From a virus: a DNA stretch of 52,245 bases. Below, piece by piece: positions 1 through 52,245 of the stretch. The stretch spans positions 1 through 52,245 of IMG/VR virus record IMGVR_UViG_3300030106_004934; one strand, written 5' to 3'. The notes beneath the pieces were generated by a model. That model did no database searches and was not told the DNA's origin. It saw only the letters and a program-made list of their open reading frames with translations. Made by a program: the position numbers and the translations under genes. The first letter of the stretch is position 1, and every line of letters begins with the position of its first letter.

Positions 1-89
1 CTTTAAAGTATTCTTCTTGGTACTTGCCATCCAAGATGTAGGTTTGATATTTTTAAGCCAATCCTGAACTGTTGGAATGAATCCTAAAT
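1..89. repeat. Terminal direct repeat, left copy (genome closure)
   Basis: This block recurs at 52157-52245. The copies are identical over their last 76 bases and differ at two bases near the outer edge (window positions 8 and 13). Joining them closes a circle of about 52,156 bp and restores a reading frame that both ends interrupt. It is either an assembly overlap of a circular or circularly permuted genome or a short terminal redundancy. The mismatches favour an overlap between strain variants, since a replicated terminal repeat is normally identical. Confidence 0.9.
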
Positions 90-333
90 CCTCTCTTATA
101 TGTTGTTCTGCAATCGAACGTACTGGTATATTTTTACCATCAGAGTTATTGATTACTATTCCAAATTTCATTTCACACTCTTTAATACCTTGAGTATGAT
201 GCCTTAAAGCTCTATGCCTAATATCAGCATAATGATCTTTTGTTTCATCAAACCATGCATGTATTCGGTGATAGTCTCCGACCCTACCACCAAATAATTT
301 TACACTTGATTTACAATGATGAACTGACTTCAT
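1..333 (-). CDS. DUF6915-like protein, 5' part (gene interrupted by window end)
   Basis: The minus-strand frame starts at the ATG ending at 333 and is still open at position 1. It overlaps the stop of the upstream gene by ATGA, so translation is probably coupled. The product begins MKSVHHCKSS and contains FGGRVGDY, HAWFDETK, HRALRHHTQG, NSDGK, PVRSIAEQH and EDLG-type blocks, which I recognise as the DUF6915 pattern seen in phages and proteobacteria; its function is unknown. Continuing across the closed junction adds KHTLM and a stop, giving 116 residues. The histidine-rich blocks could bind metal or nucleic acid, but that is inference. Family assignment is from memory of the motif order, not from a search. 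Confidence 0.8.
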   Translation of the reverse strand, partial: MKSVHHCKSSVKLFGGRVGDYHRIHAWFDETKDHYADIRHRALRHHTQGIKECEMKFGIVINNSDGKNIPVRSIAEQHIREDLGFIPTVQDWLKNIKPTSWMASTKKNTLK

Positions 334-944
334 CTTTCATAAACCTCATCACCATACCAAGTTTTAGGATCTTTACCATCCATAAAGTATGTTTCTTTTA
401 CTTCTACAGCTGCATATCTGTTTTGCTCACCACTTACACGGAATTCTTCTTTCTCTAAATCCCATACAACTTCACCTTGTCCACCTTCATTATTATACCA
501 ATCATAATCTACAAGCTCTACAAGTTCCCAATGTAACTCAGAGTTTAAATTTTGATCAGGGTGATTCTTTCTAAATAAATTATAAGAATTTTCTAGATCT
601 TTCTGATTTCTAGTCATATCTTTCCATTCATCAAAATTTTCTTCTTTATTATGATTCCAAGGTTTAGATTCATATGTATCAGGCCAACAACCTCTATGAT
701 CTTTCTTTTCAAGATTTATTTCTTTTTTCCAACCTTCTGCATGAAAACATTCACCACTATCACCAGCTCCTTCATACCATACCCTTATATATTTATATCC
801 GAGATCTTTTAGATATGCGGCTAAATCTTTTAGCGATTGCGCTTTGCTCATTCTGTACACTTTTCTTTTGTGCATCCAATCTTTTACCCATTCTGGTGAC
901 CCAATTTCTGGTTCTGACGACTTTTCCACTGATTTTTCCATCAT
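330..944 (-). CDS. Conserved hypothetical protein, DUF6878-like C-terminal half (204 aa)
   Basis: The start at 944 is preceded by AAAGGAGAAA, an excellent ribosome binding site. The N-terminal 40 residues are charged. From about residue 50 the protein has IRVWYEGAGDSG, and near residue 145 VDYDWYNNEGGQGEV followed by a short beta-rich stretch. The pairing of a 'Y-G-GDSG' block with a later 'W-NNEGG-G' block is the signature I associate with DUF6878, a family of unknown function found in phages and plasmids. It is very acidic and rich in Trp and Tyr. It lies in a run of tightly overlapping early genes just before the DUF6915-like gene, so a host-modulating or DNA-metabolism accessory role is possible but unproven. 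Confidence 0.8.
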   Translation of the reverse strand: MMEKSVEKSSEPEIGSPEWVKDWMHKRKVYRMSKAQSLKDLAAYLKDLGYKYIRVWYEGAGDSGECFHAEGWKKEINLEKKDHRGCWPDTYESKPWNHNKEENFDEWKDMTRNQKDLENSYNLFRKNHPDQNLNSELHWELVELVDYDWYNNEGGQGEVVWDLEKEEFRVSGEQNRYAAVEVKETYFMDGKDPKTWYGDEVYER

Positions 945-1035
945 TTTCTCCTTTACTTTGACATTTTTTAGCCATTTTATTTTCTTTTATGCTGTTTTCT
1001 ATCCAAATATCTGCTTTTTCTTCCCAATAATCCAT
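793..1035 (-). CDS. Small early protein candidate (80 aa), long overlap with the next gene
   Basis: The start overlaps the stop of the upstream gene in a TAATG arrangement and has GGAGGAAT just before it, so initiation is well supported. The first ~35 residues (MDYWEEKADIW...) are acidic; the rest is strongly basic (KVVRTRNWVTRMGKR...). The last 152 nt overlap the 204-residue downstream gene in another frame, which is unusually long for this compact but orderly genome. Either the overlap is real or the true product is shorter through a sequence error. No family recognised. Confidence 0.5.
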   Translation of the reverse strand: MDYWEEKADIWIENSIKENKMAKKCQSKGENDGKISGKVVRTRNWVTRMGKRLDAQKKSVQNEQSAIAKRFSRISKRSRI

Positions 1036-1376
1036 TATTCCTCCAGCTTTGTTCTGAAAACAGCCATTTCTTTACATTTAGAACATAATCCGATAGCATT
1101 TTCTTCATAACTGATTTCACCTAAAGGATGTACTTCACAACAATTGCTATAATATTCATCTTCTTCAGGAAAACCACCTGTCCAATACTCTTCAGTGTCC
1201 ATTTTATGTATTTTGATAATTTCTCCTACACTTTTTATACCCGTAAGTTCTATAGGAATACCATATTTAAGTATTTCTTGCATATCTTTTATTTCTGGTA
1301 GATTATCTTCATGGTATCCTAAGTCATAACCACCATTATCTAGAAAATCTTGAGCATATTCTTTAATTTTACTCAT
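1035..1376 (-). CDS. Hypothetical protein with C-terminal zinc-ribbon-like Cys pairs (113 aa)
   Basis: It overlaps the upstream gene by 8 nt and the downstream start by one base. The N-terminal two thirds is acidic, with no recognised domain. Near residues 82-106 there are two cysteine pairs, NCCEVH and LCSKCKE, about 20 residues apart with a His nearby, the spacing of a small treble-clef or zinc-ribbon fold. Such modules in phage early proteins usually mediate binding to host proteins or nucleic acid; that part is inference. Confidence 0.75.
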   Translation of the reverse strand: MSKIKEYAQDFLDNGGYDLGYHEDNLPEIKDMQEILKYGIPIELTGIKSVGEIIKIHKMDTEEYWTGGFPEEDEYYSNCCEVHPLGEISYEENAIGLCSKCKEMAVFRTKLEE

Positions 1377-1626
1377 CTTTTACACCTAATACAGGCAATA
1401 CTTCTTCTTTATTTTCTGTTAGACAAGTTAAAACACCACCATCGTTGCCTTCATCATCTTGCATAGTTATAACTCTTGTTCCATTATCTAATATGAAAGT
1501 AACAGGTCTTTTATACCACATATATTCATTACATTCTTCACTTGACATATACTCTACTTTTATAATTTTTCTTCCTAATAAAACATTTTCTGCTGTTTTA
1601 GTCCATTTTTTAGTTAAGTTTTTCAT
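1369..1626 (-). CDS. Conserved hypothetical protein of the 'GR..KV.YM..EE' type (85 aa)
   Basis: A one-domain protein with LLGRKIIKVEYMSSEE, then KRPVTFILDNGTRV and MQDDEGNDGGVL, ending in LPVLGVKDE. I recall a widespread family of about 75-90 residues in bacteria and phages with the same order of motifs (GR-I-V-YMT-EE, L-DG-L, DDEGN-GG-L, LPV), of unknown function. A GGAGAA site precedes the ATG at 1626. It sits in the cluster of overlapping small early genes and overlaps both neighbours. Confidence 0.8.
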   Translation of the reverse strand: MKNLTKKWTKTAENVLLGRKIIKVEYMSSEECNEYMWYKRPVTFILDNGTRVITMQDDEGNDGGVLTCLTENKEEVLPVLGVKDE

Positions 1627-1765
1627 TATTTCTCCTGATTATTTTCCATTTTCCTAAAATGCATACTTGATCATAAAGTTTTAATGCAACACTTTTAAAA
1701 TCTATTTCACCATCTTCCCATAAATCTTCAGTAGGAACTTCTTCCCATTTGTCCATATTTTCCAT
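1610..1765 (-). CDS. Small acidic early protein (51 aa)
   Basis: Start and upstream stop share bases in a TAATG overlap, and GGAGAAATA supplies the ribosome binding site. The product starts MENMDKWEEVPTEDLWEDGE and ends KIIRRNNEKLN, running 17 nt into the next gene. It resembles nothing I know. The tight overlaps on both sides and the good initiation site support a real gene. Confidence 0.65.
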   Translation of the reverse strand: MENMDKWEEVPTEDLWEDGEIDFKSVALKLYDQVCILGKWKIIRRNNEKLN

Positions 1766-2040
1766 TATTTCTCCATCTTTCTTATCATTTCAAAAGGTAC
1801 ATTCCAACCTATATTCCCTACCATAACAACAGCTCTAGTTCTATTTACTTTTTCTATAATACCTTCTTCGATCTTATTTGAGCCTGTAATTTTTACTTTA
1901 TCGCCTTTAACTAATCCAAAAGCATTTTTTTGAGCTAAATATCTTCTTTGATTTGTAATTATGTCTTTAATAATATTTAAATCATCTATATTATCTACAT
2001 CTGACACCATATTTCGTATTCTTGTTATTAATTTACTCAT
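1765..2040 (-). CDS. KOW/SH3-like small protein (91 aa)
   Basis: AAGGAGAA lies 9 nt upstream of the ATG at 2040. The N-terminal half is helical with basic residues. The C-terminal half reads LVKGDKVKITGSNKIEEGI followed by EKVNRTRAVV and WNVPFEMI. That is the pattern of a widely distributed phage protein with a KOW-like beta barrel ('KGD-V...G-V-KVNRT-A-V....W-VP'). The fold suggests RNA or ribosome contact. It is the first gene after the 0.57 kb structured RNA region, so it might act on that RNA or simply follow it. Confidence 0.8.
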   Translation of the reverse strand: MSKLITRIRNMVSDVDNIDDLNIIKDIITNQRRYLAQKNAFGLVKGDKVKITGSNKIEEGIIEKVNRTRAVVMVGNIGWNVPFEMIRKMEK

Positions 2041-2054
2041 TGTTAAGTTCTCCT

Positions 2055-2619
2055 TGTTATTAAGTCTTTGGGGCGATCCATCTGTTATTTAGAGGTGTTT
2101 TTAGTGATCAGCCATGTCGTCCCCCGACCGTATTGATATAATGTTACGCAACTTCCACCAGGTTACTTTTTGAAAATATCTAGGTCATTATCCCTACCCT
2201 TACTCGGATTCCGAAGAGATCTTTCAGGTTGGACTAAGATTTGGCATACTTTGAAAGTGCACTGCAGTTGCTTTTAAACTTTCCTGTTAGGTATGCCAGC
2301 CAATTCATACAGGGTCTTAAGTATATTATATTAATAACCTGTATATATATAAACTAGTGTGTGGCGTAGTAATAGAAGGATATTTCCACACAAGTAGATT
2401 GTACTATTCATATGCGCAGTCGTTGACCACGTCTTTATTATTACTACTATATCGCCTTAAATACTCTTCCGCTTCAGATTATACGTAACAGCCTTTAGCT
2501 TTATTTCTTTCGCTTGATACATATCCTGTTATATATACTCCATAAGCCACTGACGCTGTGTATAGTCGACCTCAACTGCCGTTCAACCCGTCTGCATATA
2601 TAACTAAAACCACAATGAT
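2055..2619 (-). ncRNA. Candidate structured RNA A, about 0.57 kb, with a pseudoknot
   Basis: No frame of note exists here on either strand, yet perfect helices are frequent. These are: GGGGCGA 2070-2076 with 2117-2124 (one bulge); TGGCATAC 2242-2249 with 2291-2298, enclosing GAAAGT 2253-2258 with 2278-2283; ATACAGG 2307-2313 with 2338-2344; TGTGTGG 2358-2364 with 2386-2392; GTAGTAATA 2366-2374 with 2439-2447; GGCG 2363-2366 with 2453-2456; TAACAG 2486-2491 with 2526-2531. The 2358/2386 and 2366/2439 helices cross, giving a pseudoknot or a switch. It ends shortly before the ribosome binding site of the gene at 2040. The strand is inferred from the flanking genes. Length is near that of ROOL RNA, but identity is unproven. 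Confidence 0.5.
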
Positions 2620-2775
2620 CTATTGCGGTAATTCTTTTCTTGGTAATCCATATGATGGCAAGTTCTGATATAAATGTACTTTTCTATGTCTATCATACTG
2701 CCATACAATTTTATTATTAGGACAAAAATACAACATATCTATTTCGCCCCATTGTCTATGTTTTCCTTGTGGCAT
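2620..2775 (-). CDS. Small hypothetical protein (51 aa)
   Basis: AAGGAGATATT precedes the ATG at 2775. The product runs MPQGKHRQWGEIDMLYFC... and ends PRKELPQ; it is rich in aromatic and basic residues, with no membrane segment. I do not recognise a family. Its stop is the 5' edge of structured region A, so its transcript would run directly into that RNA. Confidence 0.7.
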   Translation of the reverse strand: MPQGKHRQWGEIDMLYFCPNNKIVWQYDRHRKVHLYQNLPSYGLPRKELPQ

Positions 2776-2790
2776 AATATCTCCTTACAA

Positions 2791-2877
2791 CTATTCTGTA
2801 ATTAATAAAATTAAACCAACAATTGAAAACATTACAACACTAATACTTAAACAAAGCATTAATATATAAACTATCAT
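2791..2877 (-). CDS. Tiny single-span membrane peptide (28 aa)
   Basis: GGAGAA lies 5 nt upstream of the ATG at 2877. The product, MIVYILMLCLSISVVMFSIV plus GLILLITE, is almost entirely one hydrophobic helix. Similar micro-proteins in phage early regions often insert in the host membrane. The strong ribosome binding site and position in the operon support it despite its size. No homology claim is made. Confidence 0.55.
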   Translation of the reverse strand: MIVYILMLCLSISVVMFSIVGLILLITE

Positions 2878-2899
2878 ATCATTTCTCCTTTAAATTGCA

Positions 2900-2952
2900 C
2901 TAGGATGCTATATGCATTGTCTTGTGTGTTTGCTTATCACATAACATCCTAG
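2900..2952 (-). promoter_or_regulatory. Closed-stem intergenic element E1
   Basis: CTAGGATG (2900-2907) pairs perfectly with CATCCTAG (2945-2952), closing a loop of about 37 nt. On the minus strand the element lies between the stop of the 49-residue gene and the start of the 28-residue gene, 23 nt upstream of its ATG. It has no T-tract, so it is unlikely to be a terminator. It is one of several gap-filling stems in this operon. Confidence 0.5.
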
Positions 2953-2962
2953 CTCTGGGTTA

Positions 2963-3112
2963 TCAGCGTAATTTCTTAAATTGCATATCTAAATCATTGA
3001 TAACTTTGTAAAGATCTGAATTCTCTACTTTAATCTCTTTGTCAGCTACTTTCTTCGCTGCTTTTGACCAGTCTATACCCAGTAGTATTACGCTTTTTGA
3101 TAAATTATTCAT
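2963..3112 (-). CDS. Small basic hypothetical protein (49 aa)
   Basis: GGGAGAGATAG precedes the ATG at 3112, and the gene overlaps the upstream gene by 8 nt. The product begins MNNLSKSVILLGIDWSKAAK and ends DLDMQFKKLR, predicted helical with basic and acidic patches. No family recognised. Overlap with the upstream gene and a clear ribosome binding site support it. Confidence 0.65.
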   Translation of the reverse strand: MNNLSKSVILLGIDWSKAAKKVADKEIKVENSDLYKVINDLDMQFKKLR

Positions 3113-3326
3113 CTATCTCTCCCTTTGTTGTTGCACTAATATATTCTAATGATCTTGTACGCTTAGTTTTAGCTTTTTCACTTAGTCTTTTAATGTGATG
3201 ATATTTTCTTACAAGTCTCATGTTAATATTCACATTTTCTTCTTCTAAAAAGTCCATTAATTCATCAATATATTCTACTATATTTAATGTTGTCCTGCTT
3301 TGTAAAATAGTTTCATCTAAATGCAT
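3105..3326 (-). CDS. Hypothetical helical protein (73 aa)
   Basis: It starts within one base of the upstream stop (TAATG-like overlap at 3326), with AAAGGAGAA before it. An acidic N-terminal helix (YIDELMDFLEEENVN) is followed by a basic segment (RKYHHIKRLSEKAKTKRTRS). The charge layout would suit a small nucleic-acid or protein adaptor, which is inference only. No recognised family. Confidence 0.7.
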   Translation of the reverse strand: MHLDETILQSRTTLNIVEYIDELMDFLEEENVNINMRLVRKYHHIKRLSEKAKTKRTRSLEYISATTKGEIDE

Positions 3327-3535
3327 TATTCGTTCTCCTTTGTTAGATCAATTATATCATCTATATCTTCAATATTGTAATCACCACAATTACTGCAACA
3401 AGAAATAAAGAATGTAGGCTTACTGTCTTCATCTTCATCTATTACTATACAAGTATTACCATTGCTTATAGGCTGTGTTCCATCTGAAAACCACCAATCA
3501 TGTTTCAGTTTTTCTTTTAATGTTATAATTTTCAT
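3326..3535 (-). CDS. Small acidic protein with a Cys motif (69 aa)
   Basis: AAGGAGAAT precedes the ATG at 3535. It carries a central FISCCSNCGDY motif (three Cys in six residues) and a very acidic tail (DIDDIIDLTKENE). The Cys cluster could bind one metal with a partner. It is the first protein gene after the 1.1 kb structured RNA region B; region B's last helix ends 33 nt before its start codon. Confidence 0.7.
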   Translation of the reverse strand: MKIITLKEKLKHDWWFSDGTQPISNGNTCIVIDEDEDSKPTFFISCCSNCGDYNIEDIDDIIDLTKENE

Positions 3536-3567
3536 TACGCTTTATTCTCCTTAATTATAAAATGTTA

Positions 3568-4660
3568 TATATCCCACGAAACCTACTGATACCGTCACTG
3601 CTCAGGTGAACTGGAGTATACTCGATTCCTACTATTAAAGGTACAAAAGGGACCTAGTTTCAGCTAGACGTCAGCTTTCGATCAATAATAGATTGGGATA
3701 TAATAATTAAAACTTGGGCTGATGAAGGATTTGAGATTACCTTCAAAATGATATACTCTTATGGGCTTTTGGCCTCACGACACACACAACAATGACTGTC
3801 ATCACTCTACTCATAATAGTTTTGTCTACTATTACATTGCAGGATCCCACTACAGGAATGTTATATTCTATACATCTCAGAGCTACGAGTTAGATTCATA
3901 GTATAGATTAATGCCGACATAAAATCTCTTGGGTATCATCCCATTCTCTTTTATGTTCTCGTTTACATTTACTCATATCTAAGCAGTTACACTCATATTA
4001 CTATCATTTGATAATAACATTAGACATCTCTTAGATACAATACCTGTGTACTTTTATGCAAAACACTTTCACAGGTTTATCATTTAACATATTAACTACA
4101 ATAACCAATCGTCATTGATTATCTCATTAAATATGTACCAAAGCTTTAAATCTTCTGCTATATAAGTGGCTTGGTTAATTCTTACGTCATAATGACTGCC
4201 AATATCTTTATAAGTTATTCACTTACATAGTCTTTTGTTGCGGAAACTGGAGTCGAACCAGATGTCTCTTGGTTATGAGCCAAGCGTTTAAACCGTTTTA
4301 CCCTTCCGCCATTAAATCTTTTGATTGCTATCTAATAATGTAATACTTATCATTTACATAGCTAAAGGTTACAGCTAACAATAACCTATCTATTATAACA
4401 CCCGATGTAGGGTTGCCTTTTCTTCTGCTAATCATCACATGTAAATGACTAGAGAATGGGTGAAGCATAACCGATTCTTCAGTTGCTCATCCATAGTTAG
4501 CTATCACTATAGATATTATTATTAACGCCTTGTAATTTAATACTATGCGCTCTATGGTGGCTTTGAGATGCTATCTCTCAGGTTTTTGCATGTATTCCAC
4601 CTATTTAATAGGAACTTGTTAACCTCACCACCATATACTTTAAATCATATGTTTAGTATA
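3568..4660 (-). ncRNA. Candidate giant structured RNA B (about 1.1 kb) with embedded tRNA
   Basis: There is no plausible gene here, but many perfect helices: TATATCCCA 3568-3576 with 3694-3702; TCTATAC 3867-3873 with 3901-3907; ACATAAAA 3917-3924 with 3949-3956; TATCTAAG 3976-3983 with 4030-4037; ACCTGTG 4042-4048 with 4070-4076; ACATATT 4087-4093 with 4130-4136, crossed by TAACCAA 4102-4108 with 4171-4177; AGGTTA 4366-4371 with 4382-4387; TATGGTGG 4553-4560 with 4628-4635, containing GAGAT 4565-4569/4573-4577 and CCTAT 4600-4604/4608-4612. A tRNA sits at 4239-4309 on the minus strand. Size, phage location and embedded tRNA recall GOLLD RNA (about 0.8 kb, often with a tRNA) and ROOL; assignment needs a covariance search. 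Strand is inferred from the tRNA and flanking genes. Confidence 0.55.
4239..4309 (-). tRNA. tRNA with CAT anticodon (Met, or Ile if lysidine-modified)
   Basis: On the minus strand: acceptor GCGGAAG pairs with TTTCCGC (last pair G-U); D-arm TAAA/TTTA around ACGG; anticodon stem CTTGG/CCAAG with loop CTCATAA; variable loop of five bases; T-arm CTGG/CCAG with canonical TTCGACT. CCA is not encoded (the 3' end reads A then ACA). The anticodon stem lacks the three G-C pairs of initiators, so an elongator Met or a CAT-type Ile tRNA is more likely. The D-arm departs from the usual layout (no T8, short loop). It is embedded in structured region B rather than standing alone. Confidence 0.82.
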
Positions 4661-4773
4661 AGTTGGTATATATATATTGTGTGCATATGTGTGTATTGGA
4701 GTTAGAATACCCCTAAATACCTTCCCTTTCGTAATATATACCTAATACTACTAAGAATAAATAATAATAGTAA

Positions 4774-4801
4774 AAAGGGGACATAATTAAACATCCCCTT
4801 T
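4774..4801 (-). terminator. Intrinsic terminator after the leader gene
   Basis: On the minus strand AAAGGGGA pairs with TCCCCTTT (4794-4801 with 4774-4781), and the descending arm runs into a T5 tract. It begins 6 nt past the stop at 4807. It should end most transcripts after the 118-residue gene, so the RNA region and operon below need read-through, antitermination or their own promoter. Confidence 0.75.
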
Positions 4802-4806
4802 CATAA

Positions 4807-5163
4807 CTATTCGTCGTAAATATCTTCAGTCTTAGTATCCTGAAGCGTCCAACCATTAGATAACAAACTATCCATAGCTTTAGCATCAGCAACTTCAACA
4901 GTTTTCTTACCATTAGAGAGAATATATTTTTCTTCTCTACCAATAAGAACACGGCCTTGTGTACTGCTATCACTAGTAGTAACAGAGTTGAACAAAGTTA
5001 ATGCATTACCTACATCTTCCATAGTATTAGCACTCTTAAGAACTCTGATCATATTACCAGCCATTGCACTACCTAAAGGAGTAGCTATATCTATATTAGT
5101 TTTCCCTTCAGGCAATCTAACAGTTGATGTTCTATCCCATCCAGCTTTTAATCTTACACTCAT
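4807..5163 (-). CDS. Hypothetical protein, first gene of the minus-strand block (118 aa)
   Basis: ACGGAGAAATACTA precedes the ATG at 5163. The N-terminus has alternating hydrophobic residues (MSVRLKAGWDRTSTVRL), a Gly/Ala-rich middle and an acidic C-terminus (QDTKTEDIYDE). I recognise no family. It is the gene nearest the divergent control region on this strand and is followed at once by a strong terminator, so it is probably made early and abundantly as a monocistronic message. Confidence 0.75.
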   Translation of the reverse strand: MSVRLKAGWDRTSTVRLPEGKTNIDIATPLGSAMAGNMIRVLKSANTMEDVGNALTLFNSVTTSDSSTQGRVLIGREEKYILSNGKKTVEVADAKAMDSLLSNGWTLQDTKTEDIYDE

Positions 5164-5573
5164 TAGTATTTCTCCGTAGTTTCTAAAAATAACACAAAAA
5201 ATAAATCAAAAATAACCTAAAAACGATAGTCAAAATCCCCTGATAAGGGGTGGCCAATATATAAAAGACCACACACCAAAATGCTACAATTTTTAAAACC
5301 TCTTGTTTATATTAAATATCTTTTGCTATATTTCAACATCGGTAATTACAGTTTTTTTTAATTATCACCCAGAAAGTACACGTGTGAATCGTTCTGCTTT
5401 AAGGGTCAGAAGTTGGGTTGCTCACCATATAGGATAATGAGTTTGTCCCCAATAACCGATAAAAAGGACTTGAATATAAATCTGAGTATGGGAGAGTATA
5501 ACTGGCTTAGAGGAAGTTTCACTGTTAAATTTTTTAAAACAATCTTGATTGTACAGGGGCTAACTATATCAAA
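5164..5573. promoter_or_regulatory. Divergent control region between the two transcription blocks
   Basis: About 410 bases separate the two divergent units. I see a perfect CCCCT-GATA-AGGGG hairpin (5237-5250), A/T-rich tracts including T8 near 5351-5358, a palindromic ACACGTGT near 5381-5388, and a helix TTCTG/CAGAA near 5394-5413. The late-side half contains a small frame (5437-5577). Replication origin function is possible, because it is the main divergence point, but I see no iterons to prove it. Confidence 0.55.
5309..5336 (-). promoter_or_regulatory. Candidate host sigma70-type promoter, minus strand
   Basis: Minus-strand TTGAAA (5331-5336) and TAATAT (5309-5314) are separated by 16 bases. 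It points at the 118-residue gene about 140 bases away. This is the best housekeeping-like match I found in the control region; nearby A/T-rich sequence offers weaker alternatives. Confidence 0.4.
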
Positions 5574-5577
5574 ATGA
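5437..5577 (+). CDS. Possible small leader protein of the late block (46 aa)
   Basis: An open frame starts at ATG 5437 with a weak AGGAT upstream, and its TGA overlaps the start codon of the next gene (ATGA). The product begins MSLSPITDKKDLNINLSMGE and has a hydrophobic C-terminal third (FKTILIVQGLTI). Coupling to the next gene is the main support; the ribosome binding site is poor and the frame lies in the control region, so it may be chance. Confidence 0.35.
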   Translation: MSLSPITDKKDLNINLSMGEYNWLRGSFTVKFFKTILIVQGLTISK

Positions 5578-5759
5578 AATTAAAAGAGTATAAGCTAATT
5601 ATTATGTTTGATCCAGATACAGGAGAAATTAAACATTTAGAAGAGTCTTGTAGTAGTAATTACAAATTTGCAATCAATGAAGAGATTTTAGAGATATCAG
5701 AAGAAATGGAAGAATATCTTGATAAATATTTAGATTGCGATATTTTAGGTTTTTCTTAA
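5574..5759 (+). CDS. Small acidic protein at the head of the late block (61 aa)
   Basis: Begins MKLKEYKLIIMFDPDTGEIK; a beta-hairpin-like start is followed by a strongly acidic helix (EEILEISEEMEEYLDKYLD). The ribosome binding site is weak (only a distant AGGGG), which fits translational coupling to the small frame upstream. It is followed 43 nt later by the terminase small subunit gene. No family recognised. Confidence 0.65.
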   Translation: MKLKEYKLIIMFDPDTGEIKHLEESCSSNYKFAINEEILEISEEMEEYLDKYLDCDILGFS

Positions 5760-5802
5760 TATATAGCCATCCAAACATCCTGGCGGAGTTTGGGGTATTA
5801 GA

Positions 5803-6537
5803 ATGAGACATTATAAAGTAAATAAAATTAATCACACAGTATTTGACACAATAGATGAAGTGCCATCAGATATAAGCTACCATGAGGATTGGAGGGATGG
5901 TCATATAACTGACTGGGTTAAAGCTGACGATGGTTGCGTTATTCAGATCCTTAGACAAGGAACAATGATGAAGCCAAAAGGAAAAGTGCGTCAGGTTAAA
6001 TATATTGGTACTTGTACAGGCACATTTGTTGTGTCAAAGAATTCAAAGATGGATACTTCTAAAAGAGTTAATATATATTCTTTTGGAGGTAACATAGACA
6101 GAGATCAAAGGTTAGAAGATCGGAAGGGTCTGTCTAGCCGTGAAGAGATTTTTGTCCAGTATATTGCATCTGGAATGGATGCTCGTATGGCGTATCTAAA
6201 GGCATTTCCGACAAATGACCCGCACTATGCAGGAATACGTGCTGGACAACTTACTAAAACAACAAGGATAAGGACTGCAATGAAAGAAGAGTTAAAGCCA
6301 GTATTAGAAGAATTGGGCATAAATGAAACAAGTATATTGAGGAATATATATACTATTGCTATGGCTTCTGAAAAGGATGAGACTAAGCTAAAGGCATTAT
6401 TTAAGTTAGCTGATATAATGGATCTTGAAGATAAAAGCAAAACTTCAGTTACTCAAATATCAGGTGCAGTATTTCAAGGGTTTGATGAAAAAGTAATTGC
6501 AGGAGCTAAAAGACCTAAAGAAATTAGCTCAGAATAA
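5803..6537 (+). CDS. terS: Terminase small subunit (244 aa)
   Basis: Residues ~105-215 match the small-subunit layout: a helix-turn-helix-like block beginning LSSREEIFVQYIASG, then ARMAYLKAFP, TRIRTAMKEEL, and a C-terminal helical oligomerisation part with ETKLKALFKLADIMDL. These features resemble Terminase_2-like small subunits, which recognise DNA and regulate the large subunit. The N-terminal ~100 residues are extra relative to minimal family members and may bind DNA or a regulator. Position three genes upstream of terL supports the call. Confidence 0.8.
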   Translation: MRHYKVNKINHTVFDTIDEVPSDISYHEDWRDGHITDWVKADDGCVIQILRQGTMMKPKGKVRQVKYIGTCTGTFVVSKNSKMDTSKRVNIYSFGGNIDRDQRLEDRKGLSSREEIFVQYIASGMDARMAYLKAFPTNDPHYAGIRAGQLTKTTRIRTAMKEELKPVLEELGINETSILRNIYTIAMASEKDETKLKALFKLADIMDLEDKSKTSVTQISGAVFQGFDEKVIAGAKRPKEISSE

Positions 6538-6546
6538 AAGGGGACT

Positions 6547-6867
6547 ATGAATAACGATAATATAACATTACAACAATGGTTTGCAGAAGTAGCAGCAGCC
6601 TTAGGCTTGCATAAAGATATTAACCATCCTTCAAACAGAGATTATGATTATATAAATGCTTACTATAAAGGAGTATCTATTCCTAAACCAGGAGAAGAGC
6701 TTCCTTCTGAATTTAAAGGAGATTTAAACAGCACTAGATATATTAATCTTGACGGAGAAGGAGATTACTATGATACTAAAACAAATCAAGTTGTAGGTGT
6801 GCAAGATAAAATGATTCAAGATGTAAGAAGACAAGAAAGGCGAGAGAATTTTTTAGATCAAGAATGA
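6547..6867 (+). CDS. Hypothetical protein between terminase genes (106 aa)
   Basis: AAGGGGACT precedes the ATG. The product is hydrophilic and Asn/Asp/Tyr-rich, with INLDGEGDYYDTKTN near the middle and a basic/acidic C-terminal helix (QDVRRQERRENFLDQE). It overlaps the next gene by 4 nt (ATGA). No recognised domain; position suggests a packaging accessory role, which is inference. Confidence 0.75.
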   Translation: MNNDNITLQQWFAEVAAALGLHKDINHPSNRDYDYINAYYKGVSIPKPGEELPSEFKGDLNSTRYINLDGEGDYYDTKTNQVVGVQDKMIQDVRRQERRENFLDQE

Positions 6868-7151
6868 AAAGTTTTCAATGTTCTAAATGTACAGCCTGTT
6901 GCTATTTACAAGCTGAAATGGGGATTGTTCCAATGGGAAAAAATGGAGCATGTATTTATTTAACAGAAGAAGGTGAGTGCGGAGTATATGAAGATAGACC
7001 ACTGGAATGTAACGTTGGGAGGATGGCTAAAGCCACTAATACTCCTGAAAAAGAATATTATTCAGCAGTTGCGAAATCTTGCAATAAACTTATGGATATA
7101 TATGAGGTAGATAAGGAATATAGATTAGATCCTAAAATATACGATGAGTAA
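6864..7151 (+). CDS. YkgJ-type Cys-cluster protein (95 aa)
   Basis: The N-terminus has FQCSKCTACCYLQAE (CxxCxxCC), followed by CIYLTEEGECGVYEDRP, the characteristic arrangement of the YkgJ / CxxCxxCC family, proposed to chelate zinc or an iron-sulphur cluster. Family members are often larger; this is close to a minimal domain. It overlaps terL by 8 nt and terS's neighbour by 4 nt, so it is translated as part of the packaging cassette. Its role in packaging or in metal homeostasis is not known. Confidence 0.82.
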   Translation: MKSFQCSKCTACCYLQAEMGIVPMGKNGACIYLTEEGECGVYEDRPLECNVGRMAKATNTPEKEYYSAVAKSCNKLMDIYEVDKEYRLDPKIYDE

Positions 7152-8697
7152 TATTAATCTCCATAATGTGTCAAAAGAAGAAGAAGCTTTTATGCTAGCA
7201 AAGAATGATTTAATTGCTTTTGGGAAACTATTTCTTCCTGATGACTTTATGCGTTCTGAATCTCCTTTTTTTCATTATCAAGTTGCAGATGCTTTAAATG
7301 ATTTTAGCTATAGACAGTTAGCTGTAATACTTCCTAGAGGGCATGGAAAAACAGTATTAACTAAATGCAGTATTTTGCATGATTTTTTATTTACTAACGA
7401 ACCTTTATTTTACGGCTGGGTTGCTGCCTCGTCTAAAATATCAGTACCTAATTTAGATTATATAAAATATCACTTGGAATATAACGAAAAAATTTCTTAT
7501 TATTTCGGTAGCTTAAAGGGTAAAAAATGGACAGAAGATGATATCGAGCTTTCAAACGGCTGTAAACTTATTAGTAAGTCTAATCTGTCTGGTATTCGTG
7601 GTGGTGCCAAGTTACATAAGCGTTATGATCTTATTGTACTTGATGACTTTGAAGACGAAAACAATACAGTTACATCAGAGTCAAGAGCAAAGATTTCCAA
7701 CCTCGTTACCGCAGTGGTATTTCCTGCCCTGGAACCGAAAACTGGAAGACTTAGAATAAATGGAACACCTGTTCATTTTGATGCATTTATACAAAAGATT
7801 TTAATGGGCTATGAACAAGCTAAAAAAGAAGACGTAGATTACAGCTGGAAAGTAATTACCTATAAAGCTTTACAAGAAGATGGTACGCCTTTATGGCCTT
7901 CGTGGTTTGGTCATAAGGAAATGGAAAGAAAGAAAAAGTTTTATCAAGATTCTGGAACTCCACAAAAATTCTATCAAGAGTATATGATGGAAGTTCAATC
8001 AGAAGAAGATTCTATTTTTAATAGAGAGCATATACAATACTGGGATGGAAAATTTACAAATGACAGGGAAAGCGGAATTACATATGTTATTCCTAATGGC
8101 GAAGATGCCAAGCCTTGTAATATTTTTGTTGGCGTTGATCCCGCAACTGATTCTGCAAGGCGTAATTCGGATTTCTCTGTTATTATTGCTGTGGCAGTCG
8201 CCCCAGATAATAGTATTTATGTTCTTGATTATATTAGGGACAGGAGTTTGCCAGTATTGGGTGTCCCTGGGACAGATAAAAAAGGGATAGTGGATTATAT
8301 ATTTCAATACGCTAAATTTTATAATCCAACGCTTTTTACAATAGAAGACACGACAATGTCTAAACCTATATTTCAAGCTATTAGAGCTGAAATGAGAAGA
8401 AGGAATCAGTTTATAATTCCATTTAAAGAAGAAAAGCCTGGTAATAGAATGAGTAAAAGAGACAGAATACAAGAAATATTAGCACAAAGATTTTCAGTAG
8501 GTCAAGTGCACATAAAGAAAACACAGTACGATCTACATAGAGAGATAATGACATTTGGCCCTCGTATGGCACATGATGATACAATTGATGCTTTAGCTTA
8601 CGCATGTAAGTACGCACATCCACCGCAAGGCATGAGTAAAAATAAGGGTGGGTGGTATAAGAAAAAAAGGAAGGCAAAAAGCTGGGTTACAGCATAG
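7144..8697 (+). CDS. terL: Terminase large subunit (517 aa)
   Basis: ATPase-nuclease motor that translocates and cuts DNA at the portal. Walker A is LPRGHGKT (residues 63-70) and Walker B is LIVLDDFE (163-170), with a C-motif-like RINGTPV near 204-210. The RNase H-like nuclease carries D332 (GVDPATD), E401/D402 (TIEDTT) and D478-D479 (AHDDTIDAL). All catalytic positions are present and the length is normal. It overlaps the Cys-cluster gene by 8 nt and precedes the portal by four genes. The motif set suits headful or site-specific packaging equally. Confidence 0.95.
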   Translation: MSNINLHNVSKEEEAFMLAKNDLIAFGKLFLPDDFMRSESPFFHYQVADALNDFSYRQLAVILPRGHGKTVLTKCSILHDFLFTNEPLFYGWVAASSKISVPNLDYIKYHLEYNEKISYYFGSLKGKKWTEDDIELSNGCKLISKSNLSGIRGGAKLHKRYDLIVLDDFEDENNTVTSESRAKISNLVTAVVFPALEPKTGRLRINGTPVHFDAFIQKILMGYEQAKKEDVDYSWKVITYKALQEDGTPLWPSWFGHKEMERKKKFYQDSGTPQKFYQEYMMEVQSEEDSIFNREHIQYWDGKFTNDRESGITYVIPNGEDAKPCNIFVGVDPATDSARRNSDFSVIIAVAVAPDNSIYVLDYIRDRSLPVLGVPGTDKKGIVDYIFQYAKFYNPTLFTIEDTTMSKPIFQAIRAEMRRRNQFIIPFKEEKPGNRMSKRDRIQEILAQRFSVGQVHIKKTQYDLHREIMTFGPRMAHDDTIDALAYACKYAHPPQGMSKNKGGWYKKKRKAKSWVTA

Positions 8698-8705
8698 GAG
8701 ATATA

Positions 8706-9359
8706 ATGACGAGTTTTAAGGAACATAGAGAACAATTAGCTGCAGACAAAGCAAAATTTGCAGAAGAAGAAGTAGAGATTCCTGTTAAGCAAAAACAAGA
8801 TTTAAAACGTTTAGAACAACAAGCGCAAAGATGGGAAGATTTCAAAACAAATAAATTAATTAGTCCTGAATCTATGGTTGATGCTATAAATTTTAAATTA
8901 CAACAATCTGTTGATGTTGGACACATAACACCAGAAGAAAAAGATCAGTTAAGACATTATTATGGAATGATAAAAATAGCAGAAAAATATGGTTCAAATA
9001 TAGCCTTTGTTTTAGGGCAATTAAACGAAGAAGCTTGGGGAGGAAATCAGGCAGCATATGATGCAGGCGGAGGTTTAGAAAATACATATCAAAAAAAAAT
9101 AGATAAGTTAAATAATGAAGAAGCTTTAAAAGATTTTGATTCAGGCAATTATAAAGCATTATCAGATAGTACTACTATAGAAGAAATGAGAGAAATAATT
9201 GATAGAACTTTCACTCCTCCTAGTATAGAATTGTCTTTTGATCAGCAAAAAATTTATACTGAAGAAGAAGTATATAAAAAATCAGGTGGTGGTGATCCAG
9301 TAAATAGACAAGTTTTTGATATGCTTGAAAAAGAAAAAGGGATTATGGAGGATGAATAA
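8706..9359 (+). CDS. Hypothetical structural-operon protein, helical (217 aa)
   Basis: TAGGAGATATA precedes the ATG. The N-terminal ~60 residues form a charged coiled coil (KQKQDLKRLEQQAQRWEDFK); the middle has a Gly/Ala-rich segment and the C-terminus is acidic. It shares its last base with the next start. No named family recognised; in comparable phages the gene between terL and portal is often a small virion or packaging accessory protein. Confidence 0.75.
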   Translation: MTSFKEHREQLAADKAKFAEEEVEIPVKQKQDLKRLEQQAQRWEDFKTNKLISPESMVDAINFKLQQSVDVGHITPEEKDQLRHYYGMIKIAEKYGSNIAFVLGQLNEEAWGGNQAAYDAGGGLENTYQKKIDKLNNEEALKDFDSGNYKALSDSTTIEEMREIIDRTFTPPSIELSFDQQKIYTEEEVYKKSGGGDPVNRQVFDMLEKEKGIMEDE

Positions 9360-9754
9360 TGGCTAGTTTTGGAAAAAGTTCAAAAAAAAGACTTGCAACT
9401 TGTCACGAAGACTTACAAAAAGTATTTAACGAAGTAATTAAATATGTAGATTGTTCTGTATTGGAGGGGCATAGAAGTGAAGAAAGGCAAAATAAATTAT
9501 TTGAAGAAGGAAAAACTAAAGTTAAATATCCAAAAGGTCGTCACAATAGTAGTCCTAGTTTGGCTGTTGATGTTACCCCTTATCCTGTTGACTGGGATGA
9601 TCGGGAGCGGCAAACTTTATTCGCTGGGTTTGTGCTTGGCATTGCTAGGTCTATGGACATCCGATTAAGATGGGGTGGAGATTGGGATATGGATTTTGAA
9701 GTTATGGATAATCGTTTTGACGATTTCCCACATTTTGAATTAAGGAGTAAATAA
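9359..9754 (+). CDS. M15-family L-Ala-D-Glu / D-Ala-D-Ala peptidase (131 aa)
   Basis: Peptidoglycan peptidase domain without membrane segment or wall-binding module. The M15 signature is complete: LEGHRSEERQ near residue 35, the zinc ligands H62 and D71 in RHNSSPSLAVD, and D122/H125 in DDFPHFEL. The length fits a stand-alone M15 endolysin. It lies between terL and portal rather than beside the holin candidates at 20-21.7 kb, so it may be the main endolysin or a virion-associated enzyme used in entry. No signal peptide, so it would need a holin for release. Confidence 0.88.
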   Translation: MASFGKSSKKRLATCHEDLQKVFNEVIKYVDCSVLEGHRSEERQNKLFEEGKTKVKYPKGRHNSSPSLAVDVTPYPVDWDDRERQTLFAGFVLGIARSMDIRLRWGGDWDMDFEVMDNRFDDFPHFELRSK

Positions 9755-9882
9755 TGGCTATATATAAAAAAAAGAAAGTATCAAAAGCTAAAGCTACACC
9801 TAAAAAGAGAGTTGTTAAAGCTAGAAAAAAAAGAGTTAAGACTAATGGAAAGGCTGCAAGAATAAAAAGATCGTACAAATAA
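9754..9882 (+). CDS. Tiny highly basic protein (42 aa)
   Basis: TAATG overlap with the M15 stop and AAGGAG upstream. About half of the residues are Lys or Arg (MAIYKKKKVSKAKA... ending KAARIKRSYK), with AKATPKKR-type repeats like histone tails. Too short for a fold; probably binds DNA or RNA, perhaps as a packaged counter-ion or an internal head peptide. Its position immediately before the portal gene supports a virion role, which is inference. Confidence 0.65.
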   Translation: MAIYKKKKVSKAKATPKKRVVKARKKRVKTNGKAARIKRSYK

Positions 9883-9893
9883 AGGAATAAATA

Positions 9894-12194
9894 ATGGCTA
9901 AAAAGAAAGCAGATATTATAAGAAATTTATTTAACTTGTCTAATAATTGGACAAGGCAACAATGGGAAAGTATAAATCAAAAAGGATATGAATTTGCTCA
10001 TGATGAACAATTAACAGATGAAGAGCAAACAGCTTTAGAAGATCAAGGCATGCCTACTTTTACTATTAATAGAATTTTACCAGTTGTTGAAATGTTGAAT
10101 TTTTACGCTACTGCAAATAATCCTAGATGGCAAGCTATAGCAGCAGAAGGAAGTGATTCTGATGTAGCAGCAGTAGCTTCAGATTTATCTGATTATGTTT
10201 GGCACAATTCAAAAGGGCAAACTTTATATGCAAATGCTATAAATGATTGTATTACAAAAAGTATTGGTTATTTATTAATATCAGTAGACAAAGATGCTGA
10301 TAATGGAATGGGAGAAGTTATAGTTCAACAGCCTGAACCTTTTGATGTTTATGTTGATCCTAAATCTAGAGATATGTTATTTAAAGATGCTGCATATATC
10401 ATGGTTAGAAAAGTTTTACCTAAAAATCACTTAATGCAGTTATTTCCAGATTTTAAAAGAAAAATATCTCAAGCAAGCAGTGATGAAAACTATCAAAGAA
10501 CATTTTCTTTAAGAAGAATGGGAGATAGAGATCAGAAACTTTTTACATTTAACGATGCTGCTGATGGAGCTTCTCAAGGAGTTACTCCTGAAGGTGAAAT
10601 GGATAATTTATTAGAATTTTTTGAAGTATATGAAAAAATTAAAGTAAAATATATAAATATGTTTTACAGGATTCCTCCAAATCCTGAAGCAATGAAACAG
10701 TTAAAAAAACAGCTAAATGTAATGGTAAAAGAAATGCAAGCTGAAATAGAAGTAGAATTAATGGAAAAAGAACAGCAAATGCAACAAGCTGTTCAAAACG
10801 GAGGAATGCTTCCAGAGAGATTTGAGCTAGAAATGAAAAGAGCCCAAGATGAAGCAATGCAACAATTAGAAGCTTACTCTAAAGAAGTTATGAGTAAATT
10901 ACAAAATGAAGCTTCAAAAATAGAAAATAATATTATAACTGAAAAAGAATACAAAATCTTTTTAAACGATGAAGAATTTGCTAAAAATATAATTGAAGCT
11001 GTAGAATTTTACAGTAACAGAATAAAGCAAACTTGTGTAGCAGGAGATAAAATATTATATGAAAACATTCTACCTGAAACTGTTAAAGAATATCCTATAG
11101 TACCATTTCATTTTAAATGGACAGGAACTCCTTATCCAATAAGTGCTGTAGCACCATTAATTGGAAAACAAAAAGAAATAAATAAAGCTCATCAAATTAT
11201 GGTTCATAATGCTTCATTGGGAAGTAGTTTAAGATGGATGTATGAAGAAGGCAGTGTTGATCCAGATGTGTGGGAAAAATATGCTTCTAGCCCAGGCGCT
11301 TTATTACCTATTAGGCCAGGAGTTGAACGACCTACACCTGTAATGCCAGCACCATTATCAAATGCATTTTTTCAAATTGTTCAACAAGGAAAAAGTGATA
11401 TGGAGTATTTAGCAGGTATATATAGCTCTATGATGGGAGATTCTGCAGGATCAGCAGAAACATATAGAGGTATGTTAGCTTTAGATGAATATGGAACTAG
11501 AAGAATTAAACAATGGATGTCTAATTGTATTGAACCAGCATTAAGACAATTAGGAGAAGTTATTTTAGAATTTTCTCAAGCAACATATACTGCTAATAAA
11601 AAGTTTAGAATTATACAGCCTAGTGCTATACAAGAAGGCAAAACTCAAGAAATAAATGTTCCTGTTTACAATGATATGGGACAAGCTATAGGAAAATCAA
11701 TGGATATTGCAACATTAAGATTTGATATACGAGTAATTTCGGGTTCAACAATGCCTGTAAATAGATGGGCATATTTAGAAGAATTAAAACAATTAATGCA
11801 ATTAGGTGTAGTAGATGATATAGCTGTATTAGCTGAAACTGATTTAAAGAATAAAGAAAAAATAGTTCAAAGAAAATCTTTATATTCTCAATTACAAGGA
11901 CAGTTAGGCCAATTGCAAGAAGCTATAAAAGATAAAGACGGAACTATAGAAACATTAGAAAGACAATTAGTTCAAGCAGGAATTAAACAAAAAGTAATGC
12001 AAGCTGATGTAGAAATCAACAAACAAAAAGAACAAGTCAAATCTAAACTTGGTAAACAACTCACTCAAACTGAGGGAGAGCAAAAATTATTGAGGGGGAC
12101 AATGGCTAATCATGCTGAACTTACAAGGATGAGAAATGAAGATATGTTAAAAGAAAGAAAAAAAGACTTGCAAAATACAGATAATTCTGAATAA
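9894..12194 (+). CDS. Portal protein, P22-like (766 aa)
   Basis: Dodecameric DNA gateway at one capsid vertex. The N-terminal region (W-R-Q-WE..., then MPTFTINRILPVVEML and EPFDVYVDP) follows the P22-type portal pattern, as do WTGTPYPISAVAPLIGKQKE and AGIYSSMMGDSAGSAETYRG in the stem/crown region. Residues ~265-345 form an inserted coiled coil rich in Gln and Glu, and the last ~130 residues are a long helix like the P22 barrel. Large for a portal but in the P22 class. It is preceded by a tiny basic gene and followed by the scaffold candidate. Confidence 0.9.
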   Translation: MAKKKADIIRNLFNLSNNWTRQQWESINQKGYEFAHDEQLTDEEQTALEDQGMPTFTINRILPVVEMLNFYATANNPRWQAIAAEGSDSDVAAVASDLSDYVWHNSKGQTLYANAINDCITKSIGYLLISVDKDADNGMGEVIVQQPEPFDVYVDPKSRDMLFKDAAYIMVRKVLPKNHLMQLFPDFKRKISQASSDENYQRTFSLRRMGDRDQKLFTFNDAADGASQGVTPEGEMDNLLEFFEVYEKIKVKYINMFYRIPPNPEAMKQLKKQLNVMVKEMQAEIEVELMEKEQQMQQAVQNGGMLPERFELEMKRAQDEAMQQLEAYSKEVMSKLQNEASKIENNIITEKEYKIFLNDEEFAKNIIEAVEFYSNRIKQTCVAGDKILYENILPETVKEYPIVPFHFKWTGTPYPISAVAPLIGKQKEINKAHQIMVHNASLGSSLRWMYEEGSVDPDVWEKYASSPGALLPIRPGVERPTPVMPAPLSNAFFQIVQQGKSDMEYLAGIYSSMMGDSAGSAETYRGMLALDEYGTRRIKQWMSNCIEPALRQLGEVILEFSQATYTANKKFRIIQPSAIQEGKTQEINVPVYNDMGQAIGKSMDIATLRFDIRVISGSTMPVNRWAYLEELKQLMQLGVVDDIAVLAETDLKNKEKIVQRKSLYSQLQGQLGQLQEAIKDKDGTIETLERQLVQAGIKQKVMQADVEINKQKEQVKSKLGKQLTQTEGEQKLLRGTMANHAELTRMRNEDMLKERKKDLQNTDNSE

Positions 12195-12234
12195 ACTACA
12201 ACAATAATTTTATTCACAAAAAGGAGGGAACAAT

Positions 12235-13194
12235 ATGAGTTCTCAAGAAATAAATCAAGGTAACCCTGAAATTGGAATGAAAGAAAGCTCATTGGAAGCA
12301 GCATCTGAATCTTACGGAAGAGGAGAGCATCCTAATTCAAAAGCTAACTTACAACCATTCACTTCAGGCTCTGATGATTTTTTCAATACACTCGATCAAG
12401 AGGTAAATGGAGGAATAAGAGATAGAAGCCCTGAGGTAACCCAGGATCAAAACAGTGGCCCCGAACAGGTAACCCACGCCAATAACGATACTGGCTCCAA
12501 CAAGCAAAAGAAACAATCTGCTAACAGCACAGATTGGGAGAAGCGCTACAAAGATAGTAGTAGGGAAGCTGTTAAGTGGAGAGAGGCATTTACAAAGGTA
12601 GAACCTTTTGTGCCAATTCTTGACGCATTGAAAAGTGATAGTGGACTAGTAAAACATGTTCAAGATTATTTTGAAGGTGGCGGAGCTCCAGCAAAAACTA
12701 TTCAAGACAAAATGGGACTTGATGAAGATTTTGTTTTTGATCAGCAAGAAGCAATGACCGATCCTCAATCAGACAGTGCAAGAGTTATGAATGCACATGT
12801 TGATTCTTTAGTTCAACAAAGAATGTCATCTATGATTGATAACGAAAAAAAGCGTGCTAATCAAATGAAATTAGAAGAGGCCAGAAAAACTCAAGAATCT
12901 GAGTTTATGAAAAAACATAATATGTCTGAAGAAGATTTTGCTAACTTCAAAGCTAAAGCAAAAAATCATAAAATGACATTAGATGATATTAATTATATCG
13001 TAAATAAAGATCAGATGCAATCAAATGTAGCTGCTTCTACTAAACAAGATATGATGAATCAAATGAAAAATGTTAGAAACATGCCTACGTCTGCTTCGGG
13101 AGCCAACAGTCAAAAAGTAGAAAAAAATCAAGACAGGGAAGTCTTTGAAAATATTCTAGGATTTGACGGTGGCGTTGATAATCTGTTTGGATAA
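12235..13194 (+). CDS. Scaffold-like protein (319 aa)
   Basis: AAAGGAGGGAACAAT precedes the ATG. The product is hydrophilic and low-complexity at the N-terminus (Ser, Asn, Gln, Glu), then has a helical region (DWEKRYKDSSREAVKWREAF) and a long charged helix (DNEKKRANQMKLEEARK). It ends in FENILGFDGGVDNLFG. Lack of Cys, the charge pattern and location directly between portal and capsid genes are typical of a scaffolding protein that directs shell assembly and leaves the head. No sequence family is claimed. Confidence 0.75.
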   Translation: MSSQEINQGNPEIGMKESSLEAASESYGRGEHPNSKANLQPFTSGSDDFFNTLDQEVNGGIRDRSPEVTQDQNSGPEQVTHANNDTGSNKQKKQSANSTDWEKRYKDSSREAVKWREAFTKVEPFVPILDALKSDSGLVKHVQDYFEGGGAPAKTIQDKMGLDEDFVFDQQEAMTDPQSDSARVMNAHVDSLVQQRMSSMIDNEKKRANQMKLEEARKTQESEFMKKHNMSEEDFANFKAKAKNHKMTLDDINYIVNKDQMQSNVAASTKQDMMNQMKNVRNMPTSASGANSQKVEKNQDREVFENILGFDGGVDNLFG

Positions 13195-13259
13195 GGCGTA
13201 TAATTATTGAATTTTATGTCTGTCCAAGCTTAATAAAATAAGTTCAAAGGAGAGACAAA

Positions 13260-14843
13260 ATGTCTGATATTTTAAACGTAACTGGAAGTAATTATACTTC
13301 TGGTTCGATTGAAAGAGGCGAATCTTCTACCCAATTAAATACGGGTGCATTACGTAGAAAGTATAATTTCGGCGACTATGTATCTGAATTAGCATTGGCG
13401 CAAGATCCGTTCTTTCGATTCATTAGTATGGTTTCTAAAAAACCAACCGATGATCCTTCTTTCAAATTTACTGAAAAAAGATCGTCATACACTAAAAGGT
13501 ATGCATACCTAGCTGATTATGATACAGGTGCTGCAGCAATTCCAGCAACTGATGTTACACAAGCTACACCTAATCCAGCAGCAGGTGATGTATATTCTTT
13601 TGGTTTTTTTACTGATTATAATAGCAATGGAAATAATTCCAATATTTATGGTCAAACACACACATACCAAGAAGGTGTTGAAGGCACACAGCCTCAATTC
13701 TTTATTCCTGGTCAAATCATAAAGATACCTGTAGGGGCTACAAATACATTGAACAACCTTGCATCAGAGTTGACAGATTACACTCTATGGAAAGTTAATT
13801 CAGTAGATCTTACTACTCAAGGTGTTAATTCTTCATCTAGCGCAACAGTTAATAAAGCTATTGTTAATGCTACATGTTTAAAAGCACCTGCAACAAGTAA
13901 CTTTATGCAAGCAACAACTACAGGTGGTACAGCAGTTGATGGTGCAGCTAACTTAGGTTATGAATCTACACCATCTGGCAAAATGGCTAGTCAAGAAATT
14001 CTTGAAGCTTTTAAATGCTATGTAGTTGGTACTGCATTTGGTGCTGGTACTGGGTATCCTGAAACTTGGGCAGATCAGCCTTACTCTTCAGCTTATGGTC
14101 AAACTCAAATCTTCAAAACATCATGTGTGATGAATAATACTGATAGAGCTACAGTTCTTAAGTATGAAGGTAACGAGTGGGCTAGAATCTGGAAAGAAAA
14201 ACTGATCGAGCATAAGTGGGACATTGAAAGTGCTTTATTATTTGGAAATCAAAGTTCAACATACAACACTACTCAAGGTGCTGTAGACTATATTTCTACA
14301 TATGGTAATGCTTTTTCATTAGATGTTGCTACTAAATCACAAGATTCTTTCTTAGATGATATGTCAGCTTTATTAGATCCTAGATATAATAATGCTGGTT
14401 CAACTGTATTCTTCTGTTCTACAGCAGTATACAATTGGCTACATAAATTATCTGGATACTTTGCTAATAATATCGGTATGGTTGTTCCTGGTGGGACTAC
14501 TAACCCAGCTGCTGATGCTTCAGTAATGGGTAGAGCTGATTTTACAATGGCAGGTAAAAAGAAAGTATTTGGTATTGATGTTACTACTATTTCAACTATA
14601 TACGGTGATATGAACGTTGTTAGAAACGTGCATTTAGACGGTACTGCAGTTAAAATGATGGGTATCAATATGAAATATTGTGCTTATAGACCATTAGTAG
14701 GTAATGGTATTAATAGAGATACAGCGGTCTACGTTGGTGTGCAAACACTTGAAAACTCTGGGGTCGACAGAAGAGTAGATCAAATCTTAACAGAAGCTGG
14801 CATGGAATGGTGTTGTCCTGAGACACACGCCATCTGGTCATAA
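13260..14843 (+). CDS. Major capsid protein candidate (527 aa)
   Basis: AAAGGAGAGACAAA gives one of the strongest ribosome binding sites in the window, as expected for the most abundant protein. The protein is rich in Ala, Gly, Thr and Ser and poor in charge. The N-terminal block (RRKYNFGDYVSELALAQDPF) and a middle block with NEWARIWKEKLIEHKWDIES followed by LLFGNQSS are those of large HK97-fold coats in P22-type podoviruses. The last third contains DVTTISTIYGDMNVVRN, also seen in such coats. Fold assignment is inference from size, composition and position. Confidence 0.82.
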   Translation: MSDILNVTGSNYTSGSIERGESSTQLNTGALRRKYNFGDYVSELALAQDPFFRFISMVSKKPTDDPSFKFTEKRSSYTKRYAYLADYDTGAAAIPATDVTQATPNPAAGDVYSFGFFTDYNSNGNNSNIYGQTHTYQEGVEGTQPQFFIPGQIIKIPVGATNTLNNLASELTDYTLWKVNSVDLTTQGVNSSSSATVNKAIVNATCLKAPATSNFMQATTTGGTAVDGAANLGYESTPSGKMASQEILEAFKCYVVGTAFGAGTGYPETWADQPYSSAYGQTQIFKTSCVMNNTDRATVLKYEGNEWARIWKEKLIEHKWDIESALLFGNQSSTYNTTQGAVDYISTYGNAFSLDVATKSQDSFLDDMSALLDPRYNNAGSTVFFCSTAVYNWLHKLSGYFANNIGMVVPGGTTNPAADASVMGRADFTMAGKKKVFGIDVTTISTIYGDMNVVRNVHLDGTAVKMMGINMKYCAYRPLVGNGINRDTAVYVGVQTLENSGVDRRVDQILTEAGMEWCCPETHAIWS

Positions 14844-14854
14844 GGAGGTATATT

Positions 14855-15358
14855 ATGGGAAATCCAATGTATGGACAAAATAAGTTCGATAATGCTGTTG
14901 ATAATGCAACAGGTGAAATCAAACACGTAAAACCTTCAGCTGATGGAACTGGTGTTGCTGGTGCTGAGACTGTTATTTTAACATCAGCAGATGCAGGTAA
15001 CAGGTATTTTGTAAATGTTTCTGCTAACACTGCTTCATTTAGATTGCCATCTGCATATAGTAATAAAGGCATGGAAGTTCACTTTCACGCTGATATTGCT
15101 AGTGATGCAGAAGATGCAAAAGCTATAATAGTTTTTACTGATTCTACTGCTGAATTTGTTATAGGGACCTGTTTAGATGCAGGCGCTGTACATGATACTT
15201 CAGTAGCTGACGATCAAATAAAACTAGACGGTAGTGGTGGTGCATTAGCAGGTGGAGACAGAGTAAGTCTTGTTTGCGATGGTATTCACTGGTACATAAC
15301 TGAAGCTGTTTCTCTAACTGCTGCGACATGGGTTAGTGGGACAATTTCTAGAAGTTAA
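14855..15358 (+). CDS. Capsid decoration or head accessory protein (167 aa)
   Basis: AAGGAGGTATATT precedes the ATG 11 nt after the capsid gene. It is a beta-rich protein with alternating Ala/Val/Thr (TVILTSADAGNRYFVNVSA), no charged helices and a C-terminal DGIHWYITEAVS strand; such short beta proteins directly behind a capsid gene are frequently decoration or cementing proteins. No named family recognised. Confidence 0.65.
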   Translation: MGNPMYGQNKFDNAVDNATGEIKHVKPSADGTGVAGAETVILTSADAGNRYFVNVSANTASFRLPSAYSNKGMEVHFHADIASDAEDAKAIIVFTDSTAEFVIGTCLDAGAVHDTSVADDQIKLDGSGGALAGGDRVSLVCDGIHWYITEAVSLTAATWVSGTISRS

Positions 15359-15383
15359 AACTGATAGTTAACTAAACTTGCCT

Positions 15384-15407
15384 GGGGAGAGGTGGTTGCT
15401 TCTCCCC
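15384..15407 (+). terminator. Stem-loop between head and tail genes
   Basis: GGGGAGA (15384-15390) pairs with TCTCCCC (15401-15407) around a 10-nt loop. Only two T bases follow, so it is a weak terminator or an attenuator that lowers expression of tail genes relative to the capsid and its decoration protein. It ends 22 nt before the ATG of the adaptor gene. Confidence 0.55.
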
Positions 15408-15429
15408 TTGTAAGCTAAACAGGAGAATA

Positions 15430-16152
15430 ATGGCAACATTTGAAGCACAGGTAGAAGGAATAACAGGCATAGCAATAGCAAGTAGCGGAACAAATCCTAC
15501 TCAAGCAGAATTGCATGAATTTTTAAGAGAAGGCGTTATAGATGTTACTAATAGAACTTTATCTTCAAATCCTAGAAGAGCTCAAGATTTTCAAAGAGAA
15601 TCTTCTGTTACTGATAGTCAAGGTCTTGATATAAAAGGAGCTAAAATTATCGGAGTAATGAGAGAAAGAAATGGTGATGGAAGTTCAGATGGAACAACTT
15701 TATGGGAAGAATGCAGATATATTCCTCCTACATTACAATCTAGAGTTGTTGATGTGAATAGTTTGCACTATGCTTCTATGTATAATCCTGTTTATATGAT
15801 TGATGGAGATTCATTAATTAATGTATATCCAGTTCCAAGTAGCAATAATGGATATAGAGCATTTTACGTAAATAATATTCCAACTGCATCAGATGATGCG
15901 ACTACTAATTTTCATACTAAAGATGGATGGAAATATTTTCCAAATGAATTAGAGCCTTTAGTAGTAATATATGCTTCAATTAAAACATTAGAAAATACTT
16001 TAGCTAATTGGATACAAGAAGAAGAAGATTTAGAATTAACACAAGCAACCAATGTACATTTAACACAATTAAAACAACAATATGACAATGCGTTTATAAT
16101 GGCTGCTCAAGGAACAGCTCAGCAAGCAGAAGCTAGTCAGCAAATGGAGTAA
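15430..16152 (+). CDS. Head-tail adaptor protein candidate, P22 gp4-like position (240 aa)
   Basis: Begins MATFEAQVEGITGIAIASSG. After an N-terminal helical pair (QAELHEFLREGVIDVTNR) a beta region follows with YNPVYMIDGDSLINVYPVPS and a C-terminal helical bundle containing FPNELEPLVVIYASIKTLEN. This order is the one I associate with podovirus/siphovirus adaptor proteins that dock under the portal. Gene order capsid - decoration - adaptor supports it. The exact family is not verified. Confidence 0.78.
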   Translation: MATFEAQVEGITGIAIASSGTNPTQAELHEFLREGVIDVTNRTLSSNPRRAQDFQRESSVTDSQGLDIKGAKIIGVMRERNGDGSSDGTTLWEECRYIPPTLQSRVVDVNSLHYASMYNPVYMIDGDSLINVYPVPSSNNGYRAFYVNNIPTASDDATTNFHTKDGWKYFPNELEPLVVIYASIKTLENTLANWIQEEEDLELTQATNVHLTQLKQQYDNAFIMAAQGTAQQAEASQQME

Positions 16153-16154
16153 TA

Positions 16155-16436
16155 ATGAAAGTTAAAGAATTAATGGAAAGAGCAGGTATAAAAGAAACTG
16201 GTAGAGCTTTAGCATACATAAAAGATGCACTAGAAGAAATTAACACTTTATCAGAAACTCACGTAACTACTTCTAGAATAGATTTAGAGAAAGATAAAAG
16301 ATTTTACAATATTCCAAAAGAAACACTTAAAATTACAGATATTAGAGCTAAAAATCATTTAAATAGCAAGGATGAATACAGATCTATTCCAAGAATGGTT
16401 TATGAGCCTATAAATAAAGATGGAGACGGCATTTAA
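16155..16436 (+). CDS. Small tail-region protein (93 aa)
   Basis: Starts 2 nt after the adaptor stop. A helical N-terminal half (MKVKELMERAGIKETGRAL...) is followed by a beta-strand-like segment (FYNIPKETLKITDIRAKN). Short proteins with this N-terminal helix and 'Y-IP-..LKI..I' strand occur beside adaptors in other podoviruses and may complete the connector. Function is otherwise unknown. Confidence 0.7.
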   Translation: MKVKELMERAGIKETGRALAYIKDALEEINTLSETHVTTSRIDLEKDKRFYNIPKETLKITDIRAKNHLNSKDEYRSIPRMVYEPINKDGDGI

Positions 16437-16438
16437 TT

Positions 16439-17494
16439 ATGGCTACACCTAAAGAATATGCCTATTATATAAAAGGTAATAAAATAGCATTAGTAGAAAG
16501 AAATACTGCTTTTGACAATGATCCTAATTCAAGAAACTATGGGCCAGGTACTAAAGATATACAATGGGAAAGCCCTTTAACTTCAGTTACAGATGCTTTA
16601 GAAATTGAATATACACATGTTCCTAATTACAGAATAAATACATCATCTACATTAGAAGTAAATAAATTTTATGTAAATGGATGGACTGTTATTGATGGTT
16701 ATTTAGCATTTGTAAGAGCTCATAGTGCTACTGCAGGCCCTGCTAATTGGACAGCTGCTCCTTACAGTACTGTTGGAGTTGATGAATATATAGCTATAGA
16801 AGGCAGTGAAAGATGGAATGGAATTCATAAAATAAAAGCTAGAGCTAATACAGGAATATTAACGACTTATACTAGAGTTAATTCTAATCCTACTATAATC
16901 ACAGGAAGTAGTAATATAAATATTGGCGGCGAATCAGGTGGAAAAGCTAAAATACACGCTAATAATAACAGTAATATATACTTTAGTGAATTGTTTTCTG
17001 CTGGAGATTATATATTTATATCTGGATCTGGTACTGCTCACAATAATATTATGTGGGAAATACACTCTGTTGAAGTTACTGCAGATGGCTCAGGAGAAGA
17101 AGATTCGGCAATATATGTAGCTAATAGCTATAGATGTGCAGAAGATATAAGCGCTAATGCTGTTGTAGGAGTTTTAAATACAGAGCAAATAGACACTACT
17201 CCTAATACTACGGCTGAAGCAAGTGCAAGTATAACAGTACACAAAGTATTTAGAGATTTCTGTACTATTCAATCAGATATAACTGCAATGTTAGACGAAG
17301 ATTTTGAATTAGATTTACCAAGATACTTAAATAGAGCTATAGTTTTTTATTTAAAGGCAAAACAATTAGAAGATGTTATGGAAGTAGAGGGCTCTGAATA
17401 TTTTATGGCTAAATTTAGAAAATTAGTAGAAGAAGATAATTCTAATAAAAAAGGCAAGCATAGAGTAATGCAAGGGCATTGGAATTTACTGTGA
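16439..17494 (+). CDS. Tail-associated protein, beta-rich (351 aa)
   Basis: Begins MATPKEYAYYIKGNKIALVE; an Asn/Ser/Thr/Gly-rich centre with repetitive beta-strand patterns (SNINIGGESGGKAKIHANNN), then a helical C-terminal segment ending LVEEDNSNKKGKHRVM. Composition and position between the adaptor and the small-protein cluster suggest a tail tube, nozzle or virion surface component. I do not recognise a family. Confidence 0.7.
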   Translation: MATPKEYAYYIKGNKIALVERNTAFDNDPNSRNYGPGTKDIQWESPLTSVTDALEIEYTHVPNYRINTSSTLEVNKFYVNGWTVIDGYLAFVRAHSATAGPANWTAAPYSTVGVDEYIAIEGSERWNGIHKIKARANTGILTTYTRVNSNPTIITGSSNINIGGESGGKAKIHANNNSNIYFSELFSAGDYIFISGSGTAHNNIMWEIHSVEVTADGSGEEDSAIYVANSYRCAEDISANAVVGVLNTEQIDTTPNTTAEASASITVHKVFRDFCTIQSDITAMLDEDFELDLPRYLNRAIVFYLKAKQLEDVMEVEGSEYFMAKFRKLVEEDNSNKKGKHRVMQGHWNLL

Positions 17495-17613
17495 TGGAGT
17501 CAATCTTGTTAGAATTAAATATAATGGAAAATTTTAGAGATATATTATATTTTATGGCAGGATTTTTTACAACATTTTGTTTAGGTTATATGATGCATAA
17601 AGGAGATGAATAA
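17494..17613 (+). CDS. Small single-span membrane protein (39 aa)
   Basis: ATG overlaps the upstream stop (TGATG), and its TAA overlaps the next start (TAATG). Sequence MESILLELNIMENFRDILYF then MAGFFTTFCLGYMMHKGDE has one hydrophobic segment of about 17 residues and a charged C-terminus. Double coupling supports reality. Possibly a virion membrane-contacting peptide or a minor lysis factor. Confidence 0.6.
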   Translation: MESILLELNIMENFRDILYFMAGFFTTFCLGYMMHKGDE

Positions 17614-17864
17614 TGGTTTTACAAACAATGGTAGTTAAATTAATATTCAAAGCTATAATGGAAAAAATTAATGAAAAGCATAATCTTAATAAAATAGATC
17701 GATATGTAAATCAAGATAATGAACTTGATATTAAAGTTAAGTCATTAGAAAAAAAATTAAAAAAATTAGAAAAGGATTCACATCCTAGAGCTGATTGGAT
17801 ATGTATGGATTGTGGATGTAAGGCTAAAAAAATAGAAAAAATTAAAACAAAGAAGAAAAAATGA
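17613..17864 (+). CDS. Coiled-coil protein with a C-x2-C-x-C motif (83 aa)
   Basis: A hydrophobic N-terminal helix (MVLQTMVVKLIFKAIM), a strongly charged coiled coil (ELDIKVKSLEKKLKKLEKD), then WICMDCGCKAKK, a metal-binding-like Cys motif, and a poly-Lys tail. TAATG and ATGA overlaps tie it to both neighbours. Could be a short trimeric fibre or connector element; no family recognised. Confidence 0.68.
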   Translation: MVLQTMVVKLIFKAIMEKINEKHNLNKIDRYVNQDNELDIKVKSLEKKLKKLEKDSHPRADWICMDCGCKAKKIEKIKTKKKK

Positions 17865-17983
17865 GTAAAAAAGTAAGCTGGCTATGGGGTGGCAAAAGAT
17901 ATTATGGGACATTTATAAGAGAAACTAAAACACATAAGTTTGCTAGAACTCATAACGGAAAAGTAAAAAAGATTAAAAAATGA
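17861..17983 (+). CDS. Tiny basic protein (40 aa)
   Basis: ATGA overlap with the previous stop. The product, beginning MSKKVSWLWGGKRYYGTFIR and ending KVKKIKK, is about 35 percent Lys/Arg with paired Trp residues. Like the 42-, 59- and 69-residue basic proteins elsewhere in the late block it may bind DNA or RNA; a purely structural role is equally possible. Confidence 0.55.
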   Translation: MSKKVSWLWGGKRYYGTFIRETKTHKFARTHNGKVKKIKK

Positions 17984-17999
17984 AAATAGGAAATAAATA

Positions 18000-18347
18000 A
18001 TGGCAGCAAGAACAAATCCTGGGCTTAAAGGCTATACAACTGAAGAATGTCAAAATATAGCTTTAGGACAATGTGGCTCTGTGTTTATTAGTGATACTAC
18101 TGAAAATACAGCTCCAAATGGCTTGTTTTATATAGCTATAACTGTAGTTAATGATTGTAAATTTGAAACATTAACTCAGGCAGATAATACTGTATGTTTT
18201 GGTGATGGAGGAACTGCTAGTGATGCTGGCCCTCCAGGAGATCTTGTAGCTAATACAATAGCATTTCCATCTGGACTAACTATATTTGGAAGATGGACAA
18301 CTATTGATTTAGCTCAAGGTAAAGTAATAGCATATTTAGGACAATAA
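18000..18347 (+). CDS. Small beta-rich surface protein, paralogue 1 (115 aa)
   Basis: Opening MAARTNPGLKGYTTEECQNI, a beta-rich middle and the ending FGRWTTIDLAQGKVIAYLGQ. The opening ('G-T-EE---ALGQ-G') and ending ('GxF/W--I-L----IAYLG') match the gene at 19869, and the ending also matches the gene at 19377, so these are tandem paralogues. Short, repeated beta proteins near the tail gene cluster are likely trimers of decoration or fibre-tip proteins. Overlaps the next gene by one base. Confidence 0.72.
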   Translation: MAARTNPGLKGYTTEECQNIALGQCGSVFISDTTENTAPNGLFYIAITVVNDCKFETLTQADNTVCFGDGGTASDAGPPGDLVANTIAFPSGLTIFGRWTTIDLAQGKVIAYLGQ

Positions 18348-19159
18348 TGGCTTTAGGTTTAGGAATTAGTACAGGAGTGATGGATAGCGGTGGAAATGGA
18401 AAAGATATTCGCCCACCAAGTTTAAATCTTGATGGAGTTGATGATCTTGTTCACGGAACTGCAGGAGATTCAGAATTTGACAGTTGGAGCGATTTTACAA
18501 TTGTTATGTTTATAGAAAATAATAAACATCCTTATTTAGAAAGCAATCATTTAATATCGCTAGGAGATTCGTTTTCCTATAAAAAAGGATTTGATTTATA
18601 TTTTTATAGTGGAAATTTAATAGGATCTTTAGGAGATGGAAGCAGCGGAAGCGATACAGCTATTGTAAATTTAAATCTTGCTTTAAATCATCCTAAAGGA
18701 AGAAATCAAAGAATTCTTGTAGGTTTTAAAGGTGATGCTAGTGAAAATGAAATAACAGCTTTTGGCTATACAATTGTTAAAGGTTACGAAGAAACTACAA
18801 CTTCATTTACATATTCAAATTGGGGAGATGTAGGAGCAAATGTTTCTTTAGTAGTAGGCGGCAAAGATTCAAATGCAGGAACTAGTTTAGCTATTACTGA
18901 AGATTGGGGTGGTGGAGGAATCCATAATGTAGCAATGTGGAAATCTGTTTTAACTGAAGCTAATGTAACATCTCTTTGGAATGGTGGTATTCCTATGGAT
19001 TATGAAGGAATTTTAGGTTCAGCTCCTGATCATTATTGGAAAATGAATAATGACGATGCTAGATTAGGTTATCCAAAAGATCGAGGAAGTGCAACAGCAA
19101 AAAATTTAGCTTTTGCAGGATCCTCAAAAATATCAAAACTTCAGGAGTTAAATCCGTGA
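18347..19159 (+). CDS. LamG/concanavalin-like lectin domain protein (270 aa)
   Basis: The pattern is that of a laminin-G-like jelly roll: SLNLDGVDDLV at residue ~25, a strand-rich core (FTIVMFIENN, KGFDLYFYSG, NVSLVVGGKDSN), then the highly typical VAMWKSVLTEANVTSLWNGG and an end block with DHYWKMNND. Such domains bind carbohydrate on receptors, so this is probably a virion surface adhesin or receptor-binding decoration. It sits between two of the paralogous small beta proteins, making a surface-protein island. No signal peptide or enzyme motif. Confidence 0.82.
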   Translation: MALGLGISTGVMDSGGNGKDIRPPSLNLDGVDDLVHGTAGDSEFDSWSDFTIVMFIENNKHPYLESNHLISLGDSFSYKKGFDLYFYSGNLIGSLGDGSSGSDTAIVNLNLALNHPKGRNQRILVGFKGDASENEITAFGYTIVKGYEETTTSFTYSNWGDVGANVSLVVGGKDSNAGTSLAITEDWGGGGIHNVAMWKSVLTEANVTSLWNGGIPMDYEGILGSAPDHYWKMNNDDARLGYPKDRGSATAKNLAFAGSSKISKLQELNP

Positions 19160-19380
19160 TTTATATTATAAAAGATACATCAGATGTAACACAAGAAATG
19201 TTGAATTTAAGCTTGTCTAATAGAAAAACATTAGATGGATCTAAGACTGTTTTAAAATGGAGTGGAAATACTCCTGAAATATTTAAAAATGAAACTTTTT
19301 ATAATGTAGCTGAAATAGGTGCTATAATGAATAAAAATGATGGTGTATGGAATAAAATAAAAGATGAGAGTATTTTATGA
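19156..19380 (+). CDS. Small hypothetical protein in the surface-protein island (74 aa)
   Basis: Starts with a GTGATT context overlapping the lectin stop by 4 nt; begins MIYIIKDTSDVTQEMLNLSL and has NRKTLDGSKTVLKWSG in the middle. Overlaps the next gene by 4 nt (ATGA). The short beta-rich character and context suggest a chaperone or surface accessory for the lectin-like protein; no family recognised. Confidence 0.68.
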   Translation: MIYIIKDTSDVTQEMLNLSLSNRKTLDGSKTVLKWSGNTPEIFKNETFYNVAEIGAIMNKNDGVWNKIKDESIL

Positions 19381-19859
19381 GTTTAAGAAATTTAACACCA
19401 CTTACAAAAACAGCTTTATTATTTAATCAAGCTGGAACAGAGTTAGTAGTTTTTGATAATAACAATACTACAGGGCATGCTAGAGGGCATAGCGGCTCAG
19501 GTTCTCAAATATATACAGAAATTATTTTTGGAAATGAATGTGGAAAATTTACTAGTGCTCACAATACAACGGGTACTTATTTTTTCCCACATATAGAATA
19601 TGCAACTTGTATAAAAGGGCTTACCATTCATTCTAGTTTAATAAATGTAGCTCATACTAGAACAGAAGCTAAAAGCTTAACAGGTGATCATTTAGGAAAA
19701 GATGCTATTTATGATCCAGATGCATCAACTTTGCAAAATATAGGTATAGAGAACGGAGATGAAGTTTATGGAAAATTTACAAGAATAGCATTTGAACAAA
19801 CAAGTAGCTCGTCATATTTAGGAAGAGCGTTAATAACATTTGGGCCCAGTCTAAATTAA
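19377..19859 (+). CDS. Beta-rich surface protein, paralogue 2 (160 aa)
   Basis: Opens MSLRNLTPLTKTALLFNQAG and ends with GDEVYGKFTRIAFEQTSS and LGRALITFG, the same 'G-xVYGxFxxI......LxxYxxxG' closing block as the genes at 18000 and 19869. The middle contains unusual His and Gly runs (HARGHSGSG) and a Cys near residue 58. Likely a diverged copy of a small virion surface protein. Function inferred only from size, repeats and context. Confidence 0.7.
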   Translation: MSLRNLTPLTKTALLFNQAGTELVVFDNNNTTGHARGHSGSGSQIYTEIIFGNECGKFTSAHNTTGTYFFPHIEYATCIKGLTIHSSLINVAHTRTEAKSLTGDHLGKDAIYDPDASTLQNIGIENGDEVYGKFTRIAFEQTSSSSYLGRALITFGPSLN

Positions 19860-19868
19860 GGAGAAAAA

Positions 19869-20213
19869 ATGGGAAGAATTGTACATAGAGGTGTAAGAGA
19901 ATTTACAGGAGAAGAGCTTTCTGGTGTAGCTTTAGGGCAAAATGGATTTAAAATAATATCAGGAGCAGAAGTGGAATGCGGTGTTACTTCAGGATATGAA
20001 AATATTGCTTATTTTGTAGCTTTAAAAGCTATAGATGTAGATACTGAAGTAGAAGCAAGAAGTATTGCCGCAGGAGACGATTTAACTACTAATAGTGGTG
20101 TATACAATGGAAGTAGTCCTGTAACAGTATTGCAAGGAGATATTATATATGGAGCATTTGATAAGGTAGAGGTTGCTGCAAGTGATTATATAATAGCTTA
20201 TATTGGCAGATAA
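19869..20213 (+). CDS. Beta-rich surface protein, paralogue 3 (114 aa)
   Basis: AAGGAGAAAAA precedes the ATG. Begins MGRIVHRGVREFTGEELSGV and ends with IIYGAFDKVEVAASDYIIAYIGR, parallel to the gene at 18000 over its length (G-T-EE-ALGQ-G start, IAY-G end). The three copies have diverged strongly, which suggests old duplications. Role: probable small head or tail surface protein. Confidence 0.72.
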   Translation: MGRIVHRGVREFTGEELSGVALGQNGFKIISGAEVECGVTSGYENIAYFVALKAIDVDTEVEARSIAAGDDLTTNSGVYNGSSPVTVLQGDIIYGAFDKVEVAASDYIIAYIGR

Positions 20214-20228
20214 TAACAAGGAGAAAAC

Positions 20229-20438
20229 ATGGCAAGAAAAAAAAGAATGTCAGGTAAAAAATACGGAGCTGGAAAAGGTGCTCCTAAAATGGCTGGGAAA
20301 CCAGCAATATTATCTCTATCTAGAGTAACAGGAAAAGTTGCTCCTAGTGTAAAAAGAGGTAAAATTACAGTTAGAGGCAAAAGTGTAGCTAGGAAAGCTA
20401 CTTCAGCTGGAAAGAAAAGAGGCAGAGGTTACAGATAA
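20229..20438 (+). CDS. Small Lys/Arg/Gly-rich basic protein (69 aa)
   Basis: AAGGAGAAAAC precedes the ATG. The product is strongly basic and Gly/Ala-rich (MARKKRMSGKKYGAGKGAPK ... GKKRGRGYR), without acidic residues, resembling protamine- or histone-tail-like peptides and ribosomal-type basic tails. Located between surface proteins and the holin candidate; could neutralise packaged DNA. No family recognised. Confidence 0.65.
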   Translation: MARKKRMSGKKYGAGKGAPKMAGKPAILSLSRVTGKVAPSVKRGKITVRGKSVARKATSAGKKRGRGYR

Positions 20439-20585
20439 ATGCAAGATACATTAAAAACAGCGGGAGTAGGTTTAGGTGGATCTTGGGTAGGTTTTATGAA
20501 TTGGTTTCCCGAGGTTATTAGTGTATGTGTTGCAGTAGTAACCTTGATATATATGTGTATCAAGGTATATAAAGAACTAAAGTAG
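20439..20585 (+). CDS. Holin candidate, single-span (48 aa)
   Basis: Follows the previous stop directly. The sequence begins MQDTLKTAGVGLGGSWVGFM, then NWFPEVISVCVAVVTLIYMC and IKVYKELK. The single hydrophobic helix preceded by a Gly-rich amphipathic stretch and ending in a charged KVYKELK tail looks like short class II/III phage holins. With the metallophosphoesterase and a second single-span protein next to it, this is the lysis-like segment. Recognition is from pattern, not search. Confidence 0.72.
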   Translation: MQDTLKTAGVGLGGSWVGFMNWFPEVISVCVAVVTLIYMCIKVYKELK

Positions 20586-20595
20586 GGGAGGCTAT

Positions 20596-21375
20596 ATGCC
20601 TAAAGGGGATAAAGGTGTAATTAAACGAGTAATAGTTACACCTGACAAACATTTCCCAATACATGATCAGAAAGCGATTAATGTAGTTTGTAAAGGGATT
20701 GAACTTGTAAAGCCTGATGCTTATGTTGATTTAGGCGATACGGGAGAATGGGAACATTTTAGCACACATTACTGGAAAGGTAGGTTTGCTAAACCAATGG
20801 AAGATTTAATACCATTATTAAATAAAGATGTAAAGGCTGTTAATAAAGGTATGGATCAAATTGATAGATCTTTGAATAAAGTAGGATGTAATGAAAGGCA
20901 TTTTGTGCAAGGCAATCATGAAGTATGGTTAGATAAGTTTGTAACAAGATATCCTTATTTAGATGAATACATGACCTACAATGCTTTAAAGTTAAAAGAA
21001 AGAGGGTATAATTACCATCCTTATAATAAACAAAAAGGTTTAAAAATAGGGAAACTTAATTTTACTCATGGTAAATTTACTTCTAAGTATCATTCTTTTA
21101 AACATTTAGATGTATATGGTGAGAGTATTATGTATGGACATACTCACGATCTACAAAGGCATACTAAAACTCATAGAGGTGGAACAATAAGTGCTTGGAG
21201 CTTAGGATGTTTAAAGGATATTGAAGCAGATGAAGATTGGTTAAGAGGTAGTTTAACTAATTGGAATCACGGATTTGCTATTGTAGATTTTTTTAAAAAT
21301 GGTAATTTCAATGTGCAAGTTGTTGAAATAATAAAAGGGAAAACAAGTCTCTGGGGAGAATTGTTAGAAGGATAA
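20596..21375 (+). CDS. Calcineurin-like metallophosphoesterase (259 aa)
   Basis: All metallophosphatase motifs are visible: D17-K-H19 (TPDKHFPIHD), D48 in VDLGDTGEWEH, N107-H108-E109 in VQGNHEVW, H158 in NFTHGKFT, and GHTH (181-184). The enzyme would bind two divalent metals and hydrolyse phosphomonoesters or diesters. Size fits the phage class related to serine/threonine phosphatase-like or cyclic-nucleotide phosphodiesterases; the substrate is not predictable. AGGGGAGG gives a strong ribosome binding site. It lies between two holin-like genes, an unexpected place for an enzyme. Confidence 0.88.
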   Translation: MPKGDKGVIKRVIVTPDKHFPIHDQKAINVVCKGIELVKPDAYVDLGDTGEWEHFSTHYWKGRFAKPMEDLIPLLNKDVKAVNKGMDQIDRSLNKVGCNERHFVQGNHEVWLDKFVTRYPYLDEYMTYNALKLKERGYNYHPYNKQKGLKIGKLNFTHGKFTSKYHSFKHLDVYGESIMYGHTHDLQRHTKTHRGGTISAWSLGCLKDIEADEDWLRGSLTNWNHGFAIVDFFKNGNFNVQVVEIIKGKTSLWGELLEG

Positions 21376-21377
21376 AA

Positions 21378-21686
21378 ATGGATTGGTTTGAATTGTTAGA
21401 ACGATATGGTGTTCCATTAGTAGTAGCTGTAGCATTTTGGCTTTTTATACAGAAACAAAACAAATTTATTCAAGATGAATTGCAAAAAGAATTAAGAGAA
21501 TCCTTTACTCGTGTTGAGGGAATTATTATTAAACTAATAGATAATAGTAAAAAACAACAATTAGAGCAAAAAGGTATAGAGAATAGCTTTAAAACACTAG
21601 TTACTATAATAGCTGAATTAAGTGGCAATGGATTAAAGGATAAATTCCTCAGAATGCAAGAAAAAAATGAAAATAAAAGGTATTAA
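21378..21686 (+). CDS. Single-span membrane protein with coiled-coil tail, holin/spanin-like (102 aa)
   Basis: One N-terminal transmembrane helix (GVPLVVAVAFWLFIQKQ, residues 11-27) then a long charged helix. The layout (short periplasmic N-terminus, one span, cytoplasmic coiled coil) resembles BhlA/UviB-type holins, and also i-spanin-like proteins. Begins 2 nt after the phosphoesterase stop. Assignment is tentative; no lipobox or spanin partner visible. Confidence 0.6.
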   Translation: MDWFELLERYGVPLVVAVAFWLFIQKQNKFIQDELQKELRESFTRVEGIIIKLIDNSKKQQLEQKGIENSFKTLVTIIAELSGNGLKDKFLRMQEKNENKRY

Positions 21687-21688
21687 TT

Positions 21689-22324
21689 ATGGTAGAACCA
21701 AAAGGTATGTTAAGATATTTAGAAGACGGAAAAGGCAATAGTGAATTATACTATGATGAAACTGGTCAAATCTGGAGTAAAAATCTAAAAACTGATAAAT
21801 ATACAAAAATGAAGGGTAAGTTTGACAGAATGCAAATGGAAACAGCTAATAAGCAATATTGGGAAAGTCAAAAAAAATCTGTAGATAGAAATGTTGCCGA
21901 TTATTGGAATCAAAGCAAAATGCCCGTAGATACAAATGCAGATATTTTTAGCAAAATAGATTACAGACAATTAAATCAGCCAAATGAAGTGGATGCAAAT
22001 TTAGACGTATATAGCAAAACAGATTTTAGGGATTTAAGTCAAGCAAATAAAGTAAATCCAGATTTAGACGTATATGGAAAAACTGACTTTAGAAAAACAG
22101 CTATGGCTAATGAAGTAGATGCAGCTGTAGATGTGTACGGGAAAACTGATTTTAGAGAAATGACTACAGGAGATTCTGCTACTGATGCAGGTGTTGAAGA
22201 TTATTGGAGCAAGCAACGAGTTCCTGTAGATGAAGATATTCCAAAAAGAGCAACAATTGAACAACTGTTAACTAATTATCTAAATACATTAGATGAGATA
22301 GAAGGTTTCGATATTAATAAATAA
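21689..22324 (+). CDS. Repeat-containing structural protein (211 aa)
   Basis: An N-terminal 70 residues with beta-strand patterns is followed by DYWNQSKMPVD (71-81), then four 21-residue repeats (80-163) of the form V-D-x-x-x-D-[VI]-[YF]-[SG]-K-x-D-[YF]-R, and a second DYWSKQRVPVD (171-181). A C-terminal helix ends the protein. Regular spacing with conserved Asp, Tyr/Phe and Lys suggests a repeated surface or a peptide docking array. Function unknown; lies between the lysis-like genes and tail hub. Confidence 0.75.
   Translation: MVEPKGMLRYLEDGKGNSELYYDETGQIWSKNLKTDKYTKMKGKFDRMQMETANKQYWESQKKSVDRNVADYWNQSKMPVDTNADIFSKIDYRQLNQPNEVDANLDVYSKTDFRDLSQANKVNPDLDVYGKTDFRKTAMANEVDAAVDVYGKTDFREMTTGDSATDAGVEDYWSKQRVPVDEDIPKRATIEQLLTNYLNTLDEIEGFDINK
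21926..22177 (+). repeat. Four imperfect 63-nt in-frame repeats
   Basis: Codons 80-163 of the gene at 21689 repeat every 63 nt with DNA-level similarity around the codons for DVYGKTDFR. Copies 2-4 are closest; copy 1 has FSKIDYR. They encode the 21-residue protein repeats and are not an array of spacers. Confidence 0.85.
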
Positions 22325-22335
22325 AAGGAGAACGC

Positions 22336-22614
22336 ATGGAGTTCATAACAAATCACTTAATGGGTATAATAATTAGCGGAGTATCTGCTTTAGCTTTATG
22401 GGGCTTAAAAAAGATACCTAACGAAGCTATATATTCAAAAGTAGAATCAGTAGGTTTTTGGGCTGGATCTGCTTTAACATTAGGATTAAGTAAGTGGAAA
22501 TTAACTAAAGATATATGGAATAAAACTGTAGAACCTTACTTTGTAGATTTAGTAGATAATACAGCAGGAGCAGCTGTAAAAGGCTTTATTAAAGGATTAA
22601 GAAGTGATTCTTAA
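22336..22614 (+). CDS. Small membrane-associated protein (92 aa)
   Basis: AAAGGAGAACGC precedes the ATG. One N-terminal hydrophobic helix (HLMGIIISGVSALALWGL) followed by an amphipathic part with GFWAGSALTLGLSK and an end VDNTAGAAVKGFIKGLRSDS. Could be a second holin-type or antiholin protein, or a membrane-tethered tail factor. No family recognised. Confidence 0.65.
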   Translation: MEFITNHLMGIIISGVSALALWGLKKIPNEAIYSKVESVGFWAGSALTLGLSKWKLTKDIWNKTVEPYFVDLVDNTAGAAVKGFIKGLRSDS

Positions 22615-22747
22615 AGGATACATAGAAATACCTGAAGATTTTTGGGAGAGTTCTTACAGCACCCCCCTAATTTCCGACTCTTCGGAAAGTGCATACATAG
22701 TTACTCACGTTCAAAGCTCTCCCAAAATTAAGGATAAAGATGCCTAA
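22604..22747 (+). CDS. Possible 47-aa protein (GTG start) coinciding with an inverted repeat
   Basis: AAAGGA lies 7 nt before the GTG at 22604, which overlaps the previous stop by 11 nt; the frame ends 8 nt into the next gene. The product is MILKGYIEIPEDFWESSYST followed by a Ser-rich part and VQSSPKIKDKDA. Codon use is plausible, but it coincides with the 11-bp inverted repeat at 22640-22727, so it may be coding, structured RNA or both. Confidence 0.45.
   Translation: MILKGYIEIPEDFWESSYSTPLISDSSESAYIVTHVQSSPKIKDKDA
22640..22727 (+). promoter_or_regulatory. Closed-stem element E4 before the tail hub gene
   Basis: TTTTGGGAGAG (22640-22650) pairs perfectly with CTCTCCCAAAA (22717-22727), enclosing a TTCCGA/TCGGAA hairpin (22672-22677/22682-22687). 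It ends 12 nt before the ATG of the 1253-residue gene, close to its AAGGAT site. Built like the minus-strand elements E2 and E3 (outer GAGAG/CTCTC stem with hairpins inside), so it may control translation of the tail hub gene. Confidence 0.6.
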
Positions 22748-25700
22748 AAGAACGCTTACATTAAATGGGTTTGGAGGGGGAATAAATTTAGATGCAGATA
22801 CTGCGGATATACCTGCTGTTGGAAGTAGTGTAGAAGATGAATGCGCAAGATCAAAGAATTTATTTTTAGATAGACAAGGTAAAATAATAGCTGAATATCC
22901 TACTTCTTCATCTGCGACTGGTGTAGCTACAATAAGCAGTGTTAGTACGCCTGGAGATTGGACAAATGGCACATATGCTACACCCTTTACTGCTAGTGGT
23001 GGAGATGGTACTGGTATTTTATTAACATGTGTTGTTACAGGTACAAATCCTACATTTACCATTGTTCATGGTGGAGAAGGCTATACGGTAGGTAATACAT
23101 TGACAGTTGCAACATCTAGTATTAGTGGTACTAGCGGTACTAGTTGCACATTCAATGTAGCAAGTATTAATTCAAGTATAACAGGTGTTACTGAAGATAG
23201 CACAATATACGATTCATCTGCAGAAAGAGTTCTGCTTTATAATGATATATTATATAGAGCTGAAGGTGTGTATAAGCACGGGGAAGTTATATTATATAAT
23301 AAATATGTTGATTATATGTCTTTTGGGCCTACTACTGGAACATTAGGAGCTTTAGCACCAGCAGCACAAACAGATGGAATAGATTTATGGTTTAGACCAG
23401 ATAGAAGACCTGTAGAAGATACTAATGTTGATGGAACTAATACTTGGCCAGGCAAGGGAGCTAAAGGATCTATTAATATATTTTTAGGTACAGGATGCAG
23501 AGGATGGGGTAGTCAAAGCGTAAATAATGGAGCTGTATTGTTTGATAAGCAAATAATTTATGGCCCAGCTAGATATGTTAGATTTACTGAGAAATTAGCT
23601 GGAGGTAGCGGAGTCACAACTGGAACTTTAGGCGCTGCTACTGAAAGAGCAGAATTATGGCACATCACAAATACCATAGGAGACTTTCAAATGAATGAAC
23701 CTGCTCAATATTCAGCAAGTCCTTATTATGGTTCTTTTGAAACTTACCCTCAACATCCTTCAACTGAACATGGTTTGGAAGTATCTGGCGGAGTACAAGT
23801 TGTAGCAACTGGATCTACAGCCTTTACTTTTTCAAATGAAAACACAGATGATGAAGATAATGAATTAATAGACCTTGCTCACAAAGGCTTTGACAATACA
23901 GAGGCAGAGGCAGAGTCTTTAGATGACGCTAAAGCTTTTCATTTAGATACTTTATATTTAGACACTTTAGATTGCGTTCATTCTCAAGCTTCTAATAATG
24001 ATGTTAATGGAGTAGAAAATACATCTTTAAGAGATTTTTTATTTTGCAAAATGCATGGAGAAGGGACTGATTATACAGCCTGGGGTTCAGAGAATGGTGA
24101 AGAAAGTACTGGAGAAGAATATTTTCCTCCTAGTGAAAGAACTGCTGAAAAGGCATGGGCTACTGCCCCTGTCTTATGGTTTGGAGTAGGGAAATGGGAT
24201 CCTAATGCAATAGGTGGTGGAGATGGTTATTATGGACAATATTGCCCCACAATAGAAGGAAAAATAATGCGTCTTCAAATTAAAGTTTTTACTGGAGGTA
24301 TGGTTGTAGGAGATGGAATAGAAGGTATTTATGTAGTAGCTCATACAGGCTCTGAACAAAATTTAAACACTATATCAGATAATGCTGCTTCGTCATATTC
24401 TAAAACTTGGTATATTAGTAGAAGCACTTTAATGAATAACAGAAATGAAAATGATGGAAATTCAGGTTGGTCTGAAGTAGAAATACCTGTATCTAATCAT
24501 TTATATCAAGGCAGTAATTATGAAGGAGATGATAAAATACATTCATTTTTAATATGGCCTAAATTAACATATTCTGATGTAAATGAATTAGCGGCAGATA
24601 AAATATTAATGAAATTAAGAGAATTTAGTTTTGTAGATGAAATTACTAGCGGATGGGCTGCTTATGATTATGTTAAACTTTTTCAAACTAAAATAGCTAA
24701 TGGTATAGAATCTTTGCCTGTGGCTTATACTACTACAAATCAAGAAGACGGAGTAGATTGCCCTGATATACATAAAATAAGAACAGATTCTCAAGAAATG
24801 TTTTTAAGAAAACCTCATGCTAATACTACTTGTAAAAAAGGAAAGATATATTTTCAAGGATGCGATGAAAAAGGAGTTGTATTTGGAGAAAAATATTTAT
24901 TAGCAGAATACGACTATTTAGAAGGAGTTAGATGGGCTGGAACTCAAGACCAAGGATATCAAGCTTGGGCTGCTACTTTAGAAGTTCCTTTTGGGATGAA
25001 TCCTCAAGGAGATACAAGCGCTATTTCGCAAGTTTATAGATTTGAAGATCCTCCTGTTGAGTCTACATTTAGTTTAGAAACAGGTTATCCAGATGGAGCA
25101 GAGACAATAAATGCTTTATTTAAAACAGCAGCAGTGGTTGGCAGACAAGTATTTATAGGGAATGTTGCAAAACAAAAACCTAATGATTCTTCTGATGCAA
25201 AAAAAGCACAGCCATTTATTACAGGCACTACATCTGCTGATGATGATTTTGTTTGGGGCGATAGTTATGTAAGATGGGGTACTAATTCAGGAGATACTGA
25301 ATGGGCTGATCATGGATATAGTGAAGGAGACAGTTTTGTTGTAACTGGAGGAGAAACTTCAGGAACTAATGCTAATTATAATAAAGTATTTACGATTACT
25401 AGTATTAGTAATTATCAAGCTAATATAACGCCTACACCTACAAGTGGTACTGACGATACTGCTAAAACTATTTTTGGATTTGAAGGATACGATCCTTCAT
25501 TATTATTAAAAACTCCAGCAGGACAAGCGTCTGGATTTCCAGATAATTTATATATTGATTTAGAATTTGGAGGAGATGAAATAACTGTATTAGAATCTAC
25601 AGCAGATAGATTGCTTGTATTTTCTAAACATAAGTTAACTATTATTAATGTTGCTCAAGATGTAGAATTTGTTGAAGCGACTATGGATTTTATGGGAATT

Positions 25701-26501
25701 GAAAAACATAGGCAAATTGTAAAAGTTGGAGAAGGTTTTGCTTGGGTTAATTCTTCTGGAGTTTTTCATTTTGATGGACAACAAGTAAATCCTATTTCAG
25801 GTTTAAAACTGAGCGCTATATCTAATATCGATGATTATTCTGATGGCTGGAATGATTCTACTAGTGCTATTGCTTATGATCCATCAAGAGATTTGTTGTG
25901 GGTTTGGATAAATAATGAAAAGATTTTTTATTTTTGCTTTATTACAAGATCGTGGGTAGGGTTTAGTAATATTACAAGTCCTACTGATTTTTATGACGTT
26001 CCTACTACTAATGTTGTAGCAGGTCCTTTGGGTTATGCACACTATGCAAAAGGCTCTACTGCTAATAGAAGGCAATATTTCCTTGGTGTTAATACTAATT
26101 TAGATGTACCTTTAGACCGAGATTTCCTTTGGGAATCAGGCAAAATCCATTGTGGAAGCATGGGAGTTAATAAAAGATTTTATGATGTTTATATTACTAC
26201 TAAAGATGCTGCTAATGCGGTACAACTACAATGGTCTACAGATGGAACAAATTTTTATACTGCATATGTTGATGGATACAAGGGGCAATCAACTAATGAT
26301 AATGATGGCTTAATAGACAGCACTGTCAATGCAGGATTTGGATACGGAACTACAAGATGTGGTTTATCAAATCAAGGAGCGGCTCCTAAAGCTGTAGGTA
26401 AATACATTATATTAAGAATAATTGATATAGGTAATGCTGCAAAATCATCATTTGAAATAGGGGACATGTCAATAATTTTTAGAGAAAAAACGGTAAAATA
26501 A
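22740..26501 (+). CDS. Tail hub/nozzle protein candidate (1253 aa)
   Basis: AAGGATAAAG precedes the ATG. Begins MPKRTLTLNGFGGGINLDAD, a start shared by stabilisation/nozzle proteins of podoviruses (P22 gp10 and T7 gp12 functional class). A C-terminal segment (VNPISGLKLSAISNID..., AYDPSRDLLWVWIN, FYFCFITRSWVGF) is a beta-propeller-blade-like pattern common to that class. The central ~700 residues are Gly/Ser/Thr-rich and probably an insertion exposed at the tail tip. The length is much greater than in P22. Function is inferred from this pattern and from position ahead of the ejection cluster. Confidence 0.72.
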   Translation: MPKRTLTLNGFGGGINLDADTADIPAVGSSVEDECARSKNLFLDRQGKIIAEYPTSSSATGVATISSVSTPGDWTNGTYATPFTASGGDGTGILLTCVVTGTNPTFTIVHGGEGYTVGNTLTVATSSISGTSGTSCTFNVASINSSITGVTEDSTIYDSSAERVLLYNDILYRAEGVYKHGEVILYNKYVDYMSFGPTTGTLGALAPAAQTDGIDLWFRPDRRPVEDTNVDGTNTWPGKGAKGSINIFLGTGCRGWGSQSVNNGAVLFDKQIIYGPARYVRFTEKLAGGSGVTTGTLGAATERAELWHITNTIGDFQMNEPAQYSASPYYGSFETYPQHPSTEHGLEVSGGVQVVATGSTAFTFSNENTDDEDNELIDLAHKGFDNTEAEAESLDDAKAFHLDTLYLDTLDCVHSQASNNDVNGVENTSLRDFLFCKMHGEGTDYTAWGSENGEESTGEEYFPPSERTAEKAWATAPVLWFGVGKWDPNAIGGGDGYYGQYCPTIEGKIMRLQIKVFTGGMVVGDGIEGIYVVAHTGSEQNLNTISDNAASSYSKTWYISRSTLMNNRNENDGNSGWSEVEIPVSNHLYQGSNYEGDDKIHSFLIWPKLTYSDVNELAADKILMKLREFSFVDEITSGWAAYDYVKLFQTKIANGIESLPVAYTTTNQEDGVDCPDIHKIRTDSQEMFLRKPHANTTCKKGKIYFQGCDEKGVVFGEKYLLAEYDYLEGVRWAGTQDQGYQAWAATLEVPFGMNPQGDTSAISQVYRFEDPPVESTFSLETGYPDGAETINALFKTAAVVGRQVFIGNVAKQKPNDSSDAKKAQPFITGTTSADDDFVWGDSYVRWGTNSGDTEWADHGYSEGDSFVVTGGETSGTNANYNKVFTITSISNYQANITPTPTSGTDDTAKTIFGFEGYDPSLLLKTPAGQASGFPDNLYIDLEFGGDEITVLESTADRLLVFSKHKLTIINVAQDVEFVEATMDFMGIEKHRQIVKVGEGFAWVNSSGVFHFDGQQVNPISGLKLSAISNIDDYSDGWNDSTSAIAYDPSRDLLWVWINNEKIFYFCFITRSWVGFSNITSPTDFYDVPTTNVVAGPLGYAHYAKGSTANRRQYFLGVNTNLDVPLDRDFLWESGKIHCGSMGVNKRFYDVYITTKDAANAVQLQWSTDGTNFYTAYVDGYKGQSTNDNDGLIDSTVNAGFGYGTTRCGLSNQGAAPKAVGKYIILRIIDIGNAAKSSFEIGDMSIIFREKTVK

Positions 26502-26502
26502 T

Positions 26503-26682
26503 ATGAGAACAAAAGCAGAAAGAAGATTGGTACATACAAGTCAATTAAAAACTGTATCAAATAATAACGTAACTAACACAGGCTCAAATAGAGAACGTAT
26601 TGTTGCTAGAAAAGGCAAGGTTCACAAAATTGTTAAATCTGGCGGAAAACAGTACTTTGTAGAGCTTAAAAAGACAAGATAA
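26503..26682 (+). CDS. Small basic protein (59 aa)
   Basis: Starts 1 nt after the previous stop. The product starts MRTKAERRLVHTSQLKTVSN and ends GGKQYFVELKKTR; about a quarter of the residues are Lys/Arg. A beta-hairpin-like C-terminal region suggests a small nucleic-acid or protein adaptor. It leads the row of ejection-type proteins. No family recognised. Confidence 0.65.
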   Translation: MRTKAERRLVHTSQLKTVSNNNVTNTGSNRERIVARKGKVHKIVKSGGKQYFVELKKTR

Positions 26683-26685
26683 TTT

Positions 26686-28665
26686 ATGGCTACATTTTTA
26701 GATATATTTAATAAAAAAACAGCTATTGAAAAACAAGCTTCAGATGCTGAATTTGCATATGAAGAAACAAAATTACAGGATACTTTAGCAAAACAAAAAG
26801 GTTGGGCAGATGTAGCAAGAATGGCTGTAAGCGCAGGTAAAATGGGCGCAGAAGCATCAGCAACAGCAAAAGCTGAACAGCAAACAATAGAAGATACAGG
26901 AGCTGTGAAAGTAGAAACTCCTCAAACATTTCCAGGCGGAAGAGAAAAACCATTTGCAAAAGACGTATCTTACTCTATAGAGCACGGGGAAAGTGGGCAA
27001 GTAGTTTCTGGCTTAAGTATGGCTGACTTAAAAGCTATATCCCAAGAAGCAAAAATTAATCCTGACATTAAATCTACTTCAGATTTATTATTCCAACAAG
27101 ATGATGCTACTAAAGAATGGAGCATAAGAGATGCTTGGAAAACAGATACAGATAGTATGGGTGGGATTGAACAAAGAATGGCTTCACTTGAAGCTGTATT
27201 ATCACAAGATAAATACAAAGGAGTATCGGGAGTAGGTGTTGATGCTTGGACTGATGCACAAGGTTATGGTGTTGACCCTACGTATTCATCTCAAGAAAAC
27301 ATTATAGGCTCTCAATTAAAAGAAGAAAGACAATATTTAGGAGATATAAAAAGAGGTTACGAAACAGCTGGCGATATTTTAGGAAAAGATCAATATACAG
27401 TTGGAGATATTAAAAGTTTATATGAAGGAACTCAAGGGGCTGATTACGATATGACAGATAGGTTTGAGTATCTTAAGGCAATGAAAACAATGGATGAATC
27501 TGACCCTACATATGCAGCGATAAGAGGATCTGATTACAAAGAAGAATATGGAGATGTAAGTAGTTTATTAGCGTTATCTGATAAAAGTCTAGGAGCATTT
27601 CAAGACTTAAATGTAGATCCTAAGCAATTTGATCCTAGTGCAAGAAGAGTAGGAGGCGAAGGTGCTCCGCCAACTATGCCTGTAGAAGGAGAAGATGAAT
27701 TTTACGATGAACCAATAGATGTAGATATGGGAGATGATTGGCAAGCTCCTGCTCCTAGTGTAAGTGCTCCTGGAACTTTGGAAGAATTTGAACAATTAAA
27801 ATCAAATATAGCATTTGATCAAAGTGCATGGGATGCTATGGATAGTTCTCAGAAATTTGACATGCTGCAAAGTGGTGAAGTATTTGTTCCAGATAGTCCA
27901 AGACAATCGTTTTTACGATCTGAGACTATGAAAAAATTAGGAGGAGAAACAGGGCAATTATCCGTTATGGATGCGGTTGATCAAGATGCTTCATCATTTG
28001 CAAGTGATATCGTTACAAAATTATTAGGAGCAGAAGAACTTTCAAAAGACTGGGCTCAATCATTAGGCTATAGTAGAGCTCCTGGAGATTCACCTTTATT
28101 TGACGAAAAATATGGAGCTACTGCAGATGTAGATGCAATGTTGAAAGGTAGCACAGAAGTAGTTGGAGGTGGAGGTATGGCTGATTATAGAGAAAGAACA
28201 GATAAAGAATATGCAGATTATAGAAAAATAATGAATACTAAAATGGATATAGAAGACCCTTCTGCATTAGCACAAGATATAGGCGCAAGTCCAATAGACC
28301 GATATTTGCAAGGAGATAAAATTCCAGCACCTATAAAACAATATGAAGAAGAATTTAAAGCACATGAATTTGATCTTAGCAAGCCTTTAGAAGCAGTTGA
28401 AACTCAATCACAACATATACCTGATATGACTCAAAAAAGAAATTATGGACCAAATGATTGGAGTGCTTATTTTAATAAATATGGTATTTCACAAAACGAT
28501 TACCATAATGCTTATAAAGCTGGATGGAGGCCTACAGAACTTCAGAAATTAGAATATCAAAATAATTCAAAAGGTGTAGGAGAAGGTTATAAAAAAATGC
28601 CTGGTTATAATTATTGGAAAAGTATATATGGAGAAAAAGAGGCTAAAAGCATTTTAGGTTTTTAA
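26686..28665 (+). CDS. Internal virion/ejection protein candidate (659 aa)
   Basis: Begins MATFLDIFNKKTAIEKQASD; an Ala-rich helical N-terminus (AARMAVSAGKMGAEASATAK), a large acidic, low-complexity middle, and a C-terminal part with DWSAYFNKYGISQNDYHNAY. There is no enzyme motif. In podoviruses the genes after the tail hub encode proteins ejected with DNA; helical low-complexity proteins like this fit that class. Family not identified. Confidence 0.65.
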   Translation: MATFLDIFNKKTAIEKQASDAEFAYEETKLQDTLAKQKGWADVARMAVSAGKMGAEASATAKAEQQTIEDTGAVKVETPQTFPGGREKPFAKDVSYSIEHGESGQVVSGLSMADLKAISQEAKINPDIKSTSDLLFQQDDATKEWSIRDAWKTDTDSMGGIEQRMASLEAVLSQDKYKGVSGVGVDAWTDAQGYGVDPTYSSQENIIGSQLKEERQYLGDIKRGYETAGDILGKDQYTVGDIKSLYEGTQGADYDMTDRFEYLKAMKTMDESDPTYAAIRGSDYKEEYGDVSSLLALSDKSLGAFQDLNVDPKQFDPSARRVGGEGAPPTMPVEGEDEFYDEPIDVDMGDDWQAPAPSVSAPGTLEEFEQLKSNIAFDQSAWDAMDSSQKFDMLQSGEVFVPDSPRQSFLRSETMKKLGGETGQLSVMDAVDQDASSFASDIVTKLLGAEELSKDWAQSLGYSRAPGDSPLFDEKYGATADVDAMLKGSTEVVGGGGMADYRERTDKEYADYRKIMNTKMDIEDPSALAQDIGASPIDRYLQGDKIPAPIKQYEEEFKAHEFDLSKPLEAVETQSQHIPDMTQKRNYGPNDWSAYFNKYGISQNDYHNAYKAGWRPTELQKLEYQNNSKGVGEGYKKMPGYNYWKSIYGEKEAKSILGF

Positions 28666-28676
28666 CAAGGAAGATT

Positions 28677-29453
28677 ATGATAAAAGGTATAATAAAAAAG
28701 TTACTAAAAAAGAAAAACCCTAACAAATATTTAGAAACTCATAATAGGTTAAAATCTATTTTAGCATCTTATGGTAACGATATTGATAATGAAATATGGA
28801 TAAGTTCTAATAAAAAGGTTATGCATGTTACAGAATCTGAGTTAAGTATACTTAAAAGCTCTAGTATGTTAGGTTTTAGAAAAGAAGGTGAGCAAGTAAT
28901 ACAAATGCTTGGTTCTGGAAAATCTAGCGAAATAGGCACTAAATACGAGCCTATTACTGCAACTTTACTAGCTATAGCAATAGCTGAAAAAGCTGGAGGG
29001 GTGGCTGCTAAAACAGCTAAATTTAGAGCTCAAAAATATGACACTAGAAGAAAGATAAAAGCTTTTGGAGAAAAATTTGAAAGTATGTCTGAAAGCGCTG
29101 CTAAAGATTATACTAATTTGCAAGAACAATATCAAAATCAATTGCAATCTATGACAATGACAATTGGTAGTCAATATGATGAATTAGGAAATACTTTGCA
29201 AGATTTAACTAAAAAACAGGGTGGTTTAAAAACTGGAATGAGAGATCAAATGAAAGAAGCTGGACAAGAAAGAGCTCAAGAAATGTCAAAACTTTCATTA
29301 GAAAAAGCTGAATTTGGATATGAAGATACTTTGGAAAAATACACAGGACAATTAGAAAATTCAAGAATGCAATTAAACAATCAATTAGATGATTTAAAGA
29401 GAAAATATCAAAGAGCTAAAAGACATGATAGATGGTATGAGAATATTGGATAA
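28677..29453 (+). CDS. Coiled-coil internal virion protein candidate (258 aa)
   Basis: AAGGAAGATT precedes the ATG. The N-terminal ~40 residues are very basic (IIKKLLKKKNPNKYLE), there is a hydrophobic/alanine stretch (ITATLLAIAIAEKAGGVAAK, ~100-119), and residues ~140-258 are a heptad-rich coiled coil (EDTLEKYTGQLENSRMQLNN). The combination of a membrane-active helix and a coiled coil is typical of ejection proteins that form a trans-envelope channel; this is inference. Confidence 0.65.
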   Translation: MIKGIIKKLLKKKNPNKYLETHNRLKSILASYGNDIDNEIWISSNKKVMHVTESELSILKSSSMLGFRKEGEQVIQMLGSGKSSEIGTKYEPITATLLAIAIAEKAGGVAAKTAKFRAQKYDTRRKIKAFGEKFESMSESAAKDYTNLQEQYQNQLQSMTMTIGSQYDELGNTLQDLTKKQGGLKTGMRDQMKEAGQERAQEMSKLSLEKAEFGYEDTLEKYTGQLENSRMQLNNQLDDLKRKYQRAKRHDRWYENIG

Positions 29454-29464
29454 CGGGAGACATT

Positions 29465-30778
29465 ATGAGTGATATAGCAGCACTAATACAACAATTAAAT
29501 AGAAAAGACATTGTAGAAGATGAAAGAGAGTTTCAAATTGCTTTAGCAAGAGTTAGGGCTATATCTACTCAAAAAAGAGACGAAATAAGTGCTAAAAGAG
29601 GCGAGTTAAGAGATTTAAAGAAAACTATTAATTTAGCATTAGAAAGTTCTAAAGAAAAGTTAGAATTAAGAGAAGATAATTTTCGTAAATTATGGGGATT
29701 AGATCCTTTATATAGTAGTGAAATTTCAAAACAAATATATCAAAATATAGAAAGTCAAGATGATTACAATATTGCAACTTTAACTAAAAACAAAGCCTAT
29801 TTAAAAAGTAAAAGCGATGAATTAAGCAAACTGAATCAAAGGTTTATAAAGCAACAAAAAGAATTAGATTTAGCTATTGCTAGTGATCCTGATTATTTTT
29901 CTCCAGCTGAATTTAAAGGCTTTATGAGTAAATATAGCAATGTTGGCCCTGATGGGATTGCAGGCACTGCAGATGATTTAAAGCCAGAAGACAAAGGTTA
30001 TACCGATCCAAATCTTGTTGCTGGATATCAAAAAGCTTGGATTGATTATACTCAAAAACAGCAAGGCGCAGACATTAGGAATATGATTAATTTAGAAAAT
30101 TTAAAATCTAAAGATACTTCAATGAATAAAGCTAATTTAAAATTAGGCGGCTATTTAGAAAGAGCAAAGAAAACTAGTTTTTATAATATTATTGACGGAA
30201 TTACTGTTAACTTAGCAAACAATCCTATTGATGATGATTCTACTCAAGAAGCAAAAGATGAATATGCAAGAAATGTAGCAACTAGAGACTCTTACAAGAT
30301 ACAACTTGGTATTGATTATTTAAATTTATTTTCAAATAATAAAGTTAAAAAAGAGAATGATTTACTTAAATATGGTCAAAAAGAAGCTGCTAGAGAAATT
30401 GATAAAGCTAATCAAGCATATTATGATTATGATAATATACTTAGAATTGCAGAACCAGTATATGAGACAGGAGTAGGATTAAAAGCTGCTCCTGATTATA
30501 GTGCTTATTTTGTAAAAGTGAAAGAATCTTATTCGTATTACATTACTCTTAATGCAGAAGAGAAAAAAATTCACGATCAAATAGGTGGAAGGATATTTGG
30601 ATATGAGCCTAGTTTAATGACTTTTGGTGAATTTGCTCAAGATTTTAAATCTCAATATTCAAAATATACTTTAAATGCAGTTGATTTTCCAGATGCTCAA
30701 GGCAGTATGAATTTAGATATAGAATACAACGAACAAGATCAAGAGTTGATAGAACTTTTTGAAGATGACGAGGGTTAA
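29465..30778 (+). CDS. Helical internal virion protein candidate (437 aa)
   Basis: ACGGGAGACATT precedes the ATG. N-terminal ~130 residues are charged helical with Leu/Lys/Glu periodicity (KRGELRDLKKTINLALESSK); a middle region resembles an acidic linker with SNVGPDGIAGTADDLKPEDK, a Ca2+-loop-like Asp stretch; the C-terminus ends in QELIELFEDDEG. No family recognised; grouped by position with the ejection cluster. Confidence 0.62.
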   Translation: MSDIAALIQQLNRKDIVEDEREFQIALARVRAISTQKRDEISAKRGELRDLKKTINLALESSKEKLELREDNFRKLWGLDPLYSSEISKQIYQNIESQDDYNIATLTKNKAYLKSKSDELSKLNQRFIKQQKELDLAIASDPDYFSPAEFKGFMSKYSNVGPDGIAGTADDLKPEDKGYTDPNLVAGYQKAWIDYTQKQQGADIRNMINLENLKSKDTSMNKANLKLGGYLERAKKTSFYNIIDGITVNLANNPIDDDSTQEAKDEYARNVATRDSYKIQLGIDYLNLFSNNKVKKENDLLKYGQKEAAREIDKANQAYYDYDNILRIAEPVYETGVGLKAAPDYSAYFVKVKESYSYYITLNAEEKKIHDQIGGRIFGYEPSLMTFGEFAQDFKSQYSKYTLNAVDFPDAQGSMNLDIEYNEQDQELIELFEDDEG

Positions 30779-30780
30779 AA

Positions 30781-31902
30781 ATGATTGAATTAAAAGGCAA
30801 ACAAAAGTTATGGTATAAATATATATTAGAACAAGTTGATAAACAGGACAGCTATGAAGACAAGATGCATGCTTTGGATACTTATAAATTTGTAAATCCA
30901 AAAGATCAAAGCAATACTAAAAGTATACAAGAATTATTTAATCAATATCCTGATGTAAAATCAAATGTTCAAAATTATTTATTAAAAAATTTAGTTTTAG
31001 ATTTAGGGAATCCAGATGCAAAAGGCTTTACCTTTTCTAAAGCAATTCCTGATCAAGAAGTAATTATAAATTTAAGAGCTATTGAAGAATCTAAAAAGAA
31101 TCTTTTAGGAGATTCATATAAAGTAGAAGGCATACTAACACATAATCCAGAAGAATATGATCAAGGAGAATATTATCAAAGATTAATGGAAGATGCAGAC
31201 CAAGCATTAAATAAAAAATCTAATTTAGATAAACAAATAGGCAATATACAATCTGCTATTAAAGCTAGTAGAGCTTATTTTGACCAAAGAGCAAATACAA
31301 ATATACTTTCTCAAGGATTAGGTACAGACAAACCTATAGATTTAGATTGGTATGCTTCAATATTCCCTCCTTTTGGGGCACTTAAATTGCAAACAAAAAT
31401 TAAAGATATGATTAAAGGGACTAATACAAAAGTTTTTACAGACAAAACAGCATATAATCCATTAGAGGCTGTTACAGATGCAGTAAGTTTAGGTATTAAA
31501 GGGCTAATGCAAGCAGGAGCTGGTTGGGTAGATTGGTTTAAAGAGGAAGGTCAGGAAGTAGTTGAAAATAGAAAATTAAATTATTCTGATGAATTAGAAA
31601 TGTCTGGTTCTGCTTGGGAACGAGAAAATATTGCTCCTAATCAAGCAATTTTAGATTCATTAATGAATGAAAAAGAGGAATTAATGAATACAGATTTATT
31701 ACCTGAAACAAGTTTAAATTATAGCAATGTTACAAATAAAATAGAAGAATATCGTAATGAAAAAGATTTAAATCAAACACGTTTAGATAAAATTAATGAA
31801 ACAGGTTTTGATGAAGCTTTAAGATTAATCAATCCAAAAGCAGGCAATGTTCAGGAATTGTATGACGAAGTATTAAGAAGTTTAGATAATTTACAGGAGT
31901 AA
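30781..31902 (+). CDS. Internal virion protein candidate (373 aa)
   Basis: Starts 2 nt after the previous stop. Mostly helical and Asn/Lys/Asp-rich, with one Gly/Ala stretch (SLGIKGLMQAGAGWVDWFKE, ~240-259) that may contact membrane. The C-terminus (ITNKIEEYRNEKDLNQTRLD-type) is charged. It directly precedes the giant 3079-residue gene and may bridge it to the tail. No family recognised. Confidence 0.62.
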   Translation: MIELKGKQKLWYKYILEQVDKQDSYEDKMHALDTYKFVNPKDQSNTKSIQELFNQYPDVKSNVQNYLLKNLVLDLGNPDAKGFTFSKAIPDQEVIINLRAIEESKKNLLGDSYKVEGILTHNPEEYDQGEYYQRLMEDADQALNKKSNLDKQIGNIQSAIKASRAYFDQRANTNILSQGLGTDKPIDLDWYASIFPPFGALKLQTKIKDMIKGTNTKVFTDKTAYNPLEAVTDAVSLGIKGLMQAGAGWVDWFKEEGQEVVENRKLNYSDELEMSGSAWERENIAPNQAILDSLMNEKEELMNTDLLPETSLNYSNVTNKIEEYRNEKDLNQTRLDKINETGFDEALRLINPKAGNVQELYDEVLRSLDNLQE

Positions 31903-31907
31903 CTATA

Positions 31908-34900
31908 ATGAGAAATAGTTTTGATCAATCAGCATATTTGCAACGTTTAGCCCAGCAAGAAGAAGAACAACGTTATAGATATGGAGGAGCACCTGAGGAG
32001 CAAGAAAAAGTAACTACAGGAAATGCTGCTTGGGATTTTTTTGGACAAATGCTTTGGGGAGGAGCAGAGTCTTTAACATGGTCAGGATTAGCTGCTGCAG
32101 ATGTATTTGGAGAAGCTCAAGCTGAAAGAAGAGGCGAAGAATATACTAGTTGGCAAGAAACTTTATCAGGTGTTGATGCTGATTGGGACGAACTTACTGG
32201 ATGGGGTAAAGCTGGATATTCAGTAGGTACGGCTGTAGGTATGATCCCTAGTTTTGGGGTTGGTAAAACTGTGGGTGTAGGAGCTGTAAAAAGTCTTGAA
32301 AAATTAGTAGCACAAAAAGCGTTTGGTTCTGGAGCTCCTAAAATGGTAGCTAAAAAATCTGCTAAAGAATTAACAGAAAAAGTTGGTGAAATCGGATTAA
32401 AGAAAAACGGTACACAGGTTGTTGAAACTTTAGATTTAGATGCTAATACTACTAAAGAAATAATTGAAGAAGGCTATGCAACATTGCAGGCAGCCAAGGC
32501 AGCTAAATTATATGCAGACGATGCTTTAAAAGAAGTATACGAAGCTAATATGGCTAGTAGTTTAAAAGGAAAAATTTCTAGTATTGCTAAACTTCCAGAT
32601 GATCAAGCAAGCGAATTATCTAAAGAAGTTATTAAAATTGTTACAAGAAATAATCCTGATGACGCTATGACTATGATTCAAATGTATGCTCAAAATACAC
32701 CAGGATTAAAAAGATTAATTGGAGGCGAAAGCACTTCAAGAATTGTTTCGGCTATGGGTTATGATGCAGCTATTGGTATTGGTATGGGTTTCCAAAAAGT
32801 TGCAGCTGATGAAATTTATAAGCAACTATGGGGAGTTGAAAGAAATGAAGATACTCACCAGTTTGATTATACAAATAATTATGATTTTGATATGAATGAA
32901 ACTGGTATGAATTTCTTAAAAGAAGCGGGAACTTCTGCATGGCATTTTGCTCTTATTGGTCCAGTAAAATTTATTAAAGGCGGTACAGCAGGACAGCATC
33001 GTCAAAGATTAACTCAAATTATTGGTCAAAATTTTAAATCTGTAAAACCTGTAAATAATATGAATAATGAATCTCTTAGAGCTCAAATTACAGCTATTGA
33101 TCAAATTAGTGGAGGTTGGCTACATAAAACATTTTCTAGGACTAATAACAAATATCCAAAAAACGCTAGGTGGTGGGAAACAAAAACAGGTGAATTTGGT
33201 CCAGATGGAAAAGAAATATTTAGCTCTAAAGACAATGAATTACTAAGAAATTTCTTAAAAGATCTTAGAAGTGATTTTCTTAAAAAAGCCCCTATGGCTT
33301 GGGTTAAAGAATTTAAAACAGATGTTTTCAGATCTCTTCCTAGAATGAGCGCAGGTGTTGTTGCAATGAATACTCCTGGAATGATAGATAGTTTTTATAA
33401 TTTAGGCTTTACTAGACAAGCATTAAACTCAGCTTTTGGAGAATCTCCACAAGAAGTTGTAGCCAATGTAATGACTGCTGCTTGGTTTACAAGAAGACCT
33501 CACAGTTTTAATACTGAAGCAACAGGACCTATGTTTAAATCAATGATAGAAACAGGCACTATAGATGCTTACATAAATGCAAAACATAGTAAATTAAGAA
33601 AAGTTATGGGCGGATTGCAAACATATGGAAAAAACAATGAAGCATTATGGGGAGCTATAAGACAATATGGAGATCCTACATCAAATCAAAATGTAGCTAA
33701 AACAATACAAAGCAATGCTGATACAGCTATTAAAAAATACTTTGATACTACTGCAGAATTTGAAACTATAAGAAAAGCATTTGAAAATATACCTAAAAAT
33801 GAAGCGGGTGGTGTTGATATAGAAACTGCTTATAAAAAGAAAATTAACGAAATGCTTAGAAATGGAGATATTAGTATTGAGGAAGCTCAAAGATACAGAG
33901 ATAATTTATCTGTTTCTTCAGAAATTTTAAAATTATATCGTGAAAATTCTGGAGAATCTCTTGCTAGTGATTTGTTTACTCCTGAATCAGCATTTACTGT
34001 TATTAATAATATAGCTGGTATGCAATTTAATGGAAAGCTTTTAACAGCTAGAAATATTGGGCCTGAATTAGATGTATATAGAGAAACTTCTATAGCCAAA
34101 GCTACTCTTCCACATACTAATATTTTAAAACAATTTGTTATAGATACTTACGAAGCTTTAGGACTTGGAGATAGAATTGAAATAGAACCTAATACAGGTG
34201 CTTTAAAAATTCCTGAAATTATTGGTAAGGGAATAATTAAATTTCCTAGCACTGATATGGAAACAAGTCTTGCTACTGTAATTGAGGGAGGAAGAAAAAA
34301 TGGATGGATTCAAAGTAAATTAGGAAGAACTCCTTCTCAATCTGAGCTTTTTTATGATCAAAAAATATTAAATAAAACAACAGAAGTTTACAATGAAGCT
34401 GTAGATAGAATGATGAGTTCTGTATGGGGTCAAAATTGGAAAGAACAAAAAATTGAAAGAGATATTTTAATATTAGAGAATCCAGTATGGGAAATTACTT
34501 ATAATGACTTTATTCAAAATAGAAGAAGATCTAATGCTTATCAAATTTTAACTGGAGGGAAAAATCATACCTTAAATCCTACAGAAGCTAACCAAGCAAT
34601 AGATGTTTTAAATCAACTTCTTAGATATAAAAATAGAAGAGAAGTTGCAAAACAAGGAGAAAATGAAAAATACAAACCTACATATGAACATGGCGAAGTA
34701 GAACAATTTATTAATAGACTTCATAAAAATATAAAACTTTTAAACCCTGGCATATCAGCTGTTAAAAATGTTCCTTTAACTTTTACAGAAGCGCATAATT
34801 TAATGGAAATGATTTCAGGCAAAAATAAACGAGGAGGCTTGTTAGGAGATATATTTACCAGTACTCAAGAAGCAATGAATTTTGAAGCATATGTTTTAAG

Positions 34901-37900
34901 AAAAGCTATACACAGATTAACAGCTATGGATCATAAAATCAATGTAGATATAGCTGCAAGTTTATTACAATTAATAGAAAATCCTGTTTTCGATTTTTCA
35001 AAAGAAGGCAAGGATATAGTTTTACCTGATTTAGCTAGAGTGAAAAATGCTTTAAATGCAGATAAAAGTATTAGTCCAGAAACAACACAAGAATTAATAA
35101 CTTTTTACACTGATATAACTCAAGCTGTTAAAGATAGTAATTTCCCTGTAAGATTTGAACCAAGTGTAGGTGAGCGAAGCAAGGGAGATTTCGCACAATC
35201 TTTAATTGCAGCTAGAGCTGTAGGTAGAAACCAAATGGAAAGATTGTCACTTGATACGTCAGAACAATTAAAATCTGCATTAGAAAATCAATCAACGAAA
35301 TTATCTGATCAAGTATTATGGTTAGATGTAGGTTTAGATGCTACTGATACTAAAATTAGAAGACAATATGAATTAGAGCTTAGAGAGCTTACACAAGCAA
35401 GAGAAAGTACTGAACAACTTATAAAATATATTAACGATGGGTTAACTCTCAAAAACCCTTATACTTTATCAGCTATTAGTAGTAGAAGAGGAGATATTAA
35501 TAACGCTATTCAAATGTTAAACAGTGGTCCTATACAGTCTACTAGGGCTAAATATGCTACTGAATTGTTAAGAATACAAAGAGAAATTGACGCACAAAGA
35601 TCTAGGGAAGCTTTAAATGAAATGACTTTAAATGATTTGATGAAAGAACAAATAGCTAGCTATAAAATAGGCGATAAAGATGTGCAAGAAAAATCATTAA
35701 GAATTACAGTTGAGCAATTTCAAATTAAATATGAAGTTAAAGGAGCTGATTTAAATAGAATATTTGAATTTGATCAAGTTGGCCAAAGGAGTAAAAAAGA
35801 TACAGAATCCTTTGTTAGAGACCTTTTAAGAGAATTTTATGATTCTCCTGCAGAAGTTTTAAATAAAGACAATATTGCTACAATTAATAAAATAAAAAAC
35901 AATATTCTAAATTCACCTGATATGCTTTCTTTTGACCCTAATACATCTGAAGGTAAGGTTAATTTTACAAATTTTATTGTTGAGCCTATAAAAGCTATGC
36001 AAAAAGAAGGGATAGAATTATTAAAAGAAAAAGCAGCAGCAGATCCTAAAATTAAAATACCTACAGAAGCCGAGCAATTTACAGACTTATACACGGTAAC
36101 TTCTAATTACTTTTCTAAAAAAGTTATAAAAACTTTAAAAATTGATGCAAGGTCTGGAGTAAATAGATTAATACAATCTGAAAAGAAAATAGGAGACAAG
36201 GCTACAGGCTTTGGAGGAATATTAAAATATTTAGATCCATTTCAGCAATATATTTATATGGCAGAAACTTCAGCTTCAGATTTTAAAGGTAGATTAATAA
36301 GAAATATATTAGGAGATTCTTTAGATAAATTAAATGCAGAATTAAGTTCAGGTAATTATACTATACATCATGTTAGCGGAAAGCAACATTTTTATAATTA
36401 TTCAGATCTTACTACAATGAAAAGTGTAAATAGACAACCTGGAATTACAGGTCAAAGATTTACTATTGTTCCTATTAATGAATCTACTCCATTAATTATA
36501 CGAGTTGATAGAACTGGAAAAGGAGAATCAATTCATTCTGAAATTAAATCTCAATTTAGACCTTCTGATAAAAAGACTGGAGACAAAGGTGGGGAATTGT
36601 TTCAAATTCTTGAAGCTATATATGATGGAGATATTTATAAGCAAAATAGTCCTAAACATGAAGCTATAAGAAATTTATTAAGACAAGTTCAAGATTCTAA
36701 AACAGCAGAAGATGCTGCTACAGCTGTAAAATTAACCAGACTGCTTTTAAATATGCCTGATTTTGTAGAAAAAGCTGTTCGTAATAACACTCTTGATTTA
36801 GATATTGCTGAAATAAAAAATAGACAAAAAAGAGATAAATTAGCTGAAACAAAAAATGGATTTATACCTACAAAAGAAAATCTTATAAGAGCAGCGTCAA
36901 TGTATAAAGATTCAGGCTCTTTGTTGCACGAGACTGCTTATAAGAATATTAAAAAATGGATTGAGCCTCAAGCAAATGGTAAATATAGGAAAATGAAAGT
37001 TGTTTCAATTGATGATGAAGGAAAAACTTACAGCCCTGATGGAAGAGAGTTAACAAATGTTTTTGATGCTATGAAAAGGCATGAAATAGAATTGGAATCA
37101 AGACTTGCTAAGGGAGAAATTACTCCAAATGAATTTAACATGAATAAAGAAATGTTTTCAAAGGCTTACAAATCAATTGCTGATGGAGAATTTTTTGTTT
37201 CTAAGGATTTATATTTAGCAAGTATATCTTTAATAGGACTACATCCAGATCACGTTCAAACTAGTAAATATAAATTACCTGATGGAAGTACTGGAATGTC
37301 AATTAATGGTTTTCATTCAGGTGGAGTAAAGCCTACTATAGCTCATTCTAAAGTAAATTTAGAGACTGGTAGAGTGGAAGTGTTTTTTGGAAAAACTGCT
37401 TTAAAATACAACCCTTTAATGGATAATTTGCTGAATAATTTAGGTGTAGATGCTATAACGTTTAAAAGTGCAAATAAAATTAACAGTTTAAAAAAAGGAT
37501 TTAATGAAGACTTTAGCCAACCTTATTCTGAAGTAAAAGGTTTAGAACCAAAAGATCCAAAATTATTAAATTTAGACTGGACTAGTTATGTAAAAGGAAA
37601 AGATAACTTTAGAGAATTTCAAACTATTGAAGTTCCTTTAGAAGCAATAGCTTTAAGAACAATTTCTAAAGGACAGCATGATCCTTTAGTAGGGCAAAAT
37701 GCAGGAGTGCATATGTCTGCAGATAATGGTATAGTTGAATGGATTGGATTAGATGCAAAGCTAAATACATATTATACTAATTTAGCTGGTATGCAAAAAG
37801 ACCCAATGCATAGAACAGCTTTAGCTCAAAGGGTATTAGGAAAAAGAGCAGAAGAAGGCGACCCCTCAGTTGTTAATAGTGCTATTAGCTCTATATTAAA

Positions 37901-40900
37901 TAGCAATGGAATGATATTAGAACCTTGGGCAAAAGCTCAGATGGAGCAAAATTTAGTTGGTTATTATTTAAATAATGGGGCTATTGCTGGAGGAAAAGTT
38001 AAAGAAGGTTCTTTAGATATTATGAGCATGGATATGGGTTATTTAAAACCTACTATTAGGTCTAATAGGTCTGACCATGCATTAGGTGTTACTGAAATTC
38101 AAAACTCTGTAAAATTTTTCGGAGAGTTTATACAATCTTATCACGCCTCAACAAAAGATTTTGTTAAGATGGGACAACAAGGCAATGGAGTTCATAGTGT
38201 ATTAATTCAAAAATTAAAATATATGAGCGAAAGAGAGCTTAGAGACAAAGAAACAAACAAATTACAAGCAAGTGAAGCAGATGGATTTTTGGTGCAAGTA
38301 GGCAATGAAGTTTTTCTTCAAATTGAAGGCAGATATATGGATAATGCTGGTTACATAAGAGATATAAATAGTTCTAAAAGCCTCCCAATAAGCAGTGAAG
38401 CAATTGCTTTTAATAAGAATGTTTTTGCAAAAGCATTAGAAACTCAAAATTTAATTTATAAACAAATATCACCAAATGCTAGCATTGGAGATGTTATGCA
38501 TCTAATTAAAAACGGATCGCATTTAAAAACAGGGATGTGGGGGCCAACTATTTCGATAGGAGCTTTAAATAGTAGACAGCCTAGAAATATGATGGGAGAT
38601 ATAGTAATAAGCAGATTAGCATTTAATAGAGATGGTAGTGCTTATGTGAATAGAAAGGCTGGAAATGTAAGCAGAATGAATTATTTAGATGCTATAAAAC
38701 CTCAAGATGCTGATTACGATTTTGATAAATCATTTAATTATAACGCTGCTCCTGGTAAGTTTTGGAGAGAAGCTAATAAATTAGCAGGTTATATTACTAC
38801 TGGAAAAGAAGCATCTAGAGAAATTGATCGTATTTTTGATGTAAATCAAAACGATACTTTTTCTAAATACGTAGCTGACAAAGCTGGACCTGATCACAGT
38901 TATGAAAAAAATCAAAATATTATTGACAATGCAAAAGGAACTTTTATTAAAATGCATCAAACTGCTACTTATTTAGTAAATATGTTTAGAAATGACCCTT
39001 TAATTGCAAATATAGAATATAGTACTGCAAGAAATGCTAGAGCTACTTTTAGGGTAGTTTTATCTGAACAAGGTAAACAAATTACAACAGTTGATAATAT
39101 ATCAAAGATGGCTACTAAATTTATTGATATATATAAAAATTTACCAAGCGACAAAGAGTATCAACAAAATAGACAAAAAATTCAAAATGACATTTGGTTT
39201 GGAGAAAATGGTTTATTTGAAATTGAATCATTTGATCCTACAAAAAGGTCAGGAAGTCAATATCAAAAACAACCTTCACTTCGTTTAAGTGATTCAGAAT
39301 TTGTTGATGTTACTAATTTTATGAATAGAAGAATTATAATGCCTGTAAATGAATATCTGCAATTAAATAAAGGGAGTATGACTGATCCTGCTGGAATGAG
39401 ATCAAAAGCATTACTTGGAGATTATTCTAGGGCTTATGAAAAACTGTTAATGGATTTAGATCCACTCAGCAATCAATGGAAAAAAGGAATGATATTACAA
39501 ACTCCTGGTTTAAATACAGCTGCAAACTTTTTAGCTACATCTAAGCTTCCATTTGATTTTGCTATGAGAGAAATGCATAAAATACATAGAGATGTAGTTG
39601 AATTGCAACAAAGAGACAAAATTGGAAAAGGAGCATCAGAGGCGCAAGAATTTATTAATTATATAGAAGGAGGATTAGATGCTATAAAACGTCCTAATGA
39701 ATCAAGAGATGCAGCATATAATAGAATGTTTAACAAAGCCTTACAAGAATACGTTTTAGAAGAAGGTAAAATAATAAGGTTAACTGATCTTGATTATCAA
39801 ATTAAATCAGTAACTTATGAAATAGAGCGTAGAAAACCTTATGAAGGTAAAAATCCTCAGCAAAAAACACTAGACCTTGAAGCTAAAAAAACTCGCTTAA
39901 CAGATATGAGAGAAATGCTATTAGAATCAATTTCTTATAAATTTGATAATAAGTTTATTCCTGGAAAATCTGAATTTTCAAATGAAGTAGCTCTTAATAA
40001 AGTAGTTAAAACTAATATTGAAAGAAATAAAGAAACATATTACGCAACAAAAAATAGTGTCGTTGTTGATAAAAGCGGTAAAATTAAAGAAGTTATTTTA
40101 AAAAATCGAGTAAATCGTCAGAAGATTTTTAAAAGCGATAAAATTATTGAAAATGGTAGAAGATTTGCTATGGACAATGCATCAATGCAAACTGATTTAG
40201 CTATATTGTATCAAGCTTATTCAGGAAATGCTAGAATAAAATTAGGTAAAGGTAAAAGTGCTAAATGGGAATATATAGATACTTATGAAAGCAATAAATA
40301 TATTAACCAATTGTATGTAGATTTGCAAAGAGAACTAATTAAATTACATCAAAATAGCAATAAAGATAATAGAAGAAAAAATATATATGATATTATTGAT
40401 TATAGTGCTGAACAAAAACAGTTAATATATGACCATTTATTTAATATGGATCTTAATCCAGCTACTCAAAAAGCTTTAATGCTTAGAATGCTTACACCTA
40501 ATATTTCGGATAAGGTTGTATCTGTAAGATCAACAACAGGGCTATCTCAAGGAGTGCAATATGATTATATGTATATGCAGAATATGATGAGTAAGCCTTT
40601 AATGACTATTTTGTCAGAAATTGTATCGGGAAAAAAGAAAGGTGGAAATAAAGAGTTTGCAGAAGAATTTATCAATGATTTAAATGTTTTAAAAAATGCT
40701 GCATTTCTCCAATCTAAAGATCCTAATCTTGATTTTGAATTAAGCAAAGTAAAAATGTACACAGAAGCAGCTAGTTTAGACGGCTTTTTAACAAGCGAAA
40801 AGATACTAAATCCTGAGGTTTTTCAAAAAAGCAGAAGTGAAGATGTTGTAATGAAACGTGCCGCAAAATTAATGATTGATTATGCGCAAGGGAAGGGTTT

Positions 40901-41147
40901 AGTAGATCCAGTTCTTTTATATAAAGCTTCAATTAGACTTAGGGAAGCTGGAATACCAGTTGATCAACAATGGGGAAGAATGAAACATCTTGTAAATGAG
41001 GATGGAACTTTACGAAATTATGGTCACGATAAAATATTTATTAGTGAGAAAGATGCATTAAAACGTGCAAATGAACTGGGTGAAAAAGGTGGAAAGGAAC
41101 AATCTACTACAGAATTTTTAGAAGAAACTATAGGATGCTATAAATAG
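31908..41147 (+). CDS. Giant ejection-cluster protein, candidate virion RNA polymerase (3079 aa)
   Basis: This is the largest gene by far, in the ejection cluster. Residues 2269-2273 read DYDFD, within KPQDADYDFDKSF, the DxDxD catalytic loop of two-barrel RNA polymerases (DFDID in crAss-like phi14:2 gp66; NADFDGD in cellular beta-prime). About 55 residues upstream lies LNSRQPRNMMGD, placed like the NRAPTLHR block. Some 410 residues earlier are FHSGGVKP (K1808) and FKSANKIN (K1853, K1857), suiting the lysine-bearing first barrel. The N-terminal third has Gly/Ala helices (WTGLAAADVFGE-like) typical of ejected proteins, the C-terminal part is helical, and the protein ends GCYK. No T7-type polymerase motifs. 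RNA polymerase is inference; position as virion protein is well supported. Confidence 0.6.
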   Translation: MRNSFDQSAYLQRLAQQEEEQRYRYGGAPEEQEKVTTGNAAWDFFGQMLWGGAESLTWSGLAAADVFGEAQAERRGEEYTSWQETLSGVDADWDELTGWGKAGYSVGTAVGMIPSFGVGKTVGVGAVKSLEKLVAQKAFGSGAPKMVAKKSAKELTEKVGEIGLKKNGTQVVETLDLDANTTKEIIEEGYATLQAAKAAKLYADDALKEVYEANMASSLKGKISSIAKLPDDQASELSKEVIKIVTRNNPDDAMTMIQMYAQNTPGLKRLIGGESTSRIVSAMGYDAAIGIGMGFQKVAADEIYKQLWGVERNEDTHQFDYTNNYDFDMNETGMNFLKEAGTSAWHFALIGPVKFIKGGTAGQHRQRLTQIIGQNFKSVKPVNNMNNESLRAQITAIDQISGGWLHKTFSRTNNKYPKNARWWETKTGEFGPDGKEIFSSKDNELLRNFLKDLRSDFLKKAPMAWVKEFKTDVFRSLPRMSAGVVAMNTPGMIDSFYNLGFTRQALNSAFGESPQEVVANVMTAAWFTRRPHSFNTEATGPMFKSMIETGTIDAYINAKHSKLRKVMGGLQTYGKNNEALWGAIRQYGDPTSNQNVAKTIQSNADTAIKKYFDTTAEFETIRKAFENIPKNEAGGVDIETAYKKKINEMLRNGDISIEEAQRYRDNLSVSSEILKLYRENSGESLASDLFTPESAFTVINNIAGMQFNGKLLTARNIGPELDVYRETSIAKATLPHTNILKQFVIDTYEALGLGDRIEIEPNTGALKIPEIIGKGIIKFPSTDMETSLATVIEGGRKNGWIQSKLGRTPSQSELFYDQKILNKTTEVYNEAVDRMMSSVWGQNWKEQKIERDILILENPVWEITYNDFIQNRRRSNAYQILTGGKNHTLNPTEANQAIDVLNQLLRYKNRREVAKQGENEKYKPTYEHGEVEQFINRLHKNIKLLNPGISAVKNVPLTFTEAHNLMEMISGKNKRGGLLGDIFTSTQEAMNFEAYVLRKAIHRLTAMDHKINVDIAASLLQLIENPVFDFSKEGKDIVLPDLARVKNALNADKSISPETTQELITFYTDITQAVKDSNFPVRFEPSVGERSKGDFAQSLIAARAVGRNQMERLSLDTSEQLKSALENQSTKLSDQVLWLDVGLDATDTKIRRQYELELRELTQARESTEQLIKYINDGLTLKNPYTLSAISSRRGDINNAIQMLNSGPIQSTRAKYATELLRIQREIDAQRSREALNEMTLNDLMKEQIASYKIGDKDVQEKSLRITVEQFQIKYEVKGADLNRIFEFDQVGQRSKKDTESFVRDLLREFYDSPAEVLNKDNIATINKIKNNILNSPDMLSFDPNTSEGKVNFTNFIVEPIKAMQKEGIELLKEKAAADPKIKIPTEAEQFTDLYTVTSNYFSKKVIKTLKIDARSGVNRLIQSEKKIGDKATGFGGILKYLDPFQQYIYMAETSASDFKGRLIRNILGDSLDKLNAELSSGNYTIHHVSGKQHFYNYSDLTTMKSVNRQPGITGQRFTIVPINESTPLIIRVDRTGKGESIHSEIKSQFRPSDKKTGDKGGELFQILEAIYDGDIYKQNSPKHEAIRNLLRQVQDSKTAEDAATAVKLTRLLLNMPDFVEKAVRNNTLDLDIAEIKNRQKRDKLAETKNGFIPTKENLIRAASMYKDSGSLLHETAYKNIKKWIEPQANGKYRKMKVVSIDDEGKTYSPDGRELTNVFDAMKRHEIELESRLAKGEITPNEFNMNKEMFSKAYKSIADGEFFVSKDLYLASISLIGLHPDHVQTSKYKLPDGSTGMSINGFHSGGVKPTIAHSKVNLETGRVEVFFGKTALKYNPLMDNLLNNLGVDAITFKSANKINSLKKGFNEDFSQPYSEVKGLEPKDPKLLNLDWTSYVKGKDNFREFQTIEVPLEAIALRTISKGQHDPLVGQNAGVHMSADNGIVEWIGLDAKLNTYYTNLAGMQKDPMHRTALAQRVLGKRAEEGDPSVVNSAISSILNSNGMILEPWAKAQMEQNLVGYYLNNGAIAGGKVKEGSLDIMSMDMGYLKPTIRSNRSDHALGVTEIQNSVKFFGEFIQSYHASTKDFVKMGQQGNGVHSVLIQKLKYMSERELRDKETNKLQASEADGFLVQVGNEVFLQIEGRYMDNAGYIRDINSSKSLPISSEAIAFNKNVFAKALETQNLIYKQISPNASIGDVMHLIKNGSHLKTGMWGPTISIGALNSRQPRNMMGDIVISRLAFNRDGSAYVNRKAGNVSRMNYLDAIKPQDADYDFDKSFNYNAAPGKFWREANKLAGYITTGKEASREIDRIFDVNQNDTFSKYVADKAGPDHSYEKNQNIIDNAKGTFIKMHQTATYLVNMFRNDPLIANIEYSTARNARATFRVVLSEQGKQITTVDNISKMATKFIDIYKNLPSDKEYQQNRQKIQNDIWFGENGLFEIESFDPTKRSGSQYQKQPSLRLSDSEFVDVTNFMNRRIIMPVNEYLQLNKGSMTDPAGMRSKALLGDYSRAYEKLLMDLDPLSNQWKKGMILQTPGLNTAANFLATSKLPFDFAMREMHKIHRDVVELQQRDKIGKGASEAQEFINYIEGGLDAIKRPNESRDAAYNRMFNKALQEYVLEEGKIIRLTDLDYQIKSVTYEIERRKPYEGKNPQQKTLDLEAKKTRLTDMREMLLESISYKFDNKFIPGKSEFSNEVALNKVVKTNIERNKETYYATKNSVVVDKSGKIKEVILKNRVNRQKIFKSDKIIENGRRFAMDNASMQTDLAILYQAYSGNARIKLGKGKSAKWEYIDTYESNKYINQLYVDLQRELIKLHQNSNKDNRRKNIYDIIDYSAEQKQLIYDHLFNMDLNPATQKALMLRMLTPNISDKVVSVRSTTGLSQGVQYDYMYMQNMMSKPLMTILSEIVSGKKKGGNKEFAEEFINDLNVLKNAAFLQSKDPNLDFELSKVKMYTEAASLDGFLTSEKILNPEVFQKSRSEDVVMKRAAKLMIDYAQGKGLVDPVLLYKASIRLREAGIPVDQQWGRMKHLVNEDGTLRNYGHDKIFISEKDALKRANELGEKGGKEQSTTEFLEETIGCYK

Positions 41148-41155
41148 GAGAACAT

Positions 41156-44100
41156 ATGGCTAACGGCTTAATATGCAAATCAAAACAATTTTTTAGAAAA
41201 ATGGAACCTGCCTCTAAAAAGGTTCAACAAAATGTATATAAAAATATGATGAAGCTTGGTAAAAACTGGCAAGAAGGCAACGGATATGATAATGTCAGAG
41301 ATTTAAAATACAACAACCTTGAAACATTTAAATGGCTTTATGAAAAATATACGTTTAAACCATTTGACGCTGTAGAATTTCCTATAAATAACAAAGATGT
41401 AAGAAAATTAGAATTAGGACTTAATTATTATAATCAAAAACTAGCTAAAAAAGAAGGTTATTTTGCAGCTAAATTCCATGTTCCAAGACAAGCTATGAAA
41501 AACTTTCCTGAATTAATGAAATTTGAAAAAGAATTAAGTAATCAAACTAGTTTTTTTAGATCATTTACAAATGAAACTGCTGGACCTGTTAATGATATAC
41601 TGAGCACATTTAAAAAATATACTGCAAGTTTTGGGAATGGGGTGTCTAAATATTTTATAAATATGGCAGGAAAGGGAGAAAAAGAGCTAGCAAAGTATCA
41701 AAATAGGTATGAAAATCTTTTAGAACAAATAACAGTTGCTAAAAATAAAGGTAATTTAAACCAATTAAGTAATGAAATTAGAATTGTTACAAAGAAAATA
41801 TCAAAATTTTATGAATCAGGAGCAGGGGAAGCTTTAAATTCTTTTTTAAGTGTACTAGAAGGCGCTAATCCTGAAACTGTTACTAGCCGTGATGGCAAAC
41901 CTTTAACTTCAAGGCAAAAAAGTCAGTTAAAAGATATGCAAAAAAACTATTATAAAATTAGAAATAAAGGTGCTTCAGCATTAATTAGAGGATTATTAAA
42001 AGTAGAAAAGATTGCTAAAGAAAGAAATTTAGAATGGGCTGAATCTACTAGCACTAAAATTAAGGGATTAATAAAAGCTATTGAATTTCAAAACACTAAA
42101 GATAATAATGGTCAAATATTAGATTATATAGATTTACAGCCAGCAAGAGATTTTAGAAAATTAGGGTGGTCTCAATCTGAAATGGAAGTTATTGGAGTCA
42201 ATAGTCAAACTCCAGTAGCTTTTTCTAAGCATTATATGTCTCATTATACTTTAGGTTTATTAAAGACTATTAAAGATTTTTCAAATGATGTAAATGAAAG
42301 AAAACTTAATCCTTCTGAAAAACTTAATAGAGATTTAGACAAATGGGAGTCTATTGTAAATGTTGCAAAAGGAAGAGATGATATATCTCATCCAGTTTAT
42401 AATGCTAATCCGTTTTTCTTTCTTAAAAAATATATTAGTGATGTAGGAATGTTTAATTACAGAACTCACGTTACAGATATATTTCAAAAAACTAGAAATA
42501 AATTAGTAAATGAACATTTAAAACCAGCTGAATTAACAGGAAATAAAAAATTATATGAAAGTATAATGTCAATTATTAAGCTAGCTGAAGATGTTGAAAG
42601 AGATATATCAATAGCAGATTTCTCAAAAGAAGGCGTATTGACAGATGTTAGAAGAGGATTAACAGCTTTAACTTATTTTAGATTAATGGGAGGAAATTTA
42701 AGATCTGCTGGAAGAAACTGGACTCAAAGATTATATGAATTATATGATTTTGGTGTAGGGGCTACATTTGAATCAAGGCAATGGTATAAAACTGGCAGAG
42801 GCACGGAAAACACAGATGCTTTAAACAGACAATTAAATAGATTTGGATTGCAATGGTTTGATGGAAAAAGTGTAACATCTAATTTACTAAATAAATTCAG
42901 ATCTCAAAATCAAATAGATAACAGAACTGAGGGTGCTATTGAACAAAGCCATGTAATGGGCAGAAATCTTTACATTAATGAAAAAGGTGAATTAACTATT
43001 AATGAGGGTGCTAGACCAACTGCTCAAATAGTTTCTGGAATAAGCGAATTATCTAGATCTACAGGTATGTTGCATAGAATAGTAGAAGATGCTAATAGAT
43101 CTGGAACATTTAAAACAGCGTTTGCTTTAGCAATGAAAAACTTAGATGCTACATCTGAATCATTTCAAACAAGAAAATTACTTGACAAATTAGGCTTAAC
43201 TAGCGAAATTAAAAAAGCCAAAGGTGAAGGCTATCAAATTGAATATAAGGATTTGGTTGAAAAATTTGGCACAAGAAAAGCTCAAGAAAAATTACAAAAC
43301 TGGAGAGAAACAGAATCTGGTCAAATGGCATACAATTCTGTGCTAGATTTGCATTTTGAATATGCTAAATGGGGCAAGCCTGATATTATAAAAGCTACTG
43401 CTGATGATAATCCTTATATAGGTCTTGCAAAAGCTGGTATAGGGCAATTTCAACATTATAAATTCAATGTATTTTCATTATTAAACCAATGGATTAAAGA
43501 GGCTAATATATCGTATAGAGCTGGTGATTTTAGGAGTGAACAGGCTATAAAACCATTAAGATATGCTTTATTGCAAGGAACTATAGCGGCTGCTACTATT
43601 GCAGGGAAAGTAGAGATAGGGAAATTAGCAAGTAATGATGTAGCAGATTTTAGTAAAGCTATGTATAATTATCTTTCCTTTAACAGGGAATACTATGTTG
43701 ATGGTGAAGTTACAATGGAAACAGCAAAAGCATTGCATAAGTCAACTTATGGACAGGGTGGAGCGTATTTCCTTGGACCTAACGCAGGTCTTGCAATGGA
43801 TATTTTTGAATGGATAGCATTGGATAAATCATTAGCTAGTCCAGAATCTTTAATGGAACGTGGTAAGTGGATGGAGTTAGTGGAAAAAAGTATTAATAAA
43901 GATGATCGTAGAATGCTATATGATCAATTAGCTGTATTTAATGCTCAAGCAGCTAGGTTTGGTGCATATACTCTTCCTTTATTAAAATCAGGAGGAGGAG
44001 TTATAGATGCTTTACAATTAGAACTTGGCTTATTTCCTTCAAAACACACAAGAAAATGGAATGATAAAATGTGGGGAAGGAAAAAGAAAAAACGTAAATC

Positions 44101-44167
44101 TGCTAAAAAAGATTATGATTATCAAGAAAGACGTAATATATTATCAGCGTTAAGAAGAATAACATAA
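41156..44167 (+). CDS. Large ejection-type protein (1003 aa)
   Basis: TAGGAGAACAT precedes the ATG. Helical, basic overall, with one conserved-looking block around residues 620-760 (SELSRSTGMLHRIVEDANRS... NWRETESGQMAYN, PYIGLAKAGIGQFQHYKF) similar to large polyvalent phage proteins of the LPD38-like kind that I recall at the end of giant virion-protein arrays. The C-terminus is very basic (WGRKKKKRKSAKK). It probably enters the cell with the 3079-residue protein and may partner with it or bind DNA. Confidence 0.65.
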   Translation: MANGLICKSKQFFRKMEPASKKVQQNVYKNMMKLGKNWQEGNGYDNVRDLKYNNLETFKWLYEKYTFKPFDAVEFPINNKDVRKLELGLNYYNQKLAKKEGYFAAKFHVPRQAMKNFPELMKFEKELSNQTSFFRSFTNETAGPVNDILSTFKKYTASFGNGVSKYFINMAGKGEKELAKYQNRYENLLEQITVAKNKGNLNQLSNEIRIVTKKISKFYESGAGEALNSFLSVLEGANPETVTSRDGKPLTSRQKSQLKDMQKNYYKIRNKGASALIRGLLKVEKIAKERNLEWAESTSTKIKGLIKAIEFQNTKDNNGQILDYIDLQPARDFRKLGWSQSEMEVIGVNSQTPVAFSKHYMSHYTLGLLKTIKDFSNDVNERKLNPSEKLNRDLDKWESIVNVAKGRDDISHPVYNANPFFFLKKYISDVGMFNYRTHVTDIFQKTRNKLVNEHLKPAELTGNKKLYESIMSIIKLAEDVERDISIADFSKEGVLTDVRRGLTALTYFRLMGGNLRSAGRNWTQRLYELYDFGVGATFESRQWYKTGRGTENTDALNRQLNRFGLQWFDGKSVTSNLLNKFRSQNQIDNRTEGAIEQSHVMGRNLYINEKGELTINEGARPTAQIVSGISELSRSTGMLHRIVEDANRSGTFKTAFALAMKNLDATSESFQTRKLLDKLGLTSEIKKAKGEGYQIEYKDLVEKFGTRKAQEKLQNWRETESGQMAYNSVLDLHFEYAKWGKPDIIKATADDNPYIGLAKAGIGQFQHYKFNVFSLLNQWIKEANISYRAGDFRSEQAIKPLRYALLQGTIAAATIAGKVEIGKLASNDVADFSKAMYNYLSFNREYYVDGEVTMETAKALHKSTYGQGGAYFLGPNAGLAMDIFEWIALDKSLASPESLMERGKWMELVEKSINKDDRRMLYDQLAVFNAQAARFGAYTLPLLKSGGGVIDALQLELGLFPSKHTRKWNDKMWGRKKKKRKSAKKDYDYQERRNILSALRRIT

Positions 44168-44173
44168 CTGTGT

Positions 44174-44869
44174 ATGCTAATAGAAAAAGATATTATTGCA
44201 GCTGATCAATGGGATGGCATTGAAAGGCTTTTTAAAAACTTAGAACCTATAGATGGAAAAACTACTGCTGGCCATCAAATTAAACATTTAAAACAAAGCT
44301 CTATATTTACAGATAAACATATTTCTCCAACAATATTTACTAAAGAAGTCGTAAGAGTTTTAGCTACTGCATTACATGGATTTAAAAATGCTAATATTAG
44401 ATTAAGCACTTATAAAAAGGGCGATTTTTATGATTGGCATGTTGATGCGCAACATAATAAAAGCCACAATAGCCCTATAGAAAGCAATGTATTTTCTTTA
44501 TCTTATACTATTTTTTTAAACGATCCTAAGAACTACACTGGAGGAGAATTGGATGTTAGAACTGAAAATGGTATGCAAACTTTTAAATTGAATAAAGGTG
44601 ATATGGTTTTATATCCATCAGATTATTTGCATAGAGTTAGAAAAATTACAAAAGGTAAAAGAAAAGTAGCTTTAGGATGGATTCAGCCGATTATACCAAA
44701 TGAAAAAGATAGATTTACTTTAACTGAATTGCATAAATCTCAAGAATTATTGAAAGGCGTGGAACAAGTTTTAGAAGATTGTAAAGAAAAAGATGATTTA
44801 GTTAAAGCATATACAAAGCTACATTTTATCAGAACACAATTTATGAGAAAGTGTTATCATAACCTGTAA
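44174..44869 (+). CDS. PKHD-type 2OG-Fe(II) oxygenase (231 aa)
   Basis: Iron- and 2-oxoglutarate-dependent dioxygenase with the complete facial triad: H89 and D91 in DWHVDAQ, H153 in YLHRVRKI, and R163 (GKRKVALGW) for the 2OG carboxylate. The LSYTIFLNDP strand and YTGGELDV are the typical jelly-roll PKHD prolyl-hydroxylase-like signature. Such genes are common in aquatic phages and may hydroxylate a protein or a nucleotide; the substrate is unknown. As the last gene of the late block, 4 nt after the ejection protein, it may act late or be packaged. Confidence 0.9.
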   Translation: MLIEKDIIAADQWDGIERLFKNLEPIDGKTTAGHQIKHLKQSSIFTDKHISPTIFTKEVVRVLATALHGFKNANIRLSTYKKGDFYDWHVDAQHNKSHNSPIESNVFSLSYTIFLNDPKNYTGGELDVRTENGMQTFKLNKGDMVLYPSDYLHRVRKITKGKRKVALGWIQPIIPNEKDRFTLTELHKSQELLKGVEQVLEDCKEKDDLVKAYTKLHFIRTQFMRKCYHNL

Positions 44870-44885
44870 ATTAATACAGGCTATG
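44858..44885. terminator. Stem-loop between convergent blocks
   Basis: CATA-A-CCTGT (44858-44867) pairs with ACAGG-C-TATG (44876-44885), with one mismatch. It overlaps the stop of the oxygenase gene and sits just past the stop of the last minus-strand gene (44899), so it could end both transcripts. No T-tract, so Rho-dependent or RNase III processing remains possible. Confidence 0.55.
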
Positions 44886-44898
44886 ACAACTTTAGAAA

Positions 44899-45036
44899 CT
44901 ACTTCCTAAGAAAGCTATAGACTAAATCTGTTATTTTATTTAGTTTTCTTTCTATTCTTTCTAAGGCGTAACGGTCATATTTATTCATATTACCATTATC
45001 TTTGTTTTTGTTATAGTGTTTAAATACTACAGGCAT
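44899..45036 (-). CDS. Small basic protein, last gene of the minus block (45 aa)
   Basis: The TAATG overlap with the nuclease gene and GGGAGATGG upstream give good support. The product starts MPVVFKHYNKNKDNGNMNKY and ends ITDLVYSFLRK, mostly basic and helical. No family recognised. Confidence 0.6.
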   Translation of the reverse strand: MPVVFKHYNKNKDNGNMNKYDRYALERIERKLNKITDLVYSFLRK

Positions 45037-45389
45037 TATTCCATCTCCCTTATTTGTTCTTCAAGATCAGAAGCATGATTGCTATATTTGTGCAAATCAA
45101 GTATCATTTTTAGAAAATCAGGGTATCTTATAACTACTAATGTTTCTTCCCTGTCCTCTTTAATTAAAGCTATATCACAACTTTCAGGAGGTTTCATAAA
45201 AGACGCAATCTTTTTACGCATTTTACATTGACCTTTTAATCCATCTATTTTAACATCTACATCTTCAGCTTCTCCTAAAGACATTCCATTACTGGCATAT
45301 GCACGAATAGCTTTAATTCCTAACTCTTTAGCTTGATTGACTACTAATCTTTCAAGCCTGTTTCCTCTTGCTTTGTTTTTGCTCGGCAT
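45036..45389 (-). CDS. PD-(D/E)XK nuclease, Holliday-junction-resolvase-like (117 aa)
   Basis: With the ATG at 45389 (GGAG 10 nt upstream), the protein reads MPSKNKARGNRLERLVVNQA; E13 corresponds to the first acidic residue of the fold. A glycine-serine loop (YASNGMSLGE) is followed by EDVDVKIDG, giving D45, then QCKMRKK (Q54, K56), which is the D...(E/Q)xK core of PD-(D/E)XK enzymes with Gln in place of Glu. Size and motif spacing match archaeal/phage Hjc-type resolvases rather than RusA. It would resolve recombination intermediates or packaging concatemers made by the ERF pathway. It overlaps the next upstream gene by 38 nt. Confidence 0.8.
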   Translation of the reverse strand: MPSKNKARGNRLERLVVNQAKELGIKAIRAYASNGMSLGEAEDVDVKIDGLKGQCKMRKKIASFMKPPESCDIALIKEDREETLVVIRYPDFLKMILDLHKYSNHASDLEEQIREME

Positions 45390-45648
45390 ATTTTTCAATC
45401 TCCTTTCTTAGTTTTTGATTATATCTTTTTAAAGCTTCATTAGATTCCTTGATCATAGCTTCAAGTCTATACAATCCAGTTTCTTTTTCTGCTGTAGGAA
45501 TTTTAGTTTTTACACTATCCATCTCCTCATTTAATAATTGTATAGACCTTTCTTGCTTACTAATAACTTCTAAAAGCTCTTGTTTTTCTTCTGTCAATCT
45601 TTTTACTTCAGTCAATGCTTCTTCAAACACTTCAAGACTTGGTGTCAT
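45352..45648 (-). CDS. Coiled-coil protein (98 aa)
   Basis: Continuous heptads from residue ~5 to the end (KRLTEEKQELLEVISKQERS, LYRLEAMIKESNEALKRYNQ), with a basic C-terminal tail (EQKQSKRKQA). It overlaps both neighbours. Could be a small DNA-metabolism adaptor or a spacer; no family recognised. Confidence 0.75.
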   Translation of the reverse strand: MTPSLEVFEEALTEVKRLTEEKQELLEVISKQERSIQLLNEEMDSVKTKIPTAEKETGLYRLEAMIKESNEALKRYNQKLRKEIEKYAEQKQSKRKQA

Positions 45649-45889
45649 CTTTTGCTCTCTCCTTTGCTTGTTTTTTTAGCTCTTTTTCTACCCATTTTTT
45701 CCATTTATCACCGTCACCTTTGAATTCTATATAAGAAGATAATGCTCCATCTAAACTTCTTATAGCACCTTCCATAGCTTCTAAGTTTTTGCTAAGACTT
45801 TCAAACATTCCTTCAACTACTTTTAATAGTGGTGGTGTTATTTTGTTTGGTTTGACTTTAGGTTTTTTATTTGCATGTTTTTTAGCCAT
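45632..45889 (-). CDS. Hypothetical helical protein (85 aa)
   Basis: A basic N-terminus (MAKKHANKKPKVKPNK) precedes a heptad-rich middle and a basic/acidic C-terminus (KKWVEKELKKQAKERAKDDT). Overlaps neighbouring genes at both ends, so translation is coupled. Resembles other small coiled coils in this cluster; function unknown. Confidence 0.72.
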   Translation of the reverse strand: MAKKHANKKPKVKPNKITPPLLKVVEGMFESLSKNLEAMEGAIRSLDGALSSYIEFKGDGDKWKKWVEKELKKQAKERAKDDTKS

Positions 45890-46083
45890 TATTCTAACCC
45901 CAATCTATCCATAGCTTTACCTAATTGAGCAGATATTAGATTAATTGCATTTGAATGTTCGTTTATAACATCAGTCAATTCATTTAATCTAGTTAGTATA
46001 TCAGATATTACTGCTTCATCTCTATTTTCAACTACTTTTTTATCAGCAGCTTTTTTATTTTTTCTTCTTGTTGTATCAGCCAT
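45889..46083 (-). CDS. Small helical protein (64 aa)
   Basis: GGAGGTCGTA precedes the ATG at 46083. A short basic head (MADTTRRKNKKAADKK) is followed by a leucine-rich helix (ISDILTRLNELTDVINEHSN). Its last base is shared with the next start. Perhaps a partner of the 85- and 98-residue coiled coils. Family unknown. Confidence 0.7.
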   Translation of the reverse strand: MADTTRRKNKKAADKKVVENRDEAVISDILTRLNELTDVINEHSNAINLISAQLGKAMDRLGLE

Positions 46084-46092
46084 TACGACCTC

Positions 46093-46254
46093 CTATTTTA
46101 CTGGTTCTTTACCTTTTAGTTTACATTGATATAGGTATCTTTGCCTTTTATGCACTGTCCAAGGACTAAAATAATAATAGTCCATAGGCTTAGGATTTGC
46201 AGCCATACCTATATCAGTTCTTGTTACGAAATCAAAATACTCACTTAGTCTCAT
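46093..46254 (-). CDS. Small hypothetical protein (53 aa)
   Basis: CAGGAGAGTCG precedes the ATG at 46254, which overlaps the upstream gene by 14 nt. Product begins MRLSEYFDFVTRTDIGMAAN and contains PKPMDYYYFSPWTVHKRQRY; aromatic and basic. Not recognised. Confidence 0.65.
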   Translation of the reverse strand: MRLSEYFDFVTRTDIGMAANPKPMDYYYFSPWTVHKRQRYLYQCKLKGKEPVK

Positions 46255-46600
46255 CGACTCTCCTGTAATAATGTTTTGATTTTCCTGGATAGTTTTCTTT
46301 TTGAGATTGAATCATACCCCATAATATACATAAATATACGATAGCATCTGTTAATCTTCCTGTGACATCTTCTCTTTGAGATCTGTGTCCTTTTAAATAC
46401 GATGCTATACCATCTACGTGTTTCATAAAGTATACCCATAATATAGTCTCACGATCCATATCCATTTGTGTTGCTATTCTTTCAAAGTTTGCAAATACAT
46501 TATCTTCGTCCATAGCATATTCTTTTTGACCTTCAGTATGTATTTCTTTTACTTGCAAGAATATTTTTCTAATTAATTCCATCATTTGTTTATGTTTCAT
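46241..46600 (-). CDS. MazG/DUF1599-like all-alpha protein (119 aa)
   Basis: AAGGAGAAAAA precedes the ATG. An all-helical protein with EGQKEYAMDEDNVFANFERI, a central FMKHVDGI, and DVTGRLTDAIVYLCILWGMI, where the last block fits the metal-binding E/D-xx-D helix of all-alpha NTP pyrophosphohydrolases and the 'nucleotide modification associated' domains. Length is right for a single domain. If active it could clear unusual or host nucleotides. I am moderately confident of the fold, not of the activity. Confidence 0.65.
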   Translation of the reverse strand: MKHKQMMELIRKIFLQVKEIHTEGQKEYAMDEDNVFANFERIATQMDMDRETILWVYFMKHVDGIASYLKGHRSQREDVTGRLTDAIVYLCILWGMIQSQKENYPGKSKHYYRRVDETK

Positions 46601-46609
46601 TTTTTCTCC

Positions 46610-47470
46610 TTAAAATATATATCTTATTTGTTGCCAAGGTAATATATGTTTATGTAATGTTTCAAATCCTGATATACATTTATATTTATAATCGTATTTA
46701 TAGCGTATATTTGTATTACCATATTGAGAAACTTTTGTTTCTTGTATATTAGGTTTCCATAACAATTCCTCTGCACTTTTATCATTATCAAGATTATATT
46801 CATGCATTTCTTTATTATGAGTAAGAAATATAACTTCACATTTAACTTTCTCTTTAATACTATCATCAACATATTTATCTACATCTTCAAATAATTTAGT
46901 ATACATTTTATTTGCTTTATCATGAACAATTACTGGAGAATAATTAAGATGAACATCGTACCCAGCCTTATAAAAATCATTAACAGCTTTAATTCTGTCT
47001 ATAATTTTAGATGTGCCAGGTTCTAGTTTATCTGATAGATCTTGAGGCATAAGACTAAATCTTATTCTAATCTTTCTATCAGCATCATAATCCAATAACT
47101 TTTTATTTACATATTTAGTAGCAGCAGTTCCTAATGCTTTTTCATGATACTTAAAATAATCAAATACTAAACGCCAATTGTGATATCTTGAGTGTAATAT
47201 AAAATCTTCATTACAACTAAAGTCATATGTGTAATATTCATTATGCGTTTGATTTGGTGTTTTAGGCCATGAAAGATCTTCACTGTGGTTTTCTATTGCT
47301 ATTAATATATCTTCTGGATTTTGTGCTATTGTAAGTCCGTGTGGTACATGCCTACGCATATAACAATATGAACATTTATACAAGCATCCAAAACCAAAAC
47401 TAGGTGTAATATAATCACTACTACGTCCAGATTTTCTAATAATCATAGACTTTCTATTTACATATTTCAT
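46610..47470 (-). CDS. Spore photoproduct lyase-like radical SAM protein (286 aa)
   Basis: Taking the ATG at 47470 (AGGGGG five nt upstream), C29-x3-C33-x2-C36 in CLYKCSYCY is the radical SAM [4Fe-4S] motif, preceded by TPSFGFG as in SPL enzymes. The C-terminal third has VIFLTHNKEMHEYNL and a downstream block with SQYGNTNIRYKYDY, mirroring the SPL ending ('FT--SK', 'K---YG--KYVY'). SPL repairs UV thymine lesions in spores, but phage homologues may act on other DNA photoproducts or modifications. Usual SPLs are larger by ~50 residues. The closed-stem element E2 lies right upstream. Confidence 0.78.
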   Translation of the reverse strand: MKYVNRKSMIIRKSGRSSDYITPSFGFGCLYKCSYCYMRRHVPHGLTIAQNPEDILIAIENHSEDLSWPKTPNQTHNEYYTYDFSCNEDFILHSRYHNWRLVFDYFKYHEKALGTAATKYVNKKLLDYDADRKIRIRFSLMPQDLSDKLEPGTSKIIDRIKAVNDFYKAGYDVHLNYSPVIVHDKANKMYTKLFEDVDKYVDDSIKEKVKCEVIFLTHNKEMHEYNLDNDKSAEELLWKPNIQETKVSQYGNTNIRYKYDYKYKCISGFETLHKHILPWQQIRYIF

Positions 47471-47487
47471 TTTTCCCCCTTTTGTCA

Positions 47488-47579
47488 ATTAGAGAGCCTC
47501 ACATATTCCTTTGCCTAACAGGGCACCTGAAAAGGTTATCGTAGTTAGGGCTTACAGGACCAGTTATTGACTCTCTAAT
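47488..47579 (-). promoter_or_regulatory. Closed-stem element E2 upstream of the radical SAM gene
   Basis: ATTAGAGAG (47488-47496) pairs perfectly with CTCTCTAAT (47571-47579), closing a branched interior with CCTAAC/GTTAGG and a tight ACCT/AGGT hairpin. On the minus strand it ends 18 nt before the ATG, just ahead of the AGGGGG site. No T-tract. It could be a translational regulator or a processing site; ligand sensing is open. Confidence 0.6.
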
Positions 47580-47604
47580 CTCCTCCGACTGTCATCCGCT
47601 TTGC

Positions 47605-48417
47605 TTAAGCGCAAATTGCGTTAATTAAACCGTCTGTTATAGTTGCATTTTGATTATATGATGCTAATGTTGGTTTCTTTTTATGCCACAATACATCTGT
47701 AGCAGAATTGAGTAATCCCCAACCATTAGTATCTGAGTAATATTTGCCATTAGGATCTAGGAATTTATCAGTTATTTCACCCCATACACCTGTTGGTATA
47801 TCTTTAAGGAAATTGTGTCTAATATTACCTAAATTCTTTGACGTAACTCTATAATCATTTAACTCTCTAATGCCTTTAATCATAGTATTAACATTATCAT
47901 TATCACCATCTTGAGTAAAGTTTATCATATGAACCATAGATTCTAATTGTTTATCCCAGTCCTCAGATCCAGGATTGTGTCTAAATCTATAGTTTTGTAG
48001 ATACTGTTTACTCATCATTCCATTAGTGCATATTAATCTATAAAGCATTAATGAAAATCCAAATGATCTTGAACCATCATAACTATTCCAAAATTGTATG
48101 CCTAAGTTTAATTTATCTAGTTGATCGTCTTCTACAGTATAATCTACACTTGCTATACTATCTACTGCTTTATATGCTAACATAAAATTCTTACCATTAA
48201 AGAATTCTTTATCTAATTCAAAGTTAACAGCAGAACTACTCAATAAATCTTCTGCTATATCTTTAACATCTTGATTAGGTAATAATAGATAGTTTTGCCC
48301 TACTACACCAGCTTCTTTCCATCCTTTATCTTCATCGTATCTTTGGACAGCATAAGCTGATGATTGTATACCACTATAATCAAGCGGTACTTTTCTTATT
48401 TCTTGATATGGATTCAT
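47605..48417 (-). CDS. DUF932 family protein (270 aa)
   Basis: GGGGGGATT precedes the ATG. Contains KEAGVVGQNYLLLPNQDVKD near residue 35, then KNFMLAYKAVDS, IQFWNSYDGSRSFGFSLMLY and RLICTNGMMS, the order seen in DUF932 (a plasmid/phage family often near recombination genes; function unknown). Length normal. Lies between the primase-helicase and radical SAM genes, each gap holding a closed-stem element. May take part in DNA replication or protection; no catalytic residues can be named. Confidence 0.85.
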   Translation of the reverse strand: MNPYQEIRKVPLDYSGIQSSAYAVQRYDEDKGWKEAGVVGQNYLLLPNQDVKDIAEDLLSSSAVNFELDKEFFNGKNFMLAYKAVDSIASVDYTVEDDQLDKLNLGIQFWNSYDGSRSFGFSLMLYRLICTNGMMSKQYLQNYRFRHNPGSEDWDKQLESMVHMINFTQDGDNDNVNTMIKGIRELNDYRVTSKNLGNIRHNFLKDIPTGVWGEITDKFLDPNGKYYSDTNGWGLLNSATDVLWHKKKPTLASYNQNATITDGLINAICA

Positions 48418-48436
48418 AATCCCCCCTTAAGTTTAG

Positions 48437-48499
48437 TAGAGAGTTAAGCGTTAAGTATGTACGGCGTACACTGCCTTTCACCGCTCACCTAACTCTCTA
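48437..48499 (-). promoter_or_regulatory. Closed-stem element E3 upstream of the DUF932 gene
   Basis: TAGAGAGTTA (48437-48446) pairs perfectly with TAACTCTCTA (48490-48499); inside are a GCG/CGC step and a TGTAC-GGC-GTACA hairpin. It starts 5 nt past the stop of the primase-helicase gene and ends 20 nt before the DUF932 ATG. Same design as E2, with shared AGAGAG/CTCTCT. Confidence 0.62.
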
Positions 48500-48504
48500 A
48501 TTGT

Positions 48505-50238
48505 TTATCCTATTACTGAATTATTTACTGGTAATTGCAGATCAAGGTTTTCTCTTTCTCTATTAGCTGTACATTCTAACTTTAAAGATTTGATTAAATT
48601 GTCATCATCTTTAAATGGAGTTAGCGATAATACTTTATTAGCATTATATGCAACTCTAAATGAGCCTTTAGAAGAAGCTATATTCATACCTTCTGTAAAA
48701 GCTGATTTAGTTATTTCTGATACAGCAAAGACAATAATATTATTTTGTACAGCAAGTTCCATCAATGCTTGAGAAACTTCTTCTACTTTCATATTATTAT
48801 CGTGTTTTTGAGATTTAAATAGACCCATATGATCTACAACAACTATTTCAGGTTTTCGAGGTAACATTAATATTCTTTTATGTAATTCTTGAGGATAACA
48901 AGTACTATAATCTACAGTTAACCATTCAAAATCCTTACTTATACCATTTGCATATTTGCTATAGTATTCTTTTAGTTGTTCTTCTGACCATTTGTTTTCT
49001 ATCATTACAAATCTCATCCACATTTGTCTTGGACTCATTTCCATTTCCATAAAATATGTATTACGTTTGAATCTATTAACTAAATTCTGTAATAACATTG
49101 TTTTCATAGATTTAGGTGGAGCTTGTAATATAACTACTTCACCAGGATATACAGGAAATGTTTGTCCCCATGGCTCACCAATATCTATAGGATTATGATT
49201 AGTGCTTAAGAAATCTACTAATTCTTTTTCCATAGATTTAGCATCCATAGTATTTTGTGATACTTTTGATTTATATAATCTGCAAGTTGATTGACAATGT
49301 TTATCCATATGAACGTCACTACATCCGTAATTATAACCATTACCATTATGACCTTCATAACAATCGGTAACTATTTTATCCATCTCAGCTTTACTAAATG
49401 GATGTGATGCAATATCTACTCTTTGTCGCCAATCTTCCATTACCAGTCTTACAACATGTTCTGGATATCTCCATCTTAGAAACGCACCAATACGCAATGC
49501 TATTTGATGCCTTGAACCTTGAGCACTGCCTTCCATCATCTTTTGAATACACGGATACCACACAGGATCAGGATTTTTTCCTAATGATATTGATTCAAAC
49601 TTCTTATCACTTGCTTTACTTTTTCTTTCTAATACATCAAATACAGGCTCACATTCCAATGTAGTCCATTTATTAGTTACTCTTTTTGTTTTAGCTAACT
49701 CTTGTATTTCTTCTACAGGTCTATGTAATTCTTCTAAACTTATAGGTATTTTCCATAATTTAGATTTACTATTCAATGTATTTACAACTCTGATGATTCT
49801 AGTTTTATCAGAAACTGATGGATCTGCATATTCATATATACCTCTAGCCTTTAATTCATCCTTGACTTTTAAATGCAAGTCTGGACATGGCTTCCATCTG
49901 AAAGCATCGCCTGGTATTCCTAAATGAAACCCTGTTCCTGAAAAGTATATACGATAAGGTATACATAAATCATCTAACTCTATAGTCAGTGCTATAGTTT
50001 TATCTTTAGCTTGTTTAGGATTAACACCATCAACATCTAAGATAAATTCATCTGGCATATATAGCATACCATCATATCCAGATAGACTTTCTTTTTCTTT
50101 TACATAATCAACTACATGAGAATCATAATCCCACAAAGACATAAATGTATCTTGAGCCATACCTGCGTATTTCTCAACATCACTTACATCTCCAAAATGA
50201 TGTCTATTAGCTAATCCAAATGCATACTCTTTAATCAT
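48505..50238 (-). CDS. Primase-polymerase / Fe-S domain / RecA-helicase fusion (577 aa)
   Basis: Residues ~1-165 carry AEP primase motifs: FILDVDG (D68, D70), YFSGTGFHLG (100-107) and a third acidic region with RIIRVVNTLNSK. Residues ~225-325 hold Cys 230, 306, 315 and 319 (YPC..., YGCSD, HCQSTC), the spacing of a PriL-CTD-type 4Fe-4S or zinc domain. Residues ~350-577 are a RecA-like (DnaB-type) ATPase: Walker A APPKSMKT (373-380) and Walker B IVVVDH (465-470). The Walker A lacks the usual Gly before Lys (Met instead). So one polypeptide would prime, recognise and unwind DNA at the phage fork. It stands alone, with no phage DNA polymerase gene in the window. Confidence 0.82.
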   Translation of the reverse strand: MIKEYAFGLANRHHFGDVSDVEKYAGMAQDTFMSLWDYDSHVVDYVKEKESLSGYDGMLYMPDEFILDVDGVNPKQAKDKTIALTIELDDLCIPYRIYFSGTGFHLGIPGDAFRWKPCPDLHLKVKDELKARGIYEYADPSVSDKTRIIRVVNTLNSKSKLWKIPISLEELHRPVEEIQELAKTKRVTNKWTTLECEPVFDVLERKSKASDKKFESISLGKNPDPVWYPCIQKMMEGSAQGSRHQIALRIGAFLRWRYPEHVVRLVMEDWRQRVDIASHPFSKAEMDKIVTDCYEGHNGNGYNYGCSDVHMDKHCQSTCRLYKSKVSQNTMDAKSMEKELVDFLSTNHNPIDIGEPWGQTFPVYPGEVVILQAPPKSMKTMLLQNLVNRFKRNTYFMEMEMSPRQMWMRFVMIENKWSEEQLKEYYSKYANGISKDFEWLTVDYSTCYPQELHKRILMLPRKPEIVVVDHMGLFKSQKHDNNMKVEEVSQALMELAVQNNIIVFAVSEITKSAFTEGMNIASSKGSFRVAYNANKVLSLTPFKDDDNLIKSLKLECTANRERENLDLQLPVNNSVIG

Positions 50239-50247
50239 ATTATCTCC

Positions 50248-50553
50248 TTAAAATGGTATATCTTCGTCAGTAAACTCTTTATACATTTTACCCATTTCAC
50301 CATTTGTAGGTCTAATCTGACTTAATTTCCAAGTCTGCTGTCTATTTTTTCTAGCAAGTTTTTCTACTACTATTATACCATCAGTTCTCATTCTTCTAAA
50401 CTCTCTAGTATATGTTTCTGTACTTCCTAGAAATTTTCCAAACTCAGCTTTACCTTCAAACGATAATCCCTGTATATCTGATGTTTTGAATGTCCTAACT
50501 GGGGAATGCTCTAAAGTTTCTAACTTTCTTGTAATATGCTCTCTAACTGTCAT
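50248..50553 (-). CDS. Winged-helix-like protein with SSB-type C-terminal tip (101 aa)
   Basis: AAAGGAGAAATT precedes the ATG. The body has a helix-turn-helix pattern with GKFLGSTETYTREFRRMRTD and a wing-like TWKLSQIR. The last residues are FTDEDIPF, nearly identical to the bacterial SSB tip (DDDIPF) that docks repair and replication partners. The protein may therefore recruit host SSB partners to phage DNA, or compete with SSB. It lies between the primase-helicase and the ssDNA-binding candidate. Confidence 0.7.
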   Translation of the reverse strand: MTVREHITRKLETLEHSPVRTFKTSDIQGLSFEGKAEFGKFLGSTETYTREFRRMRTDGIIVVEKLARKNRQQTWKLSQIRPTNGEMGKMYKEFTDEDIPF

Positions 50554-50585
50554 AATTTCTCCTTTAATTTTACCTATTTATTCCG

Positions 50586-50662
50586 ACACGACACCCGTGT
50601 TGCGTTACCCGCATCTCCTAAGATTCCCAACAGAATATTTAGGATATTAGTAAACCCGACTA
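50586..50662 (-). promoter_or_regulatory. Hairpin cluster E6 upstream of the winged-helix gene
   Basis: Three consecutive stems: ACACG/CGTGT (50586-50590/50596-50600), CCTAA/TTAGG (50617-50621/50639-50643) with ATTC/GAAT inside, and TAGT/ACTA (50648-50651/50659-50662). The 121-nt gap (50554-50674) is otherwise featureless. An overall closing stem is weak (ACCT/AGGT), so this is less clear than E2 or E3. Confidence 0.45.
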
Positions 50663-50674
50663 ATCCAGGTCATC

Positions 50675-51220
50675 CTAAAATTGGTTAGCAAACGGTTCAT
50701 TGTTTACACCATTAGGCGTAGGTATTGCTGCTAATTTTGCTTTTAAGCTTTTATCAGCACTATTCTTAATAGAATCTACATCACCTGGTGTAAAAGACAA
50801 GTGTTCTCCAACTTGAGCAATAGGCGCTATTCTATCTAATACTCTATTATATTTTGGATTTTTTGGATCTTTATATAATAATATATTAATAGTTTTGCCT
50901 ATTAATCCTTTTGGATCATCATCATATTGAATGATTGGATGCTTTCCATTAGGATCTTTTAGCACACTTACTATACCAGCAGCAGCATATTTGAATACAT
51001 TAGCTACATTGAACTCTTCTTTAGTAGTCTTATTAAATACTTCATAGACTCTTAAGTTCATACTATCAGGATAATCATTAAACCATACATCTATAAAGTT
51101 TTTTGTATCTCCTGTTGGGGCTTCATAAACACCATATTCTGCTTTAGATATAGTTACTTCATGCCACCCTTCTTCAAAACTACTCCCACCAGTGGAAGCT
51201 GACATTGTTTTAATTGCCAT
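50675..51220 (-). CDS. ssDNA-binding/recombination accessory protein candidate (181 aa)
   Basis: AAGGAGAAACT precedes the ATG. The protein is beta-rich: HEVTISKAEYGVYEAPTGDT, NLRVYEVFNKTT, LIGKTINILLYKD, then an acidic C-terminal region with LSFTPGDVDSI and ending NNEPFANQF. Phage proteins of this size beside ERF, with 'E..V.I..A.yG.y' and 'GK...ILL', form a DUF669-like/SSB-like family. The OB-fold suggestion is inference. It directly follows ERF by 13 nt, as expected for a strand-annealing partnership. Confidence 0.7.
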   Translation of the reverse strand: MAIKTMSASTGGSSFEEGWHEVTISKAEYGVYEAPTGDTKNFIDVWFNDYPDSMNLRVYEVFNKTTKEEFNVANVFKYAAAGIVSVLKDPNGKHPIIQYDDDPKGLIGKTINILLYKDPKNPKYNRVLDRIAPIAQVGEHLSFTPGDVDSIKNSADKSLKAKLAAIPTPNGVNNEPFANQF

Positions 51221-51232
51221 AGTTTCTCCTTA

Positions 51233-51703
51233 TTATTTATCAGTTAACTGTATTGAATTACCATCATCGTCTGTTTGTGCTATACCTATCATTGCAGATA
51301 AAGCAAATCTTCTAGCATAAGTGATTGTTGCACCTACACCTTGAGCATCAGGCTTAGTAATGGGCATTTTCAATTTTGATTTAATCCATTGACCCGAATG
51401 ATGTAATAACATAGTAGTTACATAAAACGAACCATTCTCATCAGTATCATTTCCTTGAATAACAGAAATTCCCTGTGCATTCAAATGTGGTAATGATGAC
51501 TCTATTACTGTATGCAAATCAGCATAATTAGATTTAAAGAAAGGATTAACAGAATTCTTTTTAGCGCCTTTCATTTTAGATTGTGCTATTGCTAATGATT
51601 TTCCTAATTGATCTATTTCTTTTGATTTCCATGATTCCTGTCTTCTTTCATTAAACACAGGTTTAGGGACAGTTATCCCATCTTTTTTATTACTTTCTTC
51701 CAT
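51233..51703 (-). CDS. erf: ERF-family single-strand annealing recombinase (156 aa)
   Basis: The ATG at 51703 has AAAAAGGAGAAATTA just upstream; an open extension to 51781 has no such site. Contains AIAQSKMKGAKKNSVNPFFK, SNYADLHTVIESSLP, GQWIKSKLKMPI and GVGATITYARRFALSAMIGI, the hallmark ERF order (Asn-Pro-Phe-x3-Y-A-D-L, then G-A-x-T-Y-A-R-R). Anneals complementary ssDNA, giving recombination, circularisation and concatemer formation. The C-terminal acidic tail (TDDDGNSI) is short, so it is a compact member. Confidence 0.92.
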   Translation of the reverse strand: MEESNKKDGITVPKPVFNERRQESWKSKEIDQLGKSLAIAQSKMKGAKKNSVNPFFKSNYADLHTVIESSLPHLNAQGISVIQGNDTDENGSFYVTTMLLHHSGQWIKSKLKMPITKPDAQGVGATITYARRFALSAMIGIAQTDDDGNSIQLTDK

Positions 51704-51742
51704 TAATTTCTCCTTTTTGAGGGGTTTATAATTTACTAAAAG

Positions 51743-52134
51743 CGGGCAAATATTCCAAGCTATAATGATGAGAACTTGCACATTTTGTCATCCAAGACTC
51801 CTACAAGCTCCCACCATTAAGTTTATACAAGCTTTTTTTTCGTTTAATAGTAGTGCTCATACCTTGTGCGAACAATTATGAGTTCCTGGAATAAACTTAG
51901 TGTAACTTCTCAGGACTGCTACTAAACTAGTTACATACTTGTAATTATATAATATTGGGGAGTGACCTTTTCCTATACATTGTATAATGCCTTCGTGTCT
52001 TCTAACATTATACTTCTCTGTTACACACACTCAATAGTATAGTGTTATTCAAGCATATAACACCCACTCCCTCCGCTTATTTGATGTATGTCCCTTGCCT
52101 AATTGTTAAAGGTATTAAGCTAGCCTTAGGCCCG
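51743..52134 (-). ncRNA. Candidate structured RNA D (about 0.39 kb) upstream of ERF
   Basis: No frame of note is present. CGGGC 51743-51747 can close with GCCCG 52130-52134. Internal helices: TAAGTTTA 51818-51825 with 51892-51899; CTCATA/TATGAG inside it; GTATAATG/CATTATAC, CACT/AGTG and GTGTTAT/ATAACAC hairpins within a GGGAGTG 51958-51964 / 52065-52071 stem. TAGTAG near 51847 could pair with CTACTA near 51929, crossing the 51818/51892 helix. It occupies the gap between the DUF6915-like stop (52139) and ERF (51703); minus strand is inferred. Confidence 0.45.
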
Positions 52135-52138
52135 TCAT

Positions 52139-52245
52139 TTACATCAAAGTGTGTTTCTTTAAAATATTTTTCTTGGTACTTGCCATCCAAGATGTAGGTT
52201 TGATATTTTTAAGCCAATCCTGAACTGTTGGAATGAATCCTAAAT
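52139..52245 (-). CDS. DUF6915-like gene, 3' part (wraps to window start)
   Basis: The frame enters at the window end and stops at 52139. It encodes the last ~35 residues, including EDWLK-type sequence and TSWMAS-TKKNILKKHTLM. Joined to the 1-333 part it gives the full 116-residue protein. At the overlap the two copies encode KKNTLK and KKNILK, a single-residue difference that marks strain variation. Confidence 0.8.
   Translation of the reverse strand, partial: LGFIPTVQDWLKNIKPTSWMASTKKNILKKHTLM
52157..52245. repeat. Terminal direct repeat, right copy
   Basis: Matches 1-89 (two differences). The right copy carries the version that leads into the stop codon of the DUF6915-like gene. Confidence 0.9.

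Follow-up and report, generated by a model that had tools for sequence, protein, structure and literature searches.

A structured RNA of uncultured phages in the genomic slot of GOLLD

Elements of a gene-free gap

The window analysed here is a virus record of 52,245 bases (IMG/VR record IMGVR_UViG_3300030106_004934, positions 1 to 52,245), which encodes TerS/TerL, portal, major head protein and primase/helicase. A gap of 1271 nt without any ORF showing a coding signal is located between two minus-strand genes, the upstream one at 4807-5163 (118 aa, unknown) and the downstream one at 3326-3535 (69 aa, unknown), which confirms the gene-free stretch seen in a first-pass annotation of the sequence. 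That annotation interpreted positions 3568-4660 as a single structured RNA of about 1.1 kb with a tRNA embedded in its middle. According to our analysis, the gap is instead an array of separate minus-strand elements, in the order promoter-like element, segment B, tRNA-Met, element D, RNA E and tail.

The upstream gene ends with a hairpin resembling an intrinsic terminator (4802-4773, 12 pairs, T-rich tail), which is followed by the promoter-like element (4690-4634, minus strand), and hence the gap is probably a minus-strand transcription unit of its own. Over a dozen related phages share the promoter-like element with 84-98% conservation; its conserved core of about 23 nt, TATATATACCAACTTATACYNAACA, occurs once in the window and does not resemble sigma-70 promoters. 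In some relatives it stands directly 5' of a Shine-Dalgarno (SD) sequence and ATG, before protein genes, and we regard it as the putative start of the RNA transcription unit. From there to the next gene (3326-3535) no terminator-like site was found on the minus strand, which makes a single primary transcript likely.

Segment B (4525-4315, minus strand) is structured, with z values of -2.2 to -3.7 against shuffled sequences (-3.66 for 4420-4560), and has a counterpart of 80% identity in L010, where it is approximately 380 nt away from the tRNA. The tRNA proposed by the first-pass annotation is real: an ordinary tRNA-Met-type gene with CAU anticodon at 4310-4238 on the minus strand (Rfam RF00005, 40.6 bits), which ARAGORN misses and which has homologues in L004, L010, L026, L029, L039, L043, L044, L087, L088, L092, L096 and L098. 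It is, however, not embedded in RNA E, it is its neighbour, 88 nt upstream of it in the window, and most relatives of E have no adjoining tRNA. Element D (4236-4155, minus strand; 82 nt) is closed by an 11-bp stem (z -2.21) and is 98% identical in L026, 93% in L040 and, together with part of the tRNA, 88% in L087 and L088. It is found 3' of the tRNA in the window, L087 and L088 and 5' of it in L026. The tail, from E to the next gene (3706-3568, minus strand), contains a helix recognisable by eye (TATATCCCA/TGGGATATA); positions 3568-3690 fold no better than chance (z +0.97), and no homologue of the tail was found outside the near-identical relatives L082 and L083. A linker motif at the module borders, AAGATTTA, was dismissed because it is frequent genome-wide. 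Another noncoding stretch of the window (5184-5583) is situated between divergent gene sets and, at the nucleotide level, is 65-80% identical in the majority of related loci; it could perhaps be a control region or packaging site.

The modular composition became visible when the gap was compared by blast with 80 related phage loci, collected via TerL, and two near relatives. The matches come as separate blocks, B in L010, D in L026 and L040, part of E in L047, and the tRNA block in L004, L010, L029, L039 and L044. Since other phages have E, D, the tRNA and B separately or in a different order, we read the gap as an array. The reading of the whole region 3568-4660 as one large RNA would gain from the probable single primary transcript without internal terminator-like site; given the independent occurrence of its parts and the chance-level folding of the tail, we consider it extremely improbable. 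Among cultured phages, a nucleotide search matched the tRNA alone, and a TerL search pointed to distant relatives only, with identities of at most 26% among the matches listed. Bacterial and archaeal genomes gave no match, neither by TerL nor by the E pattern.

RNA E has a conserved fold on the minus strand

The most strongly structured part of the array is RNA E (4150-3707, minus strand), approximately 440 nt long and closed by its own end-to-end helix. Its minus strand folds with a z value of -4.47, which none of 100 shuffled sequences matched, compared to a weak plus-strand signal (z -1.91, equalled by 7 of 100 shuffles), and thus the assignment of a structured RNA to the minus strand was correct. 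The closing helix P1 (5' strand 4149-4141, 3' strand 3715-3707, minus strand, from the MFE pairing) covaries, with AAAGCTTTGG/CCCAAGTTTT in the window, TATACATTGG/CCAATGTATA in L136 and TTGTGTG/CACACAA in L034. Two crossing helices had been proposed in the first-pass annotation. One of them, ACATATT/AATATGT, exists and covaries (ACATAAT/ATTATGT in L136). The other, TAACCAA/TTGGTTA, was not upheld: TTGGTTA has a local partner, TAATCAA, within its own hairpin, and TAACCAA is part of D, which some phages without the TTGGTTA partner carry next to GOLLD.

Relatives of E were collected in several ways. Searching complete records brought up a 335-nt stretch of 70% identity in the record of L035, and a motif scan of IMG/VR found L134-L137. 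The 3' core of E, with seven helices (3918-3707, minus strand), was modelled in two covariance models, R1 and R2; R1 recovered the remote members L034, L036, L100, L095 and L101, and R2 added L049 and L051. A second motif scan gave L163, L164 and L166-L169. Another candidate, L162, found via a 17-mer, was rejected as it fails the model. The family comprises 18 loci (17 distinct sequences) of 390-440 nt in IMG/VR phages, a sample gathered via TerL and E motifs that consists of uncultured phages with mostly incomplete records. In the record of L035 (54,531 bases), E is present at both contig ends (507-716 and 54335-54531), as expected for a terminally redundant assembly. L137 (record of 52,397 bases) carries E although its TerL is only 31% identical to that of the window, apparently a transfer between distant phages.

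Compensatory changes among relatives, which the first-pass annotation had named as a check, are abundant. In the core alignment A5, which includes all 18 loci (17 distinct), 40 of 51 pairs show double-sided compensatory changes, a value that none of 500 shuffles reached; 96.3% of the cells are paired, compared to 71.6% in the shuffles (again 0 of 500 reach it) and 31-50% when the partners are slid by 1-3 columns. A5 was fitted to the covariance model and leans towards its structure; alignments that had not been fitted, folded freely by RNAalifold, agree with the A5 structure. The covariation in another alignment, A4, also held against shuffle and slide controls. RNAalifold of eight E sequences gave 88 pairs, 39 of them with changes on both sides. 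Beyond the core, full-length alignments of two subgroups also support P1 and the 5' half, with double-sided changes in 33 of 97 pairs (seven sequences) and 51 of 98 pairs (nine remote members). The core includes an invariant G-U pair, which the opposite strand would read as A-C, and a hairpin (3805-3794, minus strand) whose GACA loop (about 3800-3797) is invariant in all members and whose stem shows compensatory G-C/U-A/U-G. At the 3' end, a further hairpin (3745-3723, minus strand; TGAAGG[TAATCTCAAAT]CCTTCA) contains the 9-mer GUAAUCUCA. These comparative data demonstrate a conserved fold of E on the minus strand, with covariation exceeding that of shuffled and slid controls, as would be expected of a new structured RNA family.

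Relation of E to GOLLD, ROOL and other RNA families

The first-pass annotation described the region as similar to GOLLD or ROOL, which is correct with regard to the kind of RNA (phage-borne, structured and tRNA-adjacent) and not with regard to the covariance models, as neither GOLLD nor ROOL matched. At E<=10, no Rfam family matches E in the window or in five E relatives, and permissive thresholds revealed in the window, besides the tRNA, chance matches only. The GOLLD model (RF02032) found nothing in the window at E<=10 and nothing in the relatives of E; as a positive control, the same model gives 113-176 bits in ten related phages. In the reverse direction, R2 applied with filters off to GOLLD loci reached chance level only (best 14.3 bits, E 0.12), and a homology of E and GOLLD by model was rejected. 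ROOL (RF03087) is likewise a large structured phage-borne RNA often found near tRNAs; its model matched neither the window (E<=10) nor any of 20 related records (E<=1), a set without a positive control for this model. By these searches, E is not recognisable as GOLLD, ROOL or any other Rfam family, and no description of it was found in the titles and abstracts of literature mentioning GOLLD or ornate phage RNAs, a corpus with subscription journals largely outside its scope. Hence, the first-pass suggestion of a possible new class proved well placed: with 18 loci and no Rfam match, E almost certainly represents a new RNA family.

The size and the compact multi-helix fold of E are within the range of group I introns, so one could think of a ribozyme or the remnant of a self-splicing intron. 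However, no Rfam intron or ribozyme family was matched, and E is inserted between complete genes and splits none, which makes this origin highly improbable.

A further question is whether E and GOLLD are one RNA by descent, with E having diverged too far to be recognised. GOLLD assembles into a 14-mer cage, as resolved by cryo-EM in 2025, and its function is unknown (PMC12286853). It is a large ornate phage RNA, characterised also by induction at lysis, which adjoins tRNA-Met and uses the same slot in related phages. The variant env-38, from a marine sample, is situated downstream of a Met-tRNA (PMC12286853). E shares the slot, the phage residence and the tRNA-Met neighbourhood, as its record encodes TerS/TerL, portal and head protein and has a tRNA-Met next to it. 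Furthermore, the 9-nt GUAAUCUCA in the 3' hairpin loop of window-type E is identical to the 3'-terminal loop of GOLLD, L27, which brings together seven regions of the GOLLD structure (PMC12286853). Within the E family, this 9-mer is present in the window, L083, L136 and L137, and other members differ; in the remote ones the loop is without its CUCA portion, so that the motif is kept only in part. Because of this partial conservation, the common loop is for us a weak indication of common ancestry or of a contact used by both RNAs, and falls short of proof. The architectures also differ. GOLLD is often longer than 800 nt, with a conserved 3' and a variable 5' domain, whereas E has about half this length; the 3' hairpin of GOLLD is outside its closing helix, whereas that of E is inside P1, and the branching is different. 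Taken together with the mutual silence of the models, in a phage group where GOLLD itself is readily detected, a common descent of the two RNAs appears quite unlikely.

E and GOLLD alternate in the same slot

The noncoding gaps of relatives without E were scanned with Rfam, and GOLLD was found in L012, L040, L014, L004 and L026 with 137-176 bits. Altogether, 10 of 49 records contain GOLLD at 113-176 bits, with L007, L020, L076, L087 and L088 as the other five. Half of these ten matches in uncultured phages exceed the Rfam cut-off; the other five score below it despite clear homology. In two of the ten (L087, L088) the order is tRNA-Met, D, GOLLD. The correspondence is particularly close in L088, where tRNA-Met and D are followed after 16 nt by the GOLLD 5' domain, compared to tRNA-Met, D, 7 nt and E in the window. 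D thus adjoins GOLLD in some phages and E in others, and the comparison of these loci shows that E occupies the GOLLD slot. In L039, the start of the GOLLD 5' domain (86% identical to L087) appears at the contig edge, approximately 290 nt after the tRNA start, and is preceded by an unrelated insert of about 200 nt.

The two RNAs were never found together: the GOLLD model found no match in any E record, and E is absent from every GOLLD record examined. Among the 12 records of at least 48 kb, five carry GOLLD, five E, two neither and none both, an outcome with a chance of approximately 0.03 if the two were independent and relatedness is ignored. Many of the records are fragmentary, and a number of relatives seem to lack both RNAs. 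When E and GOLLD are mapped as labels onto the TerL tree, a minimum of six switches is required, and mixed clades are well supported, for example L047 (E) with L004 (GOLLD; SH-aLRT 98) and L166 (E) with L087/L088 (GOLLD; 99). The left arm may differ in its history from TerL, and a separate recombination of TerL would inflate the number, so that the six switches describe the tree and are not a count of events. In L035, L047 and L034, E is located farther from the promoter, behind protein genes, and GOLLD is still absent.

This pattern could also arise if E were a swappable cassette without any function shared with GOLLD, exchanged by recombination at the conserved flanks (tRNA, D, promoter). 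Homology of the flanks could allow unrelated cassettes to be exchanged, which counts against functional equivalence. The region is indeed mosaic with shuffled modules, E is present in the distant phage with only 31% TerL identity, and some relatives without E and GOLLD carry another conserved noncoding stretch after the tRNA. But mere cassettes should sometimes co-occur with GOLLD, which was seen in none of the 12 long records, and GOLLD is missing also where E lies behind protein genes. We therefore regard an exchange without common function as unlikely.

The other noncoding stretch mentioned above was observed in L109 (record of L011), L092, L096 and L098, which have neither E nor GOLLD; it directly follows tRNA-Met (e.g. 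ACGAGCTGTTTGGGGGATTTAATTCTCACTAACTCGAG...), is 94-97% identical over 110-350 nt and may represent a third class of RNA for this slot. The left arms of L034, L041, L043, L079 and L014 contain additional gaps (1.0-1.3 kb) in which no coding signal is present, and blocks of about 100 nt are common to some left-arm gaps (L029/L034/L041, 90-95%).

Possible role of E and its significance

E could also be thought of as a cis-regulatory, riboswitch-like leader of the downstream gene. In most of 16 loci, the end of E is indeed found 16-39 nt before an SD sequence and start codon. However, the genes downstream of these 16 copies are of 13 unrelated types, for which reason E is unlikely to be a leader regulating its neighbour. 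In addition, 126-171 nt separate E from the next gene in the window and in L136, and the size and the closing helix better fit a self-contained RNA, so that we assign very little probability to a cis-regulatory role.

The self-closed fold, the polycistronic place and the tRNA neighbours in some phages rather suggest that E is released by processing of a longer RNA and works in trans. Transcription would start at the conserved promoter-like element and yield a polycistronic RNA in which the tRNA is included; E would then be cut out by RNA processing, for which the ends of the adjacent tRNA, where present, could supply RNase P and RNase Z sites. The released E would fold alone and act in trans, doing the same job as GOLLD. 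We lean towards this view of E as a stand-alone, trans-acting RNA that replaces GOLLD in a group of phages. That E does the job of GOLLD is suggested by the replacement pattern; the evidence for this functional equivalence consists of position, exclusivity and switching, and on this basis a functional substitute is a fairly probable interpretation.

By analogy with GOLLD and in view of its conserved loops (GACA, UCAAAUGA and the GUAAU...AAAU 3' hairpin), E might also oligomerise, most likely as a homo-oligomer contacting itself via these loops, in the way seen by cryo-EM for GOLLD (PMC12286853). The formation of an oligomer or cage is a tentative and somewhat doubtful proposal. More speculative still is the idea that E represents a third independent fold for RNA compartments or cages in phages, convergent with GOLLD and ROOL, and that phages exchange E and GOLLD as interchangeable solutions to a single need.

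The repeated replacement of GOLLD by an unrelated RNA, with the two never found together, suggests that the slot requires some RNA that is large and folded, and not a particular sequence. The covariance model obtained from E provides a first basis for entering E as a new RNA family. Moreover, E and GOLLD offer a natural comparison, in which features essential for the role of such RNAs (oligomer, cargo, tRNA neighbourhood) may be separated from incidental ones. If E is a natural functional substitute, it would make the role of GOLLD testable. If it should turn out to be a convergent cage, RNA-only assemblies would represent a general strategy of phages with several evolutionary origins.
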